From: a virus
Strand: one strand, 5' to 3'
IMG/VR virus record: IMGVR_UViG_3300044624_001938
Location: 1 to 34,947 of that record
DNA: 34,947 bases
In this document: piece by piece, positions 1-34,947 of the stretch
Numbering within the stretch: position 1 is the stretch's first letter
Layout of the letters: the number at the start of each line of letters is the position of its first letter
Position numbers and translations under genes: made by a program
The notes under the pieces: model-generated
Seen by the model: only the letters and a program-made list of their open reading frames with translations
Databases searched by the model: none
What the model was told of the DNA's origin: nothing

Positions 1-88
1 CGTGGACGTACGCGCCGGGGGAACCGTCGTAGGGGTTGAGGTAGAGGACGAGGGAGGACGCGGGCGCGGGCAGGGTGGCGGGGCTCAT
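1..88 (-). CDS. ardA: Partial duplicate of the ardA-like gene 5-prime end (contig overlap)
   Basis: The first 88 bases encode, on the minus strand, the N-terminal 29 codons of the ArdA-like protein whose full copy is at 34384-34908. The ATG is at 86-88 and a TGGAGAG ribosome binding site lies at about 99-105. This is the same locus seen twice because of the terminal overlap. It should not be counted as a second gene. Confidence 0.9.
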   Translation of the reverse strand, partial: MSPATLPAPASSLVLYLNPYDGSPGAYVH

Positions 89-127
89 GGTCGATGACTC
101 TCCAGGGTGTAGCGGTGTCGGGGCGGG
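1..127. repeat. Left copy of 127-bp terminal overlap
   Basis: Bases 1-127 are identical to 34821-34947, both in the same orientation. The simplest reading is a circular or circularly permuted genome whose assembly overlaps itself by 127 bases, which is a commonly used assembler k-mer length. The repeat cuts through the 5-prime end of the antirestriction gene and its ribosome binding site, so it is not placed at a natural-looking boundary. The non-redundant genome is 34,820 bp. Confidence 0.95.
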
Positions 128-137
128 CGAGGTTGCC

Positions 138-176
138 CCGTCTGCCATCCGGCGTGGTGTTCCGGGTAGCAGACGG
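138..176. repeat. Stem-loop upstream of ardA
   Basis: CCGTCTGC (138-145) pairs exactly with GCAGACGG (169-176). Inside the loop, CCGG at 149-152 can pair with CCGG at 162-165. The structure would lie in the 5-prime leader of the leftward ardA message. No U-run follows it on either strand, so an intrinsic terminator is unlikely. A leader structure or the arm of a binding site is more plausible. Confidence 0.5.
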
Positions 177-206
177 CGCCCCCTCGCAAGGGATTGCGGG
201 CTTAGG

Positions 207-398
207 ATGCCGATGTGTCACGAGTGAGGCCGTGTAACCTGACTCGGGAGGGAGACGTGTTACAGAATAGTGGAGCCTCTATGCCGATGTGTCTCTGTTA
301 CCTATGTAGAACGTAAAACAGGAAGAGTATAGAGATGTAGTAAATGTGTGTAGTGGGGAGTTTCACGTTCTACACGTTACACAGTGACACATCGGCAT
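207..398. repeat. Iteron-like 13-mers with GTTAC partners
   Basis: ATGCCGATGTGTC occurs three times: plus strand at 207-219 and 281-293, minus strand at 386-398. A degenerate fourth site (TGTGTCACG, minus strand) lies at 458-466. Each copy is followed by a TGTAAC or GTTAC motif: GTGTAAC at 232-238, CTGTTAC at 295-301, and on the minus strand GTGTAAC from 382 to 376 and again near 446-440. Extra GTTACAG copies form the block at 259-265 and 414-420. Repeated two-part sites of this kind are typical of initiator or repressor binding arrays. Confidence 0.65.
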
Positions 399-466
399 AG
401 AACCGGCGCTATTCTGTAACCCTTCCCCGGTGAAGTCAGGTTACACGCGCCCCGAGTCGTGACACA
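214..466. repeat. Nested interrupted palindrome, candidate replication origin
   Basis: Five inverted-repeat blocks share one dyad axis near 339.5-340: 214-222/458-466 (9 bp), 231-244/434-447 (14 bp), 259-270/409-420 (12 bp), 278-293/386-401 (16 bp) and 305-314/365-374 (10 bp, extending 4 bp past one mismatch). Every block is a perfect match. The spacers between blocks differ in sequence but nearly match in length on the two arms (8/10, 14/13, 7/7, 11/11). The centre (about 320-359) is 40 nt with 40 percent GC in a genome far richer in GC. Constrained blocks with free, length-conserved spacers look like symmetric protein-binding sites around an unwinding region. An RNA with internal loops is the alternative. 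The origin role is inferred. Confidence 0.7.
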
Positions 467-485
467 CGGGGCGCCGTGCAGCTGC

Positions 486-806
486 TCAGCTGAGGGCGGG
501 GCGGGTACGGGCAGCCTCCAGCATGCGCGCGTACTCCGAGCTGGTCATGTCGAGCGGTGCGCCGAACGCCCACCCGGCGCCCGCGTCACCGGCAACCTCG
601 TGGAAGTGTGCAGCGAGCGCGCGCGCGGCCTTGAGGGTGCGAGCCTCACCAGCGAAGAAGCCGGTAGGGGTGTGCGTGACGGTGTAGGCCATGACATGCT
701 CGCCAACTCGATTGACAGCGTACAGACCGGAGCGGGCGAGGGTATCCACGGAGCGGGCGCCGGAGTAGGTGATGACGGTGTGCTGCGAACGGGTCTTAGT
801 GGGCAT
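486..806 (-). CDS. Hypothetical protein, 106 aa
   Basis: I do not recognise this protein. It starts at the ATG at 804-806, with a TTGGAG ribosome binding site 8 bases upstream, the same TGGAG-type site used by the other leftward accessory genes. The product is basic at its N-terminus (MPTKTRSQH) and has a mixed central part that looks beta-strand-rich (AVNRVGEHVMAYTVTHTPTGFF), followed by an alanine-rich helix (RTLKAARALAAHFHEVA). No signal peptide or membrane segment is seen. It lies between the leftward promoter region and the large dyad, so it is probably expressed early. The overlapping plus-strand frame has no ribosome binding site and is rejected. Confidence 0.65.
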   Translation of the reverse strand: MPTKTRSQHTVITYSGARSVDTLARSGLYAVNRVGEHVMAYTVTHTPTGFFAGEARTLKAARALAAHFHEVAGDAGAGWAFGAPLDMTSSEYARMLEAARTRPALS

Positions 807-842
807 GATGGAGTCTCCAAGGTGTGAGGGGAGCGGACAGGG

Positions 843-1091
843 TTAGGCGGGCGCCGGGAAGGTGCCACCGAAGAACGCGCCGCCCTTCGGGACGATGATG
901 TAAGGCTCCGAGCAGCTGGCCAGCATGATGTAGTTGCGGGACGCGCGGTGCTTGAACCAGTGGTCACCGGCCGCGTCCTCGTACATGAACATGAACTCGT
1001 CAGCGGAAGCGGAGCGGAGTCCGCCGCGCCCGTCATCAAGGCCGGTACGAGCGAGCGCGATAGCGAGCGCGGTGAAGAGGGAGTCAGACAT
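843..1091 (-). CDS. Hypothetical protein, 82 aa
   Basis: This is an unrecognised small protein beginning MSDSLFTALAIALARTGLDD. The ATG at 1089-1091 has a TGGAG ribosome binding site 8 bases upstream and is the first leftward gene after the candidate promoter at 1155-1183. That gives a leader of about 57 bases. The C-terminal half (FMYEDAAGDHWFKHRASRNYIML) is rich in aromatic residues and looks like a small globular fold. There is no membrane segment. Longer in-frame starts reach back into the promoter region and have no ribosome binding site, so they are not used. Its place at the head of the leftward operon fits an early host-takeover or regulatory protein, but that is inference from position only. 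Confidence 0.65.
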   Translation of the reverse strand: MSDSLFTALAIALARTGLDDGRGGLRSASADEFMFMYEDAAGDHWFKHRASRNYIMLASCSEPYIIVPKGGAFFGGTFPAPA

Positions 1092-1154
1092 AGCGGAGTC
1101 TCCAGAGGAGCGTGCCAGGTAGGGGCGCCGGGGCTCATCGCCACCGACATCAAC

Positions 1155-1183
1155 ATCATAGCCAGGGGTGCGCACATGCGCAA
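1155..1183 (-). promoter_or_regulatory. Candidate leftward early promoter
   Basis: On the minus strand TTGCGC (1183-1178) and TATGAT (1160-1155) are separated by exactly 17 bases. The -10 matches sigma70 consensus at 5 of 6 positions and the -35 at 3 to 4. Transcription would start near 1148 and give a leader of about 57 bases to the ATG at 1091. The spacer contains TGCGCA twice, two bases apart (1169-1174 and 1177-1182), which is a possible operator overlapping the promoter. Confidence 0.5.
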
Positions 1184-1282
1184 GGGGTAGGGGAGGAATA
1201 GTTGTCAGGGAAGTGTCAAGGCGCGGTGCACACGACACTCCGAGCACGGGGGCGCCGTGCAGCGTGTGCAGCGTGCCAGGTT

Positions 1283-1334
1283 CGACCGAGGGTAGAAGAT
1301 CCGACCGAGGGTCAGGTTACCGACCGGTCGGTAA
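1283..1334. promoter_or_regulatory. Operator-like repeats upstream of the terminase operon
   Basis: CGACCGAGGGT occurs at 1283-1293 and again at 1302-1312, with a period of 19 bp. It is followed by the perfect 18-bp palindrome TTACCGACCGGTCGGTAA at 1317-1334. The bases GTCAGGTTAC (1311-1320), which run into the palindrome, are an exact copy of a 10-mer in the large dyad (435-444, and inverted at 234-243). The cluster ends 23 bases before the -35 of the rightward promoter, a good position for an activator or repressor. Confidence 0.55.
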
Positions 1335-1357
1335 GGAACCCCGCCGCGCGGGTTGAG

Positions 1358-1386
1358 TTGACGCGCCGGCGCCGAGAGCCTACAGT
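1358..1386 (+). promoter_or_regulatory. Candidate rightward promoter, probably leaderless
   Basis: TTGACG (1358-1363) and TACAGT (1381-1386) are separated by 17 bases and match sigma70 consensus at 5 of 6 and 4 of 6 positions. A start 6-7 bases after the -10 falls on or beside the terS ATG at 1392. No Shine-Dalgarno sequence precedes that ATG. The terminase message would therefore be leaderless or nearly so. Confidence 0.5.
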
Positions 1387-1391
1387 GCAGC

Positions 1392-2075
1392 ATGCCGCGC
1401 CCTCGCACTACTGAAGCCCAGCCAGCCCACCAGCCCGCCGCGTACCCGGTTGCCGACGTCGCCGACCTCGTGGTCGTGCACCGTCCATCGCCGTCCGCGC
1501 GGCGGGAGATTGTCCGCGCAGCCCTTCGCCCGGATGGCTCCCTGCCCGGCGCGGAAGCTTGCCGCCTTGCCGCTGTCTGCGGAGTCTCCGAAGCAGTCAT
1601 CCGCGCGGACCAGCGGGAGCTGCGGGTAGCGCTTGCCCTCCCGCCGACGCGTCACGGCCCAGCAGCTGCGCGGGCGCGGGCGTTGGCCCGGTTCCTGGGC
1701 GTGGAAGGGGTAGAGGGGCAGGGGGTGAAGGGGCGCAAGGGTGTGGTGGGCGTTAAGGAGGCCCCCCCCTTCCAATCAGCAGAGCAAGAAATCATCGATG
1801 GAAGCGCTCTCGCGCGTGCGCCCACTGAGGATTCGACAGTACCCGGAGCCCCGTTCACGCCCGAAGAGCTATCGGCCCGCGTCCAGGGCCTCATCCGGGC
1901 TTCCATCACGGTCATGGAGCACACGTTGGCCGAGGGACGGGGCGACCGCACAGCCGTCGAGCTGGCCAAGTGGGTGGTGACTGAGGGGCGCCGAGCGTTC
2001 GAGGACGACACGGTGGACCAGAAGCAGATGCGCCAGCTCGCGGCGGCGCTTGACGCCCTTGGAGATGGCGAATGA
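1392..2075 (+). CDS. terS: Terminase small subunit (putative)
   Basis: The small terminase subunit recognises the packaging site on phage DNA and passes it to the large subunit. The assignment rests mainly on context: the gene directly precedes terL and overlaps it by ATGA, and it has a suitable length of 227 aa. Residues about 36-82 (REIVRAALRPDGS ... LAAVCGVSEAVIRADQREL) look like a helix-turn-helix DNA-binding domain. A low-complexity Gly/Val/Lys linker follows (about 103-123), and the C-terminal helices (about 155-225) would form the oligomer. The start is the first ATG after the promoter. There is no ribosome binding site, which fits a leaderless message. The linker DNA is very G-rich and is described separately. 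Confidence 0.7.
   Translation: MPRPRTTEAQPAHQPAAYPVADVADLVVVHRPSPSARREIVRAALRPDGSLPGAEACRLAAVCGVSEAVIRADQRELRVALALPPTRHGPAAARARALARFLGVEGVEGQGVKGRKGVVGVKEAPPFQSAEQEIIDGSALARAPTEDSTVPGAPFTPEELSARVQGLIRASITVMEHTLAEGRGDRTAVELAKWVVTEGRRAFEDDTVDQKQMRQLAAALDALGDGE
1707..1733 (+). other. Potential G-quadruplex inside terS
   Basis: Four runs of four or more G lie within 27 bases: 1707-1710, 1715-1718, 1721-1725 and 1730-1733, with loops of 4, 2 and 4 bases. Four-G runs with short loops are strong quadruplex candidates in the coding strand and its mRNA. The stretch encodes the Gly-rich linker of TerS. Packaging sites lie inside the terS gene in some phages, P22 being the known case, so a role in packaging is possible but speculative. 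Confidence 0.5.
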
Positions 2076-3625
2076 CAGCGCCTCAGACCGTGTGGTCGCC
2101 TCCTGGGGCGCCCGACAAGCTGGCAGCGAAGGTGCGGCGCCTCGTTGGGGACCGCACGGCGTTCTGCAAGCTGCTCCAAGTGCGCGACAAGGGCACCGGG
2201 CGCTTCGTCCCCTTCGTCCCCAACGCTGCACAGCGCCGGTTGTGGGACCTTCTGGACACGCGGCGCCGTGTGATCGTGGTCAAGGCGCGCCAGGTGGGCG
2301 TATCGACGGCGGTGCGCGCGTGGCAGTTCCACCGGGCGTACGCCACGACGGCGCCCGAGACATACGCGGTGCTGTCCTTCCACGAGCGGAGCGCCCGCGA
2401 GCTGCGGCGCATGGACCAGCGATGGATTCGCGGGCTTCCCGAGGGCCTGCGGCGCCGATTGGAGCGCGACACGGTGGAGGACATGGTGTTCGGGGACACG
2501 CTGGCCGGCTGCTCGTCGTTCACGACGCGCGGGGCGGGCGGCACGCGGTCCTTCTCGTTCAGCGGCGCCCACTTGTCGGAGTTCGCGTTCTACGTAGACC
2601 CCGACGAGGTGCTGGCGCAGACGACGGCGGCGGTGGGCGACGGGCCGGTGTGCATCGAGTCGACGGTCAATGCGCCGGGCGACGCGTTCCACCGCTTGAT
2701 CATGGGCGCCCCTGAGAACGGGTGGGCGCTCTTCACGTACTGGTGGTGGGAGCACGCGGCGTACCGGGATGAGGCGCTTCCTGACGACTTCGAGCGGTCG
2801 GAGGAAGAGGAAGAGATGGCCGAGCGCTACGGCCTCGACGACGCGCAGTTGTGGTGGCGCCGGCAGCAGGTCACGACGCTGGGGCTGAGCAAGTTCCGGC
2901 GCGAGTACCCGGCGAACATCGACGATGCGTTCCTGGCGCGCGACAGCGGCTTCTTCGACCCGGAGAAGTTGGAGCGGATCGAGGGCATCTGGTTCGACAG
3001 CGCGGAGCGCGAGCTGGCGCCGCCCGATGAGGATGACCGCTACGTGATGGGCGTCGACACTTCGGGCGGTTTGGGGCAGGACTACTCGGCGCTGATGGTG
3101 GTGAGCCTCGCCACGATGGCGCCGGTGTACATCGAGCGCACCAACACGACGGCGCCGCATGTGTGGGCGCAGCGGGTGGCGCAGGTGGGTTTCCGCTACG
3201 GGCAGGCGATGGTGCTGGCGGAGGCGAACAACCACGGCCATGTGGTTCTGCGGGAGTTGGAGCGCCTGGGGTACAAGCGCCTGTGGGCCAGCCGGGAGGG
3301 CAAGCCGTGGACCACCAGCATCAAGAGCAAGCTGGAGGCGTACGAGTGCCTGCGTGAGGCGGTGGACGCGGAGTTGATCCCGCAGCTCGACCAGCACACG
3401 TTGTCGGAGTTGAAGGCGCTGGAGGTGCGCCGGGTGGCGCCTGAGGCGCCGGTGGGGATGCACGACGACATGGCGATGGCGTGCGCCCTGGCCTACCGGG
3501 CGACGCAGGACGGGGCGCGTGCGTTTCGCCGCGAGCAGATGGGCAACTACATGGACGCGCGGTTGACAGAGGCGCGGGCTAAGCGTATCAGGCGGCAGGT
3601 TCTGCCTTGGAAGGTGGCGACATGA
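2072..3625 (+). CDS. terL: Terminase large subunit
   Basis: This is the ATP-driven motor and nuclease that packages phage DNA into the prohead through the portal. The 517-aa length is usual for the family. Visible motifs are the Walker A-like KARQVGVST at 71-79, the Walker B HLSEFAF at 167-173, and a C-terminal RNase H-like nuclease with MGVDTSGGLGQDYSA around D329, LAEANNHG around E384 and MHDDMAMA at 463-470. The ATG overlaps the terS stop (ATGA), and the stop in turn overlaps the portal start. All catalytic residues appear present, so the enzyme should be active. The motif spellings resemble the terminase_6 group, but the packaging strategy (headful or cohesive ends) cannot be read from the sequence. 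Confidence 0.95.
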   Translation: MTAPQTVWSPPGAPDKLAAKVRRLVGDRTAFCKLLQVRDKGTGRFVPFVPNAAQRRLWDLLDTRRRVIVVKARQVGVSTAVRAWQFHRAYATTAPETYAVLSFHERSARELRRMDQRWIRGLPEGLRRRLERDTVEDMVFGDTLAGCSSFTTRGAGGTRSFSFSGAHLSEFAFYVDPDEVLAQTTAAVGDGPVCIESTVNAPGDAFHRLIMGAPENGWALFTYWWWEHAAYRDEALPDDFERSEEEEEMAERYGLDDAQLWWRRQQVTTLGLSKFRREYPANIDDAFLARDSGFFDPEKLERIEGIWFDSAERELAPPDEDDRYVMGVDTSGGLGQDYSALMVVSLATMAPVYIERTNTTAPHVWAQRVAQVGFRYGQAMVLAEANNHGHVVLRELERLGYKRLWASREGKPWTTSIKSKLEAYECLREAVDAELIPQLDQHTLSELKALEVRRVAPEAPVGMHDDMAMACALAYRATQDGARAFRREQMGNYMDARLTEARAKRIRRQVLPWKVAT

Positions 3626-5346
3626 AGGCATCGCAGTTCGCGGACATCTACGATGCGCACGACCACCGCTGGGAGGACCGGCGCGCGGAGATGCGGCGCC
3701 TGCGGAACGCGTACCTGATGCGGTTTTGGGACAAGCGGGAGACGGACCAGCTCCTGATCGAGACGAGCCGGGGCTACGAGCTGATTGAGAGCTACGTGGC
3801 GTCTCTGTTTGTGAAGGACCCGGCCGTGGTGGTGAAGCCGGACCTGCGAGGGGCGGGCGACCCCGAGGTAGCGCAGGAGGTGGCGAACGTTTGGCTGCAT
3901 GGCGTGCGCGCCGTGCTGGAGAACGCGCTGCGGCTGGCGCTGATCTATCCGTTCGCGGCGGTCAAGCTGGGCACGCGCCCGCACCCCGACCCGTTGCAGC
4001 GGGTGACGGTGGCGGCGGTGGCGCCGTGGGATGTGATCGTCGACACGACGGCGGAAACCTGGGACATGCAGCGGTTCGTGGCGCACCGGTACTACCTGCC
4101 GGTGGAGCACGCGAAGGAGCGCTACGGCGCGAAGAAGTACTCTGAGCGGAGCTTCACGCGGTACATCACAGATGGCGTGGAGGGGCGTGGCGACGGGGCC
4201 GGCTACGACCGTGGCGGCGGTCTGGACCAGGCGCCGCCGAGCGAAGAGCACTTCATCCTCGTGGTGGAGGTGTACGACCTTGACGATGGGACGTTCAAGG
4301 TGTGGAGCCCCGACTGGAAGCGCGACCAGTGGCTGTACGATGGGATGCCGTTGGATGTGGGCGACGGGGGCGCCGATGGGGAGGGCGAGCGGGAGAAGTT
4401 CAAGGCGATCCCCTTCCGCACGGTGAGCGGCGTTGTGAAGGTGCCGCTGGTGCCGCTCTACATGAGCACGGAGCCTGACGAGCCGCTGGCTGGGTACTCG
4501 GCGCTGCGCCGGGTGTACGACCAAGTGGCGGAAACCAACATCATCCGTACGTTCCAGGCGAACGGCGTGCGCAAGGCGGCGCGGCAGTGGATGGTGGAGA
4601 AGGGCGTGCTGGACCCGGAGAGCATGGCGAAGATTGCGCAAGGGCGCGACGGCGAGTTCATCGAGGTGGAGCTGAGCACGGGGCAGACGCTGGCGGGGGC
4701 CATCGCGCCGATCCCGCATGTGCCGGTGCCGGTGGAGCTGGAGCGGTATCTGGCCGAGGTTGACGCAGATTTTGGGCGCGGGTCGGTGCTGGCGCCGTTC
4801 ACGCGGGGAGAGGCGACCAAGGCGAGCGCGACCGAGGTGCAGGCGCTGGCGGCCTACACGGCGTCGGAGATTGGGCGCATGGCGCGGGCGCGCGACGCGT
4901 GCATCACGCAAACGGCGCACACGTACCTCGTGATGCTGGCCACCTTGATGGGGGGCACGAGCGAGCTGGTGCAGATGCAGGGCAAGGCGTACCAGATGGA
5001 GGCGGCGGACCTGCTGGCCGACTTCCAGATCTTCGCGCACGACTTGGGCACCACGCCGATGAGCGAGGCGGTGAGGAAGCAGGAGTTGCTGACGCTGCTG
5101 CCGCTGCTGGAGAAGCTGGGTGTGGCGCCGGACAAGCTGCTGGCGATGGTGGCGCGGTCCTTCGACCTTCCGGCCGACATGGTGGCGGCGCCCCCTGCGA
5201 TGGCAGCGCCGGTGGCGCCCGAGGGCGTGGCGGGCATGGAGCGCGGCCCGCAGATTGCGGCGCCCCCTGCGCCTGGAGAGGTTGCCGGCATGCCGGCTGG
5301 CTCGACGCGGGTTGCTGAGGTCCTGCCGCCTGGAGGGGTGGTCTGA
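3622..5346 (+). CDS. Portal protein
   Basis: The portal forms the ring at the unique capsid vertex through which DNA is packaged and ejected. The call rests on position directly after terL, a length of 574 aa, and family-like features: an N-terminal helical region (WEDRRAEMRRLRNAYL), the stretch DVIVDTTAETWDMQRFVAHRY near residues 143-163, a central segment (SALRRVYDQVAETNIIRTFQ) and the late helix FTRGEATKASATEVQALAAY, which is typical of podovirus portals. The start is the ATG at 3622, which overlaps the terL stop (ATGA) and follows a GGAAGGTGG ribosome binding site. An upstream in-frame TTG at 3607 is less likely. The C-terminal 60 residues are Ala/Pro-rich and probably disordered. Confidence 0.85.
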   Translation: MKASQFADIYDAHDHRWEDRRAEMRRLRNAYLMRFWDKRETDQLLIETSRGYELIESYVASLFVKDPAVVVKPDLRGAGDPEVAQEVANVWLHGVRAVLENALRLALIYPFAAVKLGTRPHPDPLQRVTVAAVAPWDVIVDTTAETWDMQRFVAHRYYLPVEHAKERYGAKKYSERSFTRYITDGVEGRGDGAGYDRGGGLDQAPPSEEHFILVVEVYDLDDGTFKVWSPDWKRDQWLYDGMPLDVGDGGADGEGEREKFKAIPFRTVSGVVKVPLVPLYMSTEPDEPLAGYSALRRVYDQVAETNIIRTFQANGVRKAARQWMVEKGVLDPESMAKIAQGRDGEFIEVELSTGQTLAGAIAPIPHVPVPVELERYLAEVDADFGRGSVLAPFTRGEATKASATEVQALAAYTASEIGRMARARDACITQTAHTYLVMLATLMGGTSELVQMQGKAYQMEAADLLADFQIFAHDLGTTPMSEAVRKQELLTLLPLLEKLGVAPDKLLAMVARSFDLPADMVAAPPAMAAPVAPEGVAGMERGPQIAAPPAPGEVAGMPAGSTRVAEVLPPGGVV

Positions 5347-5753
5347 TGCCGATCTACGAGTACTGGTGCGCCCAGGGCCACAAGACAACGCGGCTGCGCC
5401 CGATGGCTGAGCGCATCGAGCCGGTGCCGTGTGAGCGGTGCGGCGCGAGCGCGGGGCTGGGCGTGTCGATGCCGGCGCGCACCGCATGGTCCTGGGGCGA
5501 TACCAAGTGGGACGGTTTCCACGACCGGGGGCTGGGCGTCACGCTGCGCGACGAGAAGCACCGCGAGGCGGTGATGCGCCAGCGCGGGTTGCGCCAGTTG
5601 GAGGACGGCGAGGTCGAGGCCGAGATGCGGCGCGTCACGCGTGAGCACGAGCGCCATGAGGCGCAGGTTTCGACGTTCACGCGCACGCTGCGCGAGACTG
5701 GTGATGCTGCCATCGCGGCGGCCGAGACTTTCCCCGCACACGATCTGGAGTGA
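5346..5753 (+). CDS. FmdB-like zinc-ribbon protein, 135 aa
   Basis: The N-terminus (MPIYEYWCAQGHKTTRL ... PCERCGA) resembles the FmdB zinc-ribbon family, in which two cysteine pairs bind zinc. Here the second pair is CxxC, but the first is C8 followed by H12 (CAQGH) instead of CxxC, so metal binding would be C/H + CC or weakened. The rest (about residues 65-125) is a charged helical region with many Arg and Glu. It sits between portal and scaffold with a TGATG overlap to the portal. Small zinc-ribbon genes are often found at this place in phage capsid modules, but their role is unclear. It may be an assembly accessory factor or a minor virion protein. Confidence 0.65.
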   Translation: MPIYEYWCAQGHKTTRLRPMAERIEPVPCERCGASAGLGVSMPARTAWSWGDTKWDGFHDRGLGVTLRDEKHREAVMRQRGLRQLEDGEVEAEMRRVTREHERHEAQVSTFTRTLRETGDAAIAAAETFPAHDLE

Positions 5754-5755
5754 AC

Positions 5756-6211
5756 ATGGACCCGATGCAGATGACGGAAGAGGCGCGCGCCGTGGGCGCT
5801 CAGAAAGAGCAGGTCATGTCGGATGCGTTTGAGAAGGGCGCCCCGACTGGCAAGTTCAGCGTGTCGGCGCTCAACGCGACGGTGGGCGCGTTCAACCGCC
5901 TGCTGATGGCGATGGGCCAGCCGGGCGACTACCCCGAGTTCAGCGGCGACACGACCAAGCTGCCCGGCGACTTTGTGCGCGGGCTGGCGATGGCGACGGA
6001 CGCGGCGGCTGAGATGGGCGTCGAGCTGCCGCCCGTGGGCGAGGTCAAGAACGACGCCGGGCTGGCGCGGCTGGCCGGCGCGATGGATGCGCTCTCGAAG
6101 GACGAGCAGTTCAAGGCGATGATGGCCTCGTCGCCGGACGACCTGCCGACCGAGGAAGAGGCGCCCGAAGGTGAGGACGACACCGACAGCCTGATGATGG
6201 AGCGTGCCTGA
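5756..6211 (+). CDS. Hypothetical acidic head-module protein, 151 aa
   Basis: I do not recognise this protein. It is acidic, especially at the C-terminus (DDLPTEEEAPEGEDDTDS), with two helical stretches (NATVGAFNRLLMAM and GLARLAGAMDALSKDEQFKAMM). The ATG at 5756 follows a GGAG site at 5747-5750. An in-frame GTG at 5750 would overlap the previous stop and is the alternative start. The gene lies between the zinc-ribbon and scaffold genes and overlaps the scaffold start by one base (TGATG). Position and acidity fit a head assembly or packaging accessory protein, which is inference only. Confidence 0.65.
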   Translation: MDPMQMTEEARAVGAQKEQVMSDAFEKGAPTGKFSVSALNATVGAFNRLLMAMGQPGDYPEFSGDTTKLPGDFVRGLAMATDAAAEMGVELPPVGEVKNDAGLARLAGAMDALSKDEQFKAMMASSPDDLPTEEEAPEGEDDTDSLMMERA

Positions 6212-7092
6212 TGAGCGACACCACCCCCGCCGTTGCGCCGGCGGCCCCCTCGACCACCACGACTGCTGCGGAGGGCGGCGCGCCGCTCGCCAGCTTGCAG
6301 CAGGGCGCCCCGCCAGAGGCCGCTGCGCCGAAGGACAAGGGCGCCACGCTGACGGGTGAGCCTGCCTGGAAGAAGCAGATCAACGATCTGGTGGAGCGCG
6401 CGGAGAAGGCCCGCGCCGACAAGGAGGCCAAGGCGGCGCCGCCTGAGCCTGAGGGGCTGAAAGAGGGGGAATCGTGGGACAGCATCTACGCGTCGCAGCC
6501 GCCCGAGGTGCAGCGGGCGATGGCTGAGATGCGCAAGATGGTGACGCGCAAGACGCAAGAGCTGGCGGCCGAGAAGAAGGCCATCGAGGCGCAGCGCAAG
6601 GCGCTGGTGGCGCCCGAGATTGCCAAGGCGCTGGAGGCGCCGGCGGTGGCGGGCGAGGTCGACCCGTTCGACCCGAAGAGCTTGTCGGCGCACATCGAGG
6701 CCGAGGTCAAGCGGCGGCTGGCTGAGGTGCTGGAGCCGGTGCGGAAGCAGAGCCAGCAGGCTGAGGCGCAACAGCGGTACGAGTCCTTCATGGCCGAGCA
6801 TCCTGACCTGAGCGCCGACAAGGCGCTCCGCACGGAGGTTGCCGCGCTGCTCAAGCAGAACGCGGCGCTGGACCTTTCGACGGCGTACTACGCAGTCAAG
6901 GGGCGCCGGTCCCGCGCTGCTGAGGCCGAGGCTGCCAAGCGTGTGGCGCTGGAGAGCCGGGCTGCCCAGCGTGCAGCGCTCAACGTGTCGACCGGCCCGC
7001 GCGTGGCGGGTGGGCGCGTGGAGCCGAGCATCGACCCCAAGGCGAGCGCGTGGGAAATCTACCAAACGCTTGCGAAGGCGCGGAGCGTGTAG
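6211..7092 (+). CDS. Capsid scaffolding protein (putative)
   Basis: Scaffolding proteins guide assembly of the coat into a prohead and are then removed. The 293-aa product has the usual shape: a disordered Ala/Pro/Thr-rich N-terminus (1-50), a long charged helical or coiled-coil middle (about 60-225, with KKQINDLVERAEKARADKEAK and ARKTQELAAEKKAIEAQRK-type segments), and a short basic C-terminus (VAGGRVEPS...YQTLAKARSV) that could contact the coat. The gene immediately precedes the major capsid gene, as expected. The start overlaps the previous stop by one base. No protease motif is seen. No sequence signature is specific, so the call depends on composition and context. Confidence 0.7.
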   Translation: MSDTTPAVAPAAPSTTTTAAEGGAPLASLQQGAPPEAAAPKDKGATLTGEPAWKKQINDLVERAEKARADKEAKAAPPEPEGLKEGESWDSIYASQPPEVQRAMAEMRKMVTRKTQELAAEKKAIEAQRKALVAPEIAKALEAPAVAGEVDPFDPKSLSAHIEAEVKRRLAEVLEPVRKQSQQAEAQQRYESFMAEHPDLSADKALRTEVAALLKQNAALDLSTAYYAVKGRRSRAAEAEAAKRVALESRAAQRAALNVSTGPRVAGGRVEPSIDPKASAWEIYQTLAKARSV

Positions 7093-7192
7093 TACCTTCC
7101 TGCCATCTCACAGCCCCGACAGGACACGCTGCTGAGGTGGCCCCCCGCCGCGGGACACGCCCCTTCACCACTGACCAGTTTAGAGGCCAATC

Positions 7193-8197
7193 ATGCCGAT
7201 CCAGAAGGACATTCTGGCGTCGACTCTCCAGATCCTGCGGGACAAGGAAGTCGACAACACCTTCCGCATCATCCCCTTGCTTGAGGCGGTGCAGCGCACC
7301 GGCACCATCGAGAAGGTCAACGGCGGCGCCTACGTGGACCACCCCGTCATCCTGACGGACCACTCCACCCTGACGCAGCTCAGCACCGGGTACGAGGCCA
7401 TCAACCTGGCCGTCAAGGACCCGATGCGCACCGCGACCTACAACTGGTGCGACTTCGTGGCGCCGATCGTGCTCACCAAGAAGGAAGAGCTGAGCAACAA
7501 GGGCGAGCAGGCGAAGGTCAACATCCTTCAAGCGCGCCTCAAGCAGACGATGGGCATGGTCAAGCGCGAGGTTGAGAAGCAGCTCATCCGGGGCAACAGC
7601 ACCGTGCTGACCGAGTTGCAGACCCTCAACGGCCTCGACGCGGCGACCGGCTGGTTTGAGGAAGTGGCGTTCGGCTCCCAGGCCAACACCGTGGGCGGCA
7701 TCGCCAAGAGCGGCTTCCCGCTGTCCTGGCAGAACCACGTTCAGGACGGCAGCTTCGCGGCCAACGGCCTCAAGAAGATGCAGCAGCTGCTCATCGACAT
7801 CCAGCAGACCGCGCCCGAGGGCGACGTCGACATCATCCTCGCCAGCCCGCTCTCCTACGGGTTGTACAAGGATGAGTTGCAGCAGCTGGAGCGCTACGTC
7901 AGCGCCACCGAGCAGCGCAACATGGCCGGCCGCCTGGGGCTGGAGTTCAACGGCGCCGCCATGTACATCGAGCCCAACCTGGGCTTCACCGGATCCGGCG
8001 GCACCAACAAGATGTCCATGTACTTCCTGAACAGCAAGCTGTTCACGGTGTACTTCGATCAGGACGCGTTCTTCTCGCTGGAAGAGCCTGACATGATCTC
8101 GGGCTACGCCGCGTTCTCTCAGAACCTGCTGGTCCGCATGCAGCTCGCCACGAGCAACCTCAGCGGCCACGGCATCCTCGTCAACGCGGAGACTTGA
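7193..8197 (+). CDS. Major capsid protein
   Basis: This 334-aa protein is the likely coat subunit, in the expected place after the scaffold and of HK97-fold size. Features consistent with a coat are an early helix (KDILASTLQILRDK), a long amphipathic spine-like helix (TKKEELSNKGEQAKVNILQARLKQTMGMVKREVEK around 98-132), a central domain (DIILASPLSYGLYKDELQQLERYVS, about 218-242) and a C-terminal beta region. A 100-base gap with no gene separates it from the scaffold gene. Its GAGG ribosome binding site lies 7 bases before the ATG, which would allow independent, high translation. The order of genes and the size make the call firm even without a database comparison. Confidence 0.85.
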   Translation: MPIQKDILASTLQILRDKEVDNTFRIIPLLEAVQRTGTIEKVNGGAYVDHPVILTDHSTLTQLSTGYEAINLAVKDPMRTATYNWCDFVAPIVLTKKEELSNKGEQAKVNILQARLKQTMGMVKREVEKQLIRGNSTVLTELQTLNGLDAATGWFEEVAFGSQANTVGGIAKSGFPLSWQNHVQDGSFAANGLKKMQQLLIDIQQTAPEGDVDIILASPLSYGLYKDELQQLERYVSATEQRNMAGRLGLEFNGAAMYIEPNLGFTGSGGTNKMSMYFLNSKLFTVYFDQDAFFSLEEPDMISGYAAFSQNLLVRMQLATSNLSGHGILVNAET

Positions 8198-8199
8198 TC

Positions 8200-8688
8200 A
8201 TGGCCCAGAACACCCTGCTCCAGTACCTCGACAACGACGCTGGCGGCGCTGGCGTCACCTCGTCCAACCGCCGCACCACCGAGATCTTCCTCGCGGGCGA
8301 AACGGTGGTTGTGGGCGATGTCGTGTCTCTCGACTTGGCTCAGTCCAGCGACGGCGACAAGGGCCTCATCATCGTCAAGGCCGACACCGGCACCGCTACC
8401 GACACGATGGCGGTCGGCGTGGTGCTGCGTTCGGCTGAGCCGACCGGCGCCCTGACCATCGGCTCCCGCATCGAGGTGGTCACGCGCGGCCTCGTCACGG
8501 CGAACGTTGACGGCGCCACCGTCGCTGGCTCCCGCCTCATCGTCGGTTCGACGGCTGGCCGCTTGGCCATCGCTGCCGACATCGTGGAGAGCGGCGCTGC
8601 CACCGTGGCCCAGCGCCCGATCATCGCCATCGCTGCCGAGGCGGACACCGCCAACCTCGCCAAAGTCTACGTCCTCGCCAACTTCTGA
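8200..8688 (+). CDS. Putative capsid decoration protein
   Basis: This 162-aa, beta-rich, Ala/Gly/Thr/Val-rich protein follows the major capsid gene directly. The pattern AVGVVLRSAEPTGALTIGSRIEVVTRGLVTANVDGATVAGSRLIVGSTAGR, read as alternating short strands and turns, resembles small beta-barrel head-decoration proteins of the DUF2190 type. Such proteins coat and stabilise the shell. The start at 8200 has a GGAG site inside the end of the capsid gene. An in-frame TTG at 8194 would overlap the capsid stop but lacks a good site. A strong hairpin follows the stop and may set the level of the capsid messages. Confidence 0.6.
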   Translation: MAQNTLLQYLDNDAGGAGVTSSNRRTTEIFLAGETVVVGDVVSLDLAQSSDGDKGLIIVKADTGTATDTMAVGVVLRSAEPTGALTIGSRIEVVTRGLVTANVDGATVAGSRLIVGSTAGRLAIAADIVESGAATVAQRPIIAIAAEADTANLAKVYVLANF

Positions 8689-8736
8689 GCGCGGCGTCGA
8701 CTGCCCCGTCCCTGGACACGGTGCCATCCTCACCCG

Positions 8737-8772
8737 CCCCCCCTGTCAGCTTGCCGGCCATTCAAGGGGGGG
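8737..8772 (+). terminator. GC-rich hairpin between capsid and tail genes
   Basis: CCCCCCCT (8737-8744) pairs with AGGGGGGG (8765-8772) around a 20-base loop that contains the small palindrome GCCGGC. Only a short pyrimidine tract (CTTT) follows, some 18 bases downstream, so termination would be weak at best. It lies in a 125-base gap between decoration and adaptor genes. This is a likely place for partial termination or RNA processing that keeps capsid messages more abundant than tail messages. Confidence 0.5.
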
Positions 8773-8813
8773 GCAGTCCTGGGGGCGGGGCTTTCGCTTG
8801 ATGGAGCACGAGC

Positions 8814-10115
8814 ATGGCAACCCTGGCTGAGCTGCGCGGCTACGTCGCCAACGTCCTCGACTACGACCCGCAGAACCCGACGTATCGGGCGCAGGTCGAC
8901 GCCATGCTCAACGAGGCGCACCGGCGCATCGTGACCGAGAAGCCGTGGACCTTCATCAACAAGGTTGCGGACGTCATCGCGTACCCTGACCGCAGCGCCA
9001 CGATGTCGTTCTCGACGACCACGGGCAGCGTGACGACTGGCAGCGCGTTCTTCACCAACGACATGGTGGGGATGCAGGTTGAGGTTGAGAACGGCAGCAC
9101 CTACGAGATCGCGTGGGTGGAGACTTCGACGCAGGCATGGTTGACGACGGCGTTCACCGATGGCCTGCCGACGACGCGCACAGCGAAGGTGGTGCATCGG
9201 TTCCTCGACATGCCGCAGGATTGCGTGCAGGTCCTGGGCCTCTCGCGCCGCGTGCAAGAGCTGAGCGCCACCGACCCTGGCCAGCTCCTGCCGCTGATGC
9301 GGTACGAGGACGAGTGGTACAACCTGCCGCTGGGCGAAGTGAACCTGCCTAACTACTGGATCGAGCAGGACCCTGCCTACACGGCGGCGCCGCGCCAAGG
9401 CGTGACGCTGGTTTCCACCGTCGAGCCACCGGGGCAGGGCGTTCGCACGCTTGAGATTGCGGTGGCGCACAGCCGCGCCGCTCGGCTCAGCCCGTTGACG
9501 GCCACGCAAACGGTCACGCTGAGCGACACGCAGGGCCTCGACCTTGACTTCCAAGGCATCCCCGACGAGACGGGCTACTACCGGCAGGTCTACTACCGGG
9601 CGCCGACCATCGGGCTGCAAGAGTGGCGCCGCCTGCCGGGGCAGAACGCGTGGCCGTACACCGGCATCCGGCAGGACCCCAACACGGCATCTGGCGTCAG
9701 CGCCTTCCGCATCTCGCTGGCTGACTTGCAGAGCGAGGTGGTGTGGCTGCTGCCGCGCCTGGAGCGCAGCGACGGCTTCATCGCACGGGTGCGCCTGTAC
9801 CCGCGTCAGGACAAGCAGTACACGTTCCAGTGTCGGTACATCCAGCGCCCGCCGCTGCTGGTGGAGGACACCGACGTTCCTGCCATCCCAACGGCGCACG
9901 CGCTGATCGTGGCGTACCGTGCGCTGGCGGACCTGCTGGTGAAGCACGACAACGCGCCACAGGCTGAGCTGTTCAAGCGGCGCTACGCTGAAGAGCTGCT
10001 GAAGATGGAGCGCCGCTACCTCATCACGCCGGGGCGCCGCATCGTGAAGGGCGATTGGCAGACGTCGACGGACCCGACGACGTTCAGCCGGTACGGCCGA
10101 CTGGTGCATACGTGA
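8814..10115 (+). CDS. Head-to-tail adaptor protein (putative)
   Basis: Adaptors dock under the portal and start the short tail. The 433-aa protein begins with a helical segment (AELRGYVANVLDYDPQNPTYRAQVDAMLNEAHRRIVTEKPWTFI) like that of podovirus adaptor proteins, has a long beta-rich middle (about 60-330), and ends in helices (PTAHALIVAYRALADLLVKHDNAPQAELFKRRYAEELLKMERRYL). Its position between head proteins and the nozzle-like protein supports the call. The middle insertion makes it longer than the compact gp4/gp11-type adaptors. The start is the ATG with a GGAG site 9 bases upstream. The stop overlaps the next gene (GTGA). Confidence 0.65.
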   Translation: MATLAELRGYVANVLDYDPQNPTYRAQVDAMLNEAHRRIVTEKPWTFINKVADVIAYPDRSATMSFSTTTGSVTTGSAFFTNDMVGMQVEVENGSTYEIAWVETSTQAWLTTAFTDGLPTTRTAKVVHRFLDMPQDCVQVLGLSRRVQELSATDPGQLLPLMRYEDEWYNLPLGEVNLPNYWIEQDPAYTAAPRQGVTLVSTVEPPGQGVRTLEIAVAHSRAARLSPLTATQTVTLSDTQGLDLDFQGIPDETGYYRQVYYRAPTIGLQEWRRLPGQNAWPYTGIRQDPNTASGVSAFRISLADLQSEVVWLLPRLERSDGFIARVRLYPRQDKQYTFQCRYIQRPPLLVEDTDVPAIPTAHALIVAYRALADLLVKHDNAPQAELFKRRYAEELLKMERRYLITPGRRIVKGDWQTSTDPTTFSRYGRLVHT

Positions 10116-12292
10116 AGGGGCAGATTCTCCAGAGCCCGCGTGCGGGCGGCCTCACCCTCGCCCAGCCACAGCCGCTGGAGGGCGCCAGCATCGCGGAGAA
10201 CCTGGCGGTCGACGGCGACACGCTGGGATGGAGCACGCGCGTCGGCTTCGAGCGTTACCGGCCCATCCCTGGCGCCGGCTTCACGCCGTTCGCTGGGCTC
10301 GGGCGCATCGACAGCCTCTTCGTGTTCCAGCAGGTCGCGGGCGGGGCGCGCCAGCACATCCTGCTGGAGAGCGGCGGCGCCCTGTACCTGTTCTACGAGG
10401 CCAACGGCGCGGCGCCGTCGTTGCAGTTGCTGCGGAGCGCGCGGGCGGTGCCGGCAGTCACTGAGCCGGCCTCGCAGTACGCGGTCTACAAGGACTTCCT
10501 GATCATCACCAACGGCTACGACGCGCCCTTGATGGTGCGCCCGTGGCCGCTGGGCTCAGACGCTGAGGCGACGCTGGCCAACGCCAGCAGCCTGTGTGTG
10601 CGCACGCTTGGCTGGCAGGGCGCCCCGCGCCCGCCTGACCCGTTGCGGGTGGCGGCGTCCATCGGAGTGACCACCACGGACTACCTGGGCGGCGGCGACA
10701 CGTTGACGCTGCCGGTCCCGGCGAACGCATCGGCGCTGCCGTCCGGGCTGGGTGGCACGGCTGGTATCGGGTACTCGACTCGCAAGTCGGCCGGGCCTCC
10801 CGTGGTGCCACGCGAAAACGAGTTCAGCTACAGCGTGTCGTGGATCAGCGACACCGGCAGCGAGAGCCCGGTATCGAGCGCATCCGAGGTGGCGTGGGAG
10901 CAGAGCGGCACGATTGGCTACTACTACGCTGTGGGGCTGCGCCTGCCTATCGGGCCGCCTGGCACCGTAGCGCGCAACCTGTACCGGTCCAACAACCACG
11001 CGCAGGACGCGTGGGCCGAGGGCGACACGAGCCGGTACTTCTGCATGCAGGTCCGCAACAACGTCGACGAGCTGGTCATTGACAGCTACCGGGTGCTCGG
11101 CGCTTCGGAACCGACGCCGGACCAGAGCGTACCGCTGCCGGCGCCGCGTGCGCGGTTCTCGGCGGTGTACCGCGACTGCCTGTTCCTCGACGGCGGGGTG
11201 GCTGAGCCGACGACGCTGTTCTACTCGCAGCCCGGCTTGCCCGAGCAGTTCGGCGCCGCCAACTTCGTGCGCCTGAGCAACAGCACCGGCGGCGTTACGG
11301 CGCTGGTGAGCTTCTACACCGCGCTGCTGGTGTTCCGCGAGGGCGGCATTGACGTCCTCGTGGGCGACCCTGAGAGCGGCTTCCAAGTCACGGCGCTGAG
11401 CAATCAGGTGAGCTGCCGTTCGCCGTCGACGGTTGACGTCGTGCCGGGCGTGGGCGTCGTGTTCCTGGCGGTGGACGGGCTGTACGCTGTGCGGGGCGGC
11501 TTGCAGGGCGGCTCGCAGTTTGAGGTGCTGCGCCTCAGCACGGGCCTTGAGCCCATCTTCCGCAGCATGACGCCGGACTGCCTGCCTCGTGCGGTGGGCC
11601 GGTACTCCCCTCGCACGCGCGAGTACCATGTCTACTTCGCCACGCAGGGCGCCGATCGCCCGTCGCTGGGCGTCGTGTGGCACATCGAGAAGGGCGCGTT
11701 CTCCACCCGCTCCGGGTTCCCTGTGGGCGCGCTGGACCGGCTGTACAACGGCGAGCTGGTGTTCGGGCATCACACCGGCATCGAGGGCGCGGGGCAGGGC
11801 GCCACGCCGCCGGCTGGTCTGTTTGTGATCTCGGCGCGCCGCGCGCTCGGCGGGACCGTGACGGTGGTGCAGGGGGAGCCGGTCTACACCGACGCCCCGG
11901 CGCCGGTCAGTCGGTGGAAGTCGCCTTGGCTGGACATGGGCGACCCGCAGATTCAGAAGCAGCCGCAGTACGTGACGCTGTGGGTGATGACCACGGGCAA
12001 CGTCGACGTCACGCTGCGACACTACAAGGACTTCCAGCGGGTGCCGACCATCGAGCGCCCGTACCTGGCGCAGCCGCCGGACACGACGGCGTTGCCGGTG
12101 CTGGACACGGCGGTCATTGGCAGCGCGGTGTGGGAAGAGGCTCGGCTGGTTCCGCTTCGCATCGCGGTGGCGTCGCAGAGCTGCGCGTGGTTCGCGTTTG
12201 AGTTCGAGACTCAGGACGATCTGGTGCTGGTACGCTGGGAAGTCGAGTACGCAGCGCGGGGCACCCGCACCATTGAGGGGGCGCGCGCATGA
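10112..12292 (+). CDS. Tail nozzle-like protein (T7 gp12 / P22 gp10 role), putative
   Basis: This is a 726-aa, beta-rich protein in the place of the podovirus tail nozzle. Repeated segments with strand-turn patterns, such as ALLVFREGGIDVLVGDPESGF, VVFLAVDGLYAVRGG and ATTLFYSQPGLPEQF-like stretches around residues 365-475, suggest a beta-propeller as in known nozzle proteins. I chose the GTG at 10112, which overlaps the adaptor stop (GTGA). The longer ATG frame at 10055 would overlap the adaptor gene by 61 bases. Such proteins close the tail tube until infection. No enzymatic motif is seen. The family name is inferred from gene order and fold-like pattern. Confidence 0.6.
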   Translation: MKGQILQSPRAGGLTLAQPQPLEGASIAENLAVDGDTLGWSTRVGFERYRPIPGAGFTPFAGLGRIDSLFVFQQVAGGARQHILLESGGALYLFYEANGAAPSLQLLRSARAVPAVTEPASQYAVYKDFLIITNGYDAPLMVRPWPLGSDAEATLANASSLCVRTLGWQGAPRPPDPLRVAASIGVTTTDYLGGGDTLTLPVPANASALPSGLGGTAGIGYSTRKSAGPPVVPRENEFSYSVSWISDTGSESPVSSASEVAWEQSGTIGYYYAVGLRLPIGPPGTVARNLYRSNNHAQDAWAEGDTSRYFCMQVRNNVDELVIDSYRVLGASEPTPDQSVPLPAPRARFSAVYRDCLFLDGGVAEPTTLFYSQPGLPEQFGAANFVRLSNSTGGVTALVSFYTALLVFREGGIDVLVGDPESGFQVTALSNQVSCRSPSTVDVVPGVGVVFLAVDGLYAVRGGLQGGSQFEVLRLSTGLEPIFRSMTPDCLPRAVGRYSPRTREYHVYFATQGADRPSLGVVWHIEKGAFSTRSGFPVGALDRLYNGELVFGHHTGIEGAGQGATPPAGLFVISARRALGGTVTVVQGEPVYTDAPAPVSRWKSPWLDMGDPQIQKQPQYVTLWVMTTGNVDVTLRHYKDFQRVPTIERPYLAQPPDTTALPVLDTAVIGSAVWEEARLVPLRIAVASQSCAWFAFEFETQDDLVLVRWEVEYAARGTRTIEGARA

Positions 12293-12963
12293 AGGCATGG
12301 ACGCAACATCAGCCGCGCGTTGACCAGCTCGTGCAGGCGGACCAGTTCAACGCGGAGATGCGCGCCGCCCGTTCGAGCATGATGTCGCTGGACCGGACGC
12401 AGATGCCGATCGACGCGCTGACGTCGACCATCGCGGCACCGAGCGCGTTGCACCGCTTCTACGTCACCGAGCTGGTCAACGGGGGCCTCGCCTACCCTGG
12501 CCAGCAGAACACCGAGATCGACACCAACGTCGAGACTGAGGGGTGGGCGTCTGCCACCTTCAACAACTACACCGGCGGCTGGCAAACCTTCGCCACCTTG
12601 ACGCTACCTGCGCATCGTGGCGGCTCCACCATCGTTGAGCTGATCGGCACCGGCTACTGCAACGGCATCGACCATCAAGTGCTGCCGACCACTGGCGAGG
12701 TCAACAACGAGAAGAACCTGTCTGTGCGGTGCCGCGTGAACGGGCAGACAGTGGCCGAGCTGCTGGGCGTCCCGCACGGGGTCCAAACCTTCCGGCTGGT
12801 GGGCGCCGTGCAACTGCCGCCCGGCAACCACGAGGTTGCGCTGGACTGGCGCGGGACTGGTCCAACCGCCAACGAGGCGGTGGTTGACCTGAGCCTGAGC
12901 AAGCCAATCATGCGCTACCATCTCTTCAACATGACGTTCTCGGCGTACGCGAGGTTCCGTTGA
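12289..12963 (+). CDS. Putative tail protein, 224 aa
   Basis: I do not recognise the family. The N-terminus (MKAWTQHQPRVDQLVQADQFNAEMRAARSSMMSLDR) is helical and resembles the attachment ends of tail-associated proteins. The rest (about 60-224) is a beta-sandwich-like domain with a high content of Gly, Thr and Val (TIVELIGTGYCNGIDHQVLP, FRLVGAVQLPPGNHEVALDWRG). The gene overlaps the nozzle gene by ATGA and is the first of three consecutive genes with short N-terminal anchors and beta C-termini, probably appendage or tail-surface components. Receptor binding is possible but not shown. Confidence 0.55.
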   Translation: MKAWTQHQPRVDQLVQADQFNAEMRAARSSMMSLDRTQMPIDALTSTIAAPSALHRFYVTELVNGGLAYPGQQNTEIDTNVETEGWASATFNNYTGGWQTFATLTLPAHRGGSTIVELIGTGYCNGIDHQVLPTTGEVNNEKNLSVRCRVNGQTVAELLGVPHGVQTFRLVGAVQLPPGNHEVALDWRGTGPTANEAVVDLSLSKPIMRYHLFNMTFSAYARFR

Positions 12964-13865
12964 GCCGCATCAACCGCGCGCCCGTTTCGCCCGGCGACAC
13001 CGTGGACGCCACGCCGCTCAACGCTGCGTACACTGACTTCGCTCAGACGGCGGCGCTGGACCAGTTCAACACGCGCGACAGCGCGTTCGACCTGGCGCAC
13101 CTCAAGACCAGCAGCACCGGCGCGCTCATGCTGCTCGATGTGCGCGAGCAGGCGGTGGGCACCGGCGACATCCTGCATGCGGCGCCGGCATCAGTGTCCA
13201 GCGCGGTGGCTGGGCCGGCAACGCCATCGGTGGTGACAGGCGGCGCCGGCAGCGTGCTGAGCTACGGCGGCAGCGGGCTTGCGATGCAGGCTGGCATGGT
13301 GCTGCGGGTCTACTCCAGTCTCGGCGTGCGCCCGCGCTACACGGGCACGCCCTGGGCCAACAGCGCCCCCGATGCGCTTGGCCAGTACGATGTGCTCGAC
13401 GGCAGCGGCGGCTCCACCGTTCTATCGCTGGGCGCCCACTTCTGGATCGTTCAGCTTCAATGGGACGTCACCAGCTCGGCGCTCATCAACTGGGTGCCTG
13501 TGAGTGGTGCCGGCAACTTCCAGAGCGTCGTCGTCTCGGGGCTTTACGGGCAGAGTCTGCAAACGATGCGGGGCTGCGCCTGCGTCCCGGCATGGAACTT
13601 GATGTGGTCGCAGTGGCGCAACGGAGACGCCCTTGCTGCTGGCTCCATGCTGGACCGCACGATCGGCTGGTACGGCGCGCCCATCAACTACGTGCTGCTC
13701 AACAACGCATCTCGCACAGTGTACGGCTTGCGTCTGGTGGTCCACGGCATCTACCATTCCTACCGTGACACCAACACCAACTACGCCGTGCTCGACGTCA
13801 ACGTGGCCGGCACCCTGGAGTACGACCAGGGCAACATCACCAGCATGCTGTTCCGGGAGCAGTGA
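12960..13865 (+). CDS. Putative tail/appendage protein, 301 aa, TTG start
   Basis: The start is a TTG that overlaps the previous stop (TTGA). There is no ATG near the N-terminus. The N-terminal motif INRAPVSPGDTVDATPLNAAYTDFAQ...FNTRDSAFDLAHLKT looks like a short virion-attachment domain, since a similar pattern (FTNGTPLDAADLLSNDDALRAYL) opens the next protein. The remaining 230 residues are beta-rich, with many Gly, Ser and Val and aromatic pairs (WNLMWSQWRNGD), as expected for a tail surface or fibre-like domain. It may be a paralogue in architecture of its two neighbours, though sequence identity is low. Confidence 0.55.
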   Translation: MSRINRAPVSPGDTVDATPLNAAYTDFAQTAALDQFNTRDSAFDLAHLKTSSTGALMLLDVREQAVGTGDILHAAPASVSSAVAGPATPSVVTGGAGSVLSYGGSGLAMQAGMVLRVYSSLGVRPRYTGTPWANSAPDALGQYDVLDGSGGSTVLSLGAHFWIVQLQWDVTSSALINWVPVSGAGNFQSVVVSGLYGQSLQTMRGCACVPAWNLMWSQWRNGDALAAGSMLDRTIGWYGAPINYVLLNNASRTVYGLRLVVHGIYHSYRDTNTNYAVLDVNVAGTLEYDQGNITSMLFREQ

Positions 13866-14581
13866 TGGCCTACTCCCCTCCCGTCACGTTCACCAACGGC
13901 ACGCCGCTTGACGCGGCAGACCTACTCTCCAACGACGACGCGCTGCGCGCCTATCTGCACGAGGGCGTGGCCAACGGCGACCTGCGGACCAGCGCCCGCT
14001 GGGTAGAGACACGGCACATTCAGCAGCCCAACTACGAGCCGGTGGCTGGGCTGCAAACCGGCGTGAGCGGCACCAGCGGCGGGCACACTTCGGGCGGCCC
14101 GCGCACCCGACTGACCTTCGTGTCGTCTTTCGTGGCCGGCACCGGGCGGGGTGGTGACCCGCAGTGGGCGATGGTGCCAGAAACATCGTTGGAGCTGGAC
14201 ACGCGGCGCTCGGGGCGCGCCCTCTACCACTGGTCGCTGGAGGCGTGGGTCGGCCCTGACGATGTGGCGACCGCCATCAACCCGACAGCACAGAACGCGC
14301 GCCGCGTGTACTTTGCGCCGGCCGTTGTGCGTGGGGGCGTCATCACGCCGTCGACGTCGCGCGCTCAGGAGGTTCGCCAGAACCAAGACTTGCTTGAGCT
14401 GCTGTCACCCGGCGGCGCTGTGCGTCCATTCAACTTGAGCGGCTACGGCCTCAGGGCGGGCACTCACCTTGTTACCTTCGGCACGGGCGAACGGCTAAGC
14501 ATTGGGCTGGCGTTCTACTCGCAGGTCATGTCGAGCGTTGTGTTCAACTGGTCCATCGCCGTTGAGGCGTACTACCTCTGA
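13865..14581 (+). CDS. Putative tail/appendage protein, 238 aa
   Basis: The short N-terminal anchor (SPPVTFTNGTPLDAADLLSNDDALRAYLHEGVANGDL) is followed by a beta-rich C-terminal domain (about 90-238). The anchor resembles that of the upstream gene, suggesting both attach to the same tail structure. The ATG at 13865 overlaps the previous stop by one base. A GTG three bases earlier is an equally possible start and would add one residue. No enzymatic motif or membrane segment is seen. Function in host recognition is a guess from place and composition. Confidence 0.55.
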   Translation: MAYSPPVTFTNGTPLDAADLLSNDDALRAYLHEGVANGDLRTSARWVETRHIQQPNYEPVAGLQTGVSGTSGGHTSGGPRTRLTFVSSFVAGTGRGGDPQWAMVPETSLELDTRRSGRALYHWSLEAWVGPDDVATAINPTAQNARRVYFAPAVVRGGVITPSTSRAQEVRQNQDLLELLSPGGAVRPFNLSGYGLRAGTHLVTFGTGERLSIGLAFYSQVMSSVVFNWSIAVEAYYL

Positions 14582-14590
14582 GGGGGCCGC

Positions 14591-15226
14591 ATGTCGGTAG
14601 GCATCCTTCCCGCCGCCGCTCTACTCAGCGCCGGCATCCAGGGCATCCAGGGCGTCGGTGAGGGCGTGGGGCGCGCCGTCGCAGCGCGGCAGTACTTCAC
14701 CAAGGAGGACCGCGAGCGCTTGGAGCGCCTGCGTGGTCTGGAGGCATCCGGCCAACTCGGGCTGAGCCAAGCCGAGCGCGCCGACTTGGAGGCGATGTAC
14801 AACGCGCAGCGGGGCGCTGGGCTGCGGAGCCAGCAGGCGGCTGGGTTGCAGCGGGCGGTGGCGGCGTCGCAGGGCGGCGTGACGGATGCGCGGGCGCTGT
14901 TCCTCAACGAGATGGCGCAGCAGCAGGCTGAGCAGTCGGCGCGTGCGGCCCAGGCGGCAGACATGGTGGCGCAGAACCGGGCGGCGGCTGAGGCACAGCG
15001 GGCCGAGATGGCGGCGCTCGACCAAGCACAGCGGCAGCGGCGCCGTGAGATGGTGGGCGGCGTGGCGCAGGCGCTGACGGGCGGTGTGATCGCGGGTGGG
15101 TCGGCGGCGATGCCGGCCATCGAGGCGCGCGTGCAGCAGCAGCGCCGGGAACAGATCATCAAGCAGGCGCGCGGCACGTTGACTGAAACGGAAACCAGCG
15201 ACCTTGACTTCTACAGGGGCATCTGA
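14591..15226 (+). CDS. Small internal virion (ejection) protein, putative
   Basis: The 211-aa protein has a hydrophobic, Gly/Ala/Ile-rich N-terminus (SVGILPAAALLSAGIQGIQGVGEGVGRAVA, about 2-31), a long charged Ala/Gln-rich coiled coil (about 38-158), and a second Gly/Ala/Val-rich hydrophobic segment (VGGVAQALTGGVIAGGSAAMPA, about 155-176). This combination, together with its place just before two very long virion genes, matches podovirus ejection proteins that leave the capsid and form a channel across the envelope. It has a GAGGGGG ribosome binding site. The stop overlaps the next ATG by one base (TGATG). Confidence 0.6.
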   Translation: MSVGILPAAALLSAGIQGIQGVGEGVGRAVAARQYFTKEDRERLERLRGLEASGQLGLSQAERADLEAMYNAQRGAGLRSQQAAGLQRAVAASQGGVTDARALFLNEMAQQQAEQSARAAQAADMVAQNRAAAEAQRAEMAALDQAQRQRRREMVGGVAQALTGGVIAGGSAAMPAIEARVQQQRREQIIKQARGTLTETETSDLDFYRGI

Positions 15227-17175
15227 TGTCGGCCAACATGCTCCCGCAGCGCTTTCAGTTCGGCCCGCAGGACACGCTGGGCACGACGATCTACTACCGC
15301 TACTACCCGTATCAGGCGACGCTGGCGCGGTGGGACCGGGCGAGCGCTGAGGCAGCGCGCAACCCGTACGAGCAGCGGCTGACGATGCTCCAGGCGCAGC
15401 TCGACACGGAGCGCGCCGAGCTGATGCAGATGATGCGGGCGCTCAGCGCCGGCCCGACCGCGCTTGAGATTCAGCAGGAGGCAGCGGCGCGTGCTTCCAC
15501 CGCTGCGGCGGGGCGTCGGCGCGGGGGTGGTGGTGGCCGTGGAACCGACCGCCTGGAGGACCTGCTGAAAGGGACGCGCATCACTCAGTCGACGGCGGGC
15601 ACGCTTCTGGAGGCGCCGACTGAGGACCTACGCGCGGCGTTGCGCGCTGGAGGCGGGGGGCCTGATCTTGTGCCGCGCGTCGGCATTGACGCCAACATGC
15701 GCGCGGCACAAGCGCTCAGCGTGCGCCCACAAAGCGCAGACATGGTGGCTGCCGCCATCCGTTCTGAGCCTGGGTTTCAGGCACTGATTCAGGACCCGCA
15801 GCAGCGCCGCGCAGCAGCGGCTGACTTGGCTGCACGCACTGACAACCTTGGGCTCGTCGCGGCGCTGTACGGCGCCGATGCGTTGACTGCAGGGCCAGGC
15901 GCGCAGGGTACGCCCGCGTTGGGCGTAGCGCCGGAATCTGAGACGGCGCTGAACCAGTACATCGTTGCTGAAACAGAAAAGGAGCTGCGCCGACGCGAGG
16001 CTGCGCGCGCAGCGGGCGCTGGCGGTGGTGGCGGTGGCGGCGCTGCAACGCAGGCCGTGGACCCCAACACGGTGCTCAGCGAGGCCGAGCGGCTGGCGGT
16101 TCAGCGCTACATTGACACGCTGGCTGACGACGGCGTGCCGACCGAAGAAGAGTACGGCGAGGGCTTCGAGGCTGGCAAGGCGGCGTATGAGAAGGCGGCG
16201 AACCTGGGCCTCTACACACGCGCTCAGGCGCCGTACTTCAACAACGAGTTCTTGAAGCGGCTCGGGTCCGTTGCCAAGCTGAAGGCTGAGGAAGGGGAGA
16301 CGCGCCAGCAGTTCCTCGAACGCGAAGAGCGCACGCCGGCTGAGATCGAGCGCGAGCAGGCGCGCCTGTTCCTTGAGAGCGAGGCCCGCGCTCAGGGGCT
16401 CATGTTCCTTGACCCGCGCGAGTACCCCGACAAGCCGCAGTGGTGGCTTGACACGGTGCCGCGGGCCATGCGGATCGTGCGCGACGAGGGCGTTGATGCG
16501 CTACTGGAGCCTGTCACCATCGCGCAGGGAGAGCAGAAGCAGGCCCGTCCTGGCTTTACGCAAGACCCTGCCGAGTACGGGCGCACCCTTGCGCTGACGA
16601 CCAGCATCACGGGCGCCGAGGCGCGGGCCTTGGCTCAGAAGAAGTTCAAGAACGACGAGCGGGCTGATGCTGCGCTGGACTACTTCTACGCAACGCGGGG
16701 TGCTAAGAACCGGCGCGCCACCATGACGCAGGCGCAGCTCAAACAAGAGGCGGCGCAGGCAAAGCAGACGCCCCCTCCGACGCCCGCAGCGCCTGCACCG
16801 GCGCCGCCTCCTGCTGCGCCTACACCAGCAGCGCCGCCTGCCGCGCCTGAGGCATCGCCTAGGCTGTACCCGCCTCCCGGAACGGTAGCGACCACACCTG
16901 ATGGCGACGATCTGGAAAGCATCGTGTTCCAGAACATCCCGCCCGAGGTGGTGCAGGAGCCGTCCACCAGCGCGCCGCGCACGTACAACAACCCCACGTG
17001 GGACGCCATCGAGCAGATGGTGAACATTCGCAAAGCGGTTGAAGGCCCGCCATACCGCATGACCGATGAAGAGCTTGACGAGATACTGCGGGGCGCCAGC
17101 GCTGAGATGAACCAGCACCGGCTGCGCGCGCCGCCTCCGCTGCCCGCGCTTCGTCCTGCAACGGTGCCCCGGTGA
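15226..17175 (+). CDS. Internal virion protein, 649 aa, putative
   Basis: I recognise no enzymatic domain. The N-terminal 90 residues include a Tyr-rich start (TTIYYRYYPYQATLARWDRASAEAARNPYEQ) and a coiled coil. Glycine runs at about 100-107 and 265-272 separate helical domains. A long charged helical domain covers about 280-510. A Pro/Ala-rich flexible linker occupies about 515-552, and a small C-terminal part follows. Long helical, linker-rich proteins between tail and lysis genes are typical inner-core or ejection proteins of podoviruses. The gene is flanked by one-base and GTGA overlaps, so its translation is coupled to that of its neighbours. Confidence 0.6.
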   Translation: MSANMLPQRFQFGPQDTLGTTIYYRYYPYQATLARWDRASAEAARNPYEQRLTMLQAQLDTERAELMQMMRALSAGPTALEIQQEAAARASTAAAGRRRGGGGGRGTDRLEDLLKGTRITQSTAGTLLEAPTEDLRAALRAGGGGPDLVPRVGIDANMRAAQALSVRPQSADMVAAAIRSEPGFQALIQDPQQRRAAAADLAARTDNLGLVAALYGADALTAGPGAQGTPALGVAPESETALNQYIVAETEKELRRREAARAAGAGGGGGGGAATQAVDPNTVLSEAERLAVQRYIDTLADDGVPTEEEYGEGFEAGKAAYEKAANLGLYTRAQAPYFNNEFLKRLGSVAKLKAEEGETRQQFLEREERTPAEIEREQARLFLESEARAQGLMFLDPREYPDKPQWWLDTVPRAMRIVRDEGVDALLEPVTIAQGEQKQARPGFTQDPAEYGRTLALTTSITGAEARALAQKKFKNDERADAALDYFYATRGAKNRRATMTQAQLKQEAAQAKQTPPPTPAAPAPAPPPAAPTPAAPPAAPEASPRLYPPPGTVATTPDGDDLESIVFQNIPPEVVQEPSTSAPRTYNNPTWDAIEQMVNIRKAVEGPPYRMTDEELDEILRGASAEMNQHRLRAPPPLPALRPATVPR

Positions 17176-20100
17176 GCCGAGCGGTATACCTGCGGAGCGC
17201 GGCAGAGGCCGAGGCACAGGGCGATACATCTCTTGCGCAGATGTACCGCGCGTTGGCGGGCGAGGGCGCGCAAGCCCCTGCCGAGCCACCCGCGCCTCTG
17301 CCGTCTCTCGTGGGCGGCGCGCCCGGCCCGATGGCCGGCGAGTTCTACATCGAGGGCGCAGAGGCGGCGCGGCAGACCCGCGAGCGCATGCTGCCGCAGG
17401 CCGAGTTCACGCTGCCCGAGATCGAGGCTGAGGCACAGGCGGCACAGCGCCGCATCGAGGCGCCGGTCACAGCAGCGGGGCGCCGCAGCTCGGATGCTGG
17501 GCTGTTCCGCGAGTCGCGCATCCTGCCGGGCACCGCGCTGGTGGTCGACGAGGAAACCGGGCGCGCGCGTGAGGCCAGCAGTCTGGAGTTGCTGGGCGAG
17601 TCCTTCCGCCGGCAAACCACGTTGGAGGCGACCAGCCCCGAGGACCGTGCGCGCATCGAGGCGCAGCGCAAGGCGGCGGAAGAAAGCCCTGTGCTTGCCT
17701 CAACGTTGGAGTTTCAGCCGGGCCGCATCGTTGAGACAGCGTTTGCTTCAACCATGCGCAATCTCGGCTTCAACGAGGCGGGCGCCGGCAACTTCATCTT
17801 CGACACGCTGCCGCTGTACTACGAGGTCGACGAGCGCGGCGAGTTGCAGAACCCGGACAGCTTGGCAGACCAGTTCGCGCGCACAGTCGAGCAGGGCATC
17901 GAGCGGGTGGCGCCGGGCTACGCGGGGCAACCGTTCCTGCTGCCCCAGGGTGATGGTGAGCCGTCTGTCAGTCTCGGCAATCTGCTCCAGTTCGTGCCGC
18001 GCCCGTTCCAGGCAGTCGACCGCGACAGCGCTACGGCGATCGACAAGGCAGGCGAGCGCACGGCAGAGTACACCGGCCGCTTCCTTGCCGACGTTGCGCT
18101 CAGTTCGGCGCGTGGGCGCGGCTTCATTGATGAGTTCCGCAGTGTTCCGGCCGTCGACGCAGTAGCGGGGGAGAGCTTCGGTGGTACGGACCTGGCGGCG
18201 CTTGTGCTCGGCGCCCTGGTGCCTGCCACGCCGTTGGGCGTCGCGTCCATCGGGCGCGGGGTGACGCGCGCGGCGGGCCGCGCCCTCGACGTCGCAGATG
18301 AGGTCGACGCGGCGTTCGAGGTGGCAGCGAAGGCGGCATCGCCAGCGGAATGGGGGCGCGCGGTGCGGCTCCAGAGCGCGGCGAACGACCTGCTGGTGAG
18401 CGCCGGGCAAGAGCCGGTGAAGTGGTCTGACGCGCTGACGCGCTCGGCCGAGGTCAAGAAGCGGGCGGCGGACACGCTGGCGGCTGAGGTTACCACGCCC
18501 TACGCGGTGCAGAACCTTCTGCAAGAGCTGGAGCCGACCATCGAACAGGTGCAGGCGCTGGCTGGCACATCGCGCAGCGGGGCGCACATCCTACGGCGCG
18601 CCGGCCTTGACACGGCCGACCCCGGCTTCCTGACGATGCAGCAGCGCGGGGCGCTTGAGCAGGCGGTGGCTGACTGGCGGTTGGGCGCCGAGGTGCCAAC
18701 ACTGGAGCGCGCCGCGTTCGCGGGTGGCGAGTTGAACCGTGAGCTGGCAACGCAGCCCGCCCGGTTTGTGCGCGAGGTGCTGCTGGATGGCGCCGGCCCT
18801 GAGGCGGCGGCGCGGCTTGCTGGCTCGCCCTACGCGCCCATCCTCCGCAGCGCCGAGGACGCAGCGCGTCGCACGCGTGGGGGCCTCACGCCCGACATGG
18901 CGCGCGACTTCCTGACGCGCATGAAGCGGGTGGCAGACAGCGCTGGCTCCATCCCGCTGGCGACGCGCAACCCGTTCCTCCGCACCGCGTTCTCGTTCGC
19001 TGACGAGACAATCGCTGGAGGCTCGCAAACGCTGGCCAAGCGCTTGGGGCGCTCCTACCGCAACCCGCTGGCGGCCGAGTTCCGACTGGCGCCGCGCATC
19101 CTCAAGCGCACGCGCACCGAGCTGGAGCGCGCCGGGGCGTACCGTGCGGCGCTCGCGCGGGCCATCTCCACCGGCGCCGAGGATGTGCTGGGCAACCTGG
19201 CGCCCGACGACATGGTGATGGTGAGCGACCGCCTGATGCTCGACCGGCGGTTGTGGAGCCCCGACAAGGCGGCGGGCATCCGTGCGGCGGTGGCCGAGGT
19301 CATGGGCGACGCGCCGGGCGCCGTCAACATGGCGGCGGTGCGGGAGGCGCTGAGCGCTTCGAGCGGGGTGCAGCGCCGTCTGCCGGTGGCGCTGGACTTG
19401 CAAGCGCGGCTCCAGCCTGGGCGCGGTGTGATGGCGCTCAACCCTGGCGAGTACCGGTGGGTGGCCGACACGCTGGCTGAGTCGCGGTGGCGCTCGCTGA
19501 CGGGCGCACGGCCGGCGGTGTTCCAAGGGCGCCAGCTCGACCTGGCACAGCGCCCCGGCATCGAGGTTGCCGAGGGCCGCTTCGAGGCGCGGCGCACCAT
19601 CTCCGACCGCATGCGGCAGGTTGCCGACGCGGTGCTGGCAGCCGATACGGTGCTGGAGCGGGTGGCGGCTGGCGTGCGCACCACGACCACGCTCGACCTG
19701 CCGGCGGCCTTTGAGCGGGCGCGGCGCACGACCTTGGGCAAGGGCCTCACCGACTGGTACAGGTCCTTCCAGTACACGACCACGCCGGCGCCGCTGTCAA
19801 AGATGATGAGCGAACTGCACGACGAGGTGCCGCTGATCAGCCGCGCCTTCGCCCGCGAGGTGTCTGAGCTTCGCAAGCAGGCGGCGGCGGGTGGTGACTC
19901 CAACCCTGGCGGCGCCGCCATCAACCAAGCAATCGTGCGCCGGTTCGTGCGCGAGGGCGACGACGCGGTGGCGCAGCTCGACGCGCTGGCAGCGAACGTG
20001 GGCGCCATCCCTACCGCAGCGCTGGCGCGGCTCGGCATCTCGCCTGAGCGTGAGGCGACGCAGGCCATGCGCTACGCGTACGCCATGTACCAGAGCGGCG

Positions 20101-22967
20101 CAGCGGGCAACAACGTGGCCTTCGGGCGCGTGCTCGGGCTGGTCGCTCGGATGGATGAGGCGGCGCAAGAGGCGTTCATCGCCACGGCTCGGCAGTCGGC
20201 GCGCGTGAGCGCCTACCAGCAGCAGTGGAGCCGGCTGATGGAGAGCTTCTTCATCGGCACGCTCAAGGGGCGCATCATCGACCCGGCGAGCAAGACGCTG
20301 AGCGAGGACATCGCCCGCAACCTGGGCGCTGCGATTCGGGACCCCAACAGCCGGGCAGCGCTGCGGCAGTTGCAAGAGGCCCAGGCGGCGCAGGCAACGC
20401 CCGACGAGGTTCTGGCGCTGTTCATCGACGCGATGAAGGGCGGGGTGCGCCCGCCGACCGTCGACAACTTCAACGTGGTGGTGGCCGACCTTCGCAAGAT
20501 GGTGAGCGCCCTTGAAGAGCGGGGCGCCGCGAAGTTTACGGGTAAGGGCTTTGCTGACGCCAGCGCGGAAACGCTGGTTTCCTGGGCGATGAACGCCGAC
20601 AAGGGCGCCTTGATCCGCGACAAGTTGCGCGCCGTCATGCGCTCGCACCCCGAGCTGGTGGTCGACCTTGTGCCCAACCCCAACTGGCAGGCGGACACGC
20701 TGGCTCGGCTGGGCGAAGTGCGCCTCGACGCGTTGCGCCGGGTGGTGGAGCGCCTGACCGCGATCAGCGGGCGCACCGACATCCAGGCTGAGGCGGCTGA
20801 GCGCATCGCGGCGCCCTCGCTGGTGGCGGACGTTTACGGGGTGCGCGGGGTGGCGGCGCAGCGCGATGTGCCGCTGGTGGCCGAGATCGACCGGTACATC
20901 AACCTGCGGCTGCGCAACCTCAACCAAACCGAACGCATGGAGATTCTGGAGAGCACGTTCAGCCGGATGCTGAGCGAAGGCACGCTCTACCCGAACATGA
21001 CGACGTTCCGCGCCATGTCGATGACGGGCACCAGCGGCAACCGGGCAACGCTGGTGGAGGCGGTGCTGGGCGGGCTGGGGCGCGTGTGGGACCAGCCGGC
21101 GCCGGGCGACCCAGCGGGGCGCGCCGTGTGGCAGCTCGTGAAGGACGCGTCGACGGGCGGCGACCGCAACGATGTGGCGGCGCTGCTGGCTGACGTCGTG
21201 GACGACGCCATCACTGAGGCGGTGGCGCTGCCGATGGCAGAGCAACTGCGAAACACGATGCGCGGGTACGGCTTCTCGACGGCGCGCGCGATCAGCAAGG
21301 ACGACAACGACTTCATCCTGGCGCAGTTCCTGGGCGCCGAGATCAACGCTGACGGCGTGCTCGCGGTGGGCCGCGACTTCGCAGAGGCGTTGCAGAAGCT
21401 GGAGGTGCAGGCGGCATCAGGCCAGCTCATCGCCAAGCTGGAGGACTACCAGACGCGCAACCTCATCGCGGCGCAGAAGGCCGGCGACCTGGCGATGTAC
21501 CTGCTGCTGGAGGGGCTGGCGTTCAGCAAGCAGATGGCGTCGCAAGGGCTGCTCGCAGCGGGCGCCGCGTTGCAGACGGTGGTGCCGCTGCCGCTGATCC
21601 CGAACGGGCGCTACTTGGGCGTCAACCTGCTGACGGCGCCGCTCATCATGCTGAGCACGCTGGGCGGTGCGCGCACGGGCGCCGCGCTGGCCGAGGTGCC
21701 CCGCACGCTCATCGACATGGTGACGCCGCGCCCTGCTGGCATGGTGCTCTTCGAGGACGTTGCCGGCCGGCAGTGGACCAAGGAGATGCTGGAGGACGCG
21801 TACCAGCGGGCGAACATCTACACGACCGCTGCCGACGTCGACGCCAGCGCCAGCTTCATGCTCGACCTGTTCCGCGAGGCGCGGGTGATGGCCTCGACCG
21901 AGCTGCGCCGCGCCGATTGGGTATCGCAGGCGCTGGCTGAGATGGACCCGCGCCGCACCGGCTTGTGGATGCGGTTCGCCATCGAGACTGACTTGATGTT
22001 CCGCAAGGCCACCTTCGCCAGCGCCTTGCGCGACGGCATGGCAGAGGCGCAGGCGGCGGCGCTCGCGCGCGCGTCGGTGCTCGACTACGGCGACATCCCC
22101 GACGCCATCCGGCAGAGCGTGAACCGCTACATCCTGTTCGCGTCCTTCCAGATGGCGAGCACCAAGGAGATGCTGGGCGCCCTCGCGCGCGACCCCGAGA
22201 CATTCCTGCGGGTGGCTCGGCTCCAGTACCGGCAGCAGCAACAGGCGGGCGCGTGGGCGTACGGCGAGGACAGCGCCCGCATGCGCGTGTTCGCGGTGCC
22301 GGCGGGCACGTACGACATGGTGCCGGCGTACCTGGCTGGGCCGCAGAACCCGATGCTCAAGGCGTACGGCGACCTGCTGGGCCTCGTCGGCTTCGCGTCT
22401 GAGGTGGCGGCGTCGGTGCTGCCGGGCATGGGCGAACCGGTGGACTTGACGGGGCGGCTCGTGGAGGGCGTGCTGGAGCAGCAGATTCAGCCGCTGCTAC
22501 AGGTCGGTGTGGCGGCTGCAACGACGGGTGGAGCTGGCGCGATCGGGCGCCTCGTGCCGGACGATTGGGTATCGGCGCTGCGCAGCAACCCTGCGATGTG
22601 GACGGTGGTGCGCGACTACTGCGACATCGAGCAGGTTCCGATGGCGCCCGCCGACAAGGAGCGGCGCCGCGCTGGTGCGCCGACGTTCGCGGGCGGGGCG
22701 CAGTACCAGTTCACATCGCGCGAGGGTTACCGGCGCTTCCAGTTGCTCCAGTTCGCAGCAACGCAGTTGCGGCTCGCGCGTACCAGCACCGACGTCGCGC
22801 GCACACTGGCGGCCGGCGGCGTGTGGGAAGAGGGCGGCGACCCCAAGTACCGGGCGGCAGCCAACCCGGTGTTCTACTACATCGGCCTCACGACGCCCCT
22901 GCGCAGCCAGCGACCCGAAGATATACGGCAGCGGGCGCTCGAACAGGCGCAGCGTGAGATACGATAG
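17172..22967 (+). CDS. Giant internal virion protein, 1931 aa
   Basis: This is one open frame of 5.8 kb, a sixth of the genome. The GTG start overlaps the previous stop (GTGA). The product is mainly helical, rich in Ala, Arg and Glu. Hydrophobic stretches near residues 336-362 (LAALVLGALVPATPLGVASIG) and 1440-1500 (LLAAGAALQTVVPLPLIP ... LLTAPLIMLSTLGGA) could insert into a membrane. The C-terminal part (about 1639-1675, YGDIPDAIRQSVNRYILFASFQ...) resembles segments found in large phage ejection and polyvalent proteins. I found no convincing lysozyme, transglycosylase or polymerase motif. The likely role is an inner-core protein ejected into the host to build the DNA channel, by analogy with T7 gp16. 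This is inferred from size and place. Confidence 0.65.
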   Translation: MSRAVYLRSAAEAEAQGDTSLAQMYRALAGEGAQAPAEPPAPLPSLVGGAPGPMAGEFYIEGAEAARQTRERMLPQAEFTLPEIEAEAQAAQRRIEAPVTAAGRRSSDAGLFRESRILPGTALVVDEETGRAREASSLELLGESFRRQTTLEATSPEDRARIEAQRKAAEESPVLASTLEFQPGRIVETAFASTMRNLGFNEAGAGNFIFDTLPLYYEVDERGELQNPDSLADQFARTVEQGIERVAPGYAGQPFLLPQGDGEPSVSLGNLLQFVPRPFQAVDRDSATAIDKAGERTAEYTGRFLADVALSSARGRGFIDEFRSVPAVDAVAGESFGGTDLAALVLGALVPATPLGVASIGRGVTRAAGRALDVADEVDAAFEVAAKAASPAEWGRAVRLQSAANDLLVSAGQEPVKWSDALTRSAEVKKRAADTLAAEVTTPYAVQNLLQELEPTIEQVQALAGTSRSGAHILRRAGLDTADPGFLTMQQRGALEQAVADWRLGAEVPTLERAAFAGGELNRELATQPARFVREVLLDGAGPEAAARLAGSPYAPILRSAEDAARRTRGGLTPDMARDFLTRMKRVADSAGSIPLATRNPFLRTAFSFADETIAGGSQTLAKRLGRSYRNPLAAEFRLAPRILKRTRTELERAGAYRAALARAISTGAEDVLGNLAPDDMVMVSDRLMLDRRLWSPDKAAGIRAAVAEVMGDAPGAVNMAAVREALSASSGVQRRLPVALDLQARLQPGRGVMALNPGEYRWVADTLAESRWRSLTGARPAVFQGRQLDLAQRPGIEVAEGRFEARRTISDRMRQVADAVLAADTVLERVAAGVRTTTTLDLPAAFERARRTTLGKGLTDWYRSFQYTTTPAPLSKMMSELHDEVPLISRAFAREVSELRKQAAAGGDSNPGGAAINQAIVRRFVREGDDAVAQLDALAANVGAIPTAALARLGISPEREATQAMRYAYAMYQSGAAGNNVAFGRVLGLVARMDEAAQEAFIATARQSARVSAYQQQWSRLMESFFIGTLKGRIIDPASKTLSEDIARNLGAAIRDPNSRAALRQLQEAQAAQATPDEVLALFIDAMKGGVRPPTVDNFNVVVADLRKMVSALEERGAAKFTGKGFADASAETLVSWAMNADKGALIRDKLRAVMRSHPELVVDLVPNPNWQADTLARLGEVRLDALRRVVERLTAISGRTDIQAEAAERIAAPSLVADVYGVRGVAAQRDVPLVAEIDRYINLRLRNLNQTERMEILESTFSRMLSEGTLYPNMTTFRAMSMTGTSGNRATLVEAVLGGLGRVWDQPAPGDPAGRAVWQLVKDASTGGDRNDVAALLADVVDDAITEAVALPMAEQLRNTMRGYGFSTARAISKDDNDFILAQFLGAEINADGVLAVGRDFAEALQKLEVQAASGQLIAKLEDYQTRNLIAAQKAGDLAMYLLLEGLAFSKQMASQGLLAAGAALQTVVPLPLIPNGRYLGVNLLTAPLIMLSTLGGARTGAALAEVPRTLIDMVTPRPAGMVLFEDVAGRQWTKEMLEDAYQRANIYTTAADVDASASFMLDLFREARVMASTELRRADWVSQALAEMDPRRTGLWMRFAIETDLMFRKATFASALRDGMAEAQAAALARASVLDYGDIPDAIRQSVNRYILFASFQMASTKEMLGALARDPETFLRVARLQYRQQQQAGAWAYGEDSARMRVFAVPAGTYDMVPAYLAGPQNPMLKAYGDLLGLVGFASEVAASVLPGMGEPVDLTGRLVEGVLEQQIQPLLQVGVAAATTGGAGAIGRLVPDDWVSALRSNPAMWTVVRDYCDIEQVPMAPADKERRRAGAPTFAGGAQYQFTSREGYRRFQLLQFAATQLRLARTSTDVARTLAAGGVWEEGGDPKYRAAANPVFYYIGLTTPLRSQRPEDIRQRALEQAQREIR

Positions 22968-22994
22968 GCCCGTCGCCGCTCAGTTGGAGGGGAC

Positions 22995-23426
22995 ATGCCC
23001 GCAAGGATTCGCAGCTTCTTTCACGACAGCGTGCAGGCGCCCAACGTGGCGCCCGCGCTGGGCACATCGTTCGCTACGGCGGACGTTCACACGCATGACC
23101 TGCTGGCCGGTCAGGTTCCGTTCCTCAGCGGCGGCCCGTTCCAGGGGCGCGTGGAGGGCATCCACCTTCGCCTGACCAGCGTTGTGACTGCAACCAAGGT
23201 CACGATCCGGCTGAGCCTCGACTCGAACGGCGACTTCACGCTGGTGCCGGACACTGAGGCCACGCTGGCGCCGGGCATCACGACCGCCAACAGCGCCTGC
23301 GCTGCGTTCAAGGTGGACATCCCCATCTTCCAGATCTTCGGTGGTGGCACGGTGTACCTCTTCGCCAAGGTCGACGCTGGCAGCGCCGACTTCGCGCAGA
23401 GCTGCGTCACGTGGTCGGAGACTTGA
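22995..23426 (+). CDS. Small beta-rich virion protein, 143 aa
   Basis: I do not recognise this protein. It begins MPARIRSFFHDSVQAPN and is predicted beta-rich (GRVEGIHLRLTSVVTATKVTIRLSLDSNGDFTLVPD; DIPIFQIFGGGTVYLFAKVDAGSADF). The pattern looks like a jelly-roll or immunoglobulin-like domain, such as small tail-tip or decoration proteins. The ATG has a clear GGAGG site 6 bases upstream, unlike the overlap-coupled genes before it, and follows a 27-base gap after the giant gene. With the next gene it forms a pair of beta-domain proteins between the ejection and lysis modules, a usual place for tail fibres or spikes. Confidence 0.6.
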   Translation: MPARIRSFFHDSVQAPNVAPALGTSFATADVHTHDLLAGQVPFLSGGPFQGRVEGIHLRLTSVVTATKVTIRLSLDSNGDFTLVPDTEATLAPGITTANSACAAFKVDIPIFQIFGGGTVYLFAKVDAGSADFAQSCVTWSET

Positions 23427-23427
23427 G

Positions 23428-24204
23428 ATGCCGATTGTCCCGGTGTTCCCCGACGTAGCCCCGACTCCAAGCCCGCCGGTTCCGCCTGTGGCCCCGGCCT
23501 GGTCGTCGCTCATTGAGTACGACTTGACGACCGTAGACACTGCGGCTGCCGTCACGACGACGGGTGGTGATGTGTCTTTGACGGTGGGTGGTGCTGCGTT
23601 CCTGACGCTCAAAACCATCTTCGGCTCCGGGACTGGAAGCCTGACGCCAACCAACGGCTCCGGCGTCATCTTCTCCGGGTCGGCGGGCGGCATCCGGTCG
23701 GCGTTCGTGATCATCGACTGGGCTACTCTCGGGGTCAGTCTCGACACAGATACGATCGCCGTTATGGCCGAGTTCGGCTTTACCTCGATGATCTCTGGCG
23801 GCACACTGATTGCCGGTTGCGCCACAACCAACGCCAACGTCAACGCAAACCACAACTTCGGCGGCCGGTGGTCACTTGCGGGCACAACCTACGCAATCGC
23901 ACCCCGATACTACAACTCCGCCTCTACCATCGGCACTGCGGTATCTTCGGGAACCACGGCCTTCTCGGGCAACTACAGCGCGGCCATGATTGTCGGCCCC
24001 GGTGGACAGACTGTGTATATGCACGCCGGTTCGCTCCCGACGAACCCGGCCGGCTCTGGGTTTGGCCCCCGGCGGTTCTCCCTCCCCGTATCGACCTGGA
24101 CTTCTGCGAGCCTGACCTTTCCCGCGGCGCCTCCCAAGCCTATGTTCTGGGTCGAGGATGCCGTCGCTGTCTGGCGCAAAATCCGCATCATGCGTTGGAG
24201 CTGA
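23428..24204 (+). CDS. Putative tail-surface/fibre domain protein, 258 aa
   Basis: The N-terminus is Pro/Val-rich (MPIVPVFPDVAPTPSPPVPPVAP), suggesting an extended tether. The rest reads as a lectin- or jelly-roll-like beta domain with many Gly, Ser and Thr (FVIIDWATLGVSLDTDTIAVMAEFGF; NHNFGGRWSLAGTTYAIAPRYYN; TVYMHAGSLPT). Tether plus beta domain is a common design for host-binding tail components, so receptor binding is a reasonable guess. The codons and base composition are somewhat less GC-rich than its neighbours (for example 23760-23960), which fits exchange of host-range genes. The start at 23428 has a GGAG site, and the upstream in-frame ATG lies inside the previous gene. Confidence 0.55.
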   Translation: MPIVPVFPDVAPTPSPPVPPVAPAWSSLIEYDLTTVDTAAAVTTTGGDVSLTVGGAAFLTLKTIFGSGTGSLTPTNGSGVIFSGSAGGIRSAFVIIDWATLGVSLDTDTIAVMAEFGFTSMISGGTLIAGCATTNANVNANHNFGGRWSLAGTTYAIAPRYYNSASTIGTAVSSGTTAFSGNYSAAMIVGPGGQTVYMHAGSLPTNPAGSGFGPRRFSLPVSTWTSASLTFPAAPPKPMFWVEDAVAVWRKIRIMRWS

Positions 24205-24205
24205 G

Positions 24206-24409
24206 ATGCTTGTCTATGACGTCCAGCAAGGCATCTACGACGACGCGGGCACAGAGCACGTTGAGTACCGGGTGCGCATGTCTCGCGCAGAAGCCGACGC
24301 TTTGCTCGCCAACTTCGACCCGGCCTCCGCGACCTCCCCGCCTGCGGCCGATTGCCGCGCCGTGGCCCGCCCGATCGCAACCGCTGTGGCCGAGCTGGTG
24401 GCCCCGTGA
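24206..24409 (+). CDS. Hypothetical protein, 67 aa
   Basis: This small unrecognised protein (MLVYDVQQGIYDDAGTEHVEYRVRMSRAEADALLANFDP...) starts at the ATG at 24206, with GGAG 7 bases upstream. The first half looks like a beta hairpin and the second like an Ala-rich helix. It follows the putative fibre gene and overlaps the membrane protein gene by GTGA. Small genes directly after fibre genes are sometimes fibre-assembly factors, but nothing in the sequence proves this here. Confidence 0.6.
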   Translation: MLVYDVQQGIYDDAGTEHVEYRVRMSRAEADALLANFDPASATSPPAADCRAVARPIATAVAELVAP

Positions 24410-24699
24410 CGGCGCAGGAAGTCGGCACGCTCATCGCAGGGCCGGCGTCTGCCGTCGTCGTTTGTGTGCTCGTGCTGGGCGCCCTGTACCGCATTGTCGA
24501 CCGGTCCATCCTGCCGCTCGTGGCGCGCAGCGTTGAGCGCCATCTGGCGCAGGTCGACCTGCTGCTCGAACAGCAGCGCAAGGAAAGCGCCGCGCTGGCC
24601 AAGGCGTTGTCCAGCTTCGAGCGCGCCCTGGGCAACATCGACTCCAGGCTCGCCCGCTTGGAGGACCTGACCGACTCTCACCCCATCACCCGCTCGTGA
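24406..24699 (+). CDS. Membrane-anchored coiled-coil protein, candidate holin/spanin
   Basis: The 97-aa product has one clear N-terminal membrane segment (VGTLIAGPASAVVVCVLVLGALYRIV, about residues 5-30). A charged coiled coil follows (VERHLAQVDLLLEQQRKESAALAKALSSFERALGNIDSRLARLEDL, about 42-88). Small one-segment membrane proteins next to the endolysin gene are often holins or inner-membrane spanin subunits. The topology fits both, and a spanin would be expected to have a lipoprotein partner, which I do not see. The GTG start overlaps the previous stop (GTGA), and no ATG is available upstream in a sensible place. It may also be a membrane-anchored ejection accessory protein. Confidence 0.6.
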   Translation: MTAQEVGTLIAGPASAVVVCVLVLGALYRIVDRSILPLVARSVERHLAQVDLLLEQQRKESAALAKALSSFERALGNIDSRLARLEDLTDSHPITRS

Positions 24700-24706
24700 G
24701 GCCCCG

Positions 24707-24994
24707 ATGAAGTACATCCGTCCCCGCAACCTCGTGACCGCCGGCTCCACCGTCCTCAAGTCTGCCGTGGTCGCGGGCACCACCTCTGCAACCAACATCG
24801 CCATCACCGGCATCCTGACCAGCGATGTGCTCGCGGCTGTGGTGCGCCTGAACCGTGACGCGACCGCCGCCAACATCGACATCTCGTCGGTGCTGAGCGA
24901 GGCCAGCATCACCTCGAACGGCAACATCCAGCTCTCGACCACCAACACCACGGGCGACAGCCTGCTGGTCATGTGGCAGCCGAGCACGGTCTGA
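24707..24994 (+). CDS. Small beta-rich protein, 95 aa
   Basis: The product (MKYIRPRNLVTAGSTVLKSAVVAGTTSATNIAITGILTSDVLAAVVRL...) alternates hydrophobic strands and Thr/Ser turns throughout. It looks like a small beta-barrel, such as those used for decoration or cement in virions. A GAGG site lies 6 bases before the ATG. The stop overlaps the next start by one base. Its place between the membrane protein and the basic proteins is not informative, and I cannot name the family. Confidence 0.6.
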   Translation: MKYIRPRNLVTAGSTVLKSAVVAGTTSATNIAITGILTSDVLAAVVRLNRDATAANIDISSVLSEASITSNGNIQLSTTNTTGDSLLVMWQPSTV

Positions 24995-25329
24995 TGGCCA
25001 AGGACGCCTGCTACCACAAGATCAAGGGCTCCTATCAGGTGTTCCCTTCGGCGCGTGCGTCGCAGGCGCTGGCGAAATGCCGCAAGGAGTCTGGAGACGT
25101 CCGCAAGTCGGAGAAGGGCGCCGCCCTCAAGCGGTGGACTGCCGAGAAGTGGACCGACCAGAAGGGCAAGCCGTGCGGCTCAGGCACCAGCGGCGCCTAC
25201 TGCCGGCCCACCCGGAAGGTAAGCAGCGCCACGCCTAAGACGCGTGGTGAGCTGTCCTCGACGCAGAAGAGCAAGGCTGTGGCGGCAAAGAAGGCGGGCA
25301 AGCGCGCCCCTACGTTTCGGAGGAAGTGA
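24994..25329 (+). CDS. DUF5872-like basic protein, 111 aa
   Basis: The N-terminal pattern KDACYHKIKGSYQVFPS, then ARASQALAKCRKESGD, and the later stretches KRWTAEKWTDQKGKPCGS and YCRPTRKVSSATPKT match what I recall of the DUF5872-type family found in phages and large algal viruses. Its function is unknown. Four cysteines (positions 6, 29, 66 and 75 approximately) could form a small metal site. The protein is strongly basic (tail KSKAVAAKKAGKRAPTFRRK), so it may bind nucleic acid or be packaged with DNA. It is the first of three basic genes in a row, joined by one-base and GTGA overlaps. Confidence 0.6.
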   Translation: MAKDACYHKIKGSYQVFPSARASQALAKCRKESGDVRKSEKGAALKRWTAEKWTDQKGKPCGSGTSGAYCRPTRKVSSATPKTRGELSSTQKSKAVAAKKAGKRAPTFRRK

Positions 25330-25463
25330 TGCTCAAGAAGGTCAAGGGCGGCTACAAGGCCGCATCGTCGTCCGGGCGCCCTCTCTCGAAGAAGGCAAAG
25401 ACCAAGAAGGGCGCGATGAAGCAGATCGCGGCCGTCGAGATCAGCAAGAAGAAGCGCAAGTGA
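25329..25463 (+). CDS. Very small basic protein, 44 aa
   Basis: The frame starts at an ATG overlapping the previous stop (TGATG) and encodes MLKKVKGGYKAASSSGRPL followed by a lysine-rich part ending ISKKKRK. About a third of residues are Lys or Arg. The GYK...SGRPLSKK...TKKGAMKQIAAVE pattern resembles short basic phage proteins found beside DUF5872-like genes. Its stop overlaps the next GTG (GTGA). Charge suggests nucleic-acid binding, perhaps as a packaged, histone-like or core component. It is easily missed by size filters. Confidence 0.65.
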   Translation: MLKKVKGGYKAASSSGRPLSKKAKTKKGAMKQIAAVEISKKKRK

Positions 25464-25708
25464 AGAAGCCCGCCAAAGGCAAAGCCAAGGTCAAGGTGGT
25501 GCGGAACCCCAAGACCGGGCGCGCCAAGAAGGTGTCCTACGGCGCCGCTGGCGCGTCGGTGAAGCCGGGCACCTCGAAGGGCGACGCGTACTGCGCCCGC
25601 TCGATGGGGCAGATGCGCGACCACCCCGGCGCCGCCAAGGACCCGAACAGCCCGCTGCGCCTCAGTCGCAAGCGGTGGGCGTGCGTTGGGGAGCGGAGCC
25701 GCCGATGA
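25460..25708 (+). CDS. Small basic protein with DUF6321-like motif, 82 aa
   Basis: The GTG start overlaps the stop of the 44-aa gene. The N-terminus is Lys-rich (VKKPAKGKAKVKVVRNPKTGRAKKVSYG). The C-terminal half (KGDAYCARSMGQMRDHP...KDPNSPLRLSRKRWACVG) has the C...DPNSP..LSRKRW.C pattern I associate with DUF6321, a short family of unknown function in viruses. The two cysteines may be paired or metal-bound. The gene overlaps the endolysin start (ATGA), so the two are likely made together. The family name is from memory and should be treated as tentative. Confidence 0.6.
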   Translation: MKKPAKGKAKVKVVRNPKTGRAKKVSYGAAGASVKPGTSKGDAYCARSMGQMRDHPGAAKDPNSPLRLSRKRWACVGERSRR

Positions 25709-26145
25709 GCCTGAGCCAGCACTTCACACTGGCCGAGTTGACGCGCACCCGCACCGGGCTGGCGAACAACCCGTCTGCTGTGCATGTCGAGAACCTGACG
25801 GCGCTGTGCGTCGAGCTGCTGGAGCCGCTGCGGGCGGCGCTGGGCCAGCCGGTGCGCATCCTTAGCGGCTATCGCAGCAAGGCGGTCAACGGCGCCGTGC
25901 GTGGCAGCCCTACATCGGCGCACACGCTGGGCCTCGCGGCTGACTTGAAGAGCATCGCGGGCGACGCTGAGCACATCCTGCGCGTGCTGCACGGGCTGGA
26001 CCTGCCCGAGCTGGACCAGGCCATCGGCTACGACGCGACGCGGGGCGGGCACGTTCACGTTGGGCTGGCGCGCCCCGGCATGATGCCGCGCCGGCAGTAC
26101 CTGTGGGCGCCCGAAGAGGGCGGCTACCGGAGCTGGCAGCCCTAA
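25705..26145 (+). CDS. M15-family peptidase, endolysin
   Basis: This is a zinc D,D-carboxypeptidase-like enzyme that cuts peptidoglycan cross-links and releases progeny. Over 146 aa it shows the family pattern: N-terminal LSQHFTLAELTRTRTG...NNP, SGYRSKAVNGAVRGSPTSAHTLGLAADL with zinc ligands H73 and D80, and HVHVG near 116-120 with the third ligand histidine. The length fits the short peptidase_M15_3 group and there is no cell-wall-binding domain or signal peptide, so export would need the holin. It is the last rightward gene, directly before the bidirectional terminator, and overlaps the previous gene by ATGA. Confidence 0.9.
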   Translation: MSLSQHFTLAELTRTRTGLANNPSAVHVENLTALCVELLEPLRAALGQPVRILSGYRSKAVNGAVRGSPTSAHTLGLAADLKSIAGDAEHILRVLHGLDLPELDQAIGYDATRGGHVHVGLARPGMMPRRQYLWAPEEGGYRSWQP

Positions 26146-26151
26146 CGGAAA

Positions 26152-26189
26152 ACCCCCGCCCGGACCATCCGAGCGGGGGTGCCCCTTTT
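26152..26189. terminator. Bidirectional intrinsic terminator between convergent operons
   Basis: ACCCCCGC (26152-26159) pairs with GCGGGGGT (26173-26180). An inner CGGA/TCCG pair (26161-26164/26168-26171) extends the stem past a C/A mismatch. On the plus strand TTTT follows at 26186-26189. On the minus strand the stem is followed directly by TTTTCC (26151-26146). It sits 6 bases after the endolysin stop and about 70 after the helicase stop, so it ends both halves of the genome. Confidence 0.85.
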
Positions 26190-26250
26190 CCGCAGTCTGG
26201 CGCCCGCTGCCCCTGAGAGAACACCACGCCCGACCTGCGGGTAGGCTACC

Positions 26251-27522
26251 TCACTGCTCGGCACTGCGCAAGAACCACCGCTTGCTCACCTCGGCGCCCT
26301 CGCGCACGGTGCGTCGGTCGCAGCCCAGGCCGCGCAGCACCTCGCACACTTGCACCGAATGGTGGCGCGCCCGCTGGTGCATCGGCACCTCAAGGTGGTC
26401 GAGAACGTGCGTCACCAGGAAGCCCTTGCGCGCGAGCATGACGCCAGCGGGGGAGGCCAACCATTCGGCCACGCGCTCCTTCCACGGGTGCTGCTGCTGG
26501 TACTCAAGGTGCGCTTCGTCCAGCTCGGCCTCAGCGCGCTCGGGCAGAATCCAGCGCTCACCGGCGCGGTAGGCGGTCAACACCTCGGCCCACACTTGAT
26601 CGCGCACCGACGCCAGCTCAGTGATGCGCGCCCAGGTGGTGTCGCGGGTGGCGCGGCAAGTCACGGGCCAGAAGCGCCGGTTGCCGGTGGGGTCCGTCAG
26701 GAACTGCTCTTCGTTCGTCGACCCCAGGAACACACACTGACGCTCAATCGTGGTCGGCATGCGGTCATACGGGCGCCGCAGCTTGTCGCGCCGGCCCGAG
26801 ATGAACGCCTTGACGCTCTCGACATCGGAGCGCCGCGTTGCGCTCAGCTCGGCCAGCTCGTAGATCCACACGCCCTCAAGGTTCAGGTACGCGTCCTTGT
26901 CGCCCAGCGCGAAGGGCGTTTCCGCAAACCACTCCCCAGCCAGGGCGCGCCCGAACTGCGACTTGCCCACAGCCTGCCCCCCGACGAGGACCACCATCGA
27001 GTCAACCTTGCACCCCGGCTGGTAGACCCGCGCCACCGCTGAGATGAGCCAGCGCCAGCACATCTCGCTGGTGAGGGCGCTATCGTCGGCGCCCAGGTAG
27101 CGGGCGAAGAGATGGCGCGCCCGCTGTACTCCGTCCCAGCCGGGCAAGTGGCCAAGGTACTCGCGCACCACATGCACCGGATGCAGGCTCGCAGCGCGCC
27201 GCGTTGCGCGCGCCAGGACGTCGTGCGCGAAGTGAACGCGGTACTGCGCCCCGAACAGCTCAGCCAGGGCGTCGAGGTCGGCGTCGGACAGCGGCGCCCA
27301 GCGCCCGTTGTCGCCTCGCCACTGCGGGGCGCCGGTGAACTGGTCCCAGCGCAGCCGGCCGGCGAGCTGCGGGTCGGACTCCAGCAGCGCCACCGCGTTG
27401 GAGAAGCACGCCTTGGGGCGCCCGGTGAGGCTGCCGTCAGGCTCCACCCGGAGGCCGTCAAGCGGCGTGGCGAGCAGGACGTTGCGCACTTGCGTTGTGC
27501 GATCGGAACGGTCGAGGTTCAT
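26251..27522 (-). CDS. VapE/VirE-type replicative helicase
   Basis: This 423-aa protein is an ATPase of the virulence-associated protein E (VirE/VapE) family, phage helicases that usually pair with an AEP primase. Visible motifs are WRWLISAVARVYQPG (157-170), Walker A GGQAVGKS (181-188), DKDAYLNLEGVWIYELAEL with the Walker B acid E222 (208-226), SVKAFIS...RRPYDRM (237-255), the sensor-like GSTN (267-270) and TGNRRFWPV (279-287) with the arginine finger region. It probably unwinds DNA at the phage origin. The ATG overlaps the primase stop (ATGA), so the two are made together. It is the last leftward gene before the terminator. Confidence 0.9.
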   Translation of the reverse strand: MNLDRSDRTTQVRNVLLATPLDGLRVEPDGSLTGRPKACFSNAVALLESDPQLAGRLRWDQFTGAPQWRGDNGRWAPLSDADLDALAELFGAQYRVHFAHDVLARATRRAASLHPVHVVREYLGHLPGWDGVQRARHLFARYLGADDSALTSEMCWRWLISAVARVYQPGCKVDSMVVLVGGQAVGKSQFGRALAGEWFAETPFALGDKDAYLNLEGVWIYELAELSATRRSDVESVKAFISGRRDKLRRPYDRMPTTIERQCVFLGSTNEEQFLTDPTGNRRFWPVTCRATRDTTWARITELASVRDQVWAEVLTAYRAGERWILPERAEAELDEAHLEYQQQHPWKERVAEWLASPAGVMLARKGFLVTHVLDHLEVPMHQRARHHSVQVCEVLRGLGCDRRTVREGAEVSKRWFLRSAEQ

Positions 27523-28439
27523 GGGGCGGCTCCAGTGATGCGGCGGACTCCCGAGCGTACCGCGTTGCTCGCCTCGTCGGCGGGTAGACCACACGCGATC
27601 GCGGCGTCAATCAGGCGCTGTGTCCAGCGGGCCGTGTCGGCGGGCGGCAGGCCACGCTTGCCCAGCGCAACGCCGGCATCGAGCGCGGCGCGGTTGCGCC
27701 CGCCGGGCTGTGCCAGCGCCAGCCGCGCCTCCACGCGCGCTAGGTAGGCGCCGTGCGCGTGCTCGCTCGGGGGAGTCTCAGGGTGTGAGGGTGCGGAGTA
27801 AGGGTTGATGGGGGCGGGGCGGGCGGCAGGCGGCGGGTACGCCTCAAGGATGTCTCGAAGGCGCAGGCGGCGCCGGTAGGGGCAGCTCGCCCACACGCGG
27901 GGCGGTGGCTGCCCAGGGCGCTCAGCGGGCAACAGGTACGCGCGCGACGGGTCCTTGCATTGGGCGTCGACAGCGACGCCGTGCGCGGCGGCCCACCGGG
28001 CGGCGGCGCTCCAGTGGGCGCTCCACTCGTCGCGCTTGATCGGCTCTTCGAGGGGCCACAGGATGCGCGCCTTGGGCCGCTCGTCGGCGTGGGACCAGCT
28101 CGTGTGCGCCCACCACCGGGCGCCGCTCGCATCGCCCAGGGCGTCGAGCCGAGACAGCGGGCCGCCATCGTCGACGTCGAGCACGAGGCAGGTCAGCGCC
28201 TCCACCGCGTCGATGCGGCGCGGCGCGAGGCCAGGTGCGCTGGCAGCGTAGCGGGCCGGCGACCACGCGGGCGCGTCGCGCTTGTCGCTGATGGGCCGGC
28301 GCGGCACCTCGCCCCGCCCGTCGAGCAGGGCGCCCAGATCAGGCAAGTTGCAGCGGCGGCGCAGCACGGTGGAAGAGCGCGCCACGCCGCCGGGCAGCAG
28401 GCCGAACTCCACCAGCATGAACTGGTCCGGCACAGTCAC
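27519..28439 (-). CDS. Archaeo-eukaryotic-type (AEP) primase
   Basis: The 306-aa protein shows AEP primase motifs: LVLDVDDGG with metal-binding D88 and D90, WAHTSWSHADERPKARILWPLEEPI with H117 and R124 of the central motif, and DAQCKDPSRAYLLP with D163. It would make primers at the phage origin for the host replicase. The C-terminal region after about 200 is Pro-rich and then helical (AALDAGVALGKRGL...), like the PriCT-type ends of such primases. I chose the GTG overlapping the exonuclease stop (GTGA). Longer frames reach into the exonuclease gene. It is followed by the helicase with an ATGA overlap, giving a split primase-helicase. Confidence 0.85.
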   Translation of the reverse strand: MTVPDQFMLVEFGLLPGGVARSSTVLRRRCNLPDLGALLDGRGEVPRRPISDKRDAPAWSPARYAASAPGLAPRRIDAVEALTCLVLDVDDGGPLSRLDALGDASGARWWAHTSWSHADERPKARILWPLEEPIKRDEWSAHWSAAARWAAAHGVAVDAQCKDPSRAYLLPAERPGQPPPRVWASCPYRRRLRLRDILEAYPPPAARPAPINPYSAPSHPETPPSEHAHGAYLARVEARLALAQPGGRNRAALDAGVALGKRGLPPADTARWTQRLIDAAIACGLPADEASNAVRSGVRRITGAAP

Positions 28440-29083
28440 GGCGCCCCCACAGGCGGCAGGCTCTCCCGGTAGCGCTGCACCGCGCGCTGGTACTCCATGT
28501 TCGCCTGATTGATGCGGGTCCAGAACAGCGCATCGTCGTGCTGCGGCGGCAACTGCGTGTCGAGCAGCCAGCGGTACTGTGCCCGCCAGATGTCGCGCAC
28601 GGCCATCGCATCGCTCCATGCGTCGTGCGGGCGCCAGTACCAGGGGACGTCGCCACACCACCGCGCGAAGATGTCCGCCAGGTGGCGCTTGCCCGCCTCC
28701 GGGTAGCGCGCCGCATCCACCCAGCGCGTGTCGATGCAGCGGGTGCCGACCCCCGCCATGCCGCCCCCGGCGCGGGTCGCACCAGCCAGCAGCATGGCGA
28801 TGTCGAACGCCACGTTCTGCCCCACCAGCACGGCGCCGCGGAGGAACCCGCCGGCTTGTGCGAACACGTTTGCAGGCGGCGTGCCGTTCTCGGCCAGGAA
28901 CTGCTGCGTCAGCCCGTGAACTGCCTGCGCCTCGCTGGTCCACTCGGGCGCACGCGGCATGTCGGTCCAGTCGATGTAGGCGGTGAGGGTGGTGCCCGCC
29001 AGGTCGACGAGGGCCAGCTGGATGGGCGCATGCTTGTCGGCCTTGAGGCCGGTTGTCTCAGTGTCAATCGCTACGAATCGCAT
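28436..29083 (-). CDS. DnaQ-like 3-prime to 5-prime exonuclease
   Basis: This 215-aa protein carries the DEDDh exonuclease signature: IDTETTG (D7, E9), QNVAFD (D94) and HDAWSDA (H153, D158). Enzymes of this family degrade single strands or proofread DNA synthesis. Here the gene stands between SSB and primase, so a role in replication, recombination with the ERF protein or nucleotide recycling is likely. The ATG at 29083 has a GAGG site 9 bases upstream. The C-terminal 50 residues (DTQLPPQHDDALFWTRINQANMEYQRAVQRYRES) form an added helical part of unknown function. The gene start overlaps the preceding small gene by 20 bases in another frame. Confidence 0.9.
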   Translation of the reverse strand: MRFVAIDTETTGLKADKHAPIQLALVDLAGTTLTAYIDWTDMPRAPEWTSEAQAVHGLTQQFLAENGTPPANVFAQAGGFLRGAVLVGQNVAFDIAMLLAGATRAGGGMAGVGTRCIDTRWVDAARYPEAGKRHLADIFARWCGDVPWYWRPHDAWSDAMAVRDIWRAQYRWLLDTQLPPQHDDALFWTRINQANMEYQRAVQRYRESLPPVGAP

Positions 29084-29243
29084 GGAAGCGGTCCTCGAGG
29101 TAGAGCCGGTGGAGTTGCGCCCGGAACAGCCCGAGCGTGTCGACGCACACGCGGACCACGGCCGCCTCCCGCTCATCGCACGAGGGGAGGGCGGCGTGGT
29201 ACGCCTCGATGCGAGCGTCGAGCAGGCGCAGGACGCTCAGCAT
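29064..29243 (-). CDS. Small hypothetical protein, 59 aa, between SSB and exonuclease
   Basis: The frame starts at the ATG at 29241-29243, 10 bases after the SSB stop, and encodes MLSVLRLLDARIEAYHAAL... ending with FHAIRSD. The product is a single amphipathic helical unit with one central CDEREAAVVRVCVD stretch, so it may form a helical hairpin. It fills exactly the only gap in an otherwise gapless operon and overlaps the exonuclease start by 20 bases, which argues that it is real. No ribosome binding site is visible, so it would depend on coupling to SSB. The function is unknown. Confidence 0.55.
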   Translation of the reverse strand: MLSVLRLLDARIEAYHAALPSCDEREAAVVRVCVDTLGLFRAQLHRLYLEDRFHAIRSD

Positions 29244-29253
29244 CGTGTCGGGG

Positions 29254-29673
29254 TCAGAACGGGATGTCGTCAGTGTCGCGCCGCTGAGGAGTGGTGGGGC
29301 GCCGCGAGGGGGCGCGGGGCGCCTCGTCGTGCTCGTCGCTGGTGGGCGCCGCTTGCCGGGCCGGAGCCACGACCTGCGCGTCGTCGGCCTTGATCTCAGC
29401 GACCGTGCGCTCCTGCCCGTCCTTTGCCGTGTAGGTGCGGTAGGTGAGCTGCCCCGTCACCTCGACTGTGGCGCCCTTGTGCGCGCGCTCGGCCAGGAAC
29501 TCAGCAGCCTTGCCGAACACGGTGACGGCGTGCCAGTCGGCCACGGTCTGCCACTCCGCGCCGACCTTGGTGCGGCGGTTGGTGGCAAGGCGCAGCTCAG
29601 CGATGGTGGTGTCGCCGGCCTTCTTGATGATGGGGTCGGCGCCGAGCCGACCGACGAGACAGATGCGGTTCAC
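29254..29673 (-). CDS. ssb: Single-stranded DNA-binding protein
   Basis: The 139-aa protein has the OB-fold pattern of bacterial SSB: MNRICLVGRLGADPIIKKAG, ELRLATNRR, WHAVTVFGKAAEFLAERAHKGATVEVTGQLTYRTYTAKDGQERT. A disordered Pro/Arg-rich linker and the acidic tip DTDDIPF follow. That C-terminal tip is the known docking site for replication and repair partners, so the phage SSB probably recruits host or phage enzymes. The gene overlaps the ERF gene by ATGA, an arrangement common for annealase-SSB pairs. Confidence 0.95.
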   Translation of the reverse strand: MNRICLVGRLGADPIIKKAGDTTIAELRLATNRRTKVGAEWQTVADWHAVTVFGKAAEFLAERAHKGATVEVTGQLTYRTYTAKDGQERTVAEIKADDAQVVAPARQAAPTSDEHDEAPRAPSRRPTTPQRRDTDDIPF

Positions 29674-30332
29674 TTGCTCTCTCCGGGGTGCAGAATGGTT
29701 TTCACGATGGGCGCCAACTGCGCCTTGGTCATGCGCTCGGCATCGGGCGCGCGCGTCAGCAGCAGCTCGTCAGGGTCGACCACTCCCTGCTGCTTGAGGT
29801 AGGCGCAGGCGGCAGCGAAGGGCGACAACTCACCCTTGGGCGGCGCGGCGGGCGGCGGCGGCGGCGCCTCTTCGAGCCCCAGGCGGTCGCGGCCGGACCA
29901 GTCCATGTCATCCTCCTTGTCGACGCGCGGCGCCAGCAGCAGGTCGCGCAGCAGGTAGCCGAGCCCCGTGGTGCGGGCGCTGGCCAGGGCCTTGTCGAGC
30001 GGGCGCCCCTTCTCGGGGACCACCGGCCAGTGGGTCGACAGCTCCATCGTCTGCCCGGTGGCGGGGTGCGCCAGCTCCCACCCCATGACGGCGACGGCCG
30101 GCACGCCGAGCGCCACCATGTCGGCGCTGGCAGCCAGGTGCGTGGTCAGCGGGAGCAGGACCAGTCCGGCCTCGTGGAGCGCGGCGCGTGCGTCGCGGAT
30201 CATGCTTTCGCTGGACACGTACTTGTACTTGTGGAAGTCGTTGCGGGAGTCCTTGAGTACGCCGGGCAGGAGCTGCTGGGCGAGCAGCAGCGCTTCGCGC
30301 AGAGACTTGGGGGTGTTCTTCTTCTCAGTCAT
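29670..30332 (-). CDS. erf: ERF-family single-strand annealing protein
   Basis: ERF proteins (P22 type) anneal complementary single strands and circularise or recombine phage DNA. The 220-aa product shows the family pattern: SLREALLLAQQLLPGVLKDSRNDFHKYKYVSSESMIRDARAALHEAGL (about 10-57), a central beta part, and the conserved helix DKALASARTTGLGYLLRDLLLAPRVDKEDD near 118-147. A Pro-rich linker and a small C-terminal domain (PFAAACAYLKQQGV...) follow. The ATG overlaps the RuvC-like gene by 8 bases. With SSB, the exonuclease and the RuvC-like nuclease it forms a complete recombination set. Confidence 0.85.
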   Translation of the reverse strand: MTEKKNTPKSLREALLLAQQLLPGVLKDSRNDFHKYKYVSSESMIRDARAALHEAGLVLLPLTTHLAASADMVALGVPAVAVMGWELAHPATGQTMELSTHWPVVPEKGRPLDKALASARTTGLGYLLRDLLLAPRVDKEDDMDWSGRDRLGLEEAPPPPPAAPPKGELSPFAAACAYLKQQGVVDPDELLLTRAPDAERMTKAQLAPIVKTILHPGESK

Positions 30333-30927
30333 CGGTGTTCTCCGGGGGCAGGGGACGGGGGGTACGCTGGGTAGGGTTACGGCCACGGCCCAGGATGAGC
30401 CGCCCGTACACGGCGAGGGCGGCAGCGTCAGCCACCCCGTCGTGCGGCTTGCGCCGGTTGCCGACGCAGAGATCGAGGTTCGGAAGGCGGCGCTCGCACC
30501 ATGCCATGACGGCTGCCTTGGGGTCGGCGTCCTGAGGGATGCCGAGAGTCTGGTGCCAGTGCGCCGGGGTCGGCTGCTCCCAGGCCCAGCCGCGCGTGGC
30601 GACCGAGCCGACGATGAGGCCGATGCCAAACGCGGCGCGCGCCTGCGAATGCAGCCCCTGGTGCGGGCGCAACTGCACCGCCTCCACCACCGTCAGGGTG
30701 GGCGCCTGCCCGATGGCAGCCTGCATGGACGCCAGCGCCCGAGGGTACGCCACCTCAAGGTGGGCGCGCGGCCCGAGGTAACCATCGGCGCCGTCTGCCC
30801 AGCGGACGAGCAGTTGATCGTCGGGGCCGAGGGCGACCATCGCACCCTTGAGGCCGGGGTCAATGCCCAGGACCCAGGTGCCACGGTCGAGCGCCGCGAG
30901 CGCGGACAGTTGATGGAAGGTTGTCAT
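30325..30927 (-). CDS. RuvC-like Holliday junction nuclease
   Basis: This 200-aa protein has an RNase H-fold resolvase pattern: LGIDPGLKGAM with D23, TVVEAVQLRPHQG with E82, and KPHDGVADAAALAVYG with D163 and D167. Such enzymes resolve branched DNA made during recombination and replication so that it can be packaged. The ATG overlaps the upstream stop (ATGA), and an alternative longer frame is rejected because it lies inside the upstream gene. The basic middle region (GNRRKPHDG) fits DNA binding. It may act with the ERF protein encoded next. Confidence 0.85.
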   Translation of the reverse strand: MTTFHQLSALAALDRGTWVLGIDPGLKGAMVALGPDDQLLVRWADGADGYLGPRAHLEVAYPRALASMQAAIGQAPTLTVVEAVQLRPHQGLHSQARAAFGIGLIVGSVATRGWAWEQPTPAHWHQTLGIPQDADPKAAVMAWCERRLPNLDLCVGNRRKPHDGVADAAALAVYGRLILGRGRNPTQRTPRPLPPENTDD

Positions 30928-31652
30928 TCGGGGGCCAGCTCCCAGCGGTGGATGGCGTGGTAGAGCCGCGAGCGCGGGGTGGGCCGGCGCCCGTAGCGGG
31001 TGAAGCCGTGGACCGGCGGCCCGCTCCCCACCCAGCACCACGCATGCGAGCGGCGCACATCGTAGAACCGCTCGGGGTGCCCCCAAACGGCGTCCTCCCT
31101 GGTGCGGACCAGCACCAGCGGCTCGCCCGCAAAGAAGCTGCTCCACCCCGCGCCGGCGCGCGCCACCCACTCGACGGCGCCCGCCAGCTCACGCGATGGC
31201 AGGTGCGCGTCAGTAGCCGGGCGCTCGACGAGGGTGATGCTGGGCATCATGTGCGCGTACTCGTCGGGGGTGGGCTGTGCCTTGGCCGGCAACAACCGAG
31301 CGCCACCGAGCGCCACCGAGATGCGCGATACGATGGGCATGTCGAGGCCGTAGCCGTCGACGCGCAGCGCGTCATAGTCCACCGGCTCATCGGGGCGCGG
31401 CGGCTTCGGTTGCGCCAGCAGCGCCGTCTTCTCAGCCTCACCCTCAGCGGGCGGCTTGAGGCCGTTGCGTACCGCGATGTCGATCGACGCACACTGGTAG
31501 CCGATGGCGTCAGACCATCCCAGGTGTTTGTGCCACAGCACAGCCAGCTCCATCGAGCGGCGCCACCGGGGCAGCAGGTCGTCGAGCCACGCGCGGGTGA
31601 AGGTGCCATCCTCCACGCGGCGCCGCGCTTCTTCAAGGGGCATCATTCGCAT
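30924..31652 (-). CDS. Hypothetical protein, 242 aa
   Basis: I do not recognise the family. It begins MRMMPLEEARRRVEDG and has a helical N-terminal third (TRAWLDDLLPRWRRSMELAVLWHKHLGWSDAIGYQ), a Pro-rich middle, and an aromatic C-terminal third with many Trp and Arg residues (WSSFFAGEPLVLVRTREDAVWGHPERFYDVRRSHAWCWVG). The ATG at 31652 has GGAG 7 bases upstream and overlaps the previous gene by 20 bases; two further ATG codons follow closely. It is directly before the RuvC-like gene, so a DNA-metabolism role is possible. A 10-bp tandem repeat in the DNA (31299-31322) encodes the ALGGA part. Confidence 0.6.
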   Translation of the reverse strand: MRMMPLEEARRRVEDGTFTRAWLDDLLPRWRRSMELAVLWHKHLGWSDAIGYQCASIDIAVRNGLKPPAEGEAEKTALLAQPKPPRPDEPVDYDALRVDGYGLDMPIVSRISVALGGARLLPAKAQPTPDEYAHMMPSITLVERPATDAHLPSRELAGAVEWVARAGAGWSSFFAGEPLVLVRTREDAVWGHPERFYDVRRSHAWCWVGSGPPVHGFTRYGRRPTPRSRLYHAIHRWELAPE

Positions 31653-31875
31653 CGGGCATCTCCAGAGACAGGCGAGGATAGACGTCGTTCAGCGCGGCGG
31701 ACAAGCGCCCTTCGGTCACGCCGTCACGGATCACAGTCCCGTCAGCGTGCGACACTTCCCACCACCCGCTGCGACGGTGCAGCAGGAGACGGGGCACGGC
31801 GCCCTCCAGCAGTAGCCAGAGCGGGCCGTGCTGCGCCCACGCCCAGGGAGCGGGCACCACGAGGGGAGGGATCAC
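31633..31875 (-). CDS. Hypothetical protein, 80 aa, GTG start
   Basis: The GTG at 31873-31875 overlaps the upstream stop (GTGA), giving a protein beginning IPPLVVPAPWAWAQHGPLWL after the start residue. It then has two basic strands (RLLLHRRSGWWEVSHADGTV) and an acidic end (LEMPDANDAP). The longer frame with an ATG at 31932 lies inside the upstream gene and lacks a ribosome binding site. The tryptophan-rich composition and short strands suggest a small beta fold. No function can be given. It sits in the tightly packed leftward operon. Confidence 0.55.
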   Translation of the reverse strand: MIPPLVVPAPWAWAQHGPLWLLLEGAVPRLLLHRRSGWWEVSHADGTVIRDGVTEGRLSAALNDVYPRLSLEMPDANDAP

Positions 31876-32141
31876 GACGCACCACCAACGGGCGGAAGGT
31901 GAGGGTACACGGCGGCGCGCGCGGCCACCCATGAGGCGGCCAGTTCGTCGAGCCCCTGCGCGCGCAGGCGCAGGATCACAAGGTCGAGCAGGCCAGGTTG
32001 AGGGGCGCCCACCGAGCCGGCGGCCCAGCGGCGCATCGTCGCATGGGGGAAACCGATGGCGCGCTCCACCGCTTTCCAGTTGCCGTAGTGGAGATGCAGC
32101 AGCTCCACGGCGGGGCGCAGGGGGGAGAGGTCAAGGGGCAT
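31872..32141 (-). CDS. Small HTH-like DNA-binding protein, 89 aa
   Basis: Residues about 20-45 (GNWKAVERAIGFPHATMRRWAAG) have the form of a helix-turn-helix with a recognition helix (PHATMRRWAAG), as in small phage regulators. The rest is helical (LLDLVILRLRAQGLDELAASWVAARAAV). A GGAGG site lies 7 bases before the ATG, so it is translated independently. It is the clearest small DNA-binding candidate among the leftward genes. It could be the protein that binds the repeats at 207-466 or 1283-1334, which is inference. Confidence 0.6.
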   Translation of the reverse strand: MPLDLSPLRPAVELLHLHYGNWKAVERAIGFPHATMRRWAAGSVGAPQPGLLDLVILRLRAQGLDELAASWVAARAAVYPHLPPVGGAS

Positions 32142-32142
32142 G

Positions 32143-32286
32143 TCAGTCCTCCAGAGTGGCAGAGATGGTCATCAGGCCGACAAGCGCAAGGGGAATCCAG
32201 GCGGCGTGCCAGACAGGGATGCCGGTGACAGCGAGCAGGAACGCGCCGACAAGGGCGGCTCCACCGATGAAGCGGGCGACGGTCAA
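32143..32286 (-). CDS. Two-helix membrane microprotein, 47 aa, TTG start
   Basis: The TTG overlaps the stop of the upstream microprotein (TTGA). The product begins with TVARFIGGAALVGAFLLAV after the start residue, continues through TGIPVWHAAWIPLALVGLM, and ends ISATLED. It has two hydrophobic stretches separated by a short Pro/Trp turn and no charged residue within them, so a membrane hairpin is likely. It ends just before the HTH gene. Such small leftward-operon membrane proteins can be superinfection-exclusion or host-takeover factors, which is a guess here. The frame is too short for usual gene filters. Confidence 0.6.
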   Translation of the reverse strand: MTVARFIGGAALVGAFLLAVTGIPVWHAAWIPLALVGLMTISATLED

Positions 32287-32432
32287 GGCGCACCCCCAGC
32301 GCCGCCGACCAGCAGCAAGGGGAGGCAGGGACCGACAACGCAGCCGGCCACGAGGACCACGAGACAGATGGCGAGGACAGACAGACAGCCGTTCGCCGTG
32401 GCGGCCAGCTTCTCGGTTTCAGACTTGGGCAT
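32283..32432 (-). CDS. Membrane microprotein, 49 aa
   Basis: The ATG at 32430-32432 has GGAG 7 bases upstream. The product is a short charged start (MPKSETEKLAATANG) followed by one long hydrophobic stretch rich in Cys, Val and Leu (CLSVLAICLVVLVAGCVVG, then PCLPLLLVGGAGG). It may be one or two membrane passes. Four cysteines lie in the membrane region. The stop overlaps the TTG of the next membrane microprotein by four bases, so the two are probably made as a pair in equal amounts, perhaps as a complex. Confidence 0.6.
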   Translation of the reverse strand: MPKSETEKLAATANGCLSVLAICLVVLVAGCVVGPCLPLLLVGGAGGAP

Positions 32433-32458
32433 AGGGGCGCTCCATGTGCAAGGGTGTA

Positions 32459-32998
32459 TCAAGGTGTGCGCGGGTGCGCAAGTGAGGCGAGGGACACGAG
32501 GTATCGCGCGAAGTCGGGCGGAGTGATGTGGCGGCGCGTCTTTGCCATGCGCTCCACGAGCCCGGTGGGCTGGGGGCGAAGCGCGGGCAGCAGCACCGCT
32601 TCACGGGGCACCCCCACGAGGTACAGCCAGGTCGGTTTGGGCGCTGCGTGGCCCCACCACCCCTGCTCGACATGGAGCGTGTAGCCCTCGTGCCCGTCGG
32701 GCAGTTCGCCCGGACGGGGCAGGTCGGCGGCGTCCCAGAGGCGGGAGTGTGCAGGATGCTCCAGCACCCCACCCCACCGGCGGACCTGCCCCACTGCCAT
32801 GAGGGCCAGCGTCGCATCCTGCTTGCACCGGTGGGCGTAGCGCCCCCAGGGACCGCAGGGAGGGTGGGCGATGACGGGCGCCGGGCCGGGGTAGCGGCGG
32901 GCGTCACGCTCGGCGCCCCAGCAGTCAAGGCCAAGGGCGGCGTAGGGGCCGCGCTTGACGTCGACATAGAGGGCGGCGGGCGGGAGGGGCGCAGTCAT
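32459..32998 (-). CDS. Cytosine-methyltransferase-like protein lacking the usual SAM motif
   Basis: The 179-aa protein contains VIAHPPCGPW (about 43-52), GGVLEHPAHSRLW (about 76-88) and HVEQGWWGHAAPKPTWLYLVG (about 109-129). These resemble, in order, the PPC catalytic motif, the ENV-type motif and the later region of C5-cytosine methyltransferases and related short phage proteins. The family motif I for SAM binding (DxFxGxGG) is absent. The protein instead starts ALYVDVKRGPYAALGLDCWGAERDAR. It could be a divergent base-modifying enzyme or an inactive relative. Starts are the ATG at 32998 or a GTG three bases earlier, overlapping the previous stop. It lies near the antirestriction gene, so a role in evading restriction is attractive but unproved. 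Confidence 0.5.
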   Translation of the reverse strand: MTAPLPPAALYVDVKRGPYAALGLDCWGAERDARRYPGPAPVIAHPPCGPWGRYAHRCKQDATLALMAVGQVRRWGGVLEHPAHSRLWDAADLPRPGELPDGHEGYTLHVEQGWWGHAAPKPTWLYLVGVPREAVLLPALRPQPTGLVERMAKTRRHITPPDFARYLVSLASLAHPRTP

Positions 32999-33327
32999 CA
33001 CACCACCCCAGGACCACCGAGAGGGGCCTTCTTCTTTGCGGCGGCGGCGGCGCGCTCCGCTGCGCGCTCCTTCCCAGCGCGGCGGATAGCGTAGAGCTGG
33101 GCGCGCATGTCGGCTACGTCCTCGTCGTGCTCGTTGGCCCGCGCAGCAGCGAGGGCGGCGCCCATCTCGTCAGGCCACGCGCCCGCGCCGGGCGTGGTGG
33201 GCAGCAGCTCCAGCAAGGTGAAGGCGGCGCACCCCAGGGGCCAGAGGTAGCGGGCGCACCCCGAGTCGGGGCGCACCACGTACCACGCACCGTCGACGCA
33301 CACGGGCGCCCAGCGGCCGGCCTTCAC
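32998..33327 (-). CDS. Hypothetical protein, 109 aa, GTG start
   Basis: The GTG overlaps the previous stop (GTGA). The first half looks globular and aromatic (KAGRWAPVCVDGAWYVVRPDSGCARYLWPLG...TLLELLP). The second half is a long charged helix (EHDEDVADMRAQLYAIRRAGKERAAERAAAAAKKK). Three cysteines lie in the first part. I do not recognise the family. Translational coupling on both sides places it firmly in the leftward operon. The ATG seven codons upstream lies inside the preceding gene and has no ribosome binding site. Confidence 0.55.
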   Translation of the reverse strand: MKAGRWAPVCVDGAWYVVRPDSGCARYLWPLGCAAFTLLELLPTTPGAGAWPDEMGAALAAARANEHDEDVADMRAQLYAIRRAGKERAAERAAAAAKKKAPLGGPGVV

Positions 33328-33566
33328 AGCTCCACCCCGTCGAGCCAAGCGGCGGCGCCGGGGGCGGTCGAGCGGGACAGCGCGTGGTCGATGTCGGCCA
33401 GCGTATCGACCAGCTCCTGTGAGCCGTCGAGGTACGTCACCACCCAGCCCTCCGGGGCGCCGGTGTAGGTGTCGAGCCAGAGGCGCAGATGGTCGAGGTA
33501 GATGCAGCCGTCCTCGCCTTCAGCGGCGCGCGGGTAGGCCAGCAGGATGTCAGTAGCGGAGAGCAT
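33324..33566 (-). CDS. Hypothetical acidic protein, 80 aa
   Basis: This is an unrecognised acidic protein (MLSATDILLAYPRAAEGEDG...YLDHLRLWLDTYTGAPEGWVVTYLDGSQELVDTLADIDHAL...). It has a mixed alpha/beta look with regular Asp spacing. GGAG is 7 bases before the ATG, within the conserved leader element at 33567-33598. Small, acidic, early phage proteins often act on host enzymes or mimic DNA, and its location in the accessory block with ArdA fits that. No direct evidence is seen. Confidence 0.6.
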   Translation of the reverse strand: MLSATDILLAYPRAAEGEDGCIYLDHLRLWLDTYTGAPEGWVVTYLDGSQELVDTLADIDHALSRSTAPGAAAWLDGVEL

Positions 33567-33598
33567 GTCAGGCTCCAGGGGTGAGGGGCAGTGGGCAG
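33567..33598 (-). promoter_or_regulatory. Conserved leader element, copy 1
   Basis: On the minus strand CTGCCCACTGCCCCTCACC is followed by CCTGGAG and then 7 bases to the ATG. The element occupies almost the whole gap between the stop of the upstream gene (33599) and the start at 33566. The same block precedes two other leftward genes. It includes the ribosome binding site, but the C/T-rich part in front is not needed for that. Confidence 0.6.
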
Positions 33599-33799
33599 TC
33601 AGCGGGGGAGCTGCGCTTGAGCGGCTTCGAGGAGGCGACGGGCGCCGGCGGCGCGGATGCGCGCGGGGCAGGCGGCGCGGATGTGGGCCGGCATGTCGGC
33701 GCGGCGGCGGCCGAGGGCCAACAAACAGAGGGCCACGGTGGCGTAGTCGCCGGCGCCGCCGGCTTCAATGGCGAGGGTGCGGAGGTTGGAGTCGGTCAT
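33599..33799 (-). CDS. Hypothetical helical protein, 66 aa
   Basis: The product (MTDSNLRTLAIEAGGAGDYATVALCLLALG...) is helical and Ala/Arg-rich with a basic C-terminal half (RRRADMPAHIRAACPARIRAAGARRLLEAAQ). The first six codons and the leader before the ATG are nearly the same as those of the gene at 33937-34260, so the two 5-prime ends look duplicated while the proteins differ. Its ribosome binding site is TGGAG, 9 bases upstream. There is no membrane segment. The function is unknown. Confidence 0.6.
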   Translation of the reverse strand: MTDSNLRTLAIEAGGAGDYATVALCLLALGRRRADMPAHIRAACPARIRAAGARRLLEAAQAQLPR

Positions 33800-33833
33800 A
33801 GCGGGTACTCCAGTGGTGAGGGGCAGTGGGCAG
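33800..33833 (-). promoter_or_regulatory. Conserved leader element, copy 2
   Basis: On the minus strand CTGCCCACTGCCCCTCACC is followed by ACTGGAG and TACCCGCT directly before the ATG at 33799. It is almost identical to copy 3 at 34261-34293, including the bases between the ribosome binding site and the ATG, and it shares the C/T-rich part with copy 1. Confidence 0.65.
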
Positions 33834-33836
33834 CGA

Positions 33837-33898
33837 GCCCCGAGGTACAGCCGGCCGGTGAACCGGGTGCAGCTCGGGGCGCCCCGCCGAGGGGGCGC
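33837..33898. repeat. Two overlapping GC-rich hairpins in a leader region
   Basis: GCCCCGAG (33837-33844) pairs with CTCGGGGC (33873-33880). The next stem, GCGCCCC (33879-33885) with GGGGCGC (33892-33898), shares two bases with the first, so the two folds compete. No U-run follows on the minus strand, so this is not a plain terminator. It lies within a 137-base gap upstream of conserved leader copy 2, in the direction of leftward transcription. Confidence 0.5.
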
Positions 33899-33936
33899 GG
33901 CGCGTCAAGCGCGAACGCGGGTAGGCAGGTGCGCGG

Positions 33937-34260
33937 TCAGATTGCGCCAACCTGTGCCCGGGTAAAGACGTAGCGCCCGCAGTAGTCGGTGCCGAGGAAG
34001 TCAACCTGCGCCTTCATGGGCACCGCGCCATACGCCCGCGTGTAGCGCCGCCAGTCTTCGCGCGCCTGCTCGACGGTGACCACCGTGATCTCGTGACCGT
34101 TGATGCAGTCGGCCACGAGGTACATCATGCCCGGCTCCTGCGCGGGGATGAAGCTGACATAGTGCGGTTCGCCAGTCCGCGTCGCATTGAGACACCGAAG
34201 ACCGTGCGCGGTGCCGGTGTCAGAGGAGAGGATGCGGGCGCGGGTTGCGGTGTCGGTCAT
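33937..34260 (-). CDS. Hypothetical protein, 107 aa
   Basis: I do not recognise this mixed alpha/beta protein (MTDTATRARILSSDTGTAHG...). The middle (EPHYVSFIPAQEPGMMYLVADCINGHEITVVTVEQAREDWRRYTRAYG) has strand-strand-helix order. It ends with a Tyr-rich beta part (FLGTDYCGRYVFTRAQ). It follows ardA in the leftward operon. Its leader and first codons match those of the gene at 33599-33799. A TGGAG site lies 9 bases before the ATG. The two cysteines could bind metal, but no known pattern is present. Confidence 0.6.
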   Translation of the reverse strand: MTDTATRARILSSDTGTAHGLRCLNATRTGEPHYVSFIPAQEPGMMYLVADCINGHEITVVTVEQAREDWRRYTRAYGAVPMKAQVDFLGTDYCGRYVFTRAQVGAI

Positions 34261-34293
34261 AGCGGGTACTCCAGGGGTGAGGGCAGTGGGCAG
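34261..34293 (-). promoter_or_regulatory. Conserved leader element, copy 3
   Basis: On the minus strand CTGCCCACTGCCCTCACC is followed by CCTGGAG and TACCCGCT directly before the ATG at 34260. It differs from copy 2 by one missing C and one substitution. The CCCACTGCCC unit is partly repeated once more just upstream. A gap of about 120 bases with further GC-rich hairpins separates it from the ardA stop. Confidence 0.65.
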
Positions 34294-34383
34294 TGGGCGT
34301 GGCGCCCCGTGCGAGAGCGGCGCGGGGCCGCTACCGGACGGCGCACCCCGCCCCGCTTGCGCGGGGGAGGGCGGCGGGCTGGG

Positions 34384-34908
34384 CTACCGGAGCGTGGTGT
34401 CAGTCACCACGTAGAACTCACCCTTGTAGGTGAACTCATCGATGTCGCCGCAAAGCATGTCCCGAGCGAGCGCATCGAAGTCGACGTACGGCGCAAGGGA
34501 CGCGGGGATGCTGTACCGCTCGCACGCGTACTCCTCAGCGTACTCCTCAGCGTGCCCGTGGTAGAGCGGAACGCCCTCGGCGCAGTCCAGCAGCTCGTCA
34601 GCGCACGCGGGGCGCATCCCCTGGACGCTCAGCAGGTAGAACGCAGACGGTGCGTTGCCGTGGTTCAGCATGTCGTCGAGCTTGAACAACTCCTCAGCCG
34701 GCATGCAGTGGGCGGCGCACTCCATCAAGCGCCCGTGTTCACCGTCGATGACGTCTACTTCCCACTCTTCCGTACCGCGCGCAGCGAACCGGGAGAGGAC
34801 GGCGCGCAGCTCGTCCGCGTCGTGGACGTACGCGCCGGGGGAACCGTCGTAGGGGTTGAGGTAGAGGACGAGGGAGGACGCGGGCGCGGGCAGGGTGGCG
34901 GGGCTCAT
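34384..34908 (-). CDS. ardA: ArdA-like antirestriction protein
   Basis: ArdA proteins are acidic DNA mimics that block type I restriction enzymes of the host. The 174-aa product is close to the usual 165 and shows the family order: LVLYLNPYDGSPGAYVHDADEL near 13-34, EEWEVDVIDGEHG near 47-59, LYHGHAEEYAEEYACERY near 115-132 and YVDFDALARDMLCGDIDEFTYKGEFYVV near 141-168. It is strongly acidic, as expected for a mimic. A 12-base tandem repeat at about 34527-34550 encodes AEEYAEEY. A TGGAG site lies 11 bases before the ATG, downstream of the large dyad. Early expression after DNA entry would protect the genome. The family call is from motif recall and is fairly secure. Confidence 0.85.
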   Translation of the reverse strand: MSPATLPAPASSLVLYLNPYDGSPGAYVHDADELRAVLSRFAARGTEEWEVDVIDGEHGRLMECAAHCMPAEELFKLDDMLNHGNAPSAFYLLSVQGMRPACADELLDCAEGVPLYHGHAEEYAEEYACERYSIPASLAPYVDFDALARDMLCGDIDEFTYKGEFYVVTDTTLR

Positions 34909-34947
34909 GGTCGATGACTCTCCAGGGTGTAGCGGTGTCGGGGCGGG
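34821..34947. repeat. Right copy of 127-bp terminal overlap
   Basis: This is an exact direct repeat of bases 1-127. Joining the ends makes the leftward antirestriction gene (34384-34908) continuous with the non-coding region that the contig presents at 89-485. A true packaged terminal redundancy cannot be excluded from sequence alone, but the length and its position inside a gene favour an assembly overlap on a circular map. Confidence 0.95.

Follow-up and report, generated by a model that had tools for sequence, protein, structure and literature searches.

We identified a mirrored 253-bp site at positions 214–466 of a tailed phage genome that is, with a probability of roughly 0.8, the replication origin of this phage, where mirrored iterons would load two VapE-type helicase rings around a melting zone. 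The window analyzed here, 34,947 bases long, is the whole virus record. The same 127 bases stand at both of its ends, which fits a genome of ~34.8 kb that was assembled as a circle. The features that we computed are the mirrored iterons, the AT-rich centre, the family and fold of the helicase, and the association of such sites with the helicase in other phages. From these we infer the binding of the helicase to the iterons, the head-to-head loading of two rings and the start of replication at the site.

The site is contained in a noncoding stretch (89–485) between two leftward genes. A preliminary description had reported five perfect inverted blocks of 9, 14, 12, 16 and 10 bp, and we recovered the same lengths and all 61 pairs, with a common centre at 339–340. 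The spacers differ in sequence, as that description said. The components of the site are as follows.

214..466, no strand: whole mirrored origin-like site, two arms and centre (opposite-strand self-match and shuffle score)
214..314, plus strand: left arm, with five blocks and inward-pointing GTGTNAC iterons at 215, 232 and 257
315..364, no strand: asymmetric AT-rich and purine-rich centre, the presumed melting zone
365..466, minus strand: right arm, with five blocks and inward-pointing GTGTNAC iterons at 376, 384, 440 and 459
214–222 / 458–466: inverted block pair of 9 bp, centre 340
231–244 / 434–447: inverted block pair of 14 bp, centre 339
259–270 / 409–420: inverted block pair of 12 bp, centre 339.5
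278–293 / 386–401: inverted block pair of 16 bp, centre 339.5
305–314 / 365–374: inverted block pair of 10 bp, centre 339.5

We assessed whether such a structure could arise by chance. Compared with its own reverse complement, the region is 73% identical (E = 9.5e-28). In a scan for nested inverted blocks, in which the score sums the blocks, the site reached 32 and the runner-up place in the window reached 9. Sixty dinucleotide shuffles of the whole genome gave a mean best score of 7.2 and a maximum of 14. Given these scores and the self-match, the site is real and lies far beyond chance, as had been asserted from the sequence alone. No other 100 bp of the genome are as AT-rich as 281–380 (41% GC vs 69% overall), and purines make up 73% of the 45 bp around 339. 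A purine-rich centre was also considered as a general trait of such sites and was rejected because it is not general.

The preliminary description overlooked a short repeat, GTGTNAC, inside the blocks. The genome carries 8 copies of it (14 expected by chance), 7 of which fall in the site and one at 13765. TGTAAC/GTTACA is found five times within 200–480 and nowhere else in the genome. The inward orientation of the iterons in two inverted sets, together with the AT-rich centre, gives the layout of an iteron origin with a melting zone. As a separate observation, GTGTNAC is depleted across 481–34820 (one copy vs ~14 expected), a pattern suggestive of selection against stray sites. A conserved core motif, GAGTATAG, present in the window and in the terminase relative L165 and in looser form in L037 and L046, was discarded since it showed no excess over shuffles (p 0.03 to 0.75).

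The same repeats could serve transcription control and have no role in replication, as operator pairs in the leader of the gene that starts leftward at 88, to which a phage regulator would bind. The intergenic position between two leftward genes agrees with this, and inward-pointing repeats are typical of operators as well. However, a scan of the site that covered sigma-70-like promoters only was negative. Moreover, similar mirrored arrays track one helicase family in many unrelated phages (see below), which operators would not predict. We therefore regard control of transcription as an unlikely function of the site.

Two other features were noted in this neighbourhood. Beside the site, in the leader of the leftward gene starting at 88, there is a strong hairpin at 127–187 (GCCCCGTCTGCCATCCGG / CCGGGTAGCAGACGGCGC) that is conserved in the viral contig L006; an attenuator and a single-strand initiation site are candidate roles. 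The small leftward genes have a near-identical leader before the start codon, GGAGACTCC or GGAGAGTC (minus strand, 96–103, 810–818 and 1095–1103), which is probably a shared ribosome-binding site.

The phage encodes the following replication proteins.

26251..27594, minus strand: VapE-type helicase and presumed initiator, with a C-terminus (~372–443) modelled as a winged helix (PF05272)
27519..28943, minus strand: primase-like protein just upstream of the helicase (phrog_9765 DNA primase, E=4.4e-9)
29254..29673, minus strand: single-strand DNA-binding protein (SSB; PF00436, E=1.1e-25)

According to the preliminary description, the phage had no known initiator. The helicase changes this picture, as it belongs with the SaPI-type self-loading initiator helicases. 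It matches Pfam PF05272 with E=2.5e-75, and when its family profile was compared to the PDB, 7pds was the sole significant sequence match (E=2.2e-74). This entry is titled “The structure of PriRep1 with dsDNA”, and we take it to be a staphylococcal satellite Rep from a 2022 Nucleic Acids Research study to which PMC9894130 refers. We built an AlphaFold2 model of the helicase from 38 window and locus sequences (pLDDT 87.8). Residues 34–447 of the model superimposed on 7pds_A with Z 34.9 and rmsd 4.5 over 396 residues, and the next entry reached 15.4. The C-terminal domain of the model (382–442) consists of three helices and a two-strand wing and was aligned with 7pds. Sequence comparison thus indicates a VapE-like helicase core, and the model suggests that the putative C-terminal DNA-binding domain resembles that of PriRep1, in fold only.

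The true start of the primase-like protein is probably internal. The phage also encodes an exonuclease, an Erf-type annealing protein and a Holliday junction resolvase. No DNA polymerase was recognized among the proteins scanned, and a host polymerase is therefore assumed. An ArdA-like antirestriction protein is encoded at 34384–34908 on the minus strand (PF07275, E = 7.9e-8).

SaPI Rep helicases bind iterons via their C-terminal domain (PMC7581432). In the mechanism that we propose for the phage, the winged-helix C-terminal domain of the VapE-type helicase would bind the iterons (GTGTNAC and flanking bases) on each arm. As the arms are inverted copies, one helicase ring would be loaded on each arm, and the two rings would face each other across the AT-rich centre. 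The rings would melt the centre and two forks would start, after which the phage primase and SSB and the host polymerase would complete replication. A role for host DnaA, raised in the preliminary description, is unsupported because no TTWTNCACA box, a trait of DnaA-type origins, is present anywhere in the window. The GC skew that it proposed as a check also gave no support to an origin here: the extremes are at 31845 and 7092 and there is no sign change at 340. Its designation of the region as a replication origin is instead well supported by comparison with other phages.

We compared the site among the window and three close relatives (L030, L031 and L035). Conservation is 92% in the blocks, 84% in the centre and 73% in the spacers, so that the blocks are kept and the spacers are freer to vary, as had been anticipated for related phages. 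Comparison with other phages gives good support to the earlier proposal of paired protein-binding sites around a melting zone, with the sites themselves being predicted. The same four sequences bear on whether the arms act by pairing with each other, as RNA in a long hairpin transcript or as a DNA cruciform, such that pairing itself matters. The RNA fold is very stable (z = -14.5), though any long inverted repeat would give that. Eight block pairs vary among the four sequences, and none is compensated to a new Watson-Crick pair; most of the changes break the pair or leave G-T, although with four sequences this is a modest test. All Rfam matches were sub-threshold, and the repeats of relatives stand head-to-tail within one arm, an arrangement that pairing does not need. 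Because the base changes in the blocks are uncompensated, an RNA or cruciform is disfavoured, including the long structured RNA that the preliminary description gave as an alternative, and we consider it very unlikely.

Mirrored arrays with other repeats were found 1.3–1.8 kb upstream of the terminase gene, the same place as in the window, in L037 (terminase 85% identity, repeats with ATGTATACATGTC), L165 (63%, repeats TGCAGGGGTCG), L167 and L183. In L046 (terminase 58%), mirrored GTCCCAACC repeats upstream of the terminase start at the stop codon of the helicase, the product of which is 46% identical to that of 26251–27594. Distant relatives keep the mirrored layout with unrelated repeats, which also occur head to tail within one arm. 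In 17 out of 36 loci (7.8 expected), the best palindrome was no more than 2 kb upstream of the terminase, although many of these 17 are weak and nine score at least 10. There was no clear site in G038, G044, G047 and G049, which are longer, distant terminase relatives with fused helicases of ~790 aa. Absence of the pattern from related phages had been named as a ground for refutation. Some distant relatives do lack it, whereas it is present at the same place in several divergent relatives and in the closest ones with coverage there.

When the region or the initial 25 kb of the window was used as query, near and distant nucleotide searches of cultured phages gave no match. A 15-base block, CTATGCCGATGTGTC, occurs in 27 viral contigs, mostly by chance, and has a mirrored partner only in L006. 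The terminase search of bacterial genomes yielded nothing closer than distant matches or a MAG contig of short length. A 108-bp inverted repeat near the contig end of L037 (6533–6676) was set aside, as it is probably an assembly fold-back.

We also examined viral loci that encode relatives of the helicase, for which the best 80 viral matches were collected and then dereplicated. The loci are phylogenetically non-independent, and proportions from these best 80 matches are descriptive. As control we used the upstream side together with the remainder of each locus. In 28 out of 60 dereplicated loci from the best 80 matches, the best mirrored palindrome of the locus was no more than 600 bp behind the helicase match, against an expectation of 2.9 loci. 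Palindromes scoring at least 9 were present within 600 bp after the helicase in 35% of the dereplicated loci from this set and in none within 600 bp upstream. Counting repeated 7-mers, we detected an outstanding iteron array directly after the helicase stop in 33 out of 61 loci from the best 80 matches, and in about half of the helicase loci a clear array was absent. In cultured phages, the same count finds an outstanding array immediately behind the helicase stop in 9 out of 11. Examples of arrays after the helicase are those of Enterococcus phage phiFL4A (GTATCCA), Corynebacterium phage IME1320_01 (TGTCACA), Marinobacter phage PS3 (GGGGTGA) and Lacticaseibacillus phage JB1P3 (TGGGACA). In many of these phages, the helicase is followed by a gap of ~220–340 bp without annotated genes. 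The two cultured phages with no clear array, Streptococcus phage Javan100 and Bacteroides phage BC669P2, have the same gap after the VapE-type gene (L153 3773–4015 and L158 3794–4014, respectively), and the sites used by their origins may be degenerate.

A site may be inherited in common by loci of the same lineage, yet the repeats differ widely between loci. Iteron similarity is weakly related to helicase similarity (Spearman 0.19 for the C-terminus and 0.17 for the core), and we rejected a coupling of iteron type to the helicase C-terminus on the basis of the former value. Taken at the level of sequence, the comparison suggests that many tailed phages with VapE-type helicases also have a mirrored-iteron origin-like site. 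The association also bears on whether 214–466 is a site of recombination or segregation (attP, resolution or partition), since a centre flanked by inverted repeats is seen at such sites too. Searches of the genome for a tyrosine integrase (PF00589) and a serine recombinase (PF00239) were both negative, and the site tracks the helicase family and not a recombinase, making this function highly improbable.

Several findings count against an origin at 214–466. The site is 8.9 kb around the circle from the 3' end of the helicase gene and does not adjoin it. The absence of a skew switch, the helicase loci, cultured phages and distant terminase relatives in which no clear array was seen, and the weak relation between iteron and helicase similarity also speak against it. 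We lean slightly toward an evolutionary account in which the iteron sequence turns over fast and the mirrored layout stays, and in which some lineages, this one included, have lost the adjacency of origin and helicase gene.

It is known that SaPI and PICI elements are related to phages. In their origins (SaPIbov1, SaPI1, SaPI5 and E. coli PICIs), two opposed iteron sets flank an AT-rich region, and the initiator is a hexameric self-loading Rep helicase with a C-terminal DNA-binding domain (PMC6092414, PMC7581432, PMC9894130). The phage site is similar in that three plus-strand and four minus-strand copies of GTGTNAC surround the most AT-rich 100 bp of the genome, and the sets are opposed, with 3/3 left-arm copies on the plus strand and 4/4 right-arm copies on the minus strand. 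In addition, the closest solved relative of the phage helicase is PriRep1 (7pds). The phage site differs from those of the satellites in belonging to a tailed phage from an uncultured lineage and in having arms made of composite blocks, each paired with its own counterpart, rather than a simple array of one repeat. The site is also distant from the helicase gene, whereas SaPI/PICI origins are directly behind it, as are the arrays of L046 and of many helicase relatives. As it is not immediately 3' of the helicase gene, we do not class the site as a SaPI/PICI origin, only as one that would work like it.

Two further systems are comparable in part. In SCCmec, the initiator-type helicase Cch2 binds iterons downstream of its own gene, at a putative origin, through its C-terminal domain (PMC7581432). 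The presumed initiator of the phage is likewise an initiator-type helicase with predicted C-terminal iteron binding. However, Cch2 is in a different helicase family (Primase_Cterm type), and its iterons are few and are direct repeats, the inverted repeats there being dispensable for binding. At the SV40 origin, the large T antigen helicase is loaded as two oppositely oriented rings on either side of a melting zone (PMC9894130), which is the arrangement proposed here for the phage. SV40 differs in that it is a eukaryotic virus whose helicase uses an N-terminal domain to bind the origin, and the two systems are unrelated in sequence.

Earlier reports of such origins in phages with VapE-type helicases may exist, as our literature search covered open-access publications. 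With the results presented here, an unexplained palindrome becomes a testable candidate origin with a named presumed initiator. Looking for a mirrored iteron array behind a VapE-type helicase also gives a rule by which origins can be predicted in many phages that have been sequenced, phiFL4A, IME1320_01, PS3 and JB1P3 being examples from culture. Confirmation would mean that tailed phages and satellites have in common a single bacterial counterpart to the double-hexamer start of SV40 type.
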